This document shows, piece after piece, positions 1-64,000 of a stretch of DNA of 64,000 bases. The first letter of the stretch is position 1. Every line of letters begins with the position of its first letter. The notes beneath the pieces were generated by a model, which was not told the DNA's origin, did not search any database, and saw nothing but the letters and a program-made list of their open reading frames with translations. This stretch comes from Owenweeksia hongkongensis DSM 17368 (GTDB lineage: Bacteria; Bacteroidota; Bacteroidia; Flavobacteriales; Schleiferiaceae). Both the position numbers and the translations under genes were made by a program. Location: the NCBI RefSeq assembly GCF_000236705.1, contig NC_016599.1, forward strand, positions 2,108,001 to 2,172,000. The letters are read 5' to 3'.

Positions 1-1
1 T

Positions 2-238
2 GAAACTGCAAGCGTTTATCCTAATCCAGCAACGGATAAATTCTTTGTAGAATTGAATGAGCCTACTGACTTTAATGTACAGCTTAGCACTACTACTGGT
101 CAAGTAGTAAGAGTTGCTGATTTTACTAAAACCACAAAAGCGGAAATCAACACTAACGGCCTAGCTAAAGGTGTTTATATTCTGAATATTTCTTCTGATA
201 ATGGTACTTCTTCTCAAAGAGTAACTATTGCAGATTAA
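2..238 (+). CDS. C-terminal fragment of a secreted protein with a type IX secretion (T9SS type A) sorting domain
   Basis: Only the last 78 residues lie in the window; the gene begins before base 1. The open frame starts with ETASVYPNPATDKFFVE, and the YPNP-x-x-D-x-F pattern followed by a beta-rich stretch with a GVYIL motif and a short basic end is the usual C-terminal sorting domain that sends Bacteroidota proteins through the type IX secretion system to the cell surface. The functional domain is outside the window. A hairpin terminator follows the stop, so this gene probably ends its own transcript. It may relate to the envelope cluster that begins 80 bases downstream, but that is inference. 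Confidence 0.85.
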   Translation, partial: ETASVYPNPATDKFFVELNEPTDFNVQLSTTTGQVVRVADFTKTTKAEINTNGLAKGVYILNISSDNGTSSQRVTIAD

Positions 239-265
239 TCTTTGGGTTAGTTTTTGAACCTTAAT

Positions 266-297
266 AGCCACGACCGACAGAATTGTTGGTCGTGGCT
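266..297 (+). terminator. Hairpin terminator after the T9SS-protein gene
   Basis: AGCCACGACC pairs with GGTCGTGGCT, and the stem extends inward by four more pairs (one of them G-T) around a short loop. It lies 28 bases after the stop codon. The T-rich tail is weak (TAATTATT), so termination may be incomplete. Confidence 0.6.
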
Positions 298-318
298 TAA
301 TTATTAAATACATTTTCG

Positions 319-828
319 ATGAATAAATTTATTCCTACCCTTTTCCTTAGTCTTATTTGCTCAATTGGTCTCTTAGCTCAAGAAGGGTTGCCTAGCATTC
401 AAATTAAAGACCTAATGGGTAACCAAGTGGATGCATCTACTTTGAGTAATGACGGAAAACCTATTGTTGTAAGCTTTTGGGCAACTTGGTGCAAACCATG
501 TATTCGCGAGCTAAGCACCATTAATGATGACTACATTGACTGGCAGGATGAGACTGGTGTTAAGTTAATCGCTATTTCTATCGATGATAGCCGTTTATCA
601 AGTAAGGTTCGTCCTTTTGTAACTGGCCAAGGCTGGGAATACGAGGTGTACTTAGATGAGAACTCTGAACTTAGACGTGCTTTAAATGTGAATAACATCC
701 CTCATACTTTTTTACTTAACGGAGAAGGTGAGATCGTGTGGCAACACAATGGTTACATACCCGGTGATGAGGATCATTTATATGAGCTAATCACCAAATT
801 GGTGAACGGAGAAGACATCAACGAGTAA
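319..828 (+). CDS. TlpA-family thioredoxin-like protein, exported
   Basis: Of 169 residues, the first 20 form a signal peptide ending LLA-QEG. A thioredoxin fold follows with the active-site WCKPC (Cys58, Cys61) inside VSFWATWCKPCIREL and a later NNIPHTF that supplies the cis-proline. This is the TlpA/ResA type, which works in the periplasm as a thiol-disulfide reductase, for example in cytochrome c maturation or in keeping partner cysteines reduced. The gene opens a same-strand series with the DUF6029, Omp28-like and small barrel genes, with 22, 3 and -1 base spacings. All of these contain cysteine pairs, so the neighbours may be its substrates (inference). Confidence 0.88.
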   Translation: MNKFIPTLFLSLICSIGLLAQEGLPSIQIKDLMGNQVDASTLSNDGKPIVVSFWATWCKPCIRELSTINDDYIDWQDETGVKLIAISIDDSRLSSKVRPFVTGQGWEYEVYLDENSELRRALNVNNIPHTFLLNGEGEIVWQHNGYIPGDEDHLYELITKLVNGEDINE

Positions 829-850
829 AGCACCCAAACCCGCGTATTCT

Positions 851-2560
851 GTGAAAAAATTATTAGTCGCTACGGCTATATTAGCTGGAGCATATGGTTC
901 ATTTGCCCAAAGCAAACTAGACTTAGGTCAGATTAGTGGAAACTTCCAAACTGATGCTCAATATTATTTTAGGGACTCCCTCATTGACCCAACGGGCGAG
1001 GCTTATCCGGATGAGCGCCTATTAACTACAGGTTTTTTAAACTTGACGTATACCCGCGGGAATTTTATGGCTGGTGTTCGTTATGAAAATTATCAAAATA
1101 ACCGTGTTGGTTTACCCCCCGGTTATAAAGGTGAAGGTATTACCTATCGCTACGCCCGCTACATGGGAGATAAAATAGATATTACCGTTGGTAATTTTTA
1201 TGAGCAATTTGGCTCCGGGCTTATTTTGAGAGCCTACGAGGAGCGAGGTCTGGGAATTGATAACAACCTTGATGGAGTTAGATTGAAGGTGACACCTGCT
1301 GATGGTCTTACCTATAGAGCAATTGTTGGACGCCAACGAAACTATTTTGATAAATCCAATAGCATTGTAAGAGGCTTTGATACTGACTGGAACATGAAAA
1401 ACTCACTGAAATGGGAAAGTAATATTAACCTGATTTTGGGAGCTGGTCTTGTAAGTAAGTACCAAGAATTTGACAGTCCCACTTACGAATACCCAAACAA
1501 TGTGGCTTCCGGAGCTTTACGCTTCAACCTGATTACAGGAGCATTTAATGTTTATGGTGAATATGCCTATAAGGCTAACGACCCGAGCGCAGATAACTTT
1601 GAAATTTATAAACCTGGAGAAGCCTTTTATCTAAGCGCTTCCTATGCAAAAAATAACTTCGGAGTTATTTTTAGTGCCAAACGATACGATAACTTTTCAT
1701 GGAGATCTCAGCCTAATACAGATCCTCAGCAATTACTACTTGGTTATCTGCCATCGGCCACCACATTACATACCTATACACTCCCAGCCCTGTATGCCTA
1801 CAATACAGTACTTACGGGTGAGCAAGGCTTTCAAATTGAAACCAGCTACAAGTTTCCTCGTAAAACAGCACTTGGTGGAAAATATGGAACCTACATAGGT
1901 CTTAGCGCTGCAGTAAGTAAGAGTATTGACAAAGAATATATAACTCGTGATGACGGCACTGGGGTGCAAACAATAAGTGGAACAGATGGATATAAGAGCG
2001 TGTTTGATACCAAAAACTGGGGCTTTGGTGAGTACCTATACTTCACCGACCTACACTTAGATTTCAAGAAGAAACTCAATAAAAAGTTAAAGCTAAATTT
2101 CAGCCAATACTTCTTTCACTTCAACGAAGATGCACTACGAAAAGGTGTCGCTGGTGTAGCTGATATTGGCTTTGACACAAGTGGAGGTACACCACACGCC
2201 TACAATATTCACTCAACTGTAGTAGAGCTACTTTGGAAAACCAAACCCGGTCACTCACTGCGTACAGAACTACAAGGGTTATGGACCGAAGGTGATCGAG
2301 GAGATTGGGCTTTGGCGCTTTTTGAATACTCAATTTCTCCAAAATGGTTTTTTGCTGTACAAGACGCTTGGAATTACGGAAATGCTGTAAAAGACCTTAG
2401 AGTTCACTATATTAGCGTAACAGCAGGCTACACTCTCGATAGAACACGTTTTCAATTGGGCTACGGAAGGCAACAACAAGGAGTGTTCTGCGTTGGTGGA
2501 ATATGTCGAACAGTACCAGCCTCCAATGGGTTTAGCCTAAGCATAACATCAAACTTTTAA
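851..2560 (+). CDS. DUF6029-family outer-membrane barrel protein
   Basis: This 569-residue protein has a signal peptide (cleavage after SFAQ), then aromatic-rich alternating beta strands to a terminal phenylalanine (SITSNF), typical of an outer-membrane beta-barrel. The N-terminal part (GQISGNFQTDAQYYFRD, then GNFYEQFGSGLILRAYEERGLG) resembles the Bacteroidota family known as DUF6029, whose function is unknown. A cysteine pair, Cys547 and Cys552 (FCVGGIC), lies in what should be the last loop; cysteines are rare in barrels. The start is GTG. It is followed after three bases by the Omp28-like gene, so they are surely co-transcribed. The family name is moderately certain; the barrel nature is well supported. 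Confidence 0.8.
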   Translation: MKKLLVATAILAGAYGSFAQSKLDLGQISGNFQTDAQYYFRDSLIDPTGEAYPDERLLTTGFLNLTYTRGNFMAGVRYENYQNNRVGLPPGYKGEGITYRYARYMGDKIDITVGNFYEQFGSGLILRAYEERGLGIDNNLDGVRLKVTPADGLTYRAIVGRQRNYFDKSNSIVRGFDTDWNMKNSLKWESNINLILGAGLVSKYQEFDSPTYEYPNNVASGALRFNLITGAFNVYGEYAYKANDPSADNFEIYKPGEAFYLSASYAKNNFGVIFSAKRYDNFSWRSQPNTDPQQLLLGYLPSATTLHTYTLPALYAYNTVLTGEQGFQIETSYKFPRKTALGGKYGTYIGLSAAVSKSIDKEYITRDDGTGVQTISGTDGYKSVFDTKNWGFGEYLYFTDLHLDFKKKLNKKLKLNFSQYFFHFNEDALRKGVAGVADIGFDTSGGTPHAYNIHSTVVELLWKTKPGHSLRTELQGLWTEGDRGDWALALFEYSISPKWFFAVQDAWNYGNAVKDLRVHYISVTAGYTLDRTRFQLGYGRQQQGVFCVGGICRTVPASNGFSLSITSNF

Positions 2561-2563
2561 CAG

Positions 2564-3409
2564 ATGAAAAAGGCAATTATACTTTTAGCCATGGCAGCAT
2601 TTTTTTCCAGCTGCGATAAAATTGACAATCCCATTAAGCAAACAGGAACTTCCTGTGGAGATTGTGAGGTACAACCTACCGATACATTTGTCACCAAAAA
2701 AGCTGTTTTGATTGAAGAGTTCACAGGAGTGACTTGTAATAACTGCCCAAAAGCTGCGGCAGAAGCTAAACGATTAATGGACTTGTATCCAGATCAGGTT
2801 CATCTGATCAGCATACATTCAAGCAATTTTGCAGTACCTACTACCGAATACCCAGCGGACTTCCGTACTACGGAGGGCACAGAAATTTATGATTTCACAG
2901 ACCCAATTGGAGTACCTTCAGGACTAATTGATAGATCTGATTTTGGAACCAATAGTTTCTCAAAATTCTACAATGTATGGGCCAATAAGGTTGATGATAT
3001 CTTAGCATCCACTCCTGTTGCAGCAATTGGAATAAAAGCTGTAGTAAACGCTGATGAGAGTAGTCGTACCGTTTGCCTTACACCAAAATTCAAAGCTATA
3101 GCAGATGTATCTGGTCGCGATATTTATTGGTCTGCATACCTTGTTGAAAACGACATAATGGCCGCTCAAAAAATGCCTGATGGCTCACACAATGATTCTT
3201 ATATCCATAAACATGTTTTACGAACAAGTTTTAACACAGCATTTGGTACCCCGATTGAAAATTTTGATGGCAGTCCAAATTCAGTTAGCTGTGACTCACG
3301 CCAAATAGTTGTAGACTCTGAGTGGGAATGGAGCAATTGTAATATTGTGCTTTACGTATATGATCATGACACTTACGAGGTAATTCAATCTATTGAGGTT
3401 CACCTATAA
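2564..3409 (+). CDS. Omp28-related lipoprotein with thioredoxin-like CxxC motifs
   Basis: The 281-residue protein begins with a lipoprotein signal (FFSSC, lipidated Cys17). Two CxxC pairs follow: CGDC at 31-34 and CNNC at 58-61, the latter in EEFTGVTCNNCPKAAAEAKR. That context matches the thioredoxin-like active site of the Omp28 family first described in Porphyromonas gingivalis. Family members are found at the outer membrane or secreted; their substrate is not known. The stop codon overlaps the start of the next barrel gene (TAATG), so the two are translationally linked. The pairing with a TlpA-like protein three genes upstream suggests thiol chemistry at the outer membrane (inference). Confidence 0.85.
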   Translation: MKKAIILLAMAAFFSSCDKIDNPIKQTGTSCGDCEVQPTDTFVTKKAVLIEEFTGVTCNNCPKAAAEAKRLMDLYPDQVHLISIHSSNFAVPTTEYPADFRTTEGTEIYDFTDPIGVPSGLIDRSDFGTNSFSKFYNVWANKVDDILASTPVAAIGIKAVVNADESSRTVCLTPKFKAIADVSGRDIYWSAYLVENDIMAAQKMPDGSHNDSYIHKHVLRTSFNTAFGTPIENFDGSPNSVSCDSRQIVVDSEWEWSNCNIVLYVYDHDTYEVIQSIEVHL

Positions 3410-4026
3410 TGAAGAACTTATGTTTTATCGTTATACTCCTTGGTATAAGTGGATTCACATATAGTCAAAAACTAGATGGAGGCCTGTTTGCAGGCCTTTC
3501 CACCTCTCAAGTAGACGGTGATGGCCAACAAGGTTTTAACATGAGTGGTTTTAACCTAGGCTTCTTCACACAAATCGATATTGGCAAAAAATCTAATTTA
3601 AGACTGGAGCTTGCTTTTTTGCAAAAAGGGGCTAAAGAACCAGTAAATGACAGCACAGGCTGCGGCAATTGCTTTAAGCTTAAACTTAATTACATTGAAG
3701 TTCCTATAGTTTACATCCTCAACTGGAAGGATCTGGCTTTTGAAGTTGGGCTGGGAGCCGACATTTTAGTAAGTAAAAAGGAATCTAATATCAGTGGCAA
3801 CTTTGATTCAGACGTCAATTATAAACCAATTAGTATGATGGTGTTGTTTGGTGTTACCTATAATTTTAGCGAAAATTGGGGTATTACACTACGTACCAAT
3901 CATTCTGTAACTCCAATAAGTGATGTAGTAGCTGCTGGCCAAACACCTAGTATTACAGCACTTGGTGGCTACGGTATGCGCAATGATGTGCTCACATTCG
4001 CGCTTGTTTACAAATTCAATAAGTAG
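3409..4026 (+). CDS. Small outer-membrane beta-barrel protein (porin/PorT-like family)
   Basis: This protein has 205 residues with a signal peptide cut near TYSQ, then eight or so amphipathic strands ([51 protein letters not shown]) ending LVYKFNK. This is the layout of the OMP_b-brl_2 type small barrels common in Bacteroidota. A CGNC motif at residues 85-88 is unusual for this fold and echoes the CxxC pairs in the preceding genes. Its start overlaps the Omp28-like stop. Its 3' end overlaps the convergent queG gene by 11 bases. Specific function is unknown. Confidence 0.82.
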
Positions 4027-4948
4027 GTTTCAGAAAATCAATATTCTGCTTTAAGCCCGCATACTTTGCTCGTTTTACAGCCGATTTCTTAAACACCTTT
4101 CTGAAAACATCTTCAGTTATTTCTTGCCAATCCTGCTTGTTCATGTCCAACATTTCCGGATGTGGCGAAAACTCTTCAACCTTGGTTGGTTTTGAAAAAC
4201 GATTCCATGGGCAGACATCCTGGCAAATATCGCAACCGAAAGCCCAGCCTTCCATTTGGTCTTTAAATGAGGGCGAGATTTGATCTTTCAGTTCTATGGT
4301 TAGGTACGAGATACACTTGGAGCCATCCACAAGCTTAGGAGCTACAATTGCATTCGTCGGGCACGCATCTATGCACTTGGTGCAACTACCACAATGGTCC
4401 GCTACGGGTGTGTCATCTTCAAGGTCCAAATCGAGAATTAATTCACCGATAAGGTAAAACGAGCCTGTGCCTTTAGATAACAAGAGAGAATGTTTTCCCG
4501 TCCAACCGAGGCCGGAACGCTCTGCCCAAGCTCTATCCATCACCGGAGCTGAATCCGTGAAAGCTCGACCACTCACCTCTCCTATTTCTGTTTGGATAAA
4601 CTCTGTGAGCTCCTTAAGCTTTCGCTTAATTACAAAGTGATAATCTTCACCATAAGCGTATTTGGCAATCTTTGGAGCATCGGGATGCTTTTGAGTTTCT
4701 TCGGGGTAATAATTTAAGATCACAGAAACCACAGACTTTGCTCCATCCACTAACTTTCTTGGGTCAAGACGCTTGTCAATATGGTTTTCCATCCATTTCA
4801 TTTCACCCTGATAGCCGCGCTTTAGCCACTCTTCGAGTCTGGGAGCTTCCTCTTCCAAAAAGGTAGCTTTGGAGATGCCACAATCTAAAAAGCCAAGGCG
4901 CTTAGCTTCGGCTTTTATCATTTCTGAATATTTTAATTTACTAGTCAA
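4016..4948 (-). CDS. queG: Epoxyqueuosine reductase QueG
   Basis: This is the cobalamin- and iron-sulfur-dependent enzyme that performs the last step of queuosine synthesis in tRNA. The sequence shows the [10 protein letters not shown] start typical of the family, the [18 protein letters not shown] block, a first ferredoxin motif [12 protein letters not shown] near residue 185, and a second, [11 protein letters not shown], near 237. I place the start at the TTG at 4948 (310 residues, the family's usual length) because AAGGAGGG stands just before it. The longer reading from ATG at 5020 runs through ruvB. The TTG overlaps the ruvB stop by eight bases, so the two genes form an operon. queA for the preceding step is also in this window at 52216. 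Confidence 0.93.
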
Positions 4949-5966
4949 ACAACCCTCCTTGACGGTGCGGCATATCTCTTTGAAGATGTGTGTACGCCTT
5001 GTCAGTAACCACACGTCCACGCTGCGTTCGCATCAAAAAACCTTGTTGGATAAGGAAGGGTTCATACACTTCTTCGATGGTTCCTCCCTGCTCCCCCACG
5101 GCTGTAGCAATAGTTCCTACACCAACTGGGCCCCCTTTGAACTTGTCTATGATCGTGGTCAAAATACGGTTATCCATTTCATCCAAACCATACTCGTCCA
5201 CATTTAGCGCTTCCAAGCCAAAACGGGCAATCTCCAAGGTGATCACTCCTTCGCCCTTTACTTGCGCAAAATCACGCATTCTCCGCAACAAGGCATTTGC
5301 AATTCTTGGAGTCCCTCGGCTGCGTCTTGCAATTTCTATTGCCGCATTAGGTTCGATGGGTACATCTAAAATATCTGAAGAACGCTCAATAATGGTAGAA
5401 AGCAATTCAGTAGTGTAATACTGCAATCTACTGGTTATACCAAAGCGAGCCCTTAGAGGCGAAGTAAGTAAGCCTGAGCGTGTAGTTGCACCTATAAGCG
5501 TAAAAGGATTCAGATTAATTTGTACACTGCGCGCATTGGGTCCGGATTCGATCATGATATCAATCCTATAATCTTCCATTGCTGAATACAGATATTCCTC
5601 TACTATAGGGCTAAGTCGGTGAATTTCATCAATGAATAGAACATCACGCTCTTCAAGATTAGTTAGTAAACCTGCCAAGTCACCGGGTTTGTCTATCACT
5701 GGGCCGGAGGTGATTTTAAGATTTACATCTAACTCATTGGCCAAAATATTAGCCAAAGTAGTTTTACCCAATCCGGGAGGGCCGTGCAGAAGAACATGAT
5801 CCAGAGCTTCTTCACGCTGATTGGCTGCCTGAACAAATATCTTCAGGTTTTCCAATACCTTATCCTGTCCCGCAAAGTCATCAAAACTTATGGGGCGCAA
5901 CTTCTTTTCTATCTCTAATTCCTCGGAGGAGAAATTAGCCGAATCAGCATCCATCATCCTATCCAT
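4941..5966 (-). CDS. ruvB: Holliday junction branch-migration helicase RuvB
   Basis: RuvB is the hexameric AAA+ motor that, with RuvA, drives branch migration at Holliday junctions in recombination repair. The 341-residue protein shows Walker A GPPGLGKT at 62-69, Walker B DEIH at 113-116, the sensor [18 protein letters not shown], and the winged-helix C-terminal domain with [13 protein letters not shown]. Length is normal for the family. It lies upstream of queG on the same strand with overlapping ends. ruvA and ruvC are not nearby. A TATATTTG promoter-like element stands 18 bases before the ATG. Confidence 0.97.
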
Positions 5967-5983
5967 GCAATCTGCAATTTTTA

Positions 5984-5991
5984 CAAATATA
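5984..5991 (-). promoter_or_regulatory. Bacteroidota -7 element (TATATTTG) before ruvB
   Basis: On the minus strand the octamer TATATTTG fits the TAnnTTTG consensus known for Bacteroidota housekeeping promoters. It lies 18 bases before the ruvB ATG. No clear TTG -33 box is present at the expected distance, so the call rests on the -7 box alone. Confidence 0.45.
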
Positions 5992-6043
5992 GGGCGAAGA
6001 AGTACACTTAAAAATCTATCCCTCCATACCCTATTATTAAACT

Positions 6044-6075
6044 AAAAAAGGCCATCTCCAAGAGACAGCCTTTTT
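6044..6075 (-). terminator. Rho-independent terminator of the ACIII-oxidase operon
   Basis: On the minus strand AAGGCTGTCTC pairs with GAGATGGCCTT (two G-T pairs) across a three-base loop, followed by TTTTTT. It lies just after the coxA stop and ends the long act-cox transcript before ruvB. Confidence 0.8.
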
Positions 6076-6095
6076 AATATTTTCTAAATCCGATC

Positions 6096-7871
6096 CTAAT
6101 GACCTGACTCTACTTCACCTGGTTTAAGTGCAACGGTTTGTGGAACAAAATCCTCATCCATACCTGGCTTGCTATAATCGTAAGCCCAACGGTGTACTTC
6201 TGGAATTTCTCCTGGCCAGTTTCCGTGAACATGCTCCACTGGAGTAGTCCATTCCATAGTAGTAGATTTCCATGGGTTTTGAGTAGACTTCTTACCGCGA
6301 AGTGCAGAGTAAAAGAAGTTGAACAAGAACACCACCTGAGCAATACCACCAACAATTGCGAAGATTGAAATCAATACATTGATATCAGCCAAATCATCAA
6401 ACATTGGGAAAGATGTATTGGTGTAGTATCTACGTGGAAGACCTGCAAGACCCAAGAAGTGCATTGGGAAGAATACTCCATAAGCACAGACGATGGTTAC
6501 CCAGAAGTGGATATATCCAAGACCTTTGATCATTCTACGACCAAACATTTTTGGGAACCAGTGATACACACCAGCAAACATTCCGAAGATAGCTGATAGT
6601 CCCATTACAATGTGGAAGTGAGCTACCACGAAATAAGTATCGTGAACGTTAATATCCAAAGCTGAATCTCCAAGGATAAGACCTGTAAGACCACCAGTGA
6701 TAAATGTAGATACAAGACCGATTGAAAACAACATTGCTGGAGTCAATCTAAGGTTACCCTTCCAAAGGGTGGTCATGTAGTTAAATGCTTTTACAGCCGA
6801 AGGTATCGCAATCAATAGCGTAGTAAAGGTAAACACCGATCCCAGGAATGGATTCATACCTGTGATAAACATGTGGTGACCCCATACGATAAACGATAGG
6901 AATGCAATTGCAAGAATTGAACCTACCATCGCGCGGTATCCAAAGATTGGCTTACGCGAGTTGGTAGAAATTACTTCGGAAGTAATACCCAATGCAGGTA
7001 AAAGAATAATGTATACCTCAGGGTGACCCAAGAACCAGAATAAGTGCTGAAACAAGATTGGGCTACCACCTTGATTAGTCAATAGCTCACCAGCTACCAT
7101 TATATCAGAAAGGTAAAAGCTGGTACCGAAGCTACGGTCGAAAATCAATAGCAATGCCGCTGATAACAATACCGGGAAAGAAAGTACCCCAAGTATAGCC
7201 GTTACAAAGAATGCCCAAATGGTAAGTGGCAATCTAGTCATCGACATACCTTTAGTACGAAGGTTCAATACAGTTACGATATAGTTGATACCTCCCAAAA
7301 GTGAAGACACAATAAAGAGAGCCATACTTACCAACCAAAGCGTCATACCCATACCAGAACCTGGCATTGCTTGTGGCAAAGCACTAAGCGGTGGGTATAC
7401 CGTCCAACCAGCAGATGCAGGACCATTCTCTACAAAAAGAGAAATAACCATCACAATACTAGAAGCAAAGAAGAACCAGTAAGATAGCATGTTCAGGAAT
7501 CCTGAAGCCATATCTCGGGCACCAATTTGAAGCGGAATAAGTAAGTTGGAGAACGTACCACTAAGACCAGCTGTAAGTACAAAGAATACCATGATAGTAC
7601 CGTGAATAGTAACTAATGCCAGGTAAATATTTGGATCCATAATACCGTCAGTACCCCATTTACCCAAAAGGGTTTCAAGGATTGGCCATTGCTTATCAGG
7701 CCATGCCAACTGAAGACGGAACAAAAGAGACATTGTAACTCCAATAACTCCCATCACCATACCGGTAATAAGAAACTGCTTGGAGATCATTTTATGGTCT
7801 AAGCTGAAAACGTACTTACTAATGAACGTTTCCTCGTGATGATGATCGTGCTCGTGTGAATCGTGTGCCAT
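6096..7871 (-). CDS. ctaD: Cytochrome c oxidase subunit I (aa3 type)
   Basis: This is the catalytic subunit of the heme-copper oxidase, reducing O2 to water at the heme a3-CuB centre and pumping protons. The 591 residues contain the A-type signature GHPEVY near residue 280 (CuB histidine, D-channel glutamate, cross-linked tyrosine), the HH pair in VWGHHMF, and the heme ligands in HDTYFVVAHFHIVMG, with about 12 membrane segments. The first 12 residues are strikingly histidine-rich (MAHDSHEHDHHH). It is the last gene of the operon that starts with actA, 42 bases after subunit II. Subunits III and IV are not encoded here. Confidence 0.97.
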   Translation of the reverse strand: MAHDSHEHDHHHEETFISKYVFSLDHKMISKQFLITGMVMGVIGVTMSLLFRLQLAWPDKQWPILETLLGKWGTDGIMDPNIYLALVTIHGTIMVFFVLTAGLSGTFSNLLIPLQIGARDMASGFLNMLSYWFFFASSIVMVISLFVENGPASAGWTVYPPLSALPQAMPGSGMGMTLWLVSMALFIVSSLLGGINYIVTVLNLRTKGMSMTRLPLTIWAFFVTAILGVLSFPVLLSAALLLIFDRSFGTSFYLSDIMVAGELLTNQGGSPILFQHLFWFLGHPEVYIILLPALGITSEVISTNSRKPIFGYRAMVGSILAIAFLSFIVWGHHMFITGMNPFLGSVFTFTTLLIAIPSAVKAFNYMTTLWKGNLRLTPAMLFSIGLVSTFITGGLTGLILGDSALDINVHDTYFVVAHFHIVMGLSAIFGMFAGVYHWFPKMFGRRMIKGLGYIHFWVTIVCAYGVFFPMHFLGLAGLPRRYYTNTSFPMFDDLADINVLISIFAIVGGIAQVVFLFNFFYSALRGKKSTQNPWKSTTMEWTTPVEHVHGNWPGEIPEVHRWAYDYSKPGMDEDFVPQTVALKPGEVESGH

Positions 7872-7913
7872 GTCGTTCTTCTCTCTAAATATTTTCTAAA
7901 TACTATCTTAAAC

Positions 7914-8945
7914 TTAAAGTGCGTCAGCAAATGTTTTTTGCTCACTCATCCATTGCTCATACTCTTCTTGAGTTTCTACTACAATTTTCATTTGCATGTT
8001 GTAGTGGGCAGATCCACAAATTTTATTACAAAGTAGGAAGTAATCATACTCGTAAGTATCCTCGCCTTTTTCAGCACGGATCTCATTGATACGAGCTACC
8101 TTGTCAATTACTTTTTGCTCTTTGCGAATATCCACAGTGGTTACACTAGGGGTAAATTGAAACTGAGTATTCGTTCCCGGTACACAGTTCATCTGTACAC
8201 GGAAGTGAGGCAAGTAAGCCGAGTGAATCACATCCTGACTTCTAAATTTAAGTAGTACAGGTTTTCCAACTGGCAAGTGAAGTTCGCTGGTGATCACGTC
8301 ATCTAAAGAATTTACGTCATTCACATCAACTCCTAAAGAGTTAACACCTTCGATCATGCGTACATTGGCATATCCAAGAGCATTATCATCACCGGCATAA
8401 CGAGCTGTCCACTTAAACTGCTGAGCGTAAACTTCAATAACCATTGGCTCTTCAGTTTCGTTTGCAGGATTCATTACATCGCTCCAGGTAGTAAGACCAT
8501 AAATGATAAGGCAAGCAAGAACTACGGCAGGAACAATAGTCCAGATAAACTCCAGCTTATTGTTATGCTCCATATATACCGCCTTACGGTTTTTGATACC
8601 TCTAAACTTCATGGTGAAACCAAAAAGAATAGGTTGAGTGATAAAAAATACTGCGATAATAACTGCCATGGAAATCCACATCAAGTTATCGATCTCCACT
8701 CCGTGCTCTGATGCTGAAACAGGCAAAAGAACCTTATCGTATCCAATCCACATCCAGGTAAAGCCACCCACCAATAGGATTCCGAAGATTCCCATAAGGA
8801 TACCCTGAATGTTGTTGTCTTTTTCGTTTACATCATTGCTATCCTCCTTACCCTTAAGGTCTGAGGATAATTCAAATACTCTGACGATTTGTGCAAAGGC
8901 TACTAGCCCAAGAACTGCTATTACTATGATTAGAAAAGTCTCCAT
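7914..8945 (-). CDS. coxB: Cytochrome c oxidase subunit II (CuA-bearing)
   Basis: Subunit II receives electrons from cytochrome c (or directly from ACIII) at the binuclear CuA site. The 343-residue protein has an extra N-terminal membrane helix, then two helices (around residues 90-115 and 130-155) and a periplasmic cupredoxin domain. CuA ligands are visible as the histidine in DVIHSAYLPHFRVQ and the CNKICGSAHYNM block. The glutamate of the classic CxExC is a lysine here; that residue binds copper through its backbone, so the site should still form. It lies between actF and subunit I with short gaps, so it belongs to the ACIII operon. Confidence 0.95.
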   Translation of the reverse strand: METFLIIVIAVLGLVAFAQIVRVFELSSDLKGKEDSNDVNEKDNNIQGILMGIFGILLVGGFTWMWIGYDKVLLPVSASEHGVEIDNLMWISMAVIIAVFFITQPILFGFTMKFRGIKNRKAVYMEHNNKLEFIWTIVPAVVLACLIIYGLTTWSDVMNPANETEEPMVIEVYAQQFKWTARYAGDDNALGYANVRMIEGVNSLGVDVNDVNSLDDVITSELHLPVGKPVLLKFRSQDVIHSAYLPHFRVQMNCVPGTNTQFQFTPSVTTVDIRKEQKVIDKVARINEIRAEKGEDTYEYDYFLLCNKICGSAHYNMQMKIVVETQEEYEQWMSEQKTFADAL

Positions 8946-8967
8946 TTCCTTTCTTGCTCTTTATATT

Positions 8968-10419
8968 TTAAATATGATGATGCTCACTCTCCACATACAT
9001 GGGGTGATTTTTAGGCATAAGTGGTGCTTTGGTAAGTGCGCTGAACACCACGTAGATGAACAGACCAGCAAAACCTAAGAAGGTTCCGAAGTTTACCAAA
9101 CCAATGCTCCACTGACCACCTACACTACCCGGGTGAATAAGGATGTAAACATCCAACCAGTGACCGATAATCATGAATATACCAGCGGTAAGAAGGAAAC
9201 CAAAGTTTCTCTTGCTATCGCGGCTCATCAAAATAAGTATCGGGAATAATAAGTTTAAGGCTACCATGGTGAAGAAGATACCTTTATAGTCGCCAAAACG
9301 AGCCATGTAGTAGGTTACCTCTTCAGGAATGTTTGAATACCAAATAAGCATGTACTGTGAAAACCATAGGTAAGTCCAGAAGATGGAGAAGGCAAACATA
9401 AATTTACCCATATCCTGGATGTGGCTTTTGTTTACTTCTGGTAAGTATCCTTTTGACTTAAGATAAATCACGATAAGCGTAAGTACAGTAAGTGCTGTAA
9501 CGAACATACCAGCAAAAATATACCATCCAAATAGAGTACTAAACCAGTGAGTATCGATACTCATAATCCAGTCCCAAGCACTGGTAGAAGAAGTAACTGC
9601 AAAGAATACCAAGAATCCAGCAGATAGGTTTCTAGTCTTTTTCCAAATTGCTCCGGCTTCAGATGGATTGTTTTCCATCTTCATACTCATCTTACGGATA
9701 AGCATTGCTCCACCAACCCAGCCAATGAAGTAAATCAAAGTTCTGATGATGAAGAATGGTCCGTTTAGATATCCTTCTTTTCCTGCGATAATAGAATCGT
9801 AATTATCACTTGCAGGATCCATAACACCTTCAGCCATCCAGTGCCAAATGTGGTTGCCTCCCATGTGCATTACTCCAGCTCCAATAATGATTAACATAAT
9901 CACCATAGGTATCCAAAGGAAAGAAGTCATAGCTTCCATCACACGAAGCAATACTACTGTCCAACCAGCTTGTGCAGCATACTGTACAGCCATGAAGAAC
10001 AATGCTCCTAAAGCGATTGACAAAAAGAAAAAGTTATTGGTCAAAAGGTTTGCCCAGGGCTTGTTTTCAATTTGGTGATGAATGTGCTCAGCATCGTGAT
10101 GCGTAGGGCTAGCATGAAAATGATTGTTTTCAGGAATAGCTCTTGAAGCTGTTTTGTGATAAGTATAATCATCGGTATCAGGCATTGCCTCACCGTGATG
10201 TCCTGCATCTGCGTGATGCGCTGGCGCTTCATGATGCTCTCCGTGAGCCGCTTCTCCATGTCCTTCAGTAGCACGCTCACCGTGTGCAGCTTGCTCAGTA
10301 TGCTCTCCACCTTCGTGATGATCGCCACCCCCCATGAAAAAGCTCACTCCAACAGATATCACTCCGATAACCATTAGAATGATTGATATAGTCTTTAATT
10401 TTCCGGTAAATTCAAACAT
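8968..10419 (-). CDS. actF: Alternative complex III subunit ActF (quinol:cytochrome c oxidoreductase membrane subunit)
   Basis: ActF is one of two NrfD/PsrC-like integral membrane subunits of alternative complex III, which oxidises menaquinol. The 483 residues show about ten hydrophobic segments, with QAGWTVVLLRVMEAMTSF and SSTSAWDWIMSIDTHWFST typical of the family. Between the first helix (11-29) and the second (about 124) lies an inserted hydrophilic stretch, residues 31-120, holding 20 histidines. The protein also ends SEHHHI. Such a stretch could bind metal ions, but this is inference. Position after actE and before coxB matches the conserved act-cox order. Confidence 0.95.
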   Translation of the reverse strand: MFEFTGKLKTISIILMVIGVISVGVSFFMGGGDHHEGGEHTEQAAHGERATEGHGEAAHGEHHEAPAHHADAGHHGEAMPDTDDYTYHKTASRAIPENNHFHASPTHHDAEHIHHQIENKPWANLLTNNFFFLSIALGALFFMAVQYAAQAGWTVVLLRVMEAMTSFLWIPMVIMLIIIGAGVMHMGGNHIWHWMAEGVMDPASDNYDSIIAGKEGYLNGPFFIIRTLIYFIGWVGGAMLIRKMSMKMENNPSEAGAIWKKTRNLSAGFLVFFAVTSSTSAWDWIMSIDTHWFSTLFGWYIFAGMFVTALTVLTLIVIYLKSKGYLPEVNKSHIQDMGKFMFAFSIFWTYLWFSQYMLIWYSNIPEEVTYYMARFGDYKGIFFTMVALNLLFPILILMSRDSKRNFGFLLTAGIFMIIGHWLDVYILIHPGSVGGQWSIGLVNFGTFLGFAGLFIYVVFSALTKAPLMPKNHPMYVESEHHHI

Positions 10420-10449
10420 TGTTTCTTCTTATTAAGAATTTATCCCTTC

Positions 10450-11097
10450 TTATGATTCAGTAGTTTCAGTGGCAGCAACCTCCGTAGAAGCCGCTTCTTC
10501 TTTTGGAGCCTCTTCCTTAGCAGCAGGCTTTCCTTCTCCAGTAAGTTCAGCTCTAAGCTTCAATACGTGTTGAGTAATTTCCCAACGCTCGCTAGGAGTA
10601 ACTTGTGAAGCATGGCTTCCCATCACACCTTTTCCGTAAGTGATTACGTGAAAGATGGTTCCTTCATTAATATCTCTATCCTTGTAGTTAGGTACTCCTA
10701 AGAAAACCTCATTCTTTACAAGAACACCCATACCGTCTCCTTTATCACCATGACATTGTGCACAGAAAATACCGTATAGTTTAGCTCCATCTGCAAGGGT
10801 AATAGAGTCCGTTGGAAAATCCGCTGGCATCTTAAGGTTAACCTTTGCTGAATCATAACCTGACTGGTCAGCAGCATATTTATCATAAGCCATAAAACCA
10901 CGAGGAAGTGTTCCCTCTACCGGCTTACGTGCAGATATAGTATCGTTGTATGGTTGGTACATTTCTACCGCGGGCCCATCATACATGTCCGGCATGTACA
11001 CCCACCCTCTGAATTGGCTATCATTATTACAAGAAGTAAGCACAAGGGCTCCTCCCATAATAACTGCTGCCATATTTAAGATTCTTCTTTTTAGCAT
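10450..11097 (-). CDS. actE: Alternative complex III subunit ActE, monoheme cytochrome c lipoprotein
   Basis: ActE carries one c-type heme and passes electrons from the pentaheme subunit toward the oxidase. I choose the ATG at 11097 (215 residues) since AGGAG lies seven bases before it and the result has a proper lipoprotein signal (VLTSC, Cys23). The longer frame from 11133 runs into actD. The heme motif CAQCH is at 112-116, and a methionine ligand candidate is in GKGVMGSHASQVT. The tail is a low-complexity Ala/Glu/Thr run (AAKEEAPKEEAASTE). It sits between actD and actF. Confidence 0.93.
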   Translation of the reverse strand: MLKRRILNMAAVIMGGALVLTSCNNDSQFRGWVYMPDMYDGPAVEMYQPYNDTISARKPVEGTLPRGFMAYDKYAADQSGYDSAKVNLKMPADFPTDSITLADGAKLYGIFCAQCHGDKGDGMGVLVKNEVFLGVPNYKDRDINEGTIFHVITYGKGVMGSHASQVTPSERWEITQHVLKLRAELTGEGKPAAKEEAPKEEAASTEVAATETTES

Positions 11098-11107
11098 CGG
11101 TAGTCTC

Positions 11108-11644
11108 CTATTTACTATTTTCACTAATCTCAATTGCTCCTGAGTCGCGCAAAAGTGTCATCAACTCTTCTTTATCACCTCTACCCAAATCAACTTCCAT
11201 AAGGAACTTATCATCAGTGGTACGAGGGTCTGGGTTTTGAGCTTTTCTTCCTGGGTACAATCCATTCTTTGCGAAGTATGTCCACACCATAAGGTGAGCA
11301 GCAAAGAATACAGTAAGTTCAAACATAATTGGCACAAAAGCCGGCATGTTCTCACCCCAGGTAAAGCTAGGTTTACCACCAATATTCATTGGCCAATCTA
11401 CTATTAGCATTCCATAAGTCATGGCAATAGCTGTAGTAAGACCAAGCACTCCATAAAGAAATGCAGCAATAGCAATACGTGTACGCTTAAGTCCCATTAC
11501 TGGATCTAGCCCGTGAATAGGGAATGGAGAATATACTTCATCTACATTGAAGCCCTTATCTCTTACGTCTTTTATACCCTTCAATAGTACGTCATCATCA
11601 TCGTACAGGGCACTAATGATTTGTTTACTCTTAGTGGTGGCCAT
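11108..11644 (-). CDS. actD: Alternative complex III subunit ActD (DUF3341)
   Basis: ActD is a small membrane subunit of ACIII with no cofactor. The 178 residues begin with a cytosolic alpha/beta region (SALYDDDDVLLKGIKDVRDKGFNVDEVYSPFPIHGLD) typical of DUF3341. Two membrane helices follow (about residues 55-80 and 100-125), then a short tail. The ATG lies inside the last codons of actC (14-base overlap), a common sign of translational coupling. Function within the complex is structural or for assembly, known from the family rather than visible here. Confidence 0.94.
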   Translation of the reverse strand: MATTKSKQIISALYDDDDVLLKGIKDVRDKGFNVDEVYSPFPIHGLDPVMGLKRTRIAIAAFLYGVLGLTTAIAMTYGMLIVDWPMNIGGKPSFTWGENMPAFVPIMFELTVFFAAHLMVWTYFAKNGLYPGRKAQNPDPRTTDDKFLMEVDLGRGDKEELMTLLRDSGAIEISENSK

Positions 11645-13019
11645 CTTTCTCGTGTAGTTTTTTATAGTTCTCCCCAGATGATTTCAAAATAGTCTTCAAT
11701 TCAGCCTGAGCAATTACAGGGAATGTACGTGCATAAAGCAAGAACAGTACAAAGAAGAAACCTATGGTTCCAACAAAAATTCCAATATCTACAAATGTGG
11801 GTGAGAACATACTCCAAGAAGATGGAAGGTAGTCTCTGTGCAAAGAGGTAACGATAATTACGAAACGCTCAAACCACATACCGATGTTTACAATAATTGA
11901 GATGAAGAATGAGAACATCAAACTTGTTCTTAGTTTCTTGAACCACATAAACTGTGGAGAGAATACGTTGCAGGTCATCATACTCCAGTACGCCCACCAG
12001 TAAGGTCCGGTAGCACGGTTTAGGAACGCATACTGCTCATATTCTACACCTGAGTACCATGCGATGAACAACTCTGTAATATATGCTACCCCCACTATAG
12101 ATCCGGTAAGCATAATAATGATGTTCATCATTTCAATGTGTCCTACAGTAATATAGTCTTCCATCTTAAACACTTTTCTTACAATAATAAGAAGGGTGTT
12201 TACCATCGCAAATCCTGAGAAAATCGCACCCGCCACAAAGTATGGAGGGAAGATGGTGGTGTGCCATCCTGGAATTACAGAAGTTGCAAAGTCCATAGAT
12301 ACAATCGTGTGTACAGAAAGTACAAGTGGAGTTGCCAAACCGGCAAGTACCAAAGATACTTCTTCAAAACGCTGCCAGTGCTTTGCTTTACCACCCCAAC
12401 CGAAGCTAAGGATTTTGTAAATGTGCTTTGTAACAGGACGTACTGCACGGTCACGAATCATGGCAAAATCAGGAATAAGACCCACATACCAGAATACTAC
12501 GGATACCGAGAAGTAAGTTGAAATTGCGAAAACGTCCCAAAGAAGTGGTGAGTTAAAGTTTACCCAAAGTGAACCAAATTGGTTTGGAATTGGGAATACA
12601 AAGTAAGCCAACCAAATACGTCCCATGTGAATACCAGGAAACAATGCTGCCTGGATTACTGAGAAGATGGTCATCGCCTCAGCCGAACGGTTAATTGACA
12701 TACGCCACTTCTGACGGAAAAGTAAAAGTACTGCCGAAATCAAAGTTCCCGCGTGACCGATACCCACCCACCAAACGAAGTTGGTAATATCCCAGGCCCA
12801 GCCCACGGTTTTGTTCAATCCCCAGGTACCGATACCTACACCAATGGTGTAAAGTATACAGCCTATACCCCAAAGGAAGGCGATTAATGCAAGACTAAAC
12901 ACAATCCACCACATACGTGGGGCCTTTGTTTCTACAGGGCGTGCTACATCTACCGTAATATCATGGTAGCTCTTGTCGCCATTAATTAGGGGTTCTCTTA
13001 TGGGAGCTTCGTAATGCAT
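11631..13019 (-). CDS. actC: Alternative complex III subunit ActC (NrfD/polysulfide-reductase-like)
   Basis: ActC is the integral membrane subunit thought to contain the quinol-binding site next to ActB. The 462 residues show about ten helices, the first at TKAPRMWWIVFSLALIAFLW, with HAGTLISAVLLLFRQKWR and GMWFERFVIIVTSLHRDYLPSSW motifs recognisable in ACIII and NrfD-type proteins. The protein ends LHEKDGHH, one of several histidine tails in this operon. It starts 19 bases after the actB stop and overlaps actD. Confidence 0.95.
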   Translation of the reverse strand: MHYEAPIREPLINGDKSYHDITVDVARPVETKAPRMWWIVFSLALIAFLWGIGCILYTIGVGIGTWGLNKTVGWAWDITNFVWWVGIGHAGTLISAVLLLFRQKWRMSINRSAEAMTIFSVIQAALFPGIHMGRIWLAYFVFPIPNQFGSLWVNFNSPLLWDVFAISTYFSVSVVFWYVGLIPDFAMIRDRAVRPVTKHIYKILSFGWGGKAKHWQRFEEVSLVLAGLATPLVLSVHTIVSMDFATSVIPGWHTTIFPPYFVAGAIFSGFAMVNTLLIIVRKVFKMEDYITVGHIEMMNIIIMLTGSIVGVAYITELFIAWYSGVEYEQYAFLNRATGPYWWAYWSMMTCNVFSPQFMWFKKLRTSLMFSFFISIIVNIGMWFERFVIIVTSLHRDYLPSSWSMFSPTFVDIGIFVGTIGFFFVLFLLYARTFPVIAQAELKTILKSSGENYKKLHEKDGHH

Positions 13020-13038
13020 GCGTCTACTTTATATTGTT

Positions 13039-16000
13039 TTAAGCTCTGTTTCTAACCTTAGTTTGATAAAATACTGATGGCTGTGTACCTACTTCTTCAA
13101 GTAAGTGATACATCCTTGGGTCTTGCTTCAACTTGAATACTTGACTGCTCTTATCATTCACATCACCGAATGAAATTGCATTGGTATCACAAGCCTCCTG
13201 GCAAGCTACCTGCACATCGCCATCCTTTACAGGGCGACCTGCTTTCTTAGCTTCTAGCTTACCAAGCTGAATACGCTGAACGCACAATGAACATTTCTCC
13301 ATTACACCTCGAGCACGTACTGTTACATCAGGGTTCAATACCATACGACCTAGGTCGTCATTCATTGAATAGTTCACGTTGAATTTCTCCTGGCTTCCAT
13401 TGTTATACTGGAACCAGTTGAATCTACGAACCTTATAAGGACAGTTGTTTGCACAGTAACGAGTACCAATACAACGGTTGTAAGTCATGTGGTTCAAACC
13501 TTCAGAACTGTGAGTGGTAGCAGCTACCGGACATACAGTTTCGCAAGGTGCGTGGTTACAGTGCTGACACATTACAGGCTGGAAGTATACATCAGGACTT
13601 TCTGATGGATGCTCCATTGCTGCAAACTTATCGATAGCACTTACGCCTTCTTCGTCAGCAACTTCTTCAGTCATATCACTGCTGTAGTAGCGGTCAATAC
13701 GCAACCAGTGCATATCACGAGATTTACGCATCTCTTCCTTACCTACCACAGGTACGTTATTTTCAGAATGACAAGCGATAACGCATGCACCACAACCGTT
13801 ACACAGGTTCATGTCGATAGACATGTTCCACATGTGACCAGTTTCGTGGTCAAAGTCATCCCAAAGATTTGTTTCGTCAGATGAAAGTGGCCCTTTGAAA
13901 GTTTGGAAAATGGTCTTCTCATTCCACTGCTCCGGGTTTCCGTTAAGGAAAGTATCAAGATTGGTTTCATTTACAATCTTACGTCCCATCATGGTGTGCG
14001 CAAGCTGAATACAAGCAAACTCATGCTCGCCTTCTGCTTTGCTCACCTCTACACCTGCAGCGTGAGACCCATTAGCCATCAATGCAAAAGCATTGTGACC
14101 AACACCGTCAGCAGCTTTTCCAGCTCCCGATCTTCCGTATCCTACCGCAAAACCAAGAGTTCCTTGAGCTTGTCCTGGTTGAATAAACACAGGTACATTT
14201 TCAATGGTGGTTCCGTTTACAGTAATGTTTACTTTATTACCATTCAAGGCACCGTTGGACACATGCCAGTTGTTTACTTCCAGTGCAATTGCATCAGAAG
14301 CTGACATAGTCACAAAGTTATCCCAGCTTACACGGGTTACAGGATCCGGGAATTCCAATAGCCAAGGGTTGTTGGCGATGGTTCCGATACCCATACCAGT
14401 CATCTGGTAAAATTCCATTTCCATACCGCTATCGGCTCCTTTGTTCAATCTACCCGCAATAGATGAAATGTTCACAGAACCAGCATCAGTTGTTTCAGTA
14501 GTTTCTTCATCAGAAGAACCGAAAAGATTAGCGATAAAACCTTTTGACTCTCCTTCAGCTCCTTCGTTCACTACTTTAGAAGTAGAAACCAACGCACCAT
14601 CATGAAGAGCTTTACTCCAATCAGAACCTGCAAGAATTCCAGTATTCCAATTAGAAGTCAAATAGTCATAATAAGAAGAAGAATTGCCACTCCACTTAAG
14701 TAGACAGTCTTCCATTTGTCTTGTTTTAAACAATGGACGGATGGTAGGCTGCATAATGCTGTACATTCCGTCAGCAGGCATTGCATCACCCCAACTTTCT
14801 AAGTTGTTATGCTTAGCTGCAACGATGTTACAAAGCTTAGCAGTTTCGTCCATTTTTTCAGAGATGTACACCTTAGTCGCTACTTTCTCCATTCCGCTGG
14901 CAAGCTTAGCATTACCGCTAAGTACGTACGCCACATTTAGGTTATCGATGATTACCGTACCTACATTACCGCTATTCATATCAGCGATAAGTTGGTTCAT
15001 TGCTTTATCATCTCCTTTGCGGAAATAAGTTCTCTTAGAGTAATCTACAGTGTTGCCACCATTACCTAAAAGATTATTGATAGCGATAGTCATTGCCTCG
15101 ATATCAGCATCATTTGTACCTGATACTACAAGACCATTTCTACCAGCCGCTTTCAATTCTTTAGCAGCAGCTTTAATCTCTGCGCTAAGTGAGGTTTTAC
15201 CACCACTTACTGAACCACCCAACTCTGCATAAAGAGCAGTAAGAGCAGCACCAATTTGTGAAGGCTTAATTTTATATCTCTTATCGGCACTACTACCGGT
15301 AAGCGTCATGTTTGTTTCAAACTGAATGTGGCGAGACATATTCTTGCCCGGTTTTCTGCGAGAAGCATAATCTGCCGATACACCTTGACCAATCCAATCT
15401 CCAAGGAAGTCAGCACCAAAACCTACAATCACATCCGCCTTAGCGAAATTATACATAGGCAAAGCTCTCTTTCCTGTAGCTGCGGCTAAAGCATCAAGCT
15501 TCCCAGAGTATGAAAAACCATCATACTGCACATGCTTAAAGTTGCCTTGCTTAGCGCCAAATTCGTTGATCAATTTTTGAGCAGTAGGGCTCAATACTGT
15601 AGAAGTAAGCATCACCACCTGCTTTCCTGAAGCATTAGCAGCATCAACACCTTTCTTTACAGCACCATCAACATCGCCCCAGTTAGCTTCCTGACCATCG
15701 ATCATTGGAGCTTGCACACGAGTTGCATCATACAAGTTTAGCACAGAAGCGTGCACACGAGCATTAGCACCACCATTAATAGGAGCAAGTTTGTTGTTTT
15801 CAATTTTGATAGGACGACCTTCTCTGGTTTTCACCAATACAGAAGCGTAGTCATGTCCATCATAATAAGATGTAGCGTAGTAATTAGCTTCTCCGGGAAT
15901 AATTTCCTCAGGAGCTACTACGTAAGGAATGGACTCACTAATTGGAGATTCGCAAGCAGCCAAAGTAGCGGCAGCTGTAGAAAATCCAACATACTTAAGG

Positions 16001-16161
16001 AAATCACGTCTTGAAGTAGAAGATTCTCCTAACTTTTCCTCGTTACCGAGAAATTCGTCAGCAGCAAGTTCAGCCGGAAATTCGTTGTTGCGAGCATTGT
16101 TCACAACTTCAGAATCCACCAACTCCTCTATTCCTTTCCAGTATTTCTTGTTTTCAGCCAT
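13039..16161 (-). CDS. actB: Alternative complex III subunit ActB (Tat-exported iron-sulfur protein with molybdopterin-oxidoreductase-like domain)
   Basis: ActB fuses a molybdopterin-enzyme-like domain (no cofactor is known in ACIII) to a PsrB-like ferredoxin domain. From the ATG at 16161 it has 1040 residues. Near the N-terminus SRRDFLKYVGF (Arg51-Arg52) is a twin-arginine signal ending LAAC, with Cys70 a candidate lipid site. In the C-terminal third four iron-sulfur motifs are clear: CNGCGACVIACHSENN, CQHCNHAPCETVCP, CIGTRYCANNCPYKVRR and CSLCVQRI with a later CQEACD. The reading frame extends upstream to 16200, inside actA, but MAENKKYWKG is the natural start. It relays electrons between quinol-binding ActC and heme-bearing ActA. 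Confidence 0.95.
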   Translation of the reverse strand: MAENKKYWKGIEELVDSEVVNNARNNEFPAELAADEFLGNEEKLGESSTSRRDFLKYVGFSTAAATLAACESPISESIPYVVAPEEIIPGEANYYATSYYDGHDYASVLVKTREGRPIKIENNKLAPINGGANARVHASVLNLYDATRVQAPMIDGQEANWGDVDGAVKKGVDAANASGKQVVMLTSTVLSPTAQKLINEFGAKQGNFKHVQYDGFSYSGKLDALAAATGKRALPMYNFAKADVIVGFGADFLGDWIGQGVSADYASRRKPGKNMSRHIQFETNMTLTGSSADKRYKIKPSQIGAALTALYAELGGSVSGGKTSLSAEIKAAAKELKAAGRNGLVVSGTNDADIEAMTIAINNLLGNGGNTVDYSKRTYFRKGDDKAMNQLIADMNSGNVGTVIIDNLNVAYVLSGNAKLASGMEKVATKVYISEKMDETAKLCNIVAAKHNNLESWGDAMPADGMYSIMQPTIRPLFKTRQMEDCLLKWSGNSSSYYDYLTSNWNTGILAGSDWSKALHDGALVSTSKVVNEGAEGESKGFIANLFGSSDEETTETTDAGSVNISSIAGRLNKGADSGMEMEFYQMTGMGIGTIANNPWLLEFPDPVTRVSWDNFVTMSASDAIALEVNNWHVSNGALNGNKVNITVNGTTIENVPVFIQPGQAQGTLGFAVGYGRSGAGKAADGVGHNAFALMANGSHAAGVEVSKAEGEHEFACIQLAHTMMGRKIVNETNLDTFLNGNPEQWNEKTIFQTFKGPLSSDETNLWDDFDHETGHMWNMSIDMNLCNGCGACVIACHSENNVPVVGKEEMRKSRDMHWLRIDRYYSSDMTEEVADEEGVSAIDKFAAMEHPSESPDVYFQPVMCQHCNHAPCETVCPVAATTHSSEGLNHMTYNRCIGTRYCANNCPYKVRRFNWFQYNNGSQEKFNVNYSMNDDLGRMVLNPDVTVRARGVMEKCSLCVQRIQLGKLEAKKAGRPVKDGDVQVACQEACDTNAISFGDVNDKSSQVFKLKQDPRMYHLLEEVGTQPSVFYQTKVRNRA

Positions 16162-16187
16162 TATAGTAGGGGAAAGATTTTTCTTTA

Positions 16188-17411
16188 TTAATAGTGACAT
16201 TTACCACACTCCAAACCTCCGATCATCTCTACGGTGATGTTAGCATCTTTACCGTACTTCTCTTTCAGCTTCTCATGCATCTCAGTGTAGTAATCGTTAG
16301 ACTCTACCTTCACTTTAGTTTCGCGGTGACAATTCACACACCACCCCATCGTAAGTGGAGAGTACTGGTACACTTCTTCCATTTCCTCAACAGGACCGTG
16401 GCAAGTTTGGCAATCCAAACCACCAGCAGTTACGTGCTGAGAGTGATTAAAGTAAGACAGGTCTGGAAGATCATGAATACGCACCCATTTGATTGGCTTT
16501 TGCTCATACCCTTCGATATAAGACCCAGCTTCAGGATCAAAACCTACAGCTGCGTATATTTTACTAATTTCTTCAGTTCCGGTAGTCGGTCCTTCTTGAA
16601 TATTCATGTGACAGTTCATACACACGTTAGCCGAAGGAATATTAGACTCCATACTCTTACGAGCACCGTAGTGACAATAATTACAATCAATTTGATTATC
16701 TCCAGCGTGAAGCTTGTGTGAAAACGCAATCGGCTGCTCAGGCTGATAATCCTGAGTAACGCCCACTTTATTAAGCGCTAAGAACAATTGCTGAAGGAAG
16801 ATTACCGCAATTACTATGGTAATCAAAGTCATGATTCTTGGATTCTTTAGAGCGGTGCGAGTAATAATATTCGCATCCTCCATCAGATTTGTAGCAGGCT
16901 GACCTTTTACTTGCTTCAATGTGTTTTTCACACGAACCAAAAGCACGATAAGCAGCAACAAAACTGCCCCAAGGCCAATTAAGAAAACGGTGTTGTCCTC
17001 TTCCACTACTACAGCCTCAGCCCCAGTGGCCGGACCAGCAACAGGAGCAGCTGGCACTTCTGCAGTATACGCAAGAATGTTATCAATATCCTCATCAGAA
17101 AGATTAGGAAAAGCGGTCATCACAGAACCGTTGTACTCCTCAAAGATGGCAATTGCATCCGCATCGCCACTAGCTCTTAGAGCAGCATTGTCCTTAATCC
17201 ACGCATGAAGCCATTCAGCGTCTCTTTTTTCGGTGATTCCAGCAAGTGCCGGCCCAATCAATTTCTTGTCCAACTTGTGGCAAGCGGCACAATTCGCATT
17301 AAATAGAGACTTACCAGCTTTAGCATCCTGAGCGGTTGCAAAAGTGGCAGTTAGCACTAAAATTAATGATAGAAATATGTGCGAAATTCGGTCAGTAAAA
17401 CGTTTTCTCAT
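16188..17411 (-). CDS. actA: Alternative complex III subunit ActA, pentaheme cytochrome c with an extra N-terminal monoheme domain
   Basis: I start at the ATG at 17411 (407 residues) because it gives a clean signal peptide ending TATFATAQ. Residues 30-118 form a class I cytochrome c with CAACH at 41-45. An Ala/Pro linker and a membrane helix (about 142-160) follow, then a second helix (about 193-212). The pentaheme domain has CNYCH 243, CMNCH 264, CQTCH 334, CVNCH 358 and a C-terminal CGKCH 402. That makes six heme sites in one chain. ActA gathers electrons from ActB's clusters and hands them to ActE or the oxidase. It is the first gene of the operon and has a TAAATTTG promoter-like box upstream. 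Confidence 0.95.
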   Translation of the reverse strand: MRKRFTDRISHIFLSLILVLTATFATAQDAKAGKSLFNANCAACHKLDKKLIGPALAGITEKRDAEWLHAWIKDNAALRASGDADAIAIFEEYNGSVMTAFPNLSDEDIDNILAYTAEVPAAPVAGPATGAEAVVVEEDNTVFLIGLGAVLLLLIVLLVRVKNTLKQVKGQPATNLMEDANIITRTALKNPRIMTLITIVIAVIFLQQLFLALNKVGVTQDYQPEQPIAFSHKLHAGDNQIDCNYCHYGARKSMESNIPSANVCMNCHMNIQEGPTTGTEEISKIYAAVGFDPEAGSYIEGYEQKPIKWVRIHDLPDLSYFNHSQHVTAGGLDCQTCHGPVEEMEEVYQYSPLTMGWCVNCHRETKVKVESNDYYTEMHEKLKEKYGKDANITVEMIGGLECGKCHY

Positions 17412-17449
17412 TATCTGTTGCCTAAATATAGCCTGTCGTTCTAAGGGCG

Positions 17450-17457
17450 CAAATTTA
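17450..17457 (-). promoter_or_regulatory. Bacteroidota -7 element (TAAATTTG) before the act operon
   Basis: The minus strand reads TAAATTTGCGCCC, matching TAnnTTTG, about 39 bases before the actA ATG. This fits a short leader for the eight-gene act-cox operon. The -33 TTG is not evident. The same TTTGCGCCCT continuation occurs at the rimP promoter-like site (27711-27718). Confidence 0.5.
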
Positions 17458-17557
17458 GTATATAAAGCCGTTTTTAATATACCCCGTTGTAAAGGTTTTA
17501 AATTTATAATGGTTCTAAATAAAATTAACACCCCTCCTAGCCCTTGAATAAAAGCTA

Positions 17558-17565
17558 TAGCTTTG
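17558..17565 (+). promoter_or_regulatory. Candidate -7 element (TAGCTTTG) before the SPOR-protein gene
   Basis: TAGCTTTG fits TAnnTTTG and lies 19 bases before the ATG at 17585. It faces away from the act-operon element, so this 170-base gap would be a divergent promoter region. No good -33 box was found. Confidence 0.35.
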
Positions 17566-17584
17566 CTTTTTAATTAGATAAATC

Positions 17585-17998
17585 ATGTTGGTAAAAACAA
17601 TCGCGACACTCTCTTTGATATCATTTTGCACCTTATCCTATTCTCAAGCTCAGGATTCTTCCAAAGGCCATCTTCAGGTTGTTCCTGAAAAAGGGATTTC
17701 TGAACTACAAAGTAAATACTTGGAGCAAAATAAAAAGGACGGTTCAATCTCAGGGTTTCGAGTTCAGATATATAATGGAAACAAAGCTGAGACCTTAAAA
17801 AAGCGATCAGAATTCATTTCTGCGTTTCCTAAGGTAGCCATATACACCTTATATGAAGCTCCAGAATACAAAATTCAAGCAGGAGACTTTCGTACCCGTT
17901 TAGAAGCAGAGAAGTTTCTTAGTGAAGTACAGGAAAGCCTTGGAAGTGGATTGGTGGTAAAAACTAACATAAAACCACCCTTAATTTCTGAGAGGTAG
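17585..17998 (+). CDS. Exported SPOR-domain protein
   Basis: The 137 residues comprise a signal peptide (cleavage near SYSQA), a linker, and a C-terminal SPOR domain from about residue 55: GFRVQIYNGNKAETLKKRSEFISAFP then YEAPEYKIQAGDFRTRLEAEKFLSEVQ. SPOR domains bind peptidoglycan stripped of stem peptides and often mark cell-division or envelope proteins. Nothing beyond this domain suggests an enzymatic role. The gene stands alone, with a promoter-like box upstream and a strong hairpin just after the stop. Confidence 0.85.
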   Translation: MLVKTIATLSLISFCTLSYSQAQDSSKGHLQVVPEKGISELQSKYLEQNKKDGSISGFRVQIYNGNKAETLKKRSEFISAFPKVAIYTLYEAPEYKIQAGDFRTRLEAEKFLSEVQESLGSGLVVKTNIKPPLISER

Positions 17999-18014
17999 TG
18001 TAGTATAATAAAAA

Positions 18015-18040
18015 GGCGCCCCGCAACATTGCGGGGCGCC
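18015..18040. terminator. Strong bidirectional terminator hairpin
   Basis: GGCGCCCCGC and GCGGGGCGCC form a perfect ten-pair stem around AACATT. A-rich sequence lies on the left and TCATTTTT on the right, so it can end transcripts in both directions. It serves the SPOR gene on the plus strand. Before the IS3 insertion at 18055 it probably also served the minus-strand T9SS gene that now ends at 19451. Confidence 0.85.
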
Positions 18041-18094
18041 TCATTTTTAAAAGTTGTCACGTCCTGAAATAGCGTTACACAAATTTGTAACCTT

Positions 18095-18520
18095 ATGAAA
18101 GACAATGGCTACGTAAAGCGTACACAAAAAGATTACAGCTTAAACTTCAAGCTGCAAGTTGTCCAAGAAATAGAACGGGGCGAGTTAAGTCAGCATGGAG
18201 CAGTCCGAAAATATGGCATTCAGGCTCGCAGTACTGTGCTGAGTTGGTTAAGAAAGTATGGTAACTTTGATTGGGAAAATCAAACTCCAATACAAATGCC
18301 CAAAACTCCAGAACAAAAACTGATGGAACTAGAGCAAAAAGTTCGGCTATTAGAAAAGCAGAAAAAGCAGCTGGAACATCAAATAGAACGAGCCGACAAA
18401 AAGGCGATCATCTTTGATATGATGATAGATATAGCCGAGAAAGAGTACAATATTCCAATCAGAAAAAACTCCTTACCCGAACAGTCAACCAATACAAAGA
18501 ACACTACCAAGAAAGCCTAA
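18095..18520 (+). CDS. IS3-family transposase OrfA (helix-turn-helix subunit)
   Basis: The 141-residue OrfA begins with an HTH DNA-binding region (YSLNFKLQVVQEIERGELSQHGAVRKYGIQARSTVLSWLRKYG) that recognises the IS ends. A leucine-zipper-like coiled coil follows (KLMELEQKVRLLEKQKKQLEHQIERAD). Alone it usually acts as a regulator. Its 3' part overlaps the -1 frame that leads into orfB; a heptamer A AAA AAC at 18463-18469 would let ribosomes slip and make the OrfAB transposase. Confidence 0.93.
   Translation: MKDNGYVKRTQKDYSLNFKLQVVQEIERGELSQHGAVRKYGIQARSTVLSWLRKYGNFDWENQTPIQMPKTPEQKLMELEQKVRLLEKQKKQLEHQIERADKKAIIFDMMIDIAEKEYNIPIRKNSLPEQSTNTKNTTKKA
18463..18469 (+). other. Programmed -1 frameshift site joining orfA to orfB
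   Basis: The heptamer AAAAAAC is in phase as A AAA AAC in the orfA frame (AGA AAA AAC), the classic slippery sequence of IS3 elements. Slipping by -1 enters an open frame that continues without a stop into orfB and ends at 19386, giving a fusion of about 430 residues. No clear stimulatory stem-loop was worked out. Confidence 0.75.
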
Positions 18521-18534
18521 CGGCTACCTGTAGA

Positions 18535-19386
18535 TTGTTCGGGTATAGCCGTCAAGTTTATTATCGCGCCATTAAAGCCGAAGAAGCCAAAAAGCAACGT
18601 GCGCAAAAAGTAGTATCACTCGTGCAGGAAAAGCGCATGTCCATGCCTCGGCTAGGCACACGTAAACTTTACCACTTGCTACAGCCAGAGCTGCAAGCAC
18701 TGGGCGTGGGTCGCGATAAATTGTTCCACATTCTAAAAGCAAATCACATGTTAATACAACCCAAGAAATCATACCATATTACCACCAACTCACACCATAG
18801 GTTCCGCAAACACAAAAACGTGATTGCAGACTTACCCATTACCCGGCCAGAGCAGCTTTGGGTGGCCGATATAACTTATGTGGGTACCCGAGAAAACCCC
18901 ATGTACCTGGCTCTAGTTACCGATGCCTACTCAAAAAAGATAGTAGGCTACAATGTATCAAACAGTTTGAGTGTGGATGGTGCGCTATCTGCCTTAAAGC
19001 AAGCTATCAAAAATCGAAAATACCCTAGCCAACCTCTGATCCATCACTCAGACAGAGGCCTACAATATTGTAGCACCGATTACCAAAAACAACTGGCTAA
19101 AGCCAAAATAACCTGTAGCATGACAGAGTCTTATGACCCATATGCCAACGCCATAGCGGAACGTATAAACGGTATTTTAAAGCAAGAATTTATTGAAGTA
19201 GTAAAGGCCGATAAACTAGACATCATGAAGCCTTTGGTGGAAGACAGTGTAAGCATTTATAATAAACAAAGGCCACACCTCTCCTGCCAAATGAACACTC
19301 CAGAACAAATGCATAAACAAGATCAGGTCAAAATAAAATCCTATAAAAAACAAAACCTTGGTGAAGCTAGCTTCACCAAGGTTTAA
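18535..19386 (+). CDS. IS3-family transposase OrfB (DDE catalytic domain)
   Basis: OrfB holds the integrase-core catalytic domain. Starting from the TTG at 18535 (283 residues) the triad is Asp112 (WVADITYVGT), Asp173 (HHSDRGLQYCS) and Glu209 (NAIAERINGILKQE), with 35 residues between the last two, the DD35E pattern. The open frame actually extends upstream to the slippery site in orfA, so the active protein is most likely the OrfAB fusion rather than a product from this TTG. The last ten codons coincide with a perfect 32-base palindrome. Confidence 0.92.
   Translation: MFGYSRQVYYRAIKAEEAKKQRAQKVVSLVQEKRMSMPRLGTRKLYHLLQPELQALGVGRDKLFHILKANHMLIQPKKSYHITTNSHHRFRKHKNVIADLPITRPEQLWVADITYVGTRENPMYLALVTDAYSKKIVGYNVSNSLSVDGALSALKQAIKNRKYPSQPLIHHSDRGLQYCSTDYQKQLAKAKITCSMTESYDPYANAIAERINGILKQEFIEVVKADKLDIMKPLVEDSVSIYNKQRPHLSCQMNTPEQMHKQDQVKIKSYKKQNLGEASFTKV
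19353..19384. repeat. Perfect 32-base palindrome over the 3' end of orfB
   Basis: AAACCTTGGTGAAGCT is followed directly by its exact complement AGCTTCACCAAGGTTT, allowing a 14-pair stem with a CTAG loop. It overlaps the final orfB codons and the first base of the stop codon. It may act as the element's transcription terminator or as a barrier to readthrough from outside; only TTTAATT follows, so the U-tract is weak. Confidence 0.85.
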
Positions 19387-19450
19387 TTACTATGTTTAAT
19401 CTATATAAAAACCTGTATCGGTTATTTAGGACGGGACAAGTTACTCTAAA

Positions 19451-22400
19451 TTATTTCTTAAGAATTCTCTGAACATCTCTATACTCACCTGCTTCTACCT
19501 TCAACAGATAAACTCCAGTTGCATAATCAGATAAATCCAACTCCATAATAGAAACTTCACCAAGAGCAATATCCCTTGTATAAAGTACTTTCCCATTCAT
19601 ATCCGTCAGTATAAGCTCACCCTGTGCGTGCATTTCTATTGCAGGCATTGCCACCATCACACTTGATGCTGTTGGGTTTGGATAAATCTGAACTGGGAAG
19701 TGGTCGTCTTCAGCAACAGGCTGTGATTGACGAGATGTATTCTCTCCACTCTTGGCCAAAACAGTAGAACCTCCTTTTGTCACATCCATGCGGAATGAGA
19801 ATCCTCCTTTGTCAGCAGGCTTTCTGTTTCGCAGTGCTATGGTAAGAACATTTGTTCCTGTGATCAGAACACCATCTAAATCTTCAGCGGAAACTCCATC
19901 AAACATATCTCCGCCCATGTGACCATTTATAGAAGCTCCTCCAGGAGTGAACAAAACATCATGATAAGCACCTGTAAAATGTGTAGTTCCAACAATGTCA
20001 TCCTCTATTGCCATTAGATAACCATTAATGTAGAGTTCAACATTATCATCAAAGTACATTCTAAAACGAGCATCTACATCCACATGATCTGTCAATATAA
20101 ATTCCTTACGGTAGAATGTGGTATAACTAGGTGCTTTGATAACATACGAACCCGGAACACTCAAAATAGAGAACCATGGATAAGGCTGACCAATTTCCAC
20201 AGGTAGTGTAAATGTAGAATCATGAGGTAGTGATGGCACACCTTCCCAAGGATACCCTCCTGCAGGTCCTATTTCAGTACTCTTCATCCAGCTACTGTCA
20301 GAAACACAGCTATCAACAGGAGTTCCAGCAACTGGAGGAATTGAGGGACAATCGGCCCAAACATCTAACATCATCGAGAACCCTCCTTTATTAGAAGCAC
20401 CTCTTAGGTTCCTTAAGGCAACTATAACTTCATTCACACCTACTACAAAGATGGTGTCCAAAGACACTCCAACGGCATAATCAAACATTTGATTTCCTGC
20501 ATAACCATTTGTAACACCACCCGAATGATATCTCACATCATGTGGAACACCAGACCAATTAGATGCCTCAACATTTTCTTCACGAACTAGGAGGTGTCCA
20601 TTAACATATACCTCTGCACCATCATCCATATACATTCTAATTCTTGCATTAAGATCAACTGTACTAGTTAGAGTAATATTCTTCCTATAAAAGCTTACAT
20701 TATTGTCTGCTTTGATAGCTTCTGTACTATCTAAAACTGGTATTCCTCCCCAGGGGTATGGTTGACCAACCATTGCCATTAGGGTATATGTGCTATCATG
20801 TGGAAGGCTTGTAGCTCCAAACCAATCACCACCCCAATCACTTGGTCCCTTTTCTGTACTCAACTCCCAAGTACTATCGGATGGACAATGTATTTCTACA
20901 GCAACACACCCAGTATCTGGAGGGATAATGCTATCAGATTTAACTGTAATCACATACGCCTGTAAAGCAGTTCCATTGTCGTGGTGAAAAACATCATCCG
21001 CTTCAAGTAAAATTGCATGTAAGCCCAAATCTGCCGCGGTTGGAGTTCCACATAGCGAACCTCGACCATTTCCACTATCAATAAAAGTCATCCATCCAGG
21101 TAGCCCAAAACCAAATAAGACTAAACTATCACCATAGGCGGTATCCTTATCAGATACTTCTATCGCATAACAATAGGTACTATCCACATATAAACATGTG
21201 TCTGGCATTGATAAAAACTTAGGTGTGGTATTTACCAAGATTGGTACTTCATGTTCTGTTACCTCCCCTAAACCATCTTTCGCGGTAAAGAAAACGTGTT
21301 TCATCCCCCAATCTGCCGAATCCACAACCCAATGGAAATGCCCAGTTGTAGGATTGGCCCATGGTGTAGGTAATGGCATAAAAGAAGCTCCAGGATAAAG
21401 CGGAATCTTAGCTCCTCCCATTGACTTTCCTTCTACCTTAAATACTTGAACTGAATCTGCAGGATCTGGATCATAGGCCTCAACATCAAAATCTATTGTA
21501 TCGCCACAAGATACCGTAATATGTGTCCCTTTTGGTGGAGTTGGGGGTACGGCAAAAATTGGTTTAAGACTCACAACAATACAAACCGATGTACTTGTCG
21601 ATACACCAGAGGTATCTTCCGCTGTGAAGCTAATTACAGTCGTTCCAATATCTGCTGTACTTGGATACCAAGTAAACACAACACTATCTGGATTTCCACC
21701 TGGAGTTGGCAATGCAGGTGCAAGGACTGCCCCTGCTGGCAAACCCACGGCACTAATAAAAACAGAATCACCCGCATCAGGATCAAAAGCCTTAACGGTA
21801 AACTTAACTGTATCACCCGGTTTTACTTCAAAACAAGAGGCTGGAGATGGCGTGATCGCATAGTCGAAAATAGGTGCTGCCGAAGAATCGACAATCTCAA
21901 TTAGAAAATCAGCCATTGTACTTGCACCGGCTGTATCCGTTATATACACAAATGCATTATACAAATCCCCTGTGGCTTTACCTACCGTGCTGAAACTCGC
22001 CATCCCACCAGATGTAATGGAAAACCCAACCGGATTTGACACAAAGGCCACTCCTGAAGCTTCGGCAGTTGTTCCCAACCTATAAGAAACAGGGTCCACA
22101 TTTGGATCAGTAGCGGCTACCATAAAGGAATTTACCGCCACTCCCTTAGGTAATTTAACTATTGGTATTTGTGTACTTACCGGTGAATCATTGCCTTTTT
22201 TGCAAGGCGTAACAATAGACTCACTTCGAAAATCGTCATCAGAATTATTTATCAATGAGCTTATCCTGCAACACCCCCCATAAGCTAGCATATAGTGAGC
22301 AGTATCTGAAGGAAGGGTTAATGTATCCTTCCATTCTCCAAAAAACCAATCATCGACAGGGTTAATGGAAGTTACTTTTAAATCAATTGAAAGAAAACCT

Positions 22401-22702
22401 ACTCCACCTGGACCTCCATACATTGGTGTTGTAGTAAGTGATGTTGTAAGAACAGTACCGCCAAGAACGGGCGTTGTCCCCCAAGGGAAACTGGTTCTCC
22501 AGGCCTGCTTAACAGTAACCTCAATATCACATGTACCAGGAGCAGCTCCCGGCACTCTTTTCCAGCTAATAGTACCATAGCGGTAATGAGTAGCTGATGC
22601 GCTCCCCGCGAACAGGAAAAAGATCATTAAAATTAGGGATGCTGTTCTCCACAGCTTCCATCGAGGGGCCAGACCGACCCCACTTGGGTAATGTGTTTTC
22701 AT
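19451..22702 (-). CDS. Large T9SS-secreted multidomain protein with tandem lectin-like modules
   Basis: This 1083-residue protein has a signal peptide ending SASA (about residue 37). An N-terminal beta-rich region starts HYRYGTISWKRV, and several Ig/cadherin-like repeats follow to about 590 (PGDTVKFTVKAFDPDAGDS, DTIDFDVEAYDPDPADS). Two copies of a roughly 190-residue module (about 594-786 and 794-974) share SLPHDST, GQPYPW, RMYxDDxxExYxNGxL and KGGFS. They look like galactose-binding-type jelly rolls. The C-terminus has VQIYPNPTASSVMV and ends VQRILKK, a T9SS type A sorting signal. It is probably a surface adhesin or polymer-binding protein. The IS3 element lies 12 bases past its stop. Confidence 0.85.
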   Translation of the reverse strand: MKTHYPSGVGLAPRWKLWRTASLILMIFFLFAGSASATHYRYGTISWKRVPGAAPGTCDIEVTVKQAWRTSFPWGTTPVLGGTVLTTSLTTTPMYGGPGGVGFLSIDLKVTSINPVDDWFFGEWKDTLTLPSDTAHYMLAYGGCCRISSLINNSDDDFRSESIVTPCKKGNDSPVSTQIPIVKLPKGVAVNSFMVAATDPNVDPVSYRLGTTAEASGVAFVSNPVGFSITSGGMASFSTVGKATGDLYNAFVYITDTAGASTMADFLIEIVDSSAAPIFDYAITPSPASCFEVKPGDTVKFTVKAFDPDAGDSVFISAVGLPAGAVLAPALPTPGGNPDSVVFTWYPSTADIGTTVISFTAEDTSGVSTSTSVCIVVSLKPIFAVPPTPPKGTHITVSCGDTIDFDVEAYDPDPADSVQVFKVEGKSMGGAKIPLYPGASFMPLPTPWANPTTGHFHWVVDSADWGMKHVFFTAKDGLGEVTEHEVPILVNTTPKFLSMPDTCLYVDSTYCYAIEVSDKDTAYGDSLVLFGFGLPGWMTFIDSGNGRGSLCGTPTAADLGLHAILLEADDVFHHDNGTALQAYVITVKSDSIIPPDTGCVAVEIHCPSDSTWELSTEKGPSDWGGDWFGATSLPHDSTYTLMAMVGQPYPWGGIPVLDSTEAIKADNNVSFYRKNITLTSTVDLNARIRMYMDDGAEVYVNGHLLVREENVEASNWSGVPHDVRYHSGGVTNGYAGNQMFDYAVGVSLDTIFVVGVNEVIVALRNLRGASNKGGFSMMLDVWADCPSIPPVAGTPVDSCVSDSSWMKSTEIGPAGGYPWEGVPSLPHDSTFTLPVEIGQPYPWFSILSVPGSYVIKAPSYTTFYRKEFILTDHVDVDARFRMYFDDNVELYINGYLMAIEDDIVGTTHFTGAYHDVLFTPGGASINGHMGGDMFDGVSAEDLDGVLITGTNVLTIALRNRKPADKGGFSFRMDVTKGGSTVLAKSGENTSRQSQPVAEDDHFPVQIYPNPTASSVMVAMPAIEMHAQGELILTDMNGKVLYTRDIALGEVSIMELDLSDYATGVYLLKVEAGEYRDVQRILKK

Positions 22703-22847
22703 AAGTTAAGGTTTAAAATTAGGACTTTGAATTTAGCGAAAATTAGGGTTATTCACTAATTAAATAAGCTCTTATTCAGCACTATAACCACATCAACTAT
22801 TAAAATACAACTACCACTTATTAGTTAGCATTTGACCCCAAATGAAA

Positions 22848-22871
22848 AAAGCCCCCATAAATGGAGGCTTT
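22848..22871 (-). terminator. Terminator of the rimP-nusA-infB operon
   Basis: On the minus strand AAAGCCTCCAT pairs with ATGGGGGCTTT (one mismatch), a hairpin with a two-base centre followed by TTTTTTCATT. It lies 25 bases after the infB stop. Confidence 0.8.
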
Positions 22872-22895
22872 CTAAAAACTAATTATATAAAAAGA

Positions 22896-25800
22896 TTACA
22901 ATGTCTTCTTCACTTCTACTTCTTCAAATCCTTCGATGTTGTCGCCAACTTTGATATCGTTGAAGTTTTGAACGTTTAGACCACATTCATAACCTTTACT
23001 TACTTCTTTAACATCATCCTTGTAACGCTTAAGCGAACCAAGAACTCCTGTATAAACAACCACACCATCTCTAATTACACGAACCTTGGTATTCCTCGTC
23101 ACAGTACCATCTAGTACGTAACATCCGGCAATAGTTCCAACTTTAGAAATCTTGAAGGTTTCACGGATTTCGATGTTACAAACCACCTTCTCCTTAACTT
23201 CTGGAGAAAGCATTCCTTCCATTGCATCTCGGATTTCATTAATCGCATCATAGATGATAGAGTACAAACGAACATCCACTTGCTCCTTCTCAGCCAACTT
23301 ACGTGCACTTGCAGAAGGACGTACCTGGAATCCAACAATAATTGCATCAGAAGCTGTGGCCAGTAGAATATCAGATTCTGAAATCTGACCAACGGCTTTA
23401 TGTATAATGTTTACCTGAATTTCATCAGTACTCAATTTCTGTAAAGAGTCCGACAATGCTTCAATAGAACCATCAACATCACCTTTCACAATCACATTCA
23501 GTTCCTGGAAGTCACCGATAGCCAAACGTCTACCAATTTCCTCAAGGGTAAGGTTTTTCTGAGATCTAGCACTTTGTTCACGCTGCAACTGTGTACGCTT
23601 GCTGGCAATAGACTTTGCTTCACGCTCATCATCCATTACCACGAACTTGTCACCTGCTTGGGGTGCACCATCAAGACCTAAAACACTCACAGGTCTGGCA
23701 GGACCAGCTTCTTCCACACGGTGTCCGCGCTCATCGAGCATAGCTTTTACCTTACCACTGTATTGACCAGCGAGAATATAATCTCCAATTTTAAGTGTCC
23801 CGTTTTGAACTAAGATTGTAGATAAGTAACCTCTTCCTTTATCAAGAGAAGCCTCTACAACACTACCTGCCGCATTACGATCCGGGTTAGCCTTAAGATC
23901 TAACAACTCCGACTCAAGCAATACTTTTTCAAGAAGCTCATTTACTCCTTGTCCGCTTTTTGCAGAAATATCCTGAGACTGTATTTTACCTCCCCAATCT
24001 TCAACCAAAAGATTCATTTGGGCAAGTGTTTCTTTTACTTTTTCGGGGTTTGCACCTGGGCGATCAATCTTGTTGATTGCAAATACAATAGGAACACCAG
24101 CCGCCTGAGCATGGCTAATAGCTTCCTTAGTTTGAGGCATCACATCATCATCAGCGGCAATCACAATAATTGCAATATCAGTAACCTGAGCACCACGAGC
24201 ACGCATCGCGGTAAACGCTTCGTGACCCGGAGTATCCAGGAACGTCATCATTCCTCCTTGCTCCAGCTCTACAGAATATGCACCGATATGTTGGGTAATA
24301 CCACCGGACTCACCAGCAATAACATTTGCCTTACGAACGTAATCAAGTAAAGATGTTTTACCATGATCAACGTGTCCCATTACTGTAACAATTGGCGCAC
24401 GAGGAGAAAGATCTTCTTCCTGATCAACTTCTTCTTCAATAGCCTCAGTCACATCAGCACTTACAAACTCAACTCCGTAACCAAACTCCTCAGCTACAAT
24501 TTGTAGAGTTTCCCCGTCCAAACGTTGATTCATCGTTACCATCATACCTAGAGACATACATGCTGAGATAATTTCGTTTACCGAAACATCCATCATGTTT
24601 GCAAGCTCACTTACAGTAACAAATTCCGTTACCTGAATTGTCTTGCTATCCTCTTCGCGTTGCAGTTCATCAAGAGCATCTTGCTCTTTTCTTTCCTGAC
24701 GCTTTTCACGTCTCATCTTAGCCGACTTAGATTTCTTACCACCACCGGTAAGTTTCTCTAAGGTCTCCTTAATTTGCTTTTGTACTTCTTCTTCCGTCAG
24801 CTCGCGCTTAGGTTCGTTTCTACGACCTCCACCTGGGCCGCGGTTTCCTCCTTTCTTAAACTGACCTGGTCTATTTTGACCACCAGCTCCAGGACCACCT
24901 GCTCCAGAACCCGGATTAGTACGAATACGTTTACGTTTAGGCTTAGCCTTATTATCACCTTTCTTATCAGTGCTACTTGCTACCTTTTTCTTTGGTTTTG
25001 CAAATTTTGAAAGATCAACTTTCTCACCAGTAAACTTGGGACCACTAAGCTTAGTATATTGTGTTTTATGAGCGTCTACAGTTCTCTCGTTACCCTCATC
25101 ATCGGTAACTTTTCCTGCAGGAGTTGAGGCATCAGCTTTTGCCTCCTCAGAAACTTTAGTTTCCTCAGCGGCTTTAGGCTTTTCTTCTTCAGTTTTAGCT
25201 TTAGGCTCTTCTTTTACCTCTGCCTTTTCAGTTCTAGCTTCCTCTACTTTGGGTTTATCCTCGGTTTTAGGTGCCTCCACTTTTTCTTCTGCTGCTTTTT
25301 CTTCGACAGCCTTAGGCGCTTCTTTCTTTTCAGGTTTTGGCTCTTCTACCTTTTCTTCGGCAGCTTTTACCTCTTCCTTCTTTTCATCCGCTTTGGCAGG
25401 CTTTGGCGATTCCTGCTTAGGCTCTTCTTTTTGCTCTTTTGGAGCTTCAACCTCTTTGGGAGTTTCAGCCACAGTTTCCTTTTCAGAAACTTCCTTTACC
25501 TCCTCAGCTTTTACCGGCTCTGGCTTAGCTTCGGGCTTTTCAGCTTCAGGTGCAGGCGCTACCTCTTCAGCGGTCTTAGTTGGTTTGTCAAGATCAATCT
25601 TGCCCACCATTTTAGGACCACTCAATGAAGAGCGCGCTTTGATAACCTCACTAGCTGGCTTGGATACTTCATCCTTACCCTCCAATTCAGCCTTAAGCTT
25701 CTCTTTCTCCTCTTTCTTCTGCTGGCTTACCTTCTCAGATTGTTCCTTTTTAGCCATATCCGGAGCGAACTTATCCAATGCCAATTGGATAAACTCACCA

Positions 25801-25925
25801 TCTATCCTTGACGTTGGACGCAGCTTCTCTTCTACTCCATTGCTCTGAAGGAATTCAATAAGGGTTGCCACACCCGTATTACACTCTTTCGCCAGTTGAC
25901 TAAGTCTCAAAGACTTTTCTGCCAT
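22896..25925 (-). CDS. infB: Translation initiation factor IF-2
   Basis: IF-2 is the GTPase that places initiator tRNA on the ribosome. The 1009-residue protein starts with an IF2_N motif ([29 protein letters not shown]), then a long charged linker (about 60-390) rich in Lys, Glu, Ala and Pro, and a second N-domain ([22 protein letters not shown]). The GTPase core has [16 protein letters not shown] and NKID. Domains II-IV follow with [22 protein letters not shown] and end [11 protein letters not shown]. The long linker is common in Bacteroidota. It follows nusA by 15 bases in the conserved rimP-nusA-infB order. Confidence 0.98.
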
Positions 25926-25940
25926 GTATTCTAATCTAAT

Positions 25941-27176
25941 TTATTCTTCAAATTCTGACCTCAATATGCTACGTACTTCCTCTATAGTTTCCTGCTCAAG
26001 GTCAGTGCGGGATACTAATTCCTCTACGGTTAGGTCTAATACGCTCTTAGCTGTATCACAGCCCTTTGCTTTCAATTCTTCAATGATCCAAGCTTCTATT
26101 TCATCAGAAAACTCAGTCAACTCTACATCTTCGTCTTCATCAACATCGCGGTACACATCAATTTCATAACCAGTAAGTCTACCAGCTAATTTGATATTCA
26201 AACCACGCTTTCCTATTGCCAAAGAAACCTGATCCGGCTTTAAGAAAACCTCTACTTTACCATTCTCCTCATCAATATTGAGGGTAGTGATTTTTGCAGG
26301 GCTCAAAGCACGTTGTATATATAAGGATGTGTTACTAGTGTAATTAATCACATCAATATTTTCATTTCCAAGTTCACGAACGATTCCATGAATTCGGCTT
26401 CCTTTCATACCAACACAAGCTCCTACCGGATCAATACGATCATCATAAGACTCAACGGCTACTTTAGCTTTATCACCTGGTTCTCTCACCACGTTTTTCA
26501 CTATAATAAGCCCGTCAAATACTTCAGGGATTTCTTGTTCAAAGAGTTTTTCCAGGAACTTTTCGCTTGTACGCGAAAGGATAACCACTGGCTTATTTCC
26601 TCTCAGATCAACAGTTTTTACCACAGCGCGCACAGTATCACCTTTACGGTAAAAGTCACTTGGGATTTGCTGATCCTTTGGAAGTACTAGTTCGTTTTGG
26701 TCATCATCATAAATAATAACTGCACGAGGACGCACATGATGTACTTCTCCGGTCATTATCTCTCCTTCAAGATCCTTGTACTTCTTGTATATAATACTAT
26801 TGTCATGCTCCTGCACCTTCTGTACAAGATTTTGACGGAAAGCCAAAATAAATCTTCTTCCCTGATCAATAAGCTTCAATTCCTCAGACACTTCTTCACC
26901 CACTTCATAGTCGGGTTCAATTTTCAATGCCTCTGTAAGCTCGATTTCAAGGTTGTCATCTTCCACAAAACCATCAGCTACGATGGTTCTATTTCTCCAA
27001 ATTTCAAGGTCACCTTTATCGGGATTTACAATAATGTCAAAATTCTCGTCATCACCGTATTTCTTCTTCAATTGATTACGCAAAGCGTCTTCAATAATCG
27101 CCATCAGGGTTACCCTGTCTATATTTTTCTCTTCCTTAAAATCAGAAAAACTCTCTATTATAGCCTGATTTTCCAT
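25941..27176 (-). CDS. nusA: Transcription elongation/termination factor NusA
   Basis: NusA binds RNA polymerase and controls pausing, termination and antitermination. The 411 residues show the N-terminal polymerase-binding domain, an S1 domain (around GEIMTGEVHHVRPRAVIIY), and two KH domains with VGACVGMKGSRIHGIVREL and LAIGKRGLNIKLAGRLTGYEID. A short helical tail with DLTVEELVSRTDLEQETIEEV follows. The tail is shorter than the two acidic repeats of the Escherichia coli protein, as usual outside Proteobacteria. It sits 11 bases after rimP. Confidence 0.97.
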   Translation of the reverse strand: MENQAIIESFSDFKEEKNIDRVTLMAIIEDALRNQLKKKYGDDENFDIIVNPDKGDLEIWRNRTIVADGFVEDDNLEIELTEALKIEPDYEVGEEVSEELKLIDQGRRFILAFRQNLVQKVQEHDNSIIYKKYKDLEGEIMTGEVHHVRPRAVIIYDDDQNELVLPKDQQIPSDFYRKGDTVRAVVKTVDLRGNKPVVILSRTSEKFLEKLFEQEIPEVFDGLIIVKNVVREPGDKAKVAVESYDDRIDPVGACVGMKGSRIHGIVRELGNENIDVINYTSNTSLYIQRALSPAKITTLNIDEENGKVEVFLKPDQVSLAIGKRGLNIKLAGRLTGYEIDVYRDVDEDEDVELTEFSDEIEAWIIEELKAKGCDTAKSVLDLTVEELVSRTDLEQETIEEVRSILRSEFEE

Positions 27177-27187
27177 TTTACTGTTGA

Positions 27188-27652
27188 TTAAAATCTAATT
27201 TCTAATCGTGTTTCTTTAATTCTCTCTAACTCAATTTTCTCTTCACGAACTACGGTTCGTTTCCCTTTACCCACCTCCTTTGGCACACGCTCTTTCCAAG
27301 TCAACGTGAGTGAATCACCATCGTAAGCAGCTAAATCTCCTTCATGCACTGTCCCGTCTTGAAGTGTTACTTTTACCAATCGCCCCACATTCATTGCATA
27401 TTGTTCTTCTACAACAAATGGATGACCAATACCTGGCGAAGACACTTCTAAGGCAAAATCAGCCTCTTCTCTATCCAAATTATGCTCAATACCTCGGCTA
27501 ATAGCTGTCAACTTTTCAAGTGTAATACCTTCAGGGTGATCAGCTAAAACCTTTATTCTGCTGTCAGAACCAATAGAAAACTCCACCAAAAAAGCGCCTT
27601 GCTCTTTGATAGCCGCATCTGTCAATTCCTTTACTTTTTCCGTATCAATCAT
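27188..27652 (-). CDS. rimP: Ribosome maturation factor RimP
   Basis: RimP assists maturation of the 30S subunit. The 154-residue protein has the family's N-terminal domain (FLVEFSIGSDSRIKVLADHPEGITLEKLTAISRGIEHNLD) with ALEVSSPGIGHPF, then an SH3-like C-terminal domain (GRLVKVTLQDGTVHEGDLAAYDGDSLTLTW). It leads the rimP-nusA-infB operon. A promoter-like TATATTTG and a terminator-like hairpin both stand between it and the upstream sirtuin gene. Confidence 0.95.
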   Translation of the reverse strand: MIDTEKVKELTDAAIKEQGAFLVEFSIGSDSRIKVLADHPEGITLEKLTAISRGIEHNLDREEADFALEVSSPGIGHPFVVEEQYAMNVGRLVKVTLQDGTVHEGDLAAYDGDSLTLTWKERVPKEVGKGKRTVVREEKIELERIKETRLEIRF

Positions 27653-27666
27653 GTAGTGCTAATAAA

Positions 27667-27689
27667 AGAGGGGACTTTCGGTCCCCTCT
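27667..27689 (-). terminator. Terminator-like hairpin just before rimP (sirtuin-gene terminator or leader attenuator)
   Basis: AGAGGGGAC and GTCCCCTCT form a nine-pair stem around CGAAA on the minus strand, followed by TTTTATT. It begins about 35 bases after the sirtuin stop and ends 14 bases before the rimP ATG. Because it lies after the promoter-like TATATTTG, it could also act in the rimP leader. Confidence 0.75.
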
Positions 27690-27710
27690 CTTTGAGGGCG
27701 CAAATATAAA

Positions 27711-27718
27711 CATTATTA
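27711..27718 (-). promoter_or_regulatory. Candidate -7 element (TATATTTG) before rimP
   Basis: The minus strand reads TATATTTGCGCCCT, fitting TAnnTTTG and continuing like the act-operon site. It is 59 bases before the rimP ATG and just past the sirtuin stop. No TTG -33 box is seen. If used, the transcript would begin with the hairpin at 27667-27689. Confidence 0.45.
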
Positions 27719-27723
27719 TTAAG

Positions 27724-28440
27724 CTAGCCATCCTTTTGATATTCCAACATTTTTAATACCAGATTTTTAACACCAACGGTAGCCTTTTCTCTAATATGAT
27801 GAACATTTCTCAACCCACTAGTATTCAATTCACCTGGGTCAATCAAAATCACTGGAACATCGCTAGAAGCCTCATGCAAAAGACCCGCTGCAGGATACAC
27901 TGAAAGCGAAGTACCCACCACCAACAAAAGATCAGCACTTCGAACAATAGATGCTGCCGCTTCAATCATAGGCACCATTTCCCCAAACCAAACAACATGC
28001 GGTCTCAAAACACCTCCTTTCTCACATCTTTCTTCCATCGTTACCTCCCATCCATCTACATCATAAACCAAACTTTCATCTAACGTACTTCTCGACTTTC
28101 TTAGCTCGCCATGAAGGTGAACTACATTTGAAGAACCGCCACGCTCATGCAAATCATCCACATTTTGAGTAACCACCACTACTTCAAATACCTCTTCCAA
28201 CTTTGCTAAATACTTATGTGCATCGTTTGGAAAAACCTCCAACAACTGTTTTCTTCTGGCATTATAAAAGCGCTGCACCACTTCCGGATCTCTGTTCCAA
28301 GCCTCAGGAGTAGCCACCTCATACACGTCATGTTCTTCCCAAAGTCCATTGTTCTCTCTAAAAGTAGCCAAGCCACTTTCTTTACTTACACCAGCACCCG
28401 AAAGCACCACTATGCGACATCCTGGCCGTAAATTTCTCAT
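27724..28440 (-). CDS. SIR2-family NAD-dependent protein deacylase (CobB-like)
   Basis: Sirtuins remove acyl groups from lysine using NAD+. The 238 residues contain VVLSGAGVSKESGLATFR for NAD binding, TQNVDDLHE, the catalytic histidine in VVHLHGELR, and VVGTSLSVYPAAGLL. Tyr59 and Arg62 (FYNARR) match the Tyr-x-x-Arg pair that SIRT5 and CobB use for succinyl or malonyl lysine, so a desuccinylase role is plausible. The usual four zinc cysteines are missing; only one (ERCEKGG) remains in that segment. It is upstream of rimP on the same strand but separated by a hairpin. Confidence 0.9.
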   Translation of the reverse strand: MRNLRPGCRIVVLSGAGVSKESGLATFRENNGLWEEHDVYEVATPEAWNRDPEVVQRFYNARRKQLLEVFPNDAHKYLAKLEEVFEVVVVTQNVDDLHERGGSSNVVHLHGELRKSRSTLDESLVYDVDGWEVTMEERCEKGGVLRPHVVWFGEMVPMIEAAASIVRSADLLLVVGTSLSVYPAAGLLHEASSDVPVILIDPGELNTSGLRNVHHIREKATVGVKNLVLKMLEYQKDG

Positions 28441-28607
28441 ATAGGGAAATACTGAATTTATTTAGAAATATTAATTTTTCAACCTAAAATTACGTTACTT
28501 ATCTAATTATGCATAGTTTAAATTACTATATATAATATATTCGCAATCCGTTTTGCTCTTTTGGTTTATAAATTGCGGAATGTATCAAAATACTGTTCTC
28601 ACCAACG

Positions 28608-28988
28608 ATGACTGATAAAGTGAAAATACTAATTGTAGATGACGAGCCTCTAATAAGAGATGCTCTGGCCTTTAAGCTTACCAAAGAAGGCTATATGGTA
28701 GATACTGCCGAAGACGGAGAAAAAGCTATTGAAAAAATTGACGAAATTCAATATGACATCATCATATCTGATGTAATGATGCCTTTCATCAGTGGATTTG
28801 AACTTCTTAAGATCCTTAAAGAAAGAGGATCACATGCTCCTGTTCTACTTCTTACTTCACTCAATTCAGAAAACGCTGTATTAAAAGCTTTTGAACTAGG
28901 TGCAGATGATTATATGACCAAGCCTTTTAGCCCTAAAGAGCTTTCTACAAGAATTAAAAAATTGCTTAAAAAGAATGAACCCGAATAG
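28608..28988 (+). CDS. Single-domain response regulator (receiver only)
   Basis: The 126 residues form one CheY-like receiver domain: acidic pocket IVDDEP, phosphoacceptor Asp55 in IIISDVMMP, the threonine in VLLLTSLN, and the lysine in DDYMTKPFSPKEL. No output domain is attached, so it must act by protein contact or as a phosphorelay step. No histidine kinase is adjacent; the nearest one in the window is at 54223. The 167-base gap upstream is AT-rich and shared with the divergent sirtuin gene. A terminator overlaps its stop codon. Confidence 0.92.
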   Translation: MTDKVKILIVDDEPLIRDALAFKLTKEGYMVDTAEDGEKAIEKIDEIQYDIIISDVMMPFISGFELLKILKERGSHAPVLLLTSLNSENAVLKAFELGADDYMTKPFSPKELSTRIKKLLKKNEPE

Positions 28989-29012
28989 AATAAGCGGGTT
29001 CATTCTTTTTTC
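28971..29012 (+). terminator. Terminator overlapping the response-regulator stop codon
   Basis: AAGAATGAACCCG pairs perfectly with CGGGTTCATTCTT over 13 bases, followed by TTTTT. The left arm contains the last codons of the response regulator. The facing gene ends at 29013, so the hairpin may serve both convergent genes. Confidence 0.85.
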
Positions 29013-29468
29013 TTAGAAATATACCAGCCAGGCCTTGGGGTATTGCTGGCTTATTTCATCAAATCCATTTTGCGCCTCAGGCAAAGAACTATAACTGTTA
29101 TATACCACCCTATAGGTGTCCAAGTACTCCACATATATTGTGTTTGCCTCGCCCCCCAAGGAAGTTGCAATTCTTTCAGCATGCTCTTTATTAGGCAAAC
29201 TTGCAACTACTAGTCGCCATTCTTTAACCGTGCTTTCATCTACCAACTTTGGCTCCACCTCCATTGATACAGTATCCACCATCACTGTATCTGCAGGAAT
29301 CACCTCATCTACAACTGCTGAGTCCACAGGTAATTCAATAGAGTCTTTCGACTCCTTCTCATTTCCAAAAATGTCAAATGGCAATTCATCCCCAGTAAAA
29401 ACTGCTACAGCAGCCAGCAACAAAAGAACTACAATATAGGGCCAAGCCTTTTTCAATCCTTTACTCAT
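29013..29468 (-). CDS. Membrane-anchored SPOR-domain protein
   Basis: The 151 residues comprise a short cytosolic start, one membrane helix (about 11-25, YIVVLLLLAAVAVF), an acidic periplasmic linker rich in Val, Asp and Glu, and a C-terminal SPOR domain (EWRLVVASLPNKEHAERIATSLGG to the end). This is the FtsN-like layout of envelope proteins that bind denuded peptidoglycan at division sites. ftsX lies 260 bases away on the other strand. The specific role is not known. Confidence 0.85.
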   Translation of the reverse strand: MSKGLKKAWPYIVVLLLLAAVAVFTGDELPFDIFGNEKESKDSIELPVDSAVVDEVIPADTVMVDTVSMEVEPKLVDESTVKEWRLVVASLPNKEHAERIATSLGGEANTIYVEYLDTYRVVYNSYSSLPEAQNGFDEISQQYPKAWLVYF

Positions 29469-29730
29469 AAATTATCTTCTTTCTAATGACTCTATTTTAA
29501 GATGATACTTTTTAACAAAGCCAAAGGTGGTCTGCATATTTACACAATTTCCTGAACTTCCCACGTTTCAGATCGATGAACTGCGTAAAATCAAAACGCA
29601 TCTTAAAATGTCTTCCTCAAAAGTTTATAAAGACAAGCTACTCTTTAGCATTTCTTTAGGTTTGCTTTTAACGAAGCATTAACCTGTTACGCCTTCAAAA
29701 TTTTCTATTTTAGCCCGCAATTTATAATCT

Positions 29731-30609
29731 GTGAGCAATTTACCTGATAAATTTACACGAAGAAGACTTCGATCTTCATACATCTCAGTAGTAGTAAGCA
29801 TTTCGCTTGTACTCTTTGTGCTTGGACTGTTTGGCCTTTTGGTGATTAATGCAAGAGTAATCGCCAACGAGGTGAAGGAAAACTTTGCCATCACAGTCCT
29901 TATCAACAATGATGCTCCTGAAGTAGAGGTAAGACAATTTCAAAAAAGTCTGGAGCTCACTCCCTATGTAAAGACAACCGAGTTTATCTCCAAAGAAGAA
30001 GCAGCGGCCGAGTTAAAAGAGGAACTCGATGAGGATTTTATGGATTTTTTAGGATACAATCCTTTATTGAATAGCATTGAAGTTCGCCTCAAAGCGGATT
30101 ATGTAAACGAAGAGCAACTTACTTTTTTGGAAAAAGAATATAGCAAGAAGAGTTTTGTGAATGAAGTAGTGTATGACAAACCACTCATTCAAATGATGAA
30201 CGAAAACATTGAGCGTATTGGCCTATTTCTTATCGCAGGCTCCATCCTGCTATCTTTAATCGCAATTGCACTCATCAATAGTTCTATTCGTTTAAGCATA
30301 TATTCAAGAAGGTTCTTAATAAAAACCATGCAGCTTGTTGGTGCTACCAAAACTTTTATTCGCAAGCCATTTATTTGGCGTAGTTTGCGTCATGGTTTAC
30401 TAGGTAGTCTTGTGGCTTTGGGTTTTCTTACCCTATTAATTTACTATGTTAGCCTTAATGTCCCTGGGTTTACTGAACTGCAGAACCCAGTAAAGCTAGC
30501 TTTACTTTATGCAGGAGTGCTTTTGACTGGGATACTTATCTCAATGTCTTGCACCTTCTTTGCGCTTAGGAAATATTTAAAACTTACTACAGATCAATTA
30601 TACTACTGA
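29731..30609 (+). CDS. ftsX: Cell division protein FtsX
   Basis: FtsX is the membrane partner of the FtsE ATPase and activates cell-wall hydrolases at the septum. The 292-residue protein has a cytosolic start, a first helix (about 18-40, VVVSISLVLFVLGLFGLLV), a periplasmic domain (EVEVRQFQKSLELTPYVKTTEFISKEEA) and three more helices in the C-terminal FtsX/permease domain. The start is GTG. ftsE is not adjacent. The following DUF3098, uppP and truB genes form a tight run with gaps of 1 and 6 bases and then an overlap, an order conserved in Flavobacteriia. Confidence 0.93.
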   Translation: MSNLPDKFTRRRLRSSYISVVVSISLVLFVLGLFGLLVINARVIANEVKENFAITVLINNDAPEVEVRQFQKSLELTPYVKTTEFISKEEAAAELKEELDEDFMDFLGYNPLLNSIEVRLKADYVNEEQLTFLEKEYSKKSFVNEVVYDKPLIQMMNENIERIGLFLIAGSILLSLIAIALINSSIRLSIYSRRFLIKTMQLVGATKTFIRKPFIWRSLRHGLLGSLVALGFLTLLIYYVSLNVPGFTELQNPVKLALLYAGVLLTGILISMSCTFFALRKYLKLTTDQLYY

Positions 30610-30610
30610 T

Positions 30611-30835
30611 ATGGAAAATCAAACATTTGTATTTGAAAAAAAGAACTACATGATGCTCATAGGCGGAATCGTGCTTATGGTAATCGGTTATATATTGATG
30701 AGCGGTGGTGGTAGTGATGACCCAAATGTGTTTAATCCTGAAATCTTCTCGTTTACCAGAATAATTTTAGCTCCTATTTTTATCTTAGCCGGCCTTTTGA
30801 TAGAGGTTTTTGCGATAATGGTAAAAGGAAAATAA
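30611..30835 (+). CDS. DUF3098 small membrane protein
   Basis: The 74-residue protein has two membrane helices (about 13-30 YMMLIGGIVLMVIGYILMSGG, and 48-70 IILAPIFILAGLLIEVFAIM) joined by a short polar loop with SDDPNVFNPEIFSF. The sequence fits DUF3098, a Bacteroidota family nearly always placed between ftsX and uppP. Its function is unknown; its position suggests a role in envelope growth or division. It starts one base after the ftsX stop. Confidence 0.88.
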   Translation: MENQTFVFEKKNYMMLIGGIVLMVIGYILMSGGGSDDPNVFNPEIFSFTRIILAPIFILAGLLIEVFAIMVKGK

Positions 30836-30841
30836 CATTTA

Positions 30842-31657
30842 ATGGGTAGATTAGAAGCCTTATTCCTTGGGATAATCCAAGGTCTTACCGAGTTTTTGCC
30901 TGTAAGTAGTAGTGGTCATTTGGAACTTGCCAAAGCCATTTTTGGAGATAATAGCTTACCTGAAGAAAGTCTACTCTTTACCGTAGTAGTACACTTTGCC
31001 ACAGCCCTAGCTACTATTATTGTATTTCGCCACGACATATTTGCTATCATTCGCGGCCTTTTCGAATTTAAAGACAATGAACACCGTAAACTGAGTATTA
31101 GTATCATTATATCAATGATACCTGCGGCCATAGTAGGGGTGTTCTTCAATGATTTTATTGAGTCTCTTTTTAGCGGCCAGGTCTTTTTAGTAGGAGCCAT
31201 GCTACTTGTTACTGGTGCTCTTTTAATATTTGCCAACAATGCAAAATCAGGTGAAAAGCGCATCAACTATGGCCGTGCTTTAATAATTGGTGTTGCTCAA
31301 GCAATAGCAATACTGCCCGGGATTAGCCGCAGTGGAGCCACTATTTCTACCAGTATCCTTTTGGGAATGGACAAAGAGCGTGCTGCTCGATTCTCATTCT
31401 TAATGGTTGTTCCATTGATTTTCGGAAAAATGGCCAAAGATATTCTTGATGGTGCTTTTGATGTTACTGTAATCCAGCCTATGCATCTTATGTTAGGTTT
31501 CGGTGGTGCATTTGTTACTGGGCTTTGGGCTTGCGCCTGGATGCTTGACATTGTAAAACGTGCCAGTCTCAATTATTTCGCTTTGTACTGTTTCATTATA
31601 GGTACACTTGCTATCCTTTCAACCTTTGCTTTTGACTACTACCTCCAAATCGGCTAG
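30842..31657 (+). CDS. uppP: Undecaprenyl-diphosphatase UppP (BacA)
   Basis: UppP removes a phosphate from undecaprenyl diphosphate so that the lipid carrier for peptidoglycan and other polymers can be reused. The 271 residues carry both family signatures, GIIQGLTEFLPVSSSGHLEL near the start and LPGISRSGATISTSILLG near 160, with about eight membrane helices. The gene follows DUF3098 by six bases and overlaps the start of truB. Confidence 0.97.
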   Translation: MGRLEALFLGIIQGLTEFLPVSSSGHLELAKAIFGDNSLPEESLLFTVVVHFATALATIIVFRHDIFAIIRGLFEFKDNEHRKLSISIIISMIPAAIVGVFFNDFIESLFSGQVFLVGAMLLVTGALLIFANNAKSGEKRINYGRALIIGVAQAIAILPGISRSGATISTSILLGMDKERAARFSFLMVVPLIFGKMAKDILDGAFDVTVIQPMHLMLGFGGAFVTGLWACAWMLDIVKRASLNYFALYCFIIGTLAILSTFAFDYYLQIG

Positions 31658-32342
31658 TGACTTTCAAAACGGTCAAGTGCTACTTATTGACAAACCCTTG
31701 GAATGGACCTCTTTTGACGCTGTCAACAAGATAAGGTATGCTATTAAAAAACGGTTTTCTTTAAAGAAAATAAAGGTAGGCCATGCCGGAACTTTAGACC
31801 CTCTGGCTACCGGACTTCTCATTATTTGTACAGGTAAATTTACCAAGCAAATAAATGAATACATGGGGCAAGAAAAAGAATACACAGGCACTATTCGGCT
31901 AGGCGAAACCACGCCTAGTTATGATTTGGAAACTGAGGTAAATGAAACCTTTCCTACCAATCACATTACCGAAGAAGCCATTCACAAGGCCACCGAAAAC
32001 TTTATTGGAGACATTGAGCAGGTTCCACCACTTTTTTCAGCTATTAAAAAAGATGGAGAACGCGCCTATGAGCTTGCTCGTAAGGGTGAAGATGTGAAGC
32101 TAAACGCCCGCGTTGTGAACATCCGTGAGTTTGAAATAACAGCTATTGAAGGGCAAAATGTACACTTTCGCGTAAGCTGTAGCAAAGGGACATACATCCG
32201 GAGCCTGGCTCATGATTTTGGAATCGCCTTAAACTCCGGAGCTCACCTTACTGCTTTGCGCAGAACTCGCATTGGTGATTCTAAAATTGACGATGCCACT
32301 GATGTTTTGGAGTTTGTGAATTCTATTCTCCCTACTGCCTAG
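31632..32342 (+). CDS. truB: tRNA pseudouridine(55) synthase TruB
   Basis: TruB makes pseudouridine 55 in the T-loop of tRNAs. The catalytic aspartate is in VGHAGTLDPLATGLL; other family blocks are LLIDKPLEWTSFD, VPPLFSAIKKDGERAYELAR and CSKGTYIRSLAHDFG. The start is uncertain: the frame is open from a TTG at 31608, and I choose the TTG at 31632 (236 residues), which gives the short lead (MTTTSKSASDFQNGQ) expected before GQVLLIDKP. Either way it overlaps uppP by at least 26 bases. Its end overlaps the convergent gene at 32339 by four bases. Confidence 0.94.
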   Translation: MTTTSKSASDFQNGQVLLIDKPLEWTSFDAVNKIRYAIKKRFSLKKIKVGHAGTLDPLATGLLIICTGKFTKQINEYMGQEKEYTGTIRLGETTPSYDLETEVNETFPTNHITEEAIHKATENFIGDIEQVPPLFSAIKKDGERAYELARKGEDVKLNARVVNIREFEITAIEGQNVHFRVSCSKGTYIRSLAHDFGIALNSGAHLTALRRTRIGDSKIDDATDVLEFVNSILPTA

Positions 32343-33058
32343 TCGGTATACTTACTATTCCATAAATTGGAGTTAAAGTCTTTCATTCGGCTAAAGCCGT
32401 ATAATACTGTGAGTGCCGAAAACCCAAAAAACAGGTAAAAAAAGCAGAACACTCGAATTGTTGAGTTCGCTTGGCCGCCCAAAAAACTATCAGGAAAACT
32501 CCACGCCAAAAGTGCCGCCAGGCCAGCCACACATAACAAGATGGTTTTGAAACTTCGAAAAGGAAAGACTAATATTTTTCTGATAGGATTTAATTCACCA
32601 CCCCATTTGTGTATTAGATAAAAATTATCCTTTCCTAAATTCAGAAAGAGAAGTGGATCTCTATCCTTCCGCTGGAGATTAAACATTGGAGCCGGAGCTA
32701 AAATCTTAAAACCAGACAACTCAACATCCTGCTGCTTTTGTATTTTTTTAATCTTCGAAATGGCTTCATAAGGTATTTCATTTCTAAAAAGTGATGCGTC
32801 CAGAAATCGCAACCTGTAATTGATGCAAAGCTTTTTTATATCCGATAAGTTGTAAATTCTCTCTTTCTCCAGAAGGTTCAAATTATACTGCTTCAACATT
32901 TCTTCATCAAAAATATTGGCTAATACCCGTTCATCCATTTTATCATCCTCCTCCAGCATTTTTTTAAATAGGCGGAGCGTTTCATCATCACTTTTCCTTC
33001 CCCTTCTTCGTCTCTCAGTTCGCAGTTCCTGCTCCAAATTCACTCCCATCCAACTCAT
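32339..33058 (-). CDS. Uncharacterised membrane protein
   Basis: I do not recognise this 239-residue protein. The first half is charged and mostly helical (RTERRRRGRKSDDETLRLFKKMLEEDD), with a middle part (FLDASLFRNEIPYEAISKIKKIQKQ, then DPLLFLNLGKDNFYLIHKWGGELN) that looks like a folded cytosolic domain. Two hydrophobic helices lie near the C-terminus (about 168-185 and 202-222), followed by a short polar tail. It is convergent with truB, sharing four bases. Upstream it faces the MmcQ-like gene. It is probably a cytosolic domain anchored in the inner membrane. Confidence 0.65.
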   Translation of the reverse strand: MSWMGVNLEQELRTERRRRGRKSDDETLRLFKKMLEEDDKMDERVLANIFDEEMLKQYNLNLLEKERIYNLSDIKKLCINYRLRFLDASLFRNEIPYEAISKIKKIQKQQDVELSGFKILAPAPMFNLQRKDRDPLLFLNLGKDNFYLIHKWGGELNPIRKILVFPFRSFKTILLCVAGLAALLAWSFPDSFLGGQANSTIRVFCFFYLFFGFSALTVLYGFSRMKDFNSNLWNSKYTD

Positions 33059-33138
33059 CCTTCAATTCTTTAAAAGTGTATCAGTTAAAAGTAATAATAA
33101 TGTGTGAAATTTGGGGTCTCGAAACAAAGAGTGATAAG

Positions 33139-33495
33139 ATGAATATTGAAGAAATAAGACAGTATTGCCTGGACAAAAAAGGAGTGACCGAGGGTCTTCC
33201 ATTTGGGCCTGACACTCTCGTTTTTAAGGTTATGAACAAAATGTTTGCACTAATGGCTTTGGAGGCTACTCCAACTTCCGTTAATCTAAAATGTGACCCG
33301 GAATTAGCTTTGGAACTAAGAGCGCAATACTCGGCCGTAAAGCCTGGCTACCATATGAACAAACAACACTGGAACACGGTAAGTGTAGATGGCTCCTTTA
33401 GTAATGCCCAGCTGCGCGAATGGATTGATAACAGCTACGATTTGATAGTGGCAAGCTTAAAAAAAGCGGATAAAGAAACACTTAAAAATTTATGA
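33139..33495 (+). CDS. MmcQ/YjbR-family protein
   Basis: The ATG at 33139 gives a 118-residue protein that starts MNIEEIRQYCLDKKGVTEGLPFGPD, the normal beginning of this family. The frame is open further upstream, but those residues match nothing. Other family marks are VFKVMNKMFAL, VNLKCDPELALELRAQYSAVKPGYHMNKQHWNTV and LREWIDNSYDLIVASL. The fold is a double-wing type once suggested to bind DNA; real function is unknown. Its stop overlaps the next start (ATGA), so it is coupled to the DUF502 gene. Confidence 0.88.
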   Translation: MNIEEIRQYCLDKKGVTEGLPFGPDTLVFKVMNKMFALMALEATPTSVNLKCDPELALELRAQYSAVKPGYHMNKQHWNTVSVDGSFSNAQLREWIDNSYDLIVASLKKADKETLKNL

Positions 33496-34073
33496 AAAGC
33501 CTAATTAAATATTTCCTTCAAGGTCTACTTTATGTAGTTCCTATTACGGTTACGCTCTACGTAATCTATGAAGCCTTCATGATGATTGATGGTCTTATTC
33601 CTATTCAAATTCCAGGTCTAGGTCTACTTATCGTGGTGATATTTATCACAGTAATGGGCGTTGTTGGTAGGCATTTAATCTCAGACAAAATCAGCGACCT
33701 CTTTGAAGGCACCCTAAAGCGGGCACCACTCATTAATGTAATTTACACTGCAGTAAAAGATCTATTGAACGCTTTTGTGGGGGACAAGAAGAGCTTTAAA
33801 AAACCTGTAGTAGTAAAGCTTTTTGAAAACTCAGAAGTGCGCAGGCTTGGTTTTATTACCAATGAAAATTTTAGAGACTTAACTGATTCTAACGACTTGA
33901 TCACGGTGTATCTTCCTCACTCATATAATATTTCTGGGAATGTTTTTTTGGTTCCTGCTAGTTATGTGGAGCCTCTAAATGTAAATCCGTCTGACTTAAT
34001 GAAGTACACTGTAAGCGGGGGTGTTACTGAAGTGGAGCGTGCGGTTCATGATGACTTGGAGCCTAAAAAATAA
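33492..34073 (+). CDS. DUF502 membrane protein
   Basis: The 193-residue protein has two membrane helices (about 9-30 LLYVVPITVTLYVIYEAFMM and 40-60 GLGLLIVVIFITVMGVVGRHL). A soluble domain follows with RAPLINVIYTAVKDLLNAFVGD, RRLGFITNENF and VYLPHSYNISGNVFLVPASYV, which match DUF502. The family is widespread in bacteria with no known function. Translation is coupled to the MmcQ-like gene by a four-base overlap. Confidence 0.88.
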   Translation: MKSLIKYFLQGLLYVVPITVTLYVIYEAFMMIDGLIPIQIPGLGLLIVVIFITVMGVVGRHLISDKISDLFEGTLKRAPLINVIYTAVKDLLNAFVGDKKSFKKPVVVKLFENSEVRRLGFITNENFRDLTDSNDLITVYLPHSYNISGNVFLVPASYVEPLNVNPSDLMKYTVSGGVTEVERAVHDDLEPKK

Positions 34074-34188
34074 ATCCGAAACAAACCCGAATGTCATTTA
34101 AACCAATACTCCCGCGATTTGAGTTTTAGAATTTATGCTTTGAAATTTTGTTTCGAGTTTAGAACTTCGGATTTAGAGCTTGAAACGA
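34074..34188. repeat. AT-rich spacer with degenerate short repeats
   Basis: Between the DUF502 and holin-like genes the sequence repeats a roughly 15-base theme: TTTGAGTTTTAGAATTT, TTTCGAGTTTAGAACTTC, GGATTTAGAGCTTGA. Such TTCGAGTTTAGAA runs are a common spacer type in flavobacterial genomes (from memory). No gene, promoter or terminator is evident. Confidence 0.4.
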
Positions 34189-34551
34189 CTACCCCCTTTC
34201 TCTCCGTCCCCCATCTCCCAAACTAAAAAGCATCGCATTAACTACCGAAAGGACTAAGCTAAAAAGCAGAGCCCACCAAAAGTTGGCAACATAAAACCCA
34301 CTAATCAGCGCATCGGCCGCCATAATTATTAGTGCATTTATCACAAAAAGGAAAAGCCCAAATGTGACCAAAGTGGCTGGCAGTGTGAAGAAAACGAGGA
34401 TTGGCTTAAGGGTAACATTAAAAACCGCAAGCACTAGAGCAACCAAAATTGCGGTGCCAAAACCACTCAAAGCTACTGAGTCGCCAAGTATCCATGCGGC
34501 AATAAAAACACTAAGTGTGTTTACAATCAATTTTATAATAAGTGTATTCAT
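34189..34551 (-). CDS. Phage-holin-family-IV-like small membrane protein
   Basis: The 120 residues are almost all hydrophobic, with four membrane helices (ILGDSVALSGFGTAILVALVLAVFN region, then TLKPILVFFTLPATLVTFGLFLFVINALIIM). NVTLKPIL and FTLPATLVTFGLFLFVIN fit the Phage_holin_4_2 family, which is chromosomal in many bacteria and rarely linked to phage. No phage genes are nearby. Its function is unknown. It ends with a basic tail (GGRRERG) and stands alone, divergent from the M1 peptidase. Confidence 0.85.
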   Translation of the reverse strand: MNTLIIKLIVNTLSVFIAAWILGDSVALSGFGTAILVALVLAVFNVTLKPILVFFTLPATLVTFGLFLFVINALIIMAADALISGFYVANFWWALLFSLVLSVVNAMLFSLGDGGRRERG

Positions 34552-34591
34552 ACTAAAATTTGCAAATTGCAGCCTTTAAATTAAAACAATA

Positions 34592-36478
34592 ATGAAAATT
34601 AAAACCTTTTTGTTTGCAGCAGGGGCAAGTTCCCTTTTATTTTCATGCAATAATCAAGAAACCGTGGAAAAGAAAGCCGAAGAACATGTTCATACGCATA
34701 CTGTAGAAGATGTGCATACCTACGCTAAACCAGATGAAGCTGTAGTAACACACCTCAACTGGGATGCTAATGTAAACTTTGACACCAAAACCATAAGCGC
34801 TACTGCTACCTGGGATATCAAAACTTCAGAAGATGCAAAGCAAATCACCTTTGACATTTTTGACCTTAATGTTTCAAAAGTAACCGTAGATGGCGCTGAA
34901 GCTAAATTTACTGTTGGTGATTTTGATGAAAACATGGGAAGCCCGCTTACTATTGACATCACCCCTGAGGCTAAGAAAGTTGCTATAACTTATACCACCG
35001 GTAACAATGCACGCGCCTTACAATGGCTAGATGCTGAACAAACTGCCGGAAAAGAAAAGCCTTTCCTTTTCACTCAATCACAAGCTATTTTGGCAAGAAG
35101 CTGGGTACCTACCCAGGATGGCCCAGGTATTCGTTTTACTTATGATGCCAAGGTAAAAGTACCTTCAGACATGATTGCTCTGATGAGTGCTGACAACCCA
35201 AAAGAGCGTAACGAAACCGGAGAGTATACTTTCAAAATGCCACAGCCAATTCCATCTTACTTGCTTGCAATGGCAGTTGGTGATGTGCAGTTTAAAGCTA
35301 TCAGCACTCGCACCGGAGTATATGCTGAAGAAAGCCTGCTTGACACTTCCGTTTATGAATTCTCTGACCTTGAAAACATGGTGCAAGCTGCCGAAAGCCT
35401 TTACGGGCCATACGCATGGGGTCAGTATGACATTATCGTTCTTCCTCCTTCTTTCCCTTTTGGAGGAATGGAAAATCCACGCTTAACCTTTGCTACGCCC
35501 ACTATCTTGGCGGGAGACAAATCATTGGTAAGCCTTGTTGCACATGAGCTGGCACACAGCTGGAGCGGAAACCTGGTAACAAACGCTACCTGGGACGACT
35601 TCTGGTTGAACGAAGGTTTTACAGTATACTTTGAGCATCGCATTATGGAAAAAGTATATGGTAAGGATTACTCAGAAATGTTGGCCAGCCTTACCCGCCA
35701 AGAGCTTATCGAAGCTGCACACGACATGATGGAAACTATGCCAAACGACACCAAGCTTAAGCTTGACCTGAAAGGTAGAAACCCAGATGATGGTGTTACC
35801 TCAATTCCTTACAACAAAGGATATTTTATGCTTCGCTTGATTGAAGAAAAAGTAGGTCGTGAAAAGTTTGATGCTTTCCTAAAAAACTACTTTGAGATGA
35901 ACAAATTTAGCGTGATGACCACTGAGCAATTTTTGGATTACTTAGAAGAAAACCTTCTTACCAAAGAGCAAATGGATGAGCTTAAACTTAATGAATGGAT
36001 TTATGAAACTGGTATTCCTGATAACCTTCCTGTTGTAAAGTCTAATCGCTTTAACGTGGTAGATACTGCACGCGGCCAGTGGCTAATGACCGACATTTTG
36101 CCAATGGAAGAGCTTACAGAAAACTGGACTACTCATGAATGGCTACATTTCATCAACGGACTTCCTCGCGAAATGGGTACTGAGAAACTTGCAGCACTTG
36201 ATACCGAGTATGGCTTTACTAAAAGTGGAAACAGCGAAATTTCTGCAGCTTGGTTTCAGCCCACTATACGCAGCAACTATGAACCAGTGTATGGCAAAGT
36301 AGAAAGCTTTTTGATAAGTGTGGGCCGTAGAAAATTCCTTACCCCTACGTACAAAGCTTTGATTGAAAGCGATAAAAAAGATATGGCTTTGGATATTTAT
36401 AAAAAGGCCCGCCCTAATTATCACGCAGTTTCCAGAGAAACATTAGACGAGCTTATGGATTATCATCCGGAGAAGTAA
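34592..36478 (+). CDS. M1-family zinc aminopeptidase lipoprotein
   Basis: The enzyme releases N-terminal residues from peptides; this one acts in the envelope, as shown by a lipoprotein signal (LLFSC, Cys19). The 628 residues have the substrate-binding GGMENPRLTF motif (a GAMEN variant) and the zinc site HELAHSW near residue 318, with the third ligand in WLNEGFT. A C-terminal helical domain resembles leukotriene A4 hydrolase, the closest animal relative. Residues 20-45 are a His/Glu-rich linker (EEHVHTHTVEDVHTY). The gene stands alone with a terminator 50 bases after the stop. Confidence 0.94.
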   Translation: MKIKTFLFAAGASSLLFSCNNQETVEKKAEEHVHTHTVEDVHTYAKPDEAVVTHLNWDANVNFDTKTISATATWDIKTSEDAKQITFDIFDLNVSKVTVDGAEAKFTVGDFDENMGSPLTIDITPEAKKVAITYTTGNNARALQWLDAEQTAGKEKPFLFTQSQAILARSWVPTQDGPGIRFTYDAKVKVPSDMIALMSADNPKERNETGEYTFKMPQPIPSYLLAMAVGDVQFKAISTRTGVYAEESLLDTSVYEFSDLENMVQAAESLYGPYAWGQYDIIVLPPSFPFGGMENPRLTFATPTILAGDKSLVSLVAHELAHSWSGNLVTNATWDDFWLNEGFTVYFEHRIMEKVYGKDYSEMLASLTRQELIEAAHDMMETMPNDTKLKLDLKGRNPDDGVTSIPYNKGYFMLRLIEEKVGREKFDAFLKNYFEMNKFSVMTTEQFLDYLEENLLTKEQMDELKLNEWIYETGIPDNLPVVKSNRFNVVDTARGQWLMTDILPMEELTENWTTHEWLHFINGLPREMGTEKLAALDTEYGFTKSGNSEISAAWFQPTIRSNYEPVYGKVESFLISVGRRKFLTPTYKALIESDKKDMALDIYKKARPNYHAVSRETLDELMDYHPEK

Positions 36479-36526
36479 ATTGGTGATTAGTTGACTTGTA
36501 AATTAGTCGATCGTACTGATATAATG

Positions 36527-36555
36527 AAGGCCGCCTCAATTGAGGTGGCCTTTTC
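36527..36555 (+). terminator. Terminator of the M1 aminopeptidase gene
   Basis: AAGGCCGCCTCA pairs with TGAGGTGGCCTT (one G-T pair), followed by TTTTC. It lies about 50 bases after the peptidase stop. Confidence 0.85.
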
Positions 36556-36563
36556 TCTTCTAT

Positions 36564-36596
36564 AACTTTTCCAAAGTTTGAAACTTTGGAAAAGTT
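36564..36596. repeat. 33-base intergenic palindrome
   Basis: AACTTTTCCAAAGTTT, a single G, then the exact complement AAACTTTGGAAAAGTT. It lies nine bases past the peptidase terminator and is too symmetrical to be chance. It has no U-tract, so it is not an obvious second terminator. It may be one copy of a dispersed REP-like repeat; its half-site resembles that of the palindrome at 19353 (11 of 15 matching positions). Confidence 0.8.
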
Positions 36597-36697
36597 TTGC
36601 AGCTGATTCGTGCGAAGCCCTCGCCCGTTCCTTCCACAATAACTCTCACTTTTGTACTCCTCTGTTTCAAAAACAAATCCCACAATTCCCCGTTTCA

Positions 36698-36705
36698 TAC
36701 TTTTG
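36698..36705 (+). promoter_or_regulatory. Candidate -7 element (TACTTTTG) before the lipoprotein gene
   Basis: TACTTTTGCC fits TAnnTTTG and lies 28 bases before the ATG at 36734. No -33 TTG at a proper distance was found. Confidence 0.4.
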
Positions 36706-36733
36706 CCAAAGTAATTGTCTCAAAAACATTAAA

Positions 36734-37120
36734 ATGAAAACCACCCTTCAAATTTCAATGCTGTTATTGGTTTTGTCCTTTAGCTTTACTTCTTGCAAAG
36801 ACGATGAAAACTGCACCGAGGAATTCAAAAGAATTACTGTTGCCGTAAAAAACCTGGACGGTACTGCCGCTCAATTGAATGAAGTTTATTGGATAGATTT
36901 GGCAACTAGTGACACTACCATTTTAGCACCCACTACTTCTGGAGTTTACATTTTAGCAGATGACAATACCGCAATTTCAGGTACCGCAACTTTTCGTTTC
37001 GATGCGTATCAGACTACTTCCCAAGGTTCTTTTCTGGTAGCCAGTGAAAATTACGTACTGAACGAAGGTGATTGCCACATTGAGAAAACCTCTGGTAAAA
37101 GCACAATTACTTTAGACTAA
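36734..37120 (+). CDS. Small uncharacterised lipoprotein
   Basis: The 128-residue protein starts at the ATG at 36734, which gives a lipoprotein signal MKTTLQISMLLLVLSFSFTSC (Cys21). The longer frame from 36578 reads through a palindrome and promoter-like sequence. The mature part is a single beta-rich domain of about 100 residues (RITVAVKNLDGTAAQLNEVYWIDLATSDTT, GTATFRFDAYQTT) with three cysteines. No family was recognised. It is probably on the periplasmic face or the cell surface. Confidence 0.7.
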   Translation: MKTTLQISMLLLVLSFSFTSCKDDENCTEEFKRITVAVKNLDGTAAQLNEVYWIDLATSDTTILAPTTSGVYILADDNTAISGTATFRFDAYQTTSQGSFLVASENYVLNEGDCHIEKTSGKSTITLD

Positions 37121-37219
37121 TTTTGCGGCAAACAATTGCCCCTACTTTGGGCTTGTATTGTTTTACTATAAAGCAATGAAAGTTTTGTCACACACCCCTA
37201 TTTCCATTTCACAAGCCTC

Positions 37220-38134
37220 ATGAGAGTAGTCACCACACTCTGTATGACCTTGCTTATTTCTGTGCTTTACAGCCAGGAATATATTGACCCTTTGAAGCTA
37301 TACTTTGCCACCTCGCCCAACACTGGGTATGACGGAGTAGATGGCACCACTAGCATAAATGAATATGGTGCTGAAATAATGGTACCCCGCCCATTTGGCG
37401 ATGGTAATGCTTGGATTCTAGGAGTACATGCCGAACTCACCACTTTAATGCCGGAACCTAACACAGAGGTTCTAAACTTATATACAATAAGTCCGCGCTT
37501 GGGTGTTTTATGGCAGCACAATGAAAAGTGGAGTGGTCAGTATGTGTTGCTTCCGCAAATTGCCAGTGACCTGAAAGGCTTTGGTTGGAACGATGTACAA
37601 ATGGGCGCCATCGGAATTGTGAGCTACAAAAAAAGCGAACGCACCCAGTATCGCTTTGGTGCATTTTACAATTCCGCATTGTATGGTCCAGCAGTATTTG
37701 TAGTGGCTGGTTTTTATCATAAATCTGAAAATAAGAAATGGACTTGGGATTTTAGGCTTCCTATTGATGCCGATATCAACTATAAAATAAATGACAAGTT
37801 TAGCACCGGTATCCATTTTGACGCCATGCTTCGATCCTATTATCTTAATGACCCTCTTTTTAATTCCGGTAATGAGTACATTGTAAAATCTACACAGGAG
37901 CCTTTTCTATATATGAATTATAGCCCCGCGAAAAACTTTGTATTTATGCTGAAACTGGGACATTCTGCTTTTCGCCATTACCGCATGTTTGACACGGATG
38001 ACAAAGTAGATTTTGTATTTACAGGAGCTACCTTTAATGACAACCGCACCCAGCTAAACCATGATCAGAAGGATAATTTTATCCTTCAGCTTCGTTTTCA
38101 TTATCGCTTTTTTCTTGATGACCAAAAGCGCTAG
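37220..38134 (+). CDS. DUF6268-family outer-membrane barrel protein
   Basis: The 304 residues have a signal peptide (cleavage near LYSQ) and many alternating strands: AWILGVHAELTTL, YTISPRLGVLWQHNEKWSGQYVLLPQIASDLKG, QYRFGAFYNSALYGPAVFVVAGFYH. The end is FILQLRFHYRFFLDDQKR. This matches the Bacteroidota outer-membrane family called DUF6268, of unknown function. It lies 99 bases after the small lipoprotein gene on the same strand. Confidence 0.75.
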   Translation: MRVVTTLCMTLLISVLYSQEYIDPLKLYFATSPNTGYDGVDGTTSINEYGAEIMVPRPFGDGNAWILGVHAELTTLMPEPNTEVLNLYTISPRLGVLWQHNEKWSGQYVLLPQIASDLKGFGWNDVQMGAIGIVSYKKSERTQYRFGAFYNSALYGPAVFVVAGFYHKSENKKWTWDFRLPIDADINYKINDKFSTGIHFDAMLRSYYLNDPLFNSGNEYIVKSTQEPFLYMNYSPAKNFVFMLKLGHSAFRHYRMFDTDDKVDFVFTGATFNDNRTQLNHDQKDNFILQLRFHYRFFLDDQKR

Positions 38135-38151
38135 CCTTTCGGCAGAAAACC

Positions 38152-38159
38152 TATTTTTG
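38152..38159 (+). promoter_or_regulatory. Candidate -7 element (TATTTTTG) before the methyltransferase gene
   Basis: TATTTTTGGC fits TAnnTTTG, 20 bases before the ATG at 38179. The -33 box is not clear. Confidence 0.4.
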
Positions 38160-38178
38160 GCGGAAGAGTAAAACGAGC

Positions 38179-38892
38179 ATGGATCAAAAGAAAATCGAAG
38201 ACTTTTACGACAACTTTTCAGCGCACCAAATGAAGGTAGGTGTAAACGAGCGCATATTTTCGCTTTACCAGCGAATGAAAAAATATGGCCTCTCATCATC
38301 TTCCAGAATTTTGGAACTCGGTTCTGGCATTGGCTCCATGACTTATCTTCTTTCTAAAAAGGTAAAATCAGGTCTTGTGGAATCTGTGGACCTCAGCCCA
38401 AAATCTATTGAGCTGCTAAACTCCTCCATTTCCAACCCGGCTATAAAAGGCTATGCGGCCGATGTAGTGAATTATACACCCAAGCAAAGCGACTTTGATT
38501 TTATCACTCTCTTTGATGTAATTGAGCACATTCCCATTGAGCGCCACGCTGATCTTTTTAAGAATTTGGCCAGCATTATGACTGAGAAAACCACGCTCCT
38601 CATCAACATTCCAAACCCAAAATATATAGAGTACGACCGCATTCATCAGCCCGAAGTTCTTCAGGTAATCGATCAGCCCATCCCGCTTACCGCTATTGCC
38701 AAAAATGTGGAAGACAATGGTCTGTTCATGCACCTTTTTGAAACCTATAGCATTTGGGTAGAAAACGATTATCAGTTTATGATGATTAGAAAGGATCGTG
38801 ACTTTAAGGAGGTAAAACTTAATGAGAAGCGCAGCATCACCGAAAAGGTAATACATCGTCTTTCACTTATGTGGAATAAAGCTTTAAGCTAA
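38179..38892 (+). CDS. Class I SAM-dependent methyltransferase
   Basis: The 237 residues contain the SAM-binding glycine loop ILELGSGIGSMTYLL near residue 44, an acidic residue after strand 2 (VESVDLSPKSIELL), and DFITLFDVIEHIP as motif post-I/II. The substrate cannot be read from sequence; relatives act on lipids, quinones or sugars. The end lies three bases from the convergent murF-alr stop, so no terminator separates them. Confidence 0.85.
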   Translation: MDQKKIEDFYDNFSAHQMKVGVNERIFSLYQRMKKYGLSSSSRILELGSGIGSMTYLLSKKVKSGLVESVDLSPKSIELLNSSISNPAIKGYAADVVNYTPKQSDFDFITLFDVIEHIPIERHADLFKNLASIMTEKTTLLINIPNPKYIEYDRIHQPEVLQVIDQPIPLTAIAKNVEDNGLFMHLFETYSIWVENDYQFMMIRKDRDFKEVKLNEKRSITEKVIHRLSLMWNKALS

Positions 38893-38895
38893 AAA

Positions 38896-41364
38896 CTATT
38901 CCATAAAATACACACGCTTTACGCGGGAAGAAATTCCGGTGAGCACTTCATAAGGTATGGTGTCCATTTTTTGTGCTAGCTCATATACCGATATGGTGGG
39001 GCCAAAAACTTCCACCTCATCTCCTTCGGCTACATCGCTTCCGGTAACGTCCACCATCACCATATCCATGCATACGCGGCCTACCACTTGGTAGCGCTTT
39101 CCGCTAATGACCACTTCGCCCACACCATTACTCAAGCTTCTTCGAAATCCATCCGCATAGCCAATGGAAACTACCGCAATAGTTGTTGGTTTTTCAGCAA
39201 CAAAGGTTCGGCCATAACCTACGCTATCACCCACTTTTAGCTGTTTTACTTGAGACACAGAGGCCATTAAATCACTCACAACATTCAAATGCTTTTTATC
39301 CTCCACATTGGAGCCAATACCGTACAAGCCCACGCCAAGCCTCACCATATCAAAATGCGCTTCAGGGTATTGCGAAATTCCACTGGAATTGGAAATGTGA
39401 CGAAGGAAACTATACCCCAAATCACTTTTCAACTTATCCGTCATTTGCTTAAGCTTAGCCACCTGACCTAGCGTAAAGTCACGCTGTTCAGGGTCATCGC
39501 TTGCTGCCAAATGTGAGAACACCGATGCTACTTTTATATGTCTGTGAGATTTTAGCTTTTCCGCTAAATCTTTCAGCTGGTCTTCTACAAAACCCAGGCG
39601 GTGCATTCCTGTTTCTACTTTTAGGTGCACCTTAAATGCTTCACTGAGATTGTAATTTTTGAGAGCATTTTCCAGCATTTCTAATTGATGAAAACTGTAA
39701 ACCTCTGGTTCCAAATTGTACTCTACCAAATCATGAAAAGAAGATGGCTCAGCATTGAGCACCAATATCGGCAGCGATATCCCAGCTTTGCGCAAAGCCA
39801 CACCTTCATCGGTATAAGCTACTCCCAAATAATCTACTTTATGAAACTGTAGCAAATTGGCGATTTCATACGTTCCACTTCCGTATGAAAATGCCTTTAC
39901 CATAGCCATAATGCGCGTACCACCATTGAGTTTACTTCTAAAGTAATTTAGATTGTAAACCATTCGGTTCATATAAATATTGAGTACCGTTTGATGCGAC
40001 TTTTCCTCTAGGGCCGAACTTATTTCTTCAAAATGAAAAGAGCGGGCGCCCTTTAGTAAAATAGCCGATTGCTTAAAACTATGGCTATAAATATTCTTTA
40101 AAAAGTGTTTTGTGCTTGGGTAAAAAATAGCGGTGGAATTCAGTGCAAAAGCTCCGTTTTTCAAATCCTTACCTATGGCAATTATCTCATCCAGCTCAAA
40201 GCGATTAATCACCTCGGCCATTCTGCTGAACAGCTCTTCAGAAGCCAAGCCACTTTGCTGAAGCTCACTAATTATTAAAACCTTTTTCCGATTCCCAGCC
40301 TGGTTTTCTAAATAATGAAGAGCCACCCGTAGCGACTCCATATCCGAATTGTAGGCGTCATTTATAATAATATTGCCATTGCTCCCGGCTTTCATCTGAA
40401 GGCGCATCTCCACCGGGTTTAGTTTGGCAAAAGACTTTTTCATCTCCTCCTCATCCAAGCTAAGCTCTAAACCCAGGCGCCAGCAATGAATCGCATTTTG
40501 GATAGAGGCGGCATCGGTAAAAGGGATTTGTAAAGTGTGCGTACGCTCGTCCATAGTACCTATTAGTACCGTTTGTGCCTCTTCAATTTTCACTTCAATT
40601 CTTAAATCAGCAGGGCCATTTTCCCGCGTCCATGATAAAAGCTGAATCCCTCTTTCTTCCGTAAAAACTTCTATTTGCTTAGCTAAGTTGCTTCCGTTGG
40701 CTTCGTAAACCAATTGCTTGGAATGCTTGAACAGCTTTAACTTTTCCGCTATTTTTTCTGAGTTCGATTCAAAATTAGCATCGTGTGCCGAACCGATATT
40801 GGTAAAGATTCCTATTTCCGGCTGAAGGATTTTCTCCAACTTTTCCATTTCATCAGGTTCACTGATACCACTTTCAAAAACCGCAAACTCATTTTTGGCT
40901 TCCAGCTCCCACACCGAAAGTGGAACGCCAATTTGCGAGTTGTAACTCTTAGGGCTTCGACAGGTAGAAAACTGCTTTTGCAGAATTTGCCCCATCCACT
41001 CTTTAACTACCGTTTTGCCATTGCTTCCCGTTACAGCAATTACAGCAGCCGATGACTGCTCACGGATGTGTTTAGCTAAATCCTGTAATGCTTTCAAACT
41101 ATCGGGCACCACCACAAAATTGGCATCAAAAGTTTGGGTAGGCATTTGTTCCACCACGAAATGACTGACACCTTTCTTTACTAAATCCTCAATGTATTTA
41201 TGTCCATCGTGATTTTTTCCGCGCAAAGCGAAAAACAGCACACCCTCAGCCGATGAAAACTGACGGGAATCCAATAAAATACGAGTAACGATTTCAGAAG
41301 GATAAAGAGCCGAAAATTCAGCATTTAGCAATTCAGCTATTTTTGAAATCGCGAGTTGTGCCAT
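38896..41364 (-). CDS. Bifunctional MurF ligase / alanine racemase
   Basis: One chain of 822 residues joins two steps of peptidoglycan synthesis. The N-terminal half is MurF, which adds D-Ala-D-Ala to the UDP-MurNAc tripeptide: ATP loop VIAVTGSNGKTVVKEW, with NIGSAHDANF and INDAYNSD. The C-terminal half from about residue 460 is alanine racemase, which makes D-alanine: PLP lysine in MAMVKAFSYGSGTYE (about 488), GLYGIGSN, and the loop VVSIGYADGFRRSLSNG. The fusion is known from Bacteroidota. tdk lies 57 bases upstream on the same strand. Confidence 0.95.
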   Translation of the reverse strand: MAQLAISKIAELLNAEFSALYPSEIVTRILLDSRQFSSAEGVLFFALRGKNHDGHKYIEDLVKKGVSHFVVEQMPTQTFDANFVVVPDSLKALQDLAKHIREQSSAAVIAVTGSNGKTVVKEWMGQILQKQFSTCRSPKSYNSQIGVPLSVWELEAKNEFAVFESGISEPDEMEKLEKILQPEIGIFTNIGSAHDANFESNSEKIAEKLKLFKHSKQLVYEANGSNLAKQIEVFTEERGIQLLSWTRENGPADLRIEVKIEEAQTVLIGTMDERTHTLQIPFTDAASIQNAIHCWRLGLELSLDEEEMKKSFAKLNPVEMRLQMKAGSNGNIIINDAYNSDMESLRVALHYLENQAGNRKKVLIISELQQSGLASEELFSRMAEVINRFELDEIIAIGKDLKNGAFALNSTAIFYPSTKHFLKNIYSHSFKQSAILLKGARSFHFEEISSALEEKSHQTVLNIYMNRMVYNLNYFRSKLNGGTRIMAMVKAFSYGSGTYEIANLLQFHKVDYLGVAYTDEGVALRKAGISLPILVLNAEPSSFHDLVEYNLEPEVYSFHQLEMLENALKNYNLSEAFKVHLKVETGMHRLGFVEDQLKDLAEKLKSHRHIKVASVFSHLAASDDPEQRDFTLGQVAKLKQMTDKLKSDLGYSFLRHISNSSGISQYPEAHFDMVRLGVGLYGIGSNVEDKKHLNVVSDLMASVSQVKQLKVGDSVGYGRTFVAEKPTTIAVVSIGYADGFRRSLSNGVGEVVISGKRYQVVGRVCMDMVMVDVTGSDVAEGDEVEVFGPTISVYELAQKMDTIPYEVLTGISSRVKRVYFME

Positions 41365-41421
41365 AGATTATTTTGTGCCTAAATTAATGCAAGCAGGTCA
41401 TATTCTTAGTACTTGCTTAGC

Positions 41422-42015
41422 CTATTTCTGTTTCTTCTCCTCCGCTAACAATTCATTAAAAGCTGCCCGGCTCAGCGGCTCGTATTCTAAGTGTTCGCCA
41501 AGCATTACCTGCTTTTCATTAGTAGTCTTTCGATGAGAATAGTTGGCAAGATTTCCTGTGCGAACGCATACTGCATGAACCTTGGTTACATATTCGGCCG
41601 TAGCCATAAGGTTGGGCATGGGGCCAAAAGGTTTTCCCTTAAAATCCATATCCAAGCCGGCTACAATAACACGCGAACCACGATTGGCCAATTCATTGCA
41701 AACCTCCACAATACCATCATCAAAAAATTGCGCTTCATCAATTCCAATCACATCCACACCATCGCCCAAAAGGAGAAGGTTGGAACTATTTTCTACCGGA
41801 GTACAGCGAATGGCATTTTTATCATGGCTTACCACATCCTCTTCCGCGTAGCGGGTGTCCACCATGGGTTTAAAGATTTCCACCTTTTGTTTGGCAAATT
41901 GCGCACGCTTTAGTCTGCGAATCAACTCTTCAGTTTTTCCGCTAAACATTGAACCACAAATCACTTCCATCCATCCGGTGTGTTTGTGCTGGTTTACGGG
42001 GTTTTCAAGAAACAT
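41422..42015 (-). CDS. tdk: Thymidine kinase
   Basis: The salvage enzyme phosphorylates thymidine. The 197 residues show the P-loop GSMFSGKT at 21-28, DEAQFFDDG, the lasso-loop region [21 protein letters not shown] and a C-terminal [11 protein letters not shown]. The four zinc cysteines of type II kinases are reduced to one (VCVRTGN), so the zinc site is probably lost; activity can still be expected because the active-site elements remain. It lies upstream of murF-alr and is divergent from the next gene. Confidence 0.95.
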
Positions 42016-42074
42016 TTAGTACTTTCAGGCCTTAATTTACAAAGCACAAAACTACTCAAAAGATACCCACCCCT

Positions 42075-42794
42075 ATGGAGGAATATGTGAGAAAGGAACT
42101 GGAAGAAATTTGCCAAGATATACTCAATAACACCCAAGCTACTGACATCGAGCAGCAACTGGCTTCGGTACAATCATTATATGAAAAACTTTTGGTGCTC
42201 AATTATGTGAGTTCGCGAAAGCAAAGCGTGCCCCAAGTAACAGCACAAGAAGCGCCCAAACCTGAACCAAAAGTAGAAGCTCCTGCTCCGCCACCTGTTC
42301 AAGAAATCCCAAAACCAGAGCCACCAAAGCCGGTAGTTGAAGAGAAACCAGAAATAGTGGAACCCATTGCTGAGGCTCCAAAATCGGTTGCTCCACCTCA
42401 ACCTGTGCAGCAAAAACCCGAGCCAATAAACGAAAGCCCGGTGATAGAAAAGGAACTGGTAGACGACAAAACTCCACAGCAACAGCAAATGGAGGAAGTA
42501 CTTCGTCAAAGTTCTGCGCCAAAAACTCCAAGCAAAAGTTCGTCAATAAATGAGCGCTACGGCACAGGAGCAATTACGCTAGGCCTAAATGATAGAATAG
42601 CTTTTGTAAACCAACTTTTTGGTGGTCAGCAGGAAGATTTGAACCGCGTGATTTCCCAAATCAATACTTTGGAAAGCTTTCAGGAAGCAGAAGATTTTAT
42701 TGAGAACATGATAAAACCTGAGTACGACTGGAGCCAAAAAGAAGAGTTTGAAATGCGCTTTATGGATAGGGTGAGGCAGAAATTTGGGGAGTAA
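42075..42794 (+). CDS. Conserved uncharacterised cytosolic protein with a proline-rich middle
   Basis: The 239 residues have three parts: a helical start (YVRKELEEICQDILNNTQATDIEQQLASVQSLYEKLLVL), a Pro/Glu/Lys linker (about 55-125, with repeated PKPEP and PPxPVQ), and a conserved C-terminal helical domain (INERYGTGAITLGLNDRIAFVNQLFGGQQEDLNRVISQINTLESFQEAEDFIENM). There is no signal peptide or membrane helix. From memory, relatives of the last domain occur in many Flavobacteriia without an assigned function. It is divergent from tdk. Confidence 0.75.
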   Translation: MEEYVRKELEEICQDILNNTQATDIEQQLASVQSLYEKLLVLNYVSSRKQSVPQVTAQEAPKPEPKVEAPAPPPVQEIPKPEPPKPVVEEKPEIVEPIAEAPKSVAPPQPVQQKPEPINESPVIEKELVDDKTPQQQQMEEVLRQSSAPKTPSKSSSINERYGTGAITLGLNDRIAFVNQLFGGQQEDLNRVISQINTLESFQEAEDFIENMIKPEYDWSQKEEFEMRFMDRVRQKFGE

Positions 42795-42930
42795 TTCAGG
42801 AGAACAGATTTGAGCAATTTTAACGGAGAATAAATTTATATGTGCAGTCCTTGGTCGACAGAGATAAACTTTCACCAAAGCAGAGCACGAATATTTTCCA
42901 GATTGCGTTCTTTATTCTGAAATCCTGAAT

Positions 42931-43533
42931 ATGAAAAAACCCCACCTCCTACTCATTCTTCTCCTGTCAGGCACTTTGCTCATAGCTCAGAGAGCGGAAG
43001 TAAAACCTTTTCGAAACATCATTATTGGCAATTCTGGGTCGATACTTTATGATGACCTTAATGCTATGCCCGATGGTTCTCCTTATGATTATTGGGAATA
43101 CCACTGGACGACTAACATTGCCACGGACCTTAATCGTTTTTTAAGAGCGGGGGTGCAACGCATTGGTATTTACAACAACTTTGGGGATGGGCCTTTTAAT
43201 ATGTATGGAGGGTTTCTTCAACTTGATGTACTGCCCGCCACAAAGCATAGATTATTTCTGGAAGCTAACTATCATAGAGCTGATTTTTGTGCTTGTCAGG
43301 AGCTCACACCTTACCATGAAAAAGGTCTAAACTTCTTTGGTGGCGCCACAGGTTTTGACTGGGCATTCTCCCGCTTTTTTCATTTAGATGTAGGAATGGC
43401 TTTGGCCTGGGCCTTAGATAAAAATCAAGAATGGTCTGCGTTTGGAGAGTACTTTATCGGATTTGATATACATTTATTCCCACCCAAAGCAATGAAAGTT
43501 ATTCCGAGGGGAAAAAACGTGAAACATCTGTAA
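42931..43533 (+). CDS. Uncharacterised exported barrel-like protein
   Basis: The 200-residue protein has a signal peptide (LLSGTLLIAQR) and about eight strands rich in aromatic residues (DYWEYHWTTNIATDLNRFLRAGVQRIGIYNNFG, HRLFLEANYHRADFCACQELTPYHEKG). This suggests a small outer-membrane barrel. A CAC pair (DFCACQ) sits mid-protein. The end is basic (VIPRGKNVKHL) rather than a terminal aromatic. The following gene encodes another barrel-like protein 36 bases on; they may work together. No family was recognised. Confidence 0.65.
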   Translation: MKKPHLLLILLLSGTLLIAQRAEVKPFRNIIIGNSGSILYDDLNAMPDGSPYDYWEYHWTTNIATDLNRFLRAGVQRIGIYNNFGDGPFNMYGGFLQLDVLPATKHRLFLEANYHRADFCACQELTPYHEKGLNFFGGATGFDWAFSRFFHLDVGMALAWALDKNQEWSAFGEYFIGFDIHLFPPKAMKVIPRGKNVKHL

Positions 43534-43543
43534 TTAGCAATGT

Positions 43544-43551
43544 TATATTTG
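43544..43551 (+). promoter_or_regulatory. Candidate -7 element (TATATTTG) before the second barrel gene
   Basis: TATATTTG fits TAnnTTTG, 18 bases before the ATG at 43570 and 10 bases after the previous stop. The second gene may therefore have its own promoter. No -33 box is evident. Confidence 0.35.
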
Positions 43552-43569
43552 AATTCATAAACCTCTCAC

Positions 43570-44247
43570 ATGAAAAATATCAACTTCTCGATCCTATTGC
43601 TGTTTACTCTTATTTTTTCACAAAACTCCTTTGCCCAGCAAAAGCAGGTTTTCTTTGATGCCTCCGTGCTTTCGCAACCAGATGAGTTCAATTTTGCTGA
43701 CCCTACTTCCAAAACACCTGGTATTGAGTTTAACCTTGGCTATAGTTCAAACATTAAGAAATCTAATTTCATTTGGGAAGGACAAGTTTCTTACTTAAAT
43801 GCCCAAGCCGAACACTATCAGGATGAGTTTTATCCATCAATGCCAAATGACCCTTTCATTCCGGATGAAGTGACCTTTAAATACATTTATAGTGGAATAG
43901 GAATTAAGGCTGGAGTAGGATATAAAATAAGAGCAGCTGAAGGAAAACACAGTTTAACGCTTACAGCAGGTGCCAGCGGATACCTCCCTTTTCTTTCTAA
44001 AATCAAAACAAAGATTGATGATAACGATTGGGTAAAAAGACACCGCTACGAGGAGGATGATTTTAAATACGGCATCCTATATGGCTTTTACCTAAAACCC
44101 ATCTATCAATTTAGGTTTAAAAGAAATAACCCGTGGGCAATGCATATTTTTGGTGAAGCCAATTTACTCTGGAGAAATGAAGCCGATTATGGCAACCCTC
44201 TATTAATGGCTGGTGGAGGTATTGGCTTTAGCTACAGCTTGAATTAG
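43570..44247 (+). CDS. Outer-membrane beta-barrel protein
   Basis: The 225 residues have a signal peptide (cleavage near SFAQQ) and repeated strand patterns: GIEFNLGYSSNIKKSNFIWEGQVSYLNAQA, FKYIYSGIGIKAGVGYKI, HSLTLTAGASGYLPFLSKI, ending GGIGFSYSLN. Length and layout fit the small barrels of Bacteroidota; the ligand or role is unknown. A repeat region begins directly after its stop codon. Confidence 0.75.
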   Translation: MKNINFSILLLFTLIFSQNSFAQQKQVFFDASVLSQPDEFNFADPTSKTPGIEFNLGYSSNIKKSNFIWEGQVSYLNAQAEHYQDEFYPSMPNDPFIPDEVTFKYIYSGIGIKAGVGYKIRAAEGKHSLTLTAGASGYLPFLSKIKTKIDDNDWVKRHRYEEDDFKYGILYGFYLKPIYQFRFKRNNPWAMHIFGEANLLWRNEADYGNPLLMAGGGIGFSYSLN

Positions 44248-44374
44248 CACGCAGATTTCGCTGATTTCCGCTGATCTTGCTAATTCTTTTTCTGAGCTTA
44301 TCGGTGGAATCTGCGTGGATTTAATTACTTGTGGATTTCACTGATTCTCGCTGACTTTGCTAATTTTTTATAGG
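44248..44374. repeat. Two degenerate copies of a GCTGATT-rich repeat
   Basis: Copy one (from 44251, GCAGATTTCGCTGATTTCCG onward) and copy two (from 44331, GTGGATTTCACTGATTCTCG onward) agree at 28 of 35 bases and both run into TTGCTAATT. CACGCAGATT at 44248-44257 is inverted as AATCTGCGTG at 44308-44317. Similar CGCAGATTTCGCTGATT runs recur in Bacteroidota genomes (from memory). No gene is seen between 44248 and 44506. Confidence 0.6.
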
Positions 44375-44478
44375 CGATCTGTGGACTGTGGACTATCGAC
44401 TACCCCTCTCCCTCATCACAAAAACCTATACCCACATATTCTCTTTAAAATCAGTATTTAGAAAGCTTCCACATTACT

Positions 44479-44486
44479 TACCTTTG
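44479..44486 (+). promoter_or_regulatory. Candidate -7 element (TACCTTTG) before the mrp-kor genes
   Basis: TACCTTTGCAGG fits TAnnTTTG and lies 20 bases before the mrp ATG. The -33 region contains only ATTTAG. This would start the mrp-nifU-korA transcript. Confidence 0.5.
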
Positions 44487-44506
44487 CAGGCAAGAAAACC
44501 CGATTC

Positions 44507-45649
44507 ATGGCTCATACAAAGCAAGAAATAGTAGACGCGCTGGCAACGGTGCAATCAACAGACAATAAGAGTAACCTGGTAGAAGCCGGGCATATAAAAA
44601 ACGTTCAGATTTTTGGTGATGAAGTGGTGGTAGACGCCATCAGCCTTTCGCCTGCTTTACACATCAAAAAGAAACTTGAAGTTTCGATTTTGAAAGCTAT
44701 CCACGAGGAAGTAAATCAAAAGCTGAAAATCAAAATAAACCTTGAAGTCCCTGAAGTAGCCCAGAAAGAAGCGAACATGATTCGTGGAGCTGAGCTCAAG
44801 GGTGTAAAAAACATTATTGCCGTAGCCTCCGGAAAAGGTGGTGTTGGTAAATCTACAGTGTCGGCCAATTTAGCGGTAAGCCTGGTAGAAAAAGGCTTTA
44901 AAGTAGGTTTGGTGGATGCTGATATTTATGGGCCTTCGCAGCCCACCATGTTTGACGTTCCAAACGTAAAACCCGGGTCTATCACCATTGATGGTGTAAA
45001 CAAAATGGAGCCGGTCGAAAGCTACGGAGTAAAATTACTTTCGATAGGTTTCTTTGCAGGAGCAGATCAGGCAGTAGTTTGGCGTGGACCAATGGCCAGT
45101 AAAGCTTTGAACCAACTGATACGTGATGCCCACTGGGGTGAACTGGATTTTATGATTATCGACCTTCCTCCGGGTACTGGCGATATTCACCTGAGTACTG
45201 TGCAGGCAGTGCCGATTACCGGAGCTGTTATTGTGAGTACTCCTCAAGCTGTAGCTTTGGCTGATGCCCGCAAAGGTGTGGGGATGTTTAAGGTAGAAAA
45301 CATCAATGTACCTGTTTTGGGTATGATTGAAAACATGGCGCACTTTACTCCAGCCGAGCTTCCTGATAACAAATATTACATTTTTGGAAAAGACGGTGTG
45401 AAGCACCTCAGCCAAGAATTAAATGTACCTTTCCTTGGTGAAATTCCTTTGGTGCAAAGCATCCGCGAAAGCGGTGATGTGGGCCGCCCAGCCGCACTTC
45501 AGGTGAACACCCCCGTAAGCAAAGCGTTTGATGAAATCACCAAACGTATGGTGGAAGAATTGGTAAAAAGAAACGATACAATGCCTCCAACCGAGGTTAC
45601 CAGAATTACAACGATGGCAGGATGTTCTGCCGCCAAAGAAAACGCATGA
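44507..45649 (+). CDS. mrp: Mrp/ApbC-family iron-sulfur cluster carrier ATPase
   Basis: Mrp/Nbp35-type ATPases carry 4Fe-4S clusters to target enzymes. The 380 residues start with a MIP18/DUF59 domain (EIVDALATVQ to about 85). The ATPase has the deviant P-loop GKGGVGKS at 109-116, DADIYGPSQPTMF and DLPPGTGDIHL. The C-terminal CxxC that holds the cluster in many relatives is absent (MIENMAHFTPAELPDNKYYIFG), and only one cysteine (GCSAAK) lies at the end. A NifU-like gene overlaps its stop and korA follows, consistent with delivery of clusters to the Kor enzyme. Confidence 0.92.
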   Translation: MAHTKQEIVDALATVQSTDNKSNLVEAGHIKNVQIFGDEVVVDAISLSPALHIKKKLEVSILKAIHEEVNQKLKIKINLEVPEVAQKEANMIRGAELKGVKNIIAVASGKGGVGKSTVSANLAVSLVEKGFKVGLVDADIYGPSQPTMFDVPNVKPGSITIDGVNKMEPVESYGVKLLSIGFFAGADQAVVWRGPMASKALNQLIRDAHWGELDFMIIDLPPGTGDIHLSTVQAVPITGAVIVSTPQAVALADARKGVGMFKVENINVPVLGMIENMAHFTPAELPDNKYYIFGKDGVKHLSQELNVPFLGEIPLVQSIRESGDVGRPAALQVNTPVSKAFDEITKRMVEELVKRNDTMPPTEVTRITTMAGCSAAKENA

Positions 45650-45912
45650 TTATGATTGCAGATAAGGCACAAACGATAGATAAAATAAAAGTTGCTCTGG
45701 ATGAAATCCGTCCTTTCCTAAAATCTGATGGCGGAGACATCAGTTTTATAGACCTTGAAGACGATGGCACGGTGAAAGTAGAGCTTCATGGCGCTTGCAT
45801 CGGTTGCTCGGTAAACCAAATGACTTTGAAAAGTGGGGTGGAAATGACCATTAAAAAACATGCCCCGGAAGTTAGCCGAGTGTTAGAAATAGGAATGATC
45901 AAGGAAGCGTAA
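45646..45912 (+). CDS. NifU-like iron-sulfur scaffold protein
   Basis: From the ATG that overlaps the mrp stop (ATGA) this is an 88-residue NifU C-terminal-type domain: IRPFLKSDGGDISFIDLEDDGTVKVELHGACIGCSVNQMTLKSGVE. The CIGC pair holds a transient 4Fe-4S cluster. The second ATG at 45652 is an alternative start. It lies between mrp and korA, two bases before korA, so the three are co-transcribed; scaffold, carrier and client enzyme appear side by side. Confidence 0.93.
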   Translation: MIMIADKAQTIDKIKVALDEIRPFLKSDGGDISFIDLEDDGTVKVELHGACIGCSVNQMTLKSGVEMTIKKHAPEVSRVLEIGMIKEA

Positions 45913-45914
45913 AT

Positions 45915-47738
45915 ATGTCGCACACAGAAGTTCTTCAAAAGGTCACCATTCATTTTGCTGGTGATTCAGGAGACGGAATTCAACTGGCTGGAAGCCAATT
46001 CACCAATACCACTGCCCTACAGGGGAATGACCTCAGCACATTTCCGGATTTTCCGGCTGAGATTCGTGCGCCTATAGGTACCGTGGCTGGTGTTTCTGGT
46101 TTTCAAATTCACTTTGGAAGTGTAGAGATTGACACTCCCGGAGCTGAGCCTGATGTGCTTGTAGCCATGAATGCCGCTGCTTTTAGTAAGAACTTCAAAA
46201 ACCTGAAAAAGGGCGGAACCTTAATTGCCAACGAAAGTGGGTTTGATAAGCGCAATTTGCGTTTGGCAAAAATGGATGAGAATGTAAATCCTCTTGTGGG
46301 AATAAATTCCTCTGATTATAAAGTTCTTCGCGTAGATGTAACCGCGCTAAACCGTGAGGCAGTAAAAGACCTAAGCCTTGGAAACAAGGAAAAAGATCAA
46401 TCGCGCAACCTTTTTGTGCTAGGTTTGATTTACTGGCTCTACCACAGAAGTTTGGAGCCCACTCTTAATTTCTTAACAGATAAGTTTCAAAAGAAACCGG
46501 AGATACTCGAGGCTAATATTCGCGCCTTAAAAGCAGGTTATCATTATGGTGAAACCATAGAAGCTGCCACAAGATACACGATTGAAAAAGCACACCTTGA
46601 GCCTGGTGAATACAGAAATATAGTAGGAAACGAAGCTTTGGGATTAGGATTAATAACAGCTGCAAAAAAGTCGGGACTGGACTTATATTTTGCTGGCTAC
46701 CCGATTACCCCTGCTTCTGATATTCTTCATTTTCTTTCCAGAAATAAAAACTTTGGTGTAAAAACCTTTCAGGCAGAAGATGAAATTGCTGCCGTAACTG
46801 CTGCCATCGGAGCATCTTTTGGTGGAGCATTAGCCGTTACCGCCACTTCTGGTCCAGGAATGGCTCTAAAAGGCGAAGCGCTTGGTTTGGCTTTGATGCT
46901 GGAAATTCCGCTGGTAATTGTAAATGTACAGCGTGGTGGCCCATCCACAGGATTGCCCACCAAAACTGAGCAGGCTGATTTGCTTCAGGCATTGTATGGT
47001 AGAAATGGCGAAGCGCCCATTCCGGTAATTGCTGCCAATTCACCTTCGGATTGTTTTGAAACAGCCATTGAAGCTTGCCGAATTGCTGTGGAGCGCATGA
47101 CACCCGTTATCCTTTTATCCGATGGATATTTGGCAAACGGTGCCGAACCTTGGAAATTTCCAAAAGCAGCAAGCATTGCCAAGATTACTCCTCCTTTTGC
47201 AAAAGGAGAAGAATACCAACCTTATGCAAGAAATGAAAATCTTACCCGCCAATGGGCTATTCCCGGTATGGCCGGAAAAGAGCACAGAGTAGGTGGATTG
47301 GAAAAAGAAGCTATTACAGGAAATGTAAGCTACAGCCCGGAAAACCATGAGCAAATGGTAAAAACCCGTGCGGAAAAAGTGGCTAAGATTGCTGATACCT
47401 ATTCTCCATTAAAGTTTGTCCAAGGTGAGGATAAAGGAAAAGTACTCGTAGTTGGTTGGGGCAGTACCATGGGCGCTTCAAAAGTTGCAGTTCGTTGGGC
47501 GAGAGAAGCAGGATTATCCGTTTCTCAGTTGCACCTCAAAAATCTTTTCCCTTTCCATCATAATTTGGAAAAATCACTTGCTAAGTTTGATACCATAATT
47601 GTGCCTGAACTTAACAATGGTCAGCTTTCCAAAGTATTGAATCAAGAGTTTTCAGGACAAATTATTCCTTTAAATAAAATACAAGGGTTGCCTTTCAGAG
47701 CAAAGGAAATCTTTGAAGAAATAAAAAAATTCGCCTAA
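45915..47738 (+). CDS. korA: 2-oxoacid:ferredoxin oxidoreductase, alpha subunit with fused gamma domain (KorA-like)
   Basis: Together with KorB this enzyme oxidises 2-oxoglutarate (or another 2-oxoacid) to the acyl-CoA with reduced ferredoxin, or runs in reverse. The 607 residues join a gamma domain (about 1-190, FAGDSGDGIQLAGSQFTNTTALQGNDLSTFPDFPAEIRAP) to the alpha domain (YFAGYPITPASDILHFLS, EDEIAAVTAAIGASFGGALAVTATSGPGMALKGEALGLA, NVQRGGPSTGLPTKTEQADL). 2-oxoglutarate is the most likely substrate from the overall type, not proven. korB follows but is separated by a 640-base RAYT element. Confidence 0.92.
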   Translation: MSHTEVLQKVTIHFAGDSGDGIQLAGSQFTNTTALQGNDLSTFPDFPAEIRAPIGTVAGVSGFQIHFGSVEIDTPGAEPDVLVAMNAAAFSKNFKNLKKGGTLIANESGFDKRNLRLAKMDENVNPLVGINSSDYKVLRVDVTALNREAVKDLSLGNKEKDQSRNLFVLGLIYWLYHRSLEPTLNFLTDKFQKKPEILEANIRALKAGYHYGETIEAATRYTIEKAHLEPGEYRNIVGNEALGLGLITAAKKSGLDLYFAGYPITPASDILHFLSRNKNFGVKTFQAEDEIAAVTAAIGASFGGALAVTATSGPGMALKGEALGLALMLEIPLVIVNVQRGGPSTGLPTKTEQADLLQALYGRNGEAPIPVIAANSPSDCFETAIEACRIAVERMTPVILLSDGYLANGAEPWKFPKAASIAKITPPFAKGEEYQPYARNENLTRQWAIPGMAGKEHRVGGLEKEAITGNVSYSPENHEQMVKTRAEKVAKIADTYSPLKFVQGEDKGKVLVVGWGSTMGASKVAVRWAREAGLSVSQLHLKNLFPFHHNLEKSLAKFDTIIVPELNNGQLSKVLNQEFSGQIIPLNKIQGLPFRAKEIFEEIKKFA

Positions 47739-47748
47739 GTAACCTATG

Positions 47749-47774
47749 CTGCCGCGCGGCTGTGTCGCGTGTGC
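47749..47774 (+). repeat. Left REP-like inverted repeat of the RAYT element
   Basis: This GC-rich 26-mer begins CTGCCGCGCGGCTGTG and ends CGCGTGTGC. It contains the palindrome GCCGCGCGGC. It begins 11 bases after the korA stop. Confidence 0.8.
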
Positions 47775-47798
47775 CAACTAAAATTTTAAACTACCCTC

Positions 47799-48350
47799 TT
47801 GAGTCGAAACTACAAATTCCGAAACCCCGAAGGGGCTTACTTTATAAGCTTTGCGGTAGTAGAATGGGTGGATGTATTTGCTTATGACCCTTACAAAGAT
47901 ATAGTGGTGGATAGTTTGAGGTATTGTCAAAAAGTGAAAGGGCTAGAAATATTTGCATGGTGCATTATGAGCAACCATGTGCATCTTATGATACGTGCTG
48001 GTGGTAAATCTACACTTTCTGATATCCTAAGAGACTTTAAAGCTTTTACGGCTCGGCAACTTCTTAAAGTGATTAGTGAAAAGCCCAATGAAATAAACAG
48101 TCAAAGGATGCTAGATACTTTTGCAAAAGCTGGGGCTAAATCGAGCAACGTAAAAAATTATCAACTTTGGCAGCATGACAACCAACCAATTGAGGTTTAT
48201 AGCAATCATGTTATCCAGCAAAAATTGAATTACATCCATCAAAACCCAGTTAAAGCGGGTTTTGTTAGAAACCCTTGGGACTATAAGTATAGTAGCGCCA
48301 AAAATTATGCAGGAGAGAAAGGAGAACTGGAAATAATATTAGTCGGATAA
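47799..48350 (+). CDS. REP-associated tyrosine transposase (RAYT, Y1/HUH type)
   Basis: The 183-residue protein starts at TTG. It has the HUH metal motif in WCIMSNHVHLMIRAGG (about residue 50-65), a helical middle (LSDILRDFKAFTARQLLKVI), and the catalytic-tyrosine helix IQQKLNYIHQNPVKAGFV, then YKYSSAKNYAGEKGELEI. This is the IS200/IS605-related family that processes single-stranded REP hairpins. The frame is intact. The inverted REP-like repeats on both sides are its probable substrate. Confidence 0.9.
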   Translation: MSRNYKFRNPEGAYFISFAVVEWVDVFAYDPYKDIVVDSLRYCQKVKGLEIFAWCIMSNHVHLMIRAGGKSTLSDILRDFKAFTARQLLKVISEKPNEINSQRMLDTFAKAGAKSSNVKNYQLWQHDNQPIEVYSNHVIQQKLNYIHQNPVKAGFVRNPWDYKYSSAKNYAGEKGELEIILVG

Positions 48351-48364
48351 TGATATGTTACTTT

Positions 48365-48390
48365 GCACACGCGGCACAGCCGCGCGGCAG
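48365..48390 (-). repeat. Right REP-like inverted repeat of the RAYT element
   Basis: This is the inverted copy of the left repeat (25 of 26 bases), reading GCACACGCGGCACAGC then CGCGCGGCAG on the plus strand. It ends 16 bases before the korB ATG, so in the mRNA its hairpin lies close to the korB ribosome-binding region. Confidence 0.8.
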
Positions 48391-48406
48391 CAAAAAATAA
48401 ATTGAG

Positions 48407-49411
48407 ATGAGCACAAACGCAACCCTTACAGCAAAAGATTTTGCCACCGACCAAGATGTTCGATGGTGCCCTGGCTGTGGTGATTACAGCATATTGAAAC
48501 AGATGCAAACCGTTCTTCCAGAACTTAGGATAGAGCGTGAAAATTTGGTGTTTATTTCTGGAATTGGTTGTAGCTCACGTTTTCCATATTACATGAATAG
48601 CTACGGTATGCACAGTATTCATGGGCGTGCACCAGCTGTGGCGGCAGGGCTAAAAGCAGCAAACCCAGATCTAAGCGTATGGGTAATTACCGGTGATGGC
48701 GATGGACTTTCTATTGGTGGAAATCACCTCATTCATGCTTTACGCAGAAACTTCGACATCAATATCCTTCTCTTTAATAATGAGATTTATGGCTTAACGA
48801 AAGGACAATATTCTCCAACTTCTGAATTAGGAAAATACACTAAGTCTAGCCCGCTAGGGAGCATTGACCACCCTTTCAACCCATTGGCTTTGGCGCTTGG
48901 CGCTGATGCTACTTTTGTAGCTCGTAGCATGGATCGCGACCCTATTCACTTGCGTGAAATATTGAAACAAGCTGAACAGCATAAGGGAACTTCCTTTGTG
49001 GAGATTTACCAAAACTGTAACGTATTTAATGATGGTGCTTTTGAACAGTATACCGACAAAAAGCAAAAGCCAGATACCACCATCAATCTTGTAGAGGGCG
49101 AACCATTATTTTTTTCCAACAACACAAAGGCTATGCGCCTGAATGGTTGGAAACCCGAAATAGTAGAATACTTAGACGGAGATTCAACCGATGACTTGTG
49201 GATTCACGATTCTAAAGACCCCATGAAAGCGCATTTGCTAAGCCGCATGTTTAGCGATGATGGTCCACGTCCTTTCGGTATCTTTTATCAGGAAGATAGA
49301 TTCATCTACGAGGATGCCATGCAAAACCAAATCAACAAAGCCATAGAAATACAAGGCGAAGGCGATTTGGATACTTTGATAAAAGGAAAAAACAGCTGGG
49401 TGGTGGAGTAA
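48407..49411 (+). CDS. korB: 2-oxoacid:ferredoxin oxidoreductase, beta subunit (KorB-like)
   Basis: KorB binds thiamine diphosphate and an iron-sulfur cluster. The 334 residues show RWCPGCGDYSILKQMQ with the first cluster cysteine, ISGIGCSSRFPYYMNSYGMHSIHGRAPAVAAGLK, and the TPP motif GDGDGLSIGGNHLIHALRRN with NNEIYGLTKGQYSPTS. SLMDRDP-type residues and VEIYQNCNVFNDGAF follow. It pairs with korA but is now separated by the RAYT element. No clear promoter of its own was found, so it may depend on transcription through that insertion. Confidence 0.93.
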   Translation: MSTNATLTAKDFATDQDVRWCPGCGDYSILKQMQTVLPELRIERENLVFISGIGCSSRFPYYMNSYGMHSIHGRAPAVAAGLKAANPDLSVWVITGDGDGLSIGGNHLIHALRRNFDINILLFNNEIYGLTKGQYSPTSELGKYTKSSPLGSIDHPFNPLALALGADATFVARSMDRDPIHLREILKQAEQHKGTSFVEIYQNCNVFNDGAFEQYTDKKQKPDTTINLVEGEPLFFSNNTKAMRLNGWKPEIVEYLDGDSTDDLWIHDSKDPMKAHLLSRMFSDDGPRPFGIFYQEDRFIYEDAMQNQINKAIEIQGEGDLDTLIKGKNSWVVE

Positions 49412-49473
49412 GCATCAAGACTTTAAAAGATACTCAGTAGAGTAAACTTGAGCAAAAACCTACCCATATAAAA

Positions 49474-49503
49474 AGCCCTGAATTCTTGATTGAGAACAGG
49501 GCT
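49474..49503 (-). terminator. Terminator of the 49522-51027 gene (possibly bidirectional)
   Basis: AGCCCTG pairs with CAGGGCT, with an inner TTCT/AGAA stem. On the minus strand TTTTTATA follows, so it ends the minus-strand gene. On the plus strand, where it would serve korB, the tail is only CTTCATTT. It resembles the hairpin at 51106. Confidence 0.75.
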
Positions 49504-49521
49504 CTTCATTTACTTCTGCTA

Positions 49522-51027
49522 CTAAAGCAATATCATCGTCCCTATTGAGACCATGCCCCCACGTTTTTTTGCTATCGAAATCAAAGTTACATTCGGTTCA
49601 ATATTTTTACTCAAGCGAAACTCAGGTAAGTGTTCTGACGAATTTTGCTTTATAATATTGTATTCGGTGCTTCCATCAACCATGATAGTGTAATCCACCA
49701 ACACACTTTTTTCCACTTTCTTCATTTCGGCAGGTTCATCAGTACCCGGTACATAATTTTTATTCTCGGGGTCGTCATTATAATATATGTGAAGATTACC
49801 ATCCTTATCCACCAACTTAGCAAAGGAATACTTATCATCCATGAAATCTCCTGCCTTAGCTAGTTGATTTTTAGGCACCACTTTCATAAAATCCACTTTA
49901 TGCTCTACATTTATGGACACCGCTAAAATCTCACCAAAATACCTCTCCTCCGTTACTTTATGACCTGAGGAGCTTTCATATCCTCTTTCATAATACTTTT
50001 CAGCCAACAAATACAAGCTTCCATCTGGTTTAGCAACCAAACCTTTGAAATCAAAATCAGCAAAAATTCGTGGCTTACCTTTAAAGCGCTTTTCACGCCT
50101 AAGTAAATTTGTGAGTTCTTCATTAAACACAAGCTCCTTAACCTCACTATAGAGAAACTTCTGCTGATCCACCACTCTTAAATCCACCCCATGTTGCTTG
50201 CCTCCACCAGATAGAACAAGCCATCCGTAGCAGTAAAGCATCCCTTCTGCCGCATCCGCATCAAGCTCAAAGTTGCTTATGCCATAATTCACCATTTCTA
50301 CAGGCAATTCTTTATTACCAGCTTCTGTAAATTTATGTATGCTTAAAATGCTATTATCTTTTGTAAAATACTTCCCAATAGCATAGACATCCCCATTATT
50401 ACTCAGCTTTATATCTTGAAATCTAAAATCCTTATCCAAATAATCTAACTCATAATCCTTCTTCCAAAGAAGTTTTAGATCATAATCATAAACTTCAACT
50501 CCGGCTTTCTCATTACCCTCCTCGTCATATTGGTATATCTTAAAGACTACTATTTTTGAATTGTCCTTTGAAGCTCTAACAACATAGTTACCAGTACCTT
50601 TTTTATCTGTTGCAAACTGGCTAAGTATGCTAAAATCAGACTCCCTCCCATCTTTGTCAACAGTTTTTACTAATAGCTTCATTATATCGGCCTTTGCATC
50701 AAAGTCACTGGAAAAAACTCTAGCCGAACCGTTGCTTAAAACAAGACCTTTATACTCCCCATATTTACCAGTTTTACCATCTACATGCACCTGGTATTTT
50801 TCACGATAATATCTACCATCATACATTTTAAAAATGAAGTTCCCTCTTCCTTCAGGCTGCCTGGAATACACATTTTGAGCATCTCCCCCCAAAAAGTATC
50901 TGAAATTACCTTGAAATTCTTTAGTAGGTGTTCCTAAATCAAACTTCAGCCTACTTGGTTGTGAAATGGATAATTGACATTGAAGAAGAGCTGAAAGAAA
51001 AAACAACCCTTTAAGGTACTTTCTCAT
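49522..51027 (-). CDS. Uncharacterised exported protein
   Basis: The 501 residues have a signal peptide (cleavage near LSISQ) and no membrane helix afterward. Repeating beta-rich stretches with FxxxDxKLSNNGDVYAIGKYF, KGLVAKPDGSLYLLAEKYYERGYES and VDKDGNLHIYYNDD suggest a beta-propeller, with residues such as Gly-Asp-hydrophobic-Tyr recurring about every 50-60 positions. No family was named. The C-terminus has no T9SS tail, so it is probably periplasmic. It stands between two similar terminators. Confidence 0.65.
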   Translation of the reverse strand: MRKYLKGLFFLSALLQCQLSISQPSRLKFDLGTPTKEFQGNFRYFLGGDAQNVYSRQPEGRGNFIFKMYDGRYYREKYQVHVDGKTGKYGEYKGLVLSNGSARVFSSDFDAKADIMKLLVKTVDKDGRESDFSILSQFATDKKGTGNYVVRASKDNSKIVVFKIYQYDEEGNEKAGVEVYDYDLKLLWKKDYELDYLDKDFRFQDIKLSNNGDVYAIGKYFTKDNSILSIHKFTEAGNKELPVEMVNYGISNFELDADAAEGMLYCYGWLVLSGGGKQHGVDLRVVDQQKFLYSEVKELVFNEELTNLLRREKRFKGKPRIFADFDFKGLVAKPDGSLYLLAEKYYERGYESSSGHKVTEERYFGEILAVSINVEHKVDFMKVVPKNQLAKAGDFMDDKYSFAKLVDKDGNLHIYYNDDPENKNYVPGTDEPAEMKKVEKSVLVDYTIMVDGSTEYNIIKQNSSEHLPEFRLSKNIEPNVTLISIAKKRGGMVSIGTMILL

Positions 51028-51105
51028 AATCGTAATAGTCTTTAGTTATTGATTTTTAAATATATAAAAACATAAAACTCCAACTTTACATCCACAACAA
51101 AAAAA

Positions 51106-51131
51106 CCCCGAATTCTTTTCAGAAAACGGGG
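51106..51131 (-). terminator. Terminator of queA
   Basis: CCCCG pairs with CGGGG and an inner TTCT/AGAA stem extends it. The minus strand continues TTTTTTTG. It lies about 30 bases after the queA stop. Confidence 0.8.
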
Positions 51132-51160
51132 CTCTTCACATATAGGGATTGTCTTATTGC

Positions 51161-52216
51161 TTAGATAATAAGCATGGCATCACCATAGCTTAGGAAGCGG
51201 TATTTTTCTTTGATTGCTTCTTTGTAAGCTTTCATTATCAAATCATAACCACCAAATGCAGCAGTCATCATCATCAATGTGCTTTGTGGCGGGTGGAAGT
51301 TTGTAATCATGCAATTTGCCACCTCAAATTCATAAGGAGGGAAAATAAATTTATTGGTCCATCCGTCAAATTGATTCAAGTGTCCATCAGTACTTACTGA
51401 ACTTTCCATGGCTCGCATGGCAGTGGTACCCACAGCGCACACTTTCTTTTTGGCATCAATAGATTTATTCACCTTTCTTGCGGTTTCGTCATAAATCCAA
51501 AACTGCTCGCTATCCATTTTGTGCTTACTAAGGTCTTCCACTTCCACAGGACGGAAAGTTCCCAATCCCACGTGCAAGGTAAGCTCAGCAAAGTCTACTC
51601 CTTTTATTTCCATGCGCTTCATCAGCTGCTTGCTAAAGTGCAAACCAGCAACAGGAGCTGCTACAGCACCTTCATGCTTTGCAAAAATCGTTTGGTAACG
51701 ATCCACATCTTCTTCATCTGGCTCACGACCAATATATTTTGGAAGTGGAGTTTCACCTAGCTCGGCAAGTTTAGCGCGAAATTCTTCATACGATCCATCG
51801 TACAAAAAGCGAAGTGTACGACCACGGGAAGTAGTGTTATCGATAACTTCAGCCACAAGGCTATCATCTTCACCAAAGTAAAGTTTGTTACCAATTCTAA
51901 TTTTACGGGCTGGATCTACAAGCACATCCCATAGGCGGCTTTCACCATTCAGTTCGCGAAGCAAGAATACTTCAATACGGGCACCAGTTTTTTCCTTGTT
52001 TCCGTACATACGGGCTGGAAAAACTTTAGTGTTGTTCAACACCATGATATCACCATCATCAAAGTAATCAAGAACTTCATTGAACATCTTGTGCTCAATA
52101 GTTCCTGCTTTGCGGTTTACCACCATTAGGCGGCTATCATCACGATGTGGGGTTGGGCGATCAGCTATGAGTTCTTTTGGAAGGTCATAGGTGAAATGCG
52201 AAAGTTTCATTTTCAT
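51161..52216 (-). CDS. queA: S-adenosylmethionine:tRNA ribosyltransferase-isomerase QueA
   Basis: QueA transfers the ribose of SAM to preQ1 in tRNA, making epoxyqueuosine, the substrate of QueG. The protein has 351 residues from 52216 or 349 from the ATG at 52210. The latter start ([19 protein letters not shown]) is equally likely. Family blocks are [32 protein letters not shown]-like [45 protein letters not shown] and [21 protein letters not shown]. queG is elsewhere in the window (4016). Confidence 0.96.
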
Positions 52217-52263
52217 AAGCTTACGGGCTTTTGTCTCAAATGATTAATACTAAAAAAGGTCGG

Positions 52264-52271
52264 CAAAAGTA
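52264..52271 (-). promoter_or_regulatory. Candidate -7 element (TACTTTTG) before queA
   Basis: The minus strand reads TACTTTTGCCGACC, fitting TAnnTTTG, 48 bases before the queA ATG. The -33 box is unclear. Confidence 0.45.
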
Positions 52272-52314
52272 TTAAATATAATTGTAAATGCAGCGAAATG
52301 TTCAGAAGCTAAAA

Positions 52315-53070
52315 TCAAAAACCAACTTTAGTAAGTGGATAAATTACCGGCCTACATGGCGATGCATCATTTGCAAAACTTGCCACTTGCAGATTCAAGA
52401 GATAAAGTCCATCCTTAGTTTGTGAAGGCACTTGCAAAAGTTCACTAATGGTGCATCCATCGCGCGGATCTTCAGGATAATTCCAAAAAGCATGATGTGC
52501 CAAAAGCTTACCCTCATCTTCTTCTCTATCTACCGAAGGCAAATCCACCAGCACGTGCTCAACACCTCTATCTCGAATAAAAGCTAAAAGCTCAGGTTCA
52601 AAATAGGTGGCATTGCTTCCGCTAAAATCATGACCATCTTTGTAGTCTCCTGTTTTTATTATCAACGCTTCAATCCCGTGCCATTTGGTAAGAGATTTCT
52701 TGAGAGCTTCAAGTGTAATTATTGAGTCTCCATTTTTAGCTTTTTCGGGAGCTAGGCTTACCACCCAACTTACAAAGTGATATTTCTTAAGATAATTGTG
52801 TACGCTTTCTTTTTCCTTGGAAATATGCCCATACGTTTCGGTATGACTCCCATTTCCATGGGGATTGAACTTAATGTTGAAGAAATTTACTGGCGCACCT
52901 TTTTCTACGCTTCCAATCCAATCGCCATTTACCACAGGAGAAATATCCACATCATCTGCCCACCAAGCTTTAAGCTCCTTGCCGGGAAGACCTAACACAG
53001 AGGATAAATCTATGCCTTGGGCAAAATCAGATTCATACGCATCACCGCAGTGCTCGATTGTAAACTTCAT
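52315..53070 (-). CDS. Cyclase-family metal-dependent hydrolase (kynurenine formamidase-like)
   Basis: The 251 residues carry the metal-binding pattern NPHGNGSHTETYGHI (His71, His76, Glu78, His82), a variant of the HxGTHxDxPxH motif of the cyclase/kynurenine formamidase family. FEPELLAFIRDRGVEHVLVDLPSVDREEDEGKLLAHHAFW near residue 170 fits the rest of the active site. Substrate is not clear; kynurenine pathway genes are not nearby. It lies downstream of hemW on the same strand (22 bases). Confidence 0.82.
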   Translation of the reverse strand: MKFTIEHCGDAYESDFAQGIDLSSVLGLPGKELKAWWADDVDISPVVNGDWIGSVEKGAPVNFFNIKFNPHGNGSHTETYGHISKEKESVHNYLKKYHFVSWVVSLAPEKAKNGDSIITLEALKKSLTKWHGIEALIIKTGDYKDGHDFSGSNATYFEPELLAFIRDRGVEHVLVDLPSVDREEDEGKLLAHHAFWNYPEDPRDGCTISELLQVPSQTKDGLYLLNLQVASFANDASPCRPVIYPLTKVGF

Positions 53071-53092
53071 GCTCTAAGTATTTTGTAAAATC

Positions 53093-54220
53093 TCAAATAT
53101 AGAAAAGTGACGAAGCAATACCATCACTAAAAAAGCGATGTATATCCGGAATAAAAAGATGTCGGTTCTCATGAACCAACTTACCCGATTTCATCATGAG
53201 CTTTGCTTCTTCAAAAAGGTGCTCGGTAAAATCTGCCCCAAAATCGTGATCCACTTTATTTAAATCAATCCCTTCGCATCTTCGCAAAGAGGTCATCACC
53301 ATCTCGTTAAAACGATCAGCCACCGATAAGGTTTCTTTTTCCATTGGCACATCATCTTCCTGAATGGCCTTAACGTAAAGATGATTATTAGACACGTTCC
53401 ACTGGCGTGAATCACCATTAAAAGAATGAGCCGATGGCCCCAAACCTAAATAGGGAACACCTTGCCAGTAAGCGGAATTATGCTTGGCGCGCATTCCCGG
53501 TTTTGCAAAGTTTGAAACTTCATAATGCTCATACCCAGCTCGCTCCAGTATCTTACCTAAAAAATAATAATTGCGCTCAGCCAACACCTCATCCACGGGT
53601 TGCACCTTACCCTTCTTTATCCAGTTTTCAAGCACCGTTTCTTTTTCTACAGTAAGGGCATAAGCCGAAATATGCGGTAGGTCAAATTCTAAAGCTTGCA
53701 TAAGCTGTTTTTCCCAATGCTCTTCACTCCGACCTGGCATTCCGTAAATCAAATCAATCGTTAGATTATCAAAACCTACATGGTGTGCCTCTTCAATACA
53801 TTGTTTGGCTTGCAGCGCATTGTGCGACCTATTCATAAACTGCAAATCTTCCTCATCAAAAGATTGCACACCGATAGAAAGCCTGTTGAACGGTGAACTA
53901 TAAAGCTGCTTTAATTTTCCTTTAGTAAGGTCGTCCGGATTCGCTTCAAGTGTAATTTCTGCATCGCGTGATATGTCGAAATGTATATCAATGGCTTCAA
54001 ACACAGGCTCCCATTCTTCACTGTTCATCAAGGATGGCGTGCCGCCTCCAAAATAAATACTATTGATATTTTTATCTTCCAGGTAATGTTTCTGAAGCTC
54101 TATTTCTTTACAAATAGCGTCCATCACCTCCTTCTTTTTGCTCAAAGAAGTGGAAAAATGAAAATCGCAGTAAACGCATGCTTTACTACAAAACGGAATG
54201 TGGATATATATGCCTGACAA
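53093..54220 (-). CDS. hemW: Radical SAM heme chaperone HemW
   Basis: HemW binds a 4Fe-4S cluster and heme and is thought to hand heme to membrane proteins. The 375-residue protein starts at TTG two bases after the kinase stop. It has CSKACVYC (Cys11, Cys15, Cys18) with the HemN-type PFCxxxCxYCxF signature, YFGGGTPSLM, LSIGVQSFDEEDLQFMNRSH and a C-terminal HemW domain (LGLGPSAHSFNGDSRQWNVSN, MVMTSLRRCEGIDL). The missing cysteine after the CxxxCxxC (CxxxCxxCxC of HemN) favours HemW over true coproporphyrinogen oxidase. Confidence 0.93.
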   Translation of the reverse strand: MSGIYIHIPFCSKACVYCDFHFSTSLSKKKEVMDAICKEIELQKHYLEDKNINSIYFGGGTPSLMNSEEWEPVFEAIDIHFDISRDAEITLEANPDDLTKGKLKQLYSSPFNRLSIGVQSFDEEDLQFMNRSHNALQAKQCIEEAHHVGFDNLTIDLIYGMPGRSEEHWEKQLMQALEFDLPHISAYALTVEKETVLENWIKKGKVQPVDEVLAERNYYFLGKILERAGYEHYEVSNFAKPGMRAKHNSAYWQGVPYLGLGPSAHSFNGDSRQWNVSNNHLYVKAIQEDDVPMEKETLSVADRFNEMVMTSLRRCEGIDLNKVDHDFGADFTEHLFEEAKLMMKSGKLVHENRHLFIPDIHRFFSDGIASSLFYI

Positions 54221-54222
54221 GT

Positions 54223-55383
54223 CTAGGTTTCTTTATCCAACAAAATACGGAAAATTGTGGCTCTACCGGGGTCTGATTGTGCAACAAATATTTTTCCACC
54301 GTGATATTCTTCAATTATTCGTTTGGCAAGACTGAGTCCCAGACCCCAACCTCTGCTCTTGGTAGTAAATCCAGGCCTAAAAATTGTTTTTTGCTTGTTT
54401 ACAGGAATACCCTTTCCATTATCCTCTACTTCAATTTTTACGCGCTTACCCATATCGCTTATGCGTACTTCAATTTTTCCGGCTCCTTCCAGTGCATCAA
54501 TGGCGTTTCTTACCAAGTTTTCAATCACCCACTCATATAAGGGTTTGTTTAGTTTTACACTTAGCGCTGACGCCCCAGCCTCCTCAGCATTAAAAATCAC
54601 CTCTACTTTCCTTGGACTTCGAGCCTTTAGGTAAGAAACTGACTCCTCAGTAATCGCCACAATATCTTGATTAGAAATTGACGGCTTAGAGCCAATTTTA
54701 GAAAATCGATCGGTAATTGTGTTAAGACGGTTAATGTCCTTCTCCATCTCTTCTACCATCACCTGTTCGGTTTCTTTCGCGCGAAGCAACTCCATCCACC
54801 CCATCAATGACGAAAGTGGAGTTCCTATTTGATGAGCTGTTTCTTTTGCCAAACCATTCCACACCTGATTTTGCTCGCTTTTACGTGCATTGCTAAAGGC
54901 TATATATGCTATAATAATGAATAAGGATATTACACCTAAAAGCACAAAAGGATAATACCTCAACTTGGTAAGTAGTATTGAGTTTTGATAATACAGGTAT
55001 TGAGTAATCTCATCTGACACCTTAATTTCAATTGGCGTAAACTCAGCCTCCATTTCCGCCATTTTATTGGCAAGCCACTTAGGATCTTTACTCTTTTGTA
55101 GATCAACATTCCTGCTCATAACTACACCGCCACCCTCATTTACTATAATAATAGGTATCGTATTGTTTGACTGAATGAACTCCTGCTCAAAAATTATATT
55201 ACTATTATTCTCCGCTAGAATAATATTACTCATGGCTAATCCAAACTGCTTTACTTTGATCACCTCCTGATCGCGTAACTCATCCAAAAAGGACTCCGTG
55301 TACCACAAAGTAGCAGCACCAATTAGCACCGCAAACATGAAAAGTATAAATTTCCAAAGGTTCTTTTTTCCGTAAAAATCCAT
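54223..55383 (-). CDS. Membrane sensor histidine kinase
   Basis: The 386 residues have a helix (about 10-30), a short periplasmic sensor domain to about 138, a second helix, then the kinase core. The H-box is LAKETAHQIGTPLSSLMGW with the phosphorylated histidine near 183. The N-box is NLVRNAIDALEGAG, the G-boxes are VEDNGKGIP and RGWGLGLSLAKRII. No response regulator is adjacent; the nearest one in the window is the lone receiver at 28608. The signal sensed is unknown. hemW follows by two bases. Confidence 0.92.
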   Translation of the reverse strand: MDFYGKKNLWKFILFMFAVLIGAATLWYTESFLDELRDQEVIKVKQFGLAMSNIILAENNSNIIFEQEFIQSNNTIPIIIVNEGGGVVMSRNVDLQKSKDPKWLANKMAEMEAEFTPIEIKVSDEITQYLYYQNSILLTKLRYYPFVLLGVISLFIIIAYIAFSNARKSEQNQVWNGLAKETAHQIGTPLSSLMGWMELLRAKETEQVMVEEMEKDINRLNTITDRFSKIGSKPSISNQDIVAITEESVSYLKARSPRKVEVIFNAEEAGASALSVKLNKPLYEWVIENLVRNAIDALEGAGKIEVRISDMGKRVKIEVEDNGKGIPVNKQKTIFRPGFTTKSRGWGLGLSLAKRIIEEYHGGKIFVAQSDPGRATIFRILLDKET

Positions 55384-55498
55384 GTGTAGTCTTAATTGCT
55401 AGTACAAAACAAAACAAATTGTTAAATATTGCACCTCACTATACCAATGTCATTTACTAATCGTTTTGATGAATTCGCGTGCGAGCCATTTGTTTGGT

Positions 55499-55506
55499 TA
55501 TTTTTG
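55499..55506 (+). promoter_or_regulatory. Candidate -7 element (TATTTTTG) before the mannosyltransferase gene
   Basis: TATTTTTGCC fits TAnnTTTG, 33 bases before the TTG start at 55540. A proper -33 box was not found. Confidence 0.4.
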
Positions 55507-55539
55507 CCACTTTAATATTTAAATCAAAGCTGTAAACCA

Positions 55540-56268
55540 TTGTCTAACGCTGTAGTAGTAATTCCCACTTACAACGAGAAGGATAACATAGAACCTATGA
55601 TTCGCAAGGTTTTTTCCCTCTCACGTCCGTTTGACGTCCTCATTGTAGATGACGGATCGCCTGACGGAACAGCTGATATTGTGCAGCGTTTGCAAAAAGA
55701 ATATGGCGAAGAGCTTCATCTGATGCAGCGTGGAGCCAAAAAAGGTTTGGGTACAGCTTATCTAGATGCTTTTAAGTGGGGGCTAGAGCGTGATTTTGAA
55801 TATTTCTTTGAGATGGATTGCGACTTCTCACACAACCCTGAAGACTTAGTAAGGCTTTACGAAACTTGCGCCAACGAGGGCTATGACGTAGCCATTGGCT
55901 CAAGATATATAAAGGGTGTGAATGTGGTAAACTGGCCGATGAGCAGGGTATTACTAAGCTTTTTTGCGTCAAGATATGTCCGTATAATTTTAGGTATACC
56001 TGTAGAAGACACTACGGCAGGATTTATGTGTTACCGCAGGGCGGTGCTTGAGCGCATCAAATTTAACAGCATCAAATTTGTTGGTTACGCATTTCAGATA
56101 GAAATGAAATACGTAGCTTTTAAACTTGGATTTAAAATCAAGGAAATACCTGTGATCTTCACTGATCGTGCAGTGGGTACTTCCAAGATGTCGAACAATA
56201 TTATTCGCGAAGCAGTTTTTGGGGTATTACAGCTTAAGATGCGTAATATCATGAAGAGGTATAAATAA
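55540..56268 (+). CDS. Polyprenol monophosphomannose synthase-like GT2 glycosyltransferase
   Basis: The enzyme moves mannose (or a similar sugar) from GDP-sugar to a polyprenyl phosphate. The 242-residue protein starts at TTG and shows VVVIPTYNEKDNIEPMI, the metal-binding DDGSPDGTAD, FFEMDCDFSHNPED, AIGSRYIKGVNV and EIPVIFTDRAVGTSKMS, which are hallmarks of dolichol-phosphate mannosyltransferases without the membrane domain. It heads a run with dihydroorotase and DUF4296, an order common in Flavobacteriia. Confidence 0.9.
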   Translation: MSNAVVVIPTYNEKDNIEPMIRKVFSLSRPFDVLIVDDGSPDGTADIVQRLQKEYGEELHLMQRGAKKGLGTAYLDAFKWGLERDFEYFFEMDCDFSHNPEDLVRLYETCANEGYDVAIGSRYIKGVNVVNWPMSRVLLSFFASRYVRIILGIPVEDTTAGFMCYRRAVLERIKFNSIKFVGYAFQIEMKYVAFKLGFKIKEIPVIFTDRAVGTSKMSNNIIREAVFGVLQLKMRNIMKRYK

Positions 56269-56285
56269 TTTCAAGAGTTATTTTT

Positions 56286-57623
56286 ATGAAAAGAGTCCTG
56301 ATAAAAAATGCCAGGATAGTAAATGAGGGTAAAGTGTTTGATGGTGATTTGCTGGTAGAAGATGGCCGCATTGCCAAAATTGATAAGCACCTTAGCCAAA
56401 TAAACAGCGACACCCATTTGATAGATGCCAATGGCAAATATCTTATCCCGGGAGTTATTGATGATCAGGTTCACTTTCGTGAGCCCGGACTTACCAATAA
56501 GGCTACCATTGCCTCTGAATCAAGAGCTGCCATTGCAGGTGGTATCACTTCTTATATTGAGCAACCCAACACTCGTCCGGCAGCGGTTACACTAGATATT
56601 CTTGAAGATAAATACAAGATTGCCACGCAAGACTCGGTGGCCAACTTTGCCTTCAACTTTGGTGCGACCAATGACAATGTTGACGAAATCAAAAAGATAA
56701 ATCCAAAGCTTATACCAGGGGTAAAAGTATTTATGGGAAGCAGCACTGGAAACATGTTGGTAGATCATGAAAATGCATTGAATGCCATTTTTAGCGAAAG
56801 CCCGGTACCGGTAATTACTCACTGTGAAGATGAAAGTATAATCAGCTTCAACTTTGAGCAATATAAAGATCGTTATGGCGATAACATTCCGATTGAATTT
56901 CACCCGGACATCCGTAGTCGCGAGGCTTGTTTAAAGTCTTCCAGCTTTGCTGTGGAGCTTGCTAAAAAGCACGGAACGCGTCTACATATTTTCCACATAA
57001 GTACAGCTGAAGAAACTGAGCTATTTACCAAAGAGCCGCTTGACAAAAAAATGATTACTGCCGAGGCATGCGTTCATCATCTTTGGTTCTCTGCTGAAGA
57101 TTATGCTGAAAAAGGAACACTCATAAAGTGGAACCCTGCGGTAAAAGAAGTTTCTGATCGTGATGCTATTTTGAAAGCAGTGCTAGACGGCCGAATTGAT
57201 GTAATTGCTACTGACCACGCCCCACACACGCTTGAGGAAAAATTACAACCCTACACCAGCGCCCCGAGCGGTGGTCCTTTGGTGCAACATGCTTTACCTG
57301 CCATGATGGAGTTTGTGCGTGATGAGCAAATGACCATCCAAACTTTGGTAACCAAAATGTGCCACAATCCAGCAACTATCTTTAAAGTAAAAGACAGAGG
57401 GTTTATTCGCGAAGGGTATTTTGCTGATTTGGTGATTTTAGACCCATCGCGCCCATGGGCTGTGAATAAGGACAACATTTTGTACAAGTGTAAATGGTCA
57501 CCATTTGAAGGGGTTACTTTCCGCTCACGCGTTACTCACACTTTGGTGAATGGTAATGTGGTATTTGATAATGGTAAAATCAACGATAGCAAAAAAGGGA
57601 TGCGCCTTGAATTTGACCGCTAA
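56286..57623 (+). CDS. pyrC: Dihydroorotase
   Basis: Dihydroorotase closes carbamoyl-aspartate to dihydroorotate in pyrimidine synthesis. The 445-residue protein belongs to the amidohydrolase superfamily, with GVIDDQVHFREPGLTNK, VITHCEDE, LHIFHISTAEE, and IATDHAPHTLEEK for the catalytic aspartate. The metal motif normally reads HxH; here it is QVH (Gln61, His63), so one metal ligand has changed. A TTG-start DUF4296 gene overlaps its 3' end. No other pyrimidine genes are nearby. Confidence 0.9.
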   Translation: MKRVLIKNARIVNEGKVFDGDLLVEDGRIAKIDKHLSQINSDTHLIDANGKYLIPGVIDDQVHFREPGLTNKATIASESRAAIAGGITSYIEQPNTRPAAVTLDILEDKYKIATQDSVANFAFNFGATNDNVDEIKKINPKLIPGVKVFMGSSTGNMLVDHENALNAIFSESPVPVITHCEDESIISFNFEQYKDRYGDNIPIEFHPDIRSREACLKSSSFAVELAKKHGTRLHIFHISTAEETELFTKEPLDKKMITAEACVHHLWFSAEDYAEKGTLIKWNPAVKEVSDRDAILKAVLDGRIDVIATDHAPHTLEEKLQPYTSAPSGGPLVQHALPAMMEFVRDEQMTIQTLVTKMCHNPATIFKVKDRGFIREGYFADLVILDPSRPWAVNKDNILYKCKWSPFEGVTFRSRVTHTLVNGNVVFDNGKINDSKKGMRLEFDR

Positions 57624-58077
57624 GCTAATTCCGATAGTATTATTTGCACTGGTTTCCTGTGGCAATCCTGTAGAAGTAATTGTTCCTGAGGGCACTGTTT
57701 CTGACTCTATGATGGTGAAAATCCTAACCGATTTTCACTTGGTAGAAGGCGCTAAGGTGGGGAACAAAATAATGGGAGATACTATTCCGGCTACAGTTTA
57801 TACAGCCAAGGTTTATCAAAAGTACAATCTTACCGAAGCAGAGTTTGAAAAGAGTTTTCGATTTTACACCTCCAATCCAGATTTGATGGAGGGGATTTAT
57901 GAAAAGGTAATTGAAAACCTAAATAAGATAGAGGCTACTGCTCCTCGCTCTTCTGTTCAGGATGATATTATGCGCGAGCAAACCACTATTGCACGGCCTT
58001 TAAGTGATATTACGAAGAAAGTAAAGGCTCAAAACGATTCGCTTAATGACTCAACAAAAAAAGGTCAGGAAGAATAA
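57607..58077 (+). CDS. DUF4296 lipoprotein
   Basis: I start at the TTG at 57607, giving 156 residues beginning MNLTAKLIPIVLFALVSC (lipidated Cys18). A longer reading from 57550 lies inside pyrC and has no signal peptide. The mature domain (VPEGTVSDSMMVKILTDFHLVEGAKV, YQKYNLTEAEFEKSFRFYTSNPDLMEGIYEKVIENLN) fits DUF4296, a helical Bacteroidota family of unknown function often found after dihydroorotase. It overlaps pyrC by 17 bases and the convergent epimerase gene by 13. Confidence 0.85.
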   Translation: MNLTAKLIPIVLFALVSCGNPVEVIVPEGTVSDSMMVKILTDFHLVEGAKVGNKIMGDTIPATVYTAKVYQKYNLTEAEFEKSFRFYTSNPDLMEGIYEKVIENLNKIEATAPRSSVQDDIMREQTTIARPLSDITKKVKAQNDSLNDSTKKGQEE

Positions 58078-59087
58078 TCTTGCTTGTAAAAAGCAGAAAG
58101 GTCTTTAATAGTTTCTCTTAAAGGGCGAAACTCAAAATCAAGTTCTTTTTGCACCTTATTATTGGTATAATAGTTTTTTTGATGCGAAGTTTTGGCCGTC
58201 CCTTCTGTAATCATGGGCCTTCCGCCAAATAGAATAGATTTCACTTTTTCAATTCTCCACACAATATTACCCATCCAAGGCTTGGCATGTACTGTAGGTT
58301 TGGGAGCATTAAGCTCCTCCGCTATTTGATTGAAAACTTCACGGTAACTTACGTTTTCACCAACAGCTACAAAGCGCTGCGCTGAAACATTACTAGCCAT
58401 AAGCTTTACCATAATTGCCGCTACATCACGAGCATCCACATAGCCGTTTACACCTTCCGTGTAAAACTTAAAACCTTTGGCCACCGTATTAAAAATAGCC
58501 GCGCTTCCCTCCTTCCAATTTCCCGGACCAAGAATAATAGTTGGGTTTACAATCACCGCATCAAGACCTTCTTCAGTAGCTCGCCACACTTCTAGCTCAG
58601 AGAGATACTTGCTTTTTGCATACACACTATTGTGTTTACTTTCTACCCATTGGGCTTTTTCGTCTATAGGCTTACCCTGTGTAGCTCTTCCCAAAGCTGC
58701 AACACTACTTACGTGAACCAGTTTGCGAATCTTAAATTCCAGAGCAACGTTTATCACATTGGCCGTAGTTTGTGGATTTACGCTCATCAGCTTGTCGTCA
58801 TCCCTATCATCAAAAGAAACCAAAGCAGCACAGTGATATACCTCTGATATTCCAGACATCGCATCTTCAACATCCGCAATGTTCATCAGGTCAGCCTGTA
58901 CCCAATGTACTTTATCCAATAATTTCTGGGGAGAGTCCGTATAGTAGGAAAATATTTTGGCCACCAAATCCTGCTTAGCTTCATCGCGATAAGCAGCCCT
59001 CACCGCCTTGCCTGCACTTGTTAGCTCATACAAAACGTGAGCTCCTAACATCCCGGTTGCCCCGGTTACCAAAATAGTTTCGTCCAA
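58065..59087 (-). CDS. NAD-dependent epimerase/dehydratase-family protein
   Basis: The 340 residues are an extended short-chain dehydrogenase: NAD-binding ILVTGATGMLGAHVL at the start, VYHCAALVSFDDRDDDK, VHVSSVAALG, and the catalytic YAKSKYLSE. The best match in general type is the dihydroflavonol-4-reductase/3-beta-hydroxysteroid dehydrogenase-like subgroup, acting on an unknown small molecule. It converges on the DUF4296 gene and diverges from tyrS, with 74 bases between. Confidence 0.88.
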   Translation of the reverse strand: MDETILVTGATGMLGAHVLYELTSAGKAVRAAYRDEAKQDLVAKIFSYYTDSPQKLLDKVHWVQADLMNIADVEDAMSGISEVYHCAALVSFDDRDDDKLMSVNPQTTANVINVALEFKIRKLVHVSSVAALGRATQGKPIDEKAQWVESKHNSVYAKSKYLSELEVWRATEEGLDAVIVNPTIILGPGNWKEGSAAIFNTVAKGFKFYTEGVNGYVDARDVAAIMVKLMASNVSAQRFVAVGENVSYREVFNQIAEELNAPKPTVHAKPWMGNIVWRIEKVKSILFGGRPMITEGTAKTSHQKNYYTNNKVQKELDFEFRPLRETIKDLSAFYKQDYSS

Positions 59088-59101
59088 TGCCTTTCGTAAT
59101 C

Positions 59102-59132
59102 TTTGATTAGCCTGCGCGAAGTTATATTTTTG
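59102..59132 (+). promoter_or_regulatory. Promoter of tyrS with both -33 and -7 boxes
   Basis: TTTG at 59102-59105 and TATTTTTG at 59125-59132 are 19 bases apart, matching the Bacteroidota housekeeping consensus TTG-N19-TAnnTTTG. The tyrS ATG lies 29 bases beyond. This is the clearest promoter in the window. Confidence 0.7.
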
Positions 59133-59161
59133 CCCGTCAATCGAAGAAATTATATCCCCCG

Positions 59162-60457
59162 ATGAAGAAAAATTTTGTAGAAGAGTTACGTTGGAGAGGC
59201 ATGCTCCATGATATTATGCCCGGAACTGAAGAGATGCTTGAAAAAGAAATGGCTTCGGCCTATGTGGGCATCGACCCTACTGCCGACTCTTTACACATTG
59301 GTCATTTGGTGGGAGTAATGATGTTGAAGCATTTTCAACGTGCAGGCCACCGTCCATTAGCTCTTATCGGTGGTGCTACAGGTATGATTGGCGACCCTTC
59401 CGGTAAAAGTAAGGAGCGCAATCTGCTGACGGAAGAAGACCTCCGCCACAACCAGGCATCTATCCAAAAGCAATTAGAGCGCTTTCTTGATTTTACATCT
59501 GACGAGCCCAATGCCGCCAAGTTGGTAAACAACTACGATTGGATGAAGAACTTTAGCTTCCTTGATTTTATCCGAGACATCGGTAAGCACCTTACGGTAA
59601 ATTACATGATGGCTAAAGATTCTGTAAAAAAACGTCTTACCAGCGAAGATGCTGAGGGAATGTCTTTCACAGAGTTTACCTACCAATTGGTACAAGGTTA
59701 TGATTTTCTTCACCTTTACAGGGAAATGAACTGCAAGTTGCAAATGGGCGGTTCGGATCAGTGGGGAAATATTACCACCGGTACTGAACTCATTCGCAGA
59801 AAAGCGCAAGGAACTGCATTTGCCCTTACCTGCCCACTTATTACCAAAGCTGATGGAACCAAATTCGGGAAAACAGAAGAAGGTAATGTGTGGCTAGATA
59901 AGAAACTGACCAGCCCATACAAGTTTTACCAATTTTGGCTAAACACTTCTGATGATGATGCTGAGCGCTATATCAAGATTTTCACCATGCTGGATGAAAA
60001 CGAAATCAGCAGCTTGGTAACTGCGCACAAAGGAGCTCCACATGAGCGTGCCCTACAAAAGAAGTTAGCGGAGGAAATGACCACCATGGTCCATTCTGAA
60101 GAAGATTTGGAGAACGCTCTTAAGGCTTCTGAAATCCTTTTTGGAAAAGCTACAGAAGATTCACTTCGCAATATTGATGGAGAAACCCTGGCTGATATTT
60201 TTTCCGGTGTACCTCAATTTGAAATTACTGCTGCCGAACTTAATGATGGATTGGACATAATTGCCTTTGGGGCACAGCAAACGCAAATTTTTAGTTCTAA
60301 TGGTGAAGCCCGCAAAATGATTCAGGCTAATGGCTTTAGCATCAACAAAAATAAAGTGACTTTGGAAAAGAAGATTACTCAGGATGATGTAATCAGTGGC
60401 CAATACATTCTTGCTCAAAAGGGGAAGAAGAACTATTTCCTCATTAAGGTAATATGA
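59162..60457 (+). CDS. tyrS: Tyrosyl-tRNA synthetase
   Basis: TyrRS charges tRNA(Tyr). The 431 residues have the class I HIGH motif ([15 protein letters not shown]) near residue 40, [44 protein letters not shown], and [11 protein letters not shown] as the KMSKS equivalent. A C-terminal S4-like RNA-binding domain follows ([17 protein letters not shown]). Length is normal. It has its own promoter. The sigma-factor gene starts 53 bases later. Confidence 0.97.
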
Positions 60458-60510
60458 TTAGATTTGAACAAATCCTGGATTTTGGGTTTAAACAAGTTAA
60501 ACTTTAACTT

Positions 60511-61062
60511 TTGCTAGATCAATCACACACAATTACCGAAGCAAACCTCATTGAGGAATTTACAGCTGGTAATGAAGCTGCGCTGAGCTTTATATATGAC
60601 GCCTATTCCGGTGCGTTGTACGGGGTGCTTTTGCAAATGACGCGCAATAGCGACCTCAGCCGCGACCTCCTCCAAGAAACTTTTATTAAAATCTGGAAGT
60701 ACCATGCCAAGTACGATGCCACCAAGGGTGCGTTGTACACGTGGATGCTAAACCTTACTCGCAATAATTGCATTGACTATTTGCGTTCTAAGAGAAATAA
60801 AAACCAGAACCAAAACCAAGAGCTGGATAATCACGTATATGCATTTGAAAGCCACTCAGGTTTTAGTCCCGATCACATCGGGCTTAAAGAAGTTGTGGAC
60901 AGCCTTCCGGCCGAACAAAAACAAGTGATTGACCTCGCCTATTTTGGCGGGTATACACAGAAAGAAATTTCTGAAGAATTTGACATTCCATTGGGGACAG
61001 TGAAGAGTAGAGCCAAAGCTGGCATGGAGAAGCTGCGCAAATTTTTTAAACCGGAAAACTAA
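60511..61062 (+). CDS. ECF-type RNA polymerase sigma factor
   Basis: The 183 residues start at TTG. Region 2 reads ALSFIYDAYSGALYGVLLQMTRNSDLSRDLLQETFIKIWKYH, and region 4 is LPAEQKQVIDLAYFGGYTQKEISEEFDIPLGTVKSRAKAGMEKLRKFF. The sequence is close to the SigK type of extracytoplasmic sigma factors. The next gene, eight bases on and also with a TTG start, encodes an RskA-like membrane anti-sigma factor, so the two form a switch that responds to an envelope signal. Confidence 0.93.
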   Translation: MLDQSHTITEANLIEEFTAGNEAALSFIYDAYSGALYGVLLQMTRNSDLSRDLLQETFIKIWKYHAKYDATKGALYTWMLNLTRNNCIDYLRSKRNKNQNQNQELDNHVYAFESHSGFSPDHIGLKEVVDSLPAEQKQVIDLAYFGGYTQKEISEEFDIPLGTVKSRAKAGMEKLRKFFKPEN

Positions 61063-61070
61063 GAACAAAG

Positions 61071-61928
61071 TTGAATACTAAAGAATACATAGAATCAGGA
61101 GTTATTGAAACCTACGTACTAGGGATGCTTACTGATGCCGAAGCTTCCGAGGTAAAGCAAATGGCCCAAAAGCACCCAGAAGTGCAACAGGCCATTGATG
61201 AAATGCGTGCTAGCCTAGAAGGCTATGCTACCGCCCATAGTGTGGCTCCCAAGCCCGAGTGGAAAGACGAAATATTAGCAGCTGCCTTAGCGGCAAATAA
61301 TTCACAAGGCCAAAAATCTACTCCTACCAAAAAAGACACACAACAAGAACCAGTGGTAAGAACCATGGCTCCCGCTGAAAACAAAAAGTCTGGCTTTTCA
61401 CCTATAGCAATAGCTGCTTCTGTAGCACTGCTTATTAGCCTTGGCTACAATGCCATGCAGTATCAATCTATTCAGGATAAAGAAGAGAAAATATCTAAAA
61501 CCCAACTGCGAGTTGCTGAACTAGAAAGTGAGAATGAGGTGATGGTAGCCAACTTTAAAGATGCTCAAAGCAACCTTGCAGTGCTTAGAGATGCTGGAAC
61601 TGCCACCTTTATTATGAAAGCCATTGAAGGTCGTGACCCTCAATATCGTGCCGATGTACACTGGAATTCAACATCAGAAATAGTATATCTGGACGTAAAA
61701 GCTTTGCCTGATGCCCCCGAAGGAATGCAGTACCAACTATGGGCCTTGAAAGATGGAAAGCCTATAGATATGGGTGTATTTGATGCTGACGACACCAAAG
61801 AAAACTTAATGGCTATGGGCAAAGTTCCTGGTGCTGATGCTTTTGCGGTAACCCTTGAAAAAGCTGGTGGTGTGCCTTCACCCACTATCGAACGGATGTA
61901 TGTGTATGGCGAGCCTGTGGCGGGTTAG
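61071..61928 (+). CDS. RskA-like transmembrane anti-sigma factor
   Basis: The 285-residue protein begins at TTG with a short cytosolic domain (YIESGVIETYVLGMLTDAEASEVKQMAQKHPEV) that binds the sigma factor in this family. One membrane helix follows (about 107-125, SPIAIAASVALLISLGYNAM). A coiled-coil linker (KEEKISKTQLRVAELESENEVMVANF) leads to a C-terminal RskA domain (YLDVKALPDAPEGMQYQLWALKDGKPIDMGVFDAD). No zinc-binding HxxxCxxC is present. It shares four bases with the convergent barrel gene. Confidence 0.9.
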   Translation: MNTKEYIESGVIETYVLGMLTDAEASEVKQMAQKHPEVQQAIDEMRASLEGYATAHSVAPKPEWKDEILAAALAANNSQGQKSTPTKKDTQQEPVVRTMAPAENKKSGFSPIAIAASVALLISLGYNAMQYQSIQDKEEKISKTQLRVAELESENEVMVANFKDAQSNLAVLRDAGTATFIMKAIEGRDPQYRADVHWNSTSEIVYLDVKALPDAPEGMQYQLWALKDGKPIDMGVFDADDTKENLMAMGKVPGADAFAVTLEKAGGVPSPTIERMYVYGEPVAG

Positions 61929-62671
61929 TTGAAATAATAATTAACCCCAACTGAAACTTGAAGTATACTAAAGCCCGTACTAGGCAAATAATGTCCGCTA
62001 AACACATAATCACCTTTTTCAAATTTTGACTTTGGTATATGAATGTAACCACCCTCTACCAGGAATTTCAATTTTTCAGTCCCCCACTGGCCACCAATGT
62101 TAAAGAGAAGCATATAAGGGTGTGACTGATTAGGATTAAAATCCTCAACTCCGTAATGGTGATATCCATCTTTATCTATAACTGATATCGGATTATAACT
62201 AGGTGAACCTGTGTTTAAATATCCGTCTTTGGCGGGGAAGTTGACGGCAGGCCCCAAGCGAACAAACAATTGCTTTTCGGGAAGTATGCTAAACTCAGGA
62301 AGAACAGCAAAATACATTAAATTTTGTTCATATCCCATGTGTATCCAATCAAGAGTGTAGTCTGGAGCATTTTCATACCCTTTCATACTAAAGTCCCCAT
62401 CAATAAACAAATCGAAATAGGTGTATTGAACTCCCATTTGCAAACTCAAATCCATCCAATCAAATAAATCTATCGAAAAACGAAGAGCCATGCCACGGGT
62501 ATAGGCAGGAGTAGGGAACTTTCCTTCATCAGTTTCTAATTTGCTCCCATCGTCATTAAAGTACTTTATTAGAGAATAACCTGCCGAAACCACAGGGCTT
62601 ACACTTACTTTTTGAGCATTGCCATAAGTTGCTAATAACAGGCAAAGGAGAGTTGTTCTAATTGCTTTCAT
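61925..62671 (-). CDS. Outer-membrane beta-barrel protein
   Basis: The 248 residues have a signal peptide (cleavage near GNAQK), then repeated strands such as GMALRFSIDLFDWMDLSLQMGVQYTYFDLFID, YFAVLPEFSILPEKQLFVRLGPAVNFP and STGFSILQVSVGVNYYFN with a terminal aromatic-plus-Asn end. This is the pattern of a small Bacteroidota barrel. It follows the PQQ-repeat lipoprotein by 22 bases, so the two may be one transcript. Function is unknown. Confidence 0.75.
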   Translation of the reverse strand: MKAIRTTLLCLLLATYGNAQKVSVSPVVSAGYSLIKYFNDDGSKLETDEGKFPTPAYTRGMALRFSIDLFDWMDLSLQMGVQYTYFDLFIDGDFSMKGYENAPDYTLDWIHMGYEQNLMYFAVLPEFSILPEKQLFVRLGPAVNFPAKDGYLNTGSPSYNPISVIDKDGYHHYGVEDFNPNQSHPYMLLFNIGGQWGTEKLKFLVEGGYIHIPKSKFEKGDYVFSGHYLPSTGFSILQVSVGVNYYFN

Positions 62672-62693
62672 TTTGTTAGTTACTTGGGTTAAA

Positions 62694-63944
62694 TTATTCC
62701 GGGAGTTTAAAACACATCATAAAGTATTCATCGTGTACATAGATATAGCCCAGCTCTTCATTGATGGCCACACCATTTTGAAACGCAGCACTTGTGTATT
62801 TCCTATCGCCATCATGGGGCGAATCCTCTTCCCATACAATCTGGCCATTGGCGGTACGAACGGCAAACAATTTTCCATCGCCCTCCGCTGTGTAAAACAC
62901 CATACCATTATAAAACTGCATGTGCGAAGGGCTATGACCTGCCTCAAAAGTATGCCATAGCAAATCACCCGTATATTTATCAAAAGCATAAATAGCATCA
63001 TTGTCCGGCTTCACTATCAAACGGTTTCCATCAATAATTAAATTAGAAAGCATTAAGTGATGCCCTGATCCGGGGAAGCCCTTTTGCCAGATAAACTCGC
63101 GCTTTACTAAATCTATACAGTGCAGATTGCGGTTTCCAAGTACGTACACCCTGTTATCTTCAATCACGGGAGGAAGAACATTGGAATTACCCGTTGGCTC
63201 AATGTCTTCCATTACAAACTCCACCTTCTTTTTAGAAAGATTGTAACCATACAGGTCAATCTGTCCATCCTGGTTAGATCCAAACTTCCAGCTACGGTTT
63301 TGAATAACCAATATGCTATCATTGGAAGGGCTCATCCATAAGGTGGGGCCGTGTATAAATGGTGAATAACCATCTATTGAATCTGCATACAATGTAAAAA
63401 TAGTATCCCACCTCACGTTATTGAACGGAGATCTAACCAAATAAACTTTTGACGCAGGCCAAGATGTTGAAGTATGCTTGTGATAAATATATCCATCTAC
63501 CTCTGTAATACCTGGGTGCCCATTTTTATTGGGAACTAAATATTGCCAACTGAGATTCCCCGTTTCGAAATCAATCACATTAGTCTCATAATTATTATTC
63601 ACCGCATACTTATCTTCATAAATTAATTGATGGTTATTATAAGGAATGGAAGGAGTTCCTCCGAAGTCATTCCAACTCCATTTTTTTTCACCGCTCTTCC
63701 CATCCAGTCTCCAAATTGAGAAGCCATTCATAGAAGGTGCTGAGTTACAAATCAGGTCGCCCTTATACATTAGAGGTTGTCTTCCTTGCGATTGTCTTTC
63801 ATCAGGTGCCATGGGTACTTTCCATACCATTTGCAGTAACGAAGTGTCTTTACCATTAGTCCCGGGTGGAGTTGGAGAGAGTGGCTCAGGCTTTTTGCAA
63901 GCCCAAGCCATAATTAGCATAGATAAATAGAATACCATTTTCAT
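62694..63944 (-). CDS. PQQ-like beta-propeller repeat lipoprotein
   Basis: The 416 residues start with a lipoprotein signal (MLIMAWAC, Cys16). Repeats typical of the PQQ-like/quinoprotein propeller follow: FSIWRLDGKSGEKKWSW, NVIDFETGNLSWQYL, YAFDKYTGDLLWHTFEAG and LFAVRTANGQIVWEEDS. The W-containing blade motif (GxxxW) is clear at each. Such proteins may be enzymes or scaffolds like BamB; catalytic residues were not identified. The start at 63944 is 56 bases from the window's end. Confidence 0.85.
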   Translation of the reverse strand: MKMVFYLSMLIMAWACKKPEPLSPTPPGTNGKDTSLLQMVWKVPMAPDERQSQGRQPLMYKGDLICNSAPSMNGFSIWRLDGKSGEKKWSWNDFGGTPSIPYNNHQLIYEDKYAVNNNYETNVIDFETGNLSWQYLVPNKNGHPGITEVDGYIYHKHTSTSWPASKVYLVRSPFNNVRWDTIFTLYADSIDGYSPFIHGPTLWMSPSNDSILVIQNRSWKFGSNQDGQIDLYGYNLSKKKVEFVMEDIEPTGNSNVLPPVIEDNRVYVLGNRNLHCIDLVKREFIWQKGFPGSGHHLMLSNLIIDGNRLIVKPDNDAIYAFDKYTGDLLWHTFEAGHSPSHMQFYNGMVFYTAEGDGKLFAVRTANGQIVWEEDSPHDGDRKYTSAAFQNGVAINEELGYIYVHDEYFMMCFKLPE

Positions 63945-64000
63945 ATCTATCTCGGTTTGGTGATAAAGAAATTAGAATAGTCATTATAATCAAACAACCT

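Follow-up and report, generated by a model that had tools for sequence, protein, structure and literature searches.

A lineage-specific RAYT unit with inverted REP-like ends between korA and korB of Owenweeksia hongkongensis

The window analyzed here is a 64-kb stretch of the genome of Owenweeksia hongkongensis DSM 17368. It contains korA and korB, which encode two subunits of a 2-oxoacid:acceptor oxidoreductase and are both intact. The two genes are separated by 668 bp, within which lies a complete gene for a REP-associated tyrosine transposase (RAYT) framed by inverted REP-like ends (Table 1). The protein scored 104.4 bits against the NCBIfam model NF047646 (REP_Tyr_transpos; cut-off of 80 bits) and matched the Pfam domain Y1_Tnp. 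The arms of the inverted repeat are 89% identical over 38 nt, with 25 identical positions among the outer 26 nt, and the repeat scores 26 where shuffled flanks yield a maximum of 9. These results bear out the preliminary description, which had reported a complete RAYT with 26-base inverted ends at this place and all three genes pointing in the same direction.

Table 1. Features of the kor locus and related loci of the host genome. The unit, korA and korB follow window numbering; other loci follow genome numbering where marked.
Feature	Position	Strand	Remarks
korA, 2-oxoacid:acceptor oxidoreductase subunit alpha (N-terminal gamma domain)	45915..47738	+	TIGR03710; intact
Inverted-repeat arms	47747..47784 and 48355..48392		38 nt each
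Left REP-like end	47747..47772	+	GCTGC guide and hairpin with G.T pair; R1 model, 34.0 bits
RAYT gene leader	47773..47798	+	26 nt; without TAnnTTTG promoter motif
RAYT gene	47799..48350	+	183 aa, intact, TTG start; motifs NHVH (from residue 59), WQ (from 124), YIHQNP (from 145); motif table of PMC6006769
Right REP-like end	48367..48392	-	inverted copy of left end (25/26); 34.1 bits
A-rich korB leader	48393..48406	+	from unit to korB start
korB, 2-oxoacid:acceptor oxidoreductase subunit beta	48407..49411	+	TIGR02177; intact
Second RAYT (L002)	genome 2829839-2830384; L152:3828-4385	- (L152)	own, different inverted ends
Truncated RAYT (L153)	genome 430161-430555		about the first 27 codons; one REP end kept
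Solo copy of the stem of the truncated RAYT's end	genome 209519
REPIN-like inverted hairpin pairs	genome 923572-923654, 1953924-1953999, 1287095-1287164
IS110-family transposase copies	genome 772396 and 3297678		equal scores

Judged from its sequence, the RAYT protein fits subclass 2.6, which corresponds to Bertels group 5. This subclass was described by Quentin et al. (2018) as mostly found in Bacteroidetes, low in copy number and flanked by "atypical" hairpins that lack GT[AG]G (PMC6006769). The kor-locus RAYT shares its motifs (NH[LIV]H, WQ and YIH[QN]NP), its approximate length (about 179 aa), its phylum, its low copy number and its flanking atypical hairpins. Relative to the published account, the ends are resolved here into a single design, GCTNS followed by a stem with a fixed G.T pair, and the present analysis adds the borders of the units, empty sites and a bias in orientation. 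The subclass was also reported to have copies of its hairpin elsewhere in the genome (PMC6006769); here, the unit's own stem has none, and the hairpins that are present share its design and have different stems. The protein stays below the cut-off of the IS200 family, with 29.9 bits against NF033573 (cut-off of 55 bits), and no Rfam match was found within the window. A foreign base composition was rejected, the GC content (37.9%) and GC3 (34%) of the RAYT being like those of host genes, and a plasmid search returned five distant matches only.

Three further known systems are close to the unit. As in the E. coli and Stenotrophomonas REPtrons, where tnpAREP is accompanied by GTAG REPs, and as in the original description of RAYTs, the gene of an HUH/Tyr protein lies between inverted REPs (PMC2817692), but the unit has neither the GTAG guide nor scattered cognate REPs and does not occupy an ancestral site. 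It shares a Y1 HUH transposase and end hairpins with IS200/IS605 elements, from which it differs in that its ends form one inverted pair and no tnpB adjoins it. Finally, TIRYT units also present a Y1 gene framed by inverted repeats, but these belong mostly to subclass 2.1, carry HTH tails and have another repeat consensus (PMC6006769).

Both ends begin with GCTGC, and the GT[AG]G guide of classical REPtrons (groups 2 and 3) is absent from them. Within the window, the strand on which folding is best is + for the left end and - for the right end. The preliminary description assumed that RAYTs are usually single-copy domesticated genes with scattered REPs. We found no solo copy of the 26-mer in the genome: allowing 2-3 mismatches, it occurs only at the two ends of the unit, and the same holds for a 17-mer of the end with at most two mismatches. 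A search of 148 genomes of the order returned one further match to the end, in a relative and with 3 mismatches. The family model did detect twelve more REP-like hairpins in the host genome (E<0.1), all of which have other stems, and relaxing the threshold added three inverted pairs. The scattered REPs of this genome are thus not copies of the kor unit's own end, and the assumption is wrong for this Bacteroidetes subclass, whose units appear to move whole.

No cognate RAYT was found in the genome for the REPIN-like pairs. The stem of the end kept by the truncated RAYT recurs as a solo copy, and this genome evidently once housed other RAYTs that have since decayed. The second RAYT, 57% identical to that of the kor locus, lies in a codirectional cluster (flippase-dut-RAYT-nucleotidyltransferase-TPR). 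The genes dut and nucleotidyltransferase adjoin in most relatives; a clean empty site was rejected in this case because two further ORFs lie at this place. Two copies of an IS110-family transposase were also found.

For comparison among themselves and with the loci of the relatives, 80 RAYT loci were taken from named genomes. Most of them are framed by an inverted repeat scoring well above shuffled flanks. Fifty distinct ends whose loops measure 3 nt could be aligned, and they share the form GCT-N-S plus a stem of 9 bp. Covariation across these ends reaches 0.722 (0.204 when shuffled), and a G.T pair occupies one stem position in 49 of the 50; on the opposite strand, this pair turns into an A.C mismatch. 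The ends were chosen with a hairpin filter, which inflates the percentage of paired positions, but this filter explains neither the exchanges of paired bases nor the constant position of the G.T pair. The ends fall into two types, GCTNC and GCTNG; on the tree of RAYT proteins, the type changes 3 times, compared to 20.6 when shuffled. Such a pattern would be expected from proteins that each recognize the end of their own unit.

The history of the locus was traced in the relatives that possess both korA and korB at one locus (n=24). The two genes are separated by -14 to +34 bp in all 24, three congeners included: they overlap in 15, lie 1-5 bp apart in 8 and are 34 bp apart in one. The congeners present gaps of 2 bp (G001 and G003) and 1 bp (G002). 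Among these, only G003 possesses a full RAYT match, which is 57% identical and sits at another locus. The shared location that characterizes a domesticated, vertically inherited tnpAREP is therefore not observed, since the site is empty in 24 of 24 relatives. As sampled, the kor insertion is specific to the O. hongkongensis lineage, and the gene is not an old fixed resident of this site. The preliminary description had named two observations that would count against its reading, namely a gene present here in all relatives (an old fixed arrangement) and a repeat without other copies in the genome; only the second is found. The unit is accompanied by approximately 8 and 14 nt of flanking sequence, which the 2-bp spacer of the congeners does not account for, so that the exact insertion point is not readable.

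Evidence on how such units spread came from closely related copies. Near-identical units were found in unrelated surroundings, with similarity ending at the paired hairpins: L104 and L115, both from metagenome assemblies, are 97.7% identical; L065 and L072, from Marinifilum isolates, 95.7%; L062 and L087, 88%; and L010 and L015, located in the same genome, 87.6%. Judged from these borders, the unit appears to move as a whole. A 2021 paper on groups 2 and 3 states that evidence of tnpAREP mobility is lacking (PMC8266576); for subclass 2.6, the borders of the units and the empty kor site constitute such evidence, although it is indirect.

The direction of the kor-locus RAYT follows a family habit, as RAYTs are in line with their upstream gene at 114 of 134 non-redundant loci and at 71 of 75 loci of the nearest relatives. 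Expressed as the strands of the upstream and downstream genes relative to the RAYT, the 134 loci comprise 81 ++, 33 +-, 12 -- and 8 -+ cases, and sense strongly outweighs antisense within codirectional neighbors (p about 1e-13). The nearest relatives (55, 16, 4 and 0, in the same order) and the more divergent set (26, 17, 8 and 8) both contribute to these counts. Within this phylum, transposases of the DDE_1 and IS110 families present no bias (13, 9, 10 and 10). They were used as controls in place of IS200, which was dropped with 10-12 usable loci (5 ++ and 5 --). Neighboring genes were called by longest ORFs, which is crude but identical for cases and controls. Our limited search of the literature found no prior report of such a bias, which is apparently new for this class. 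It could be caused by retention through read-through, by selection against antisense copies or by strand-specific insertion. The Bacteroidetes -7 motif TAnnTTTG was found in 29 of 82 RAYT leaders when 3.9 were expected. Many RAYT units thus probably carry their own promoter, and read-through would not always be needed.

Together, these results lead us to propose, with a probability of roughly 0.83, that a subclass 2.6 unit inserted at the korA/korB junction in one piece, was most likely moved by its own protein and can be read through from the kor promoter. The unit of ~646 bp (left REP, tnpA-REP gene and inverted right REP) would have entered the junction after the O. hongkongensis lineage parted from the sequenced congeners. 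We infer that the HUH/Tyr protein most likely recognizes the ends of its own unit when these are single-stranded and folded into hairpins, using the strand that presents the fixed mismatch as G.T, and that it would cut and rejoin these ends to move the unit. Since the RAYT gene points in the same direction as the kor genes, a transcript started at the kor promoter could then traverse the unit to yield RAYT and korB mRNA. Indeed, no intrinsic terminator was found at the ends of the unit or within it, which makes read-through from korA into korB plausible, as the preliminary description had suggested. Sigma-70-like sites are no more frequent in the unit than expected by chance, and its Bacteroidetes-type -33/-7 sites lie inside the gene, whose leader measures only 26 nt.

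Alternatively, a foreign segment might have brought the unit in by recombination, or another transposase might have moved it. RAYT genes are assumed to pass horizontally on occasion (PMC6006769), and the kor-locus RAYT forms a lone branch on the protein tree, its nearest counterpart being ~60% identical. Moreover, neither the host genome nor the 148 genomes of the order contain a second copy of the unit, so that its own movement is seen through empty sites only. This scenario is unlikely, however: the inserted DNA consists of the unit and ~22 nt only, and other units present the same borders.

It is also conceivable that the insertion was kept for an effect on the kor genes, with either the right hairpin or the passage through the unit adjusting the ratio of korA to korB or stabilizing korA mRNA. 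The overlapping or 1-5 bp ancestral junction suggests a translational coupling that the insertion would have broken, and the GC-rich hairpin of the right arm does stop just before korB, ~15 nt from its ATG, as the preliminary description had noted. Yet the fold of the korB leader is no stronger than that of shuffled sequences (z-score of -0.25), the unit offers no terminator and its orientation is the usual one of the class, with nothing special to kor. This possibility is unlikely too, slightly more so than a foreign arrival. An old domesticated RAYT lost from the relatives examined is the least credible scenario and highly improbable: RAYTs of other groups do behave much as housekeeping genes would, and the literature describes tnpAREP as immobile (PMC8266576), but the present distribution is strongly contrary and would need clean losses remaking overlapping or 1-5 bp junctions in nearly all 24 relatives.

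The kor-locus element is a real, lineage-specific insertion of an already known kind of element, and it shows that an operon of central metabolism tolerates a transposase unit of 646 bp where the genes for two subunits of the same enzyme meet. Where previous work states that evidence of tnpAREP mobility is lacking (PMC8266576), the empty-site comparison and the unit borders indicate that one class of RAYTs moves as a unit. More tentatively, and at somewhat less than even odds, subclass 2.6 RAYTs may generally be whole-unit transposons, contrary to the view of tnpAREP as immobile, and their insertion or retention may be coupled to the direction of transcription: copies would arrive or persist chiefly at sites downstream of a gene and in the same direction as it, which sets them apart from other IS of the phylum. 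The orientation bias, which DDE and IS110 elements of this phylum lack, suggests that the persistence or targeting of RAYTs is linked to transcription.
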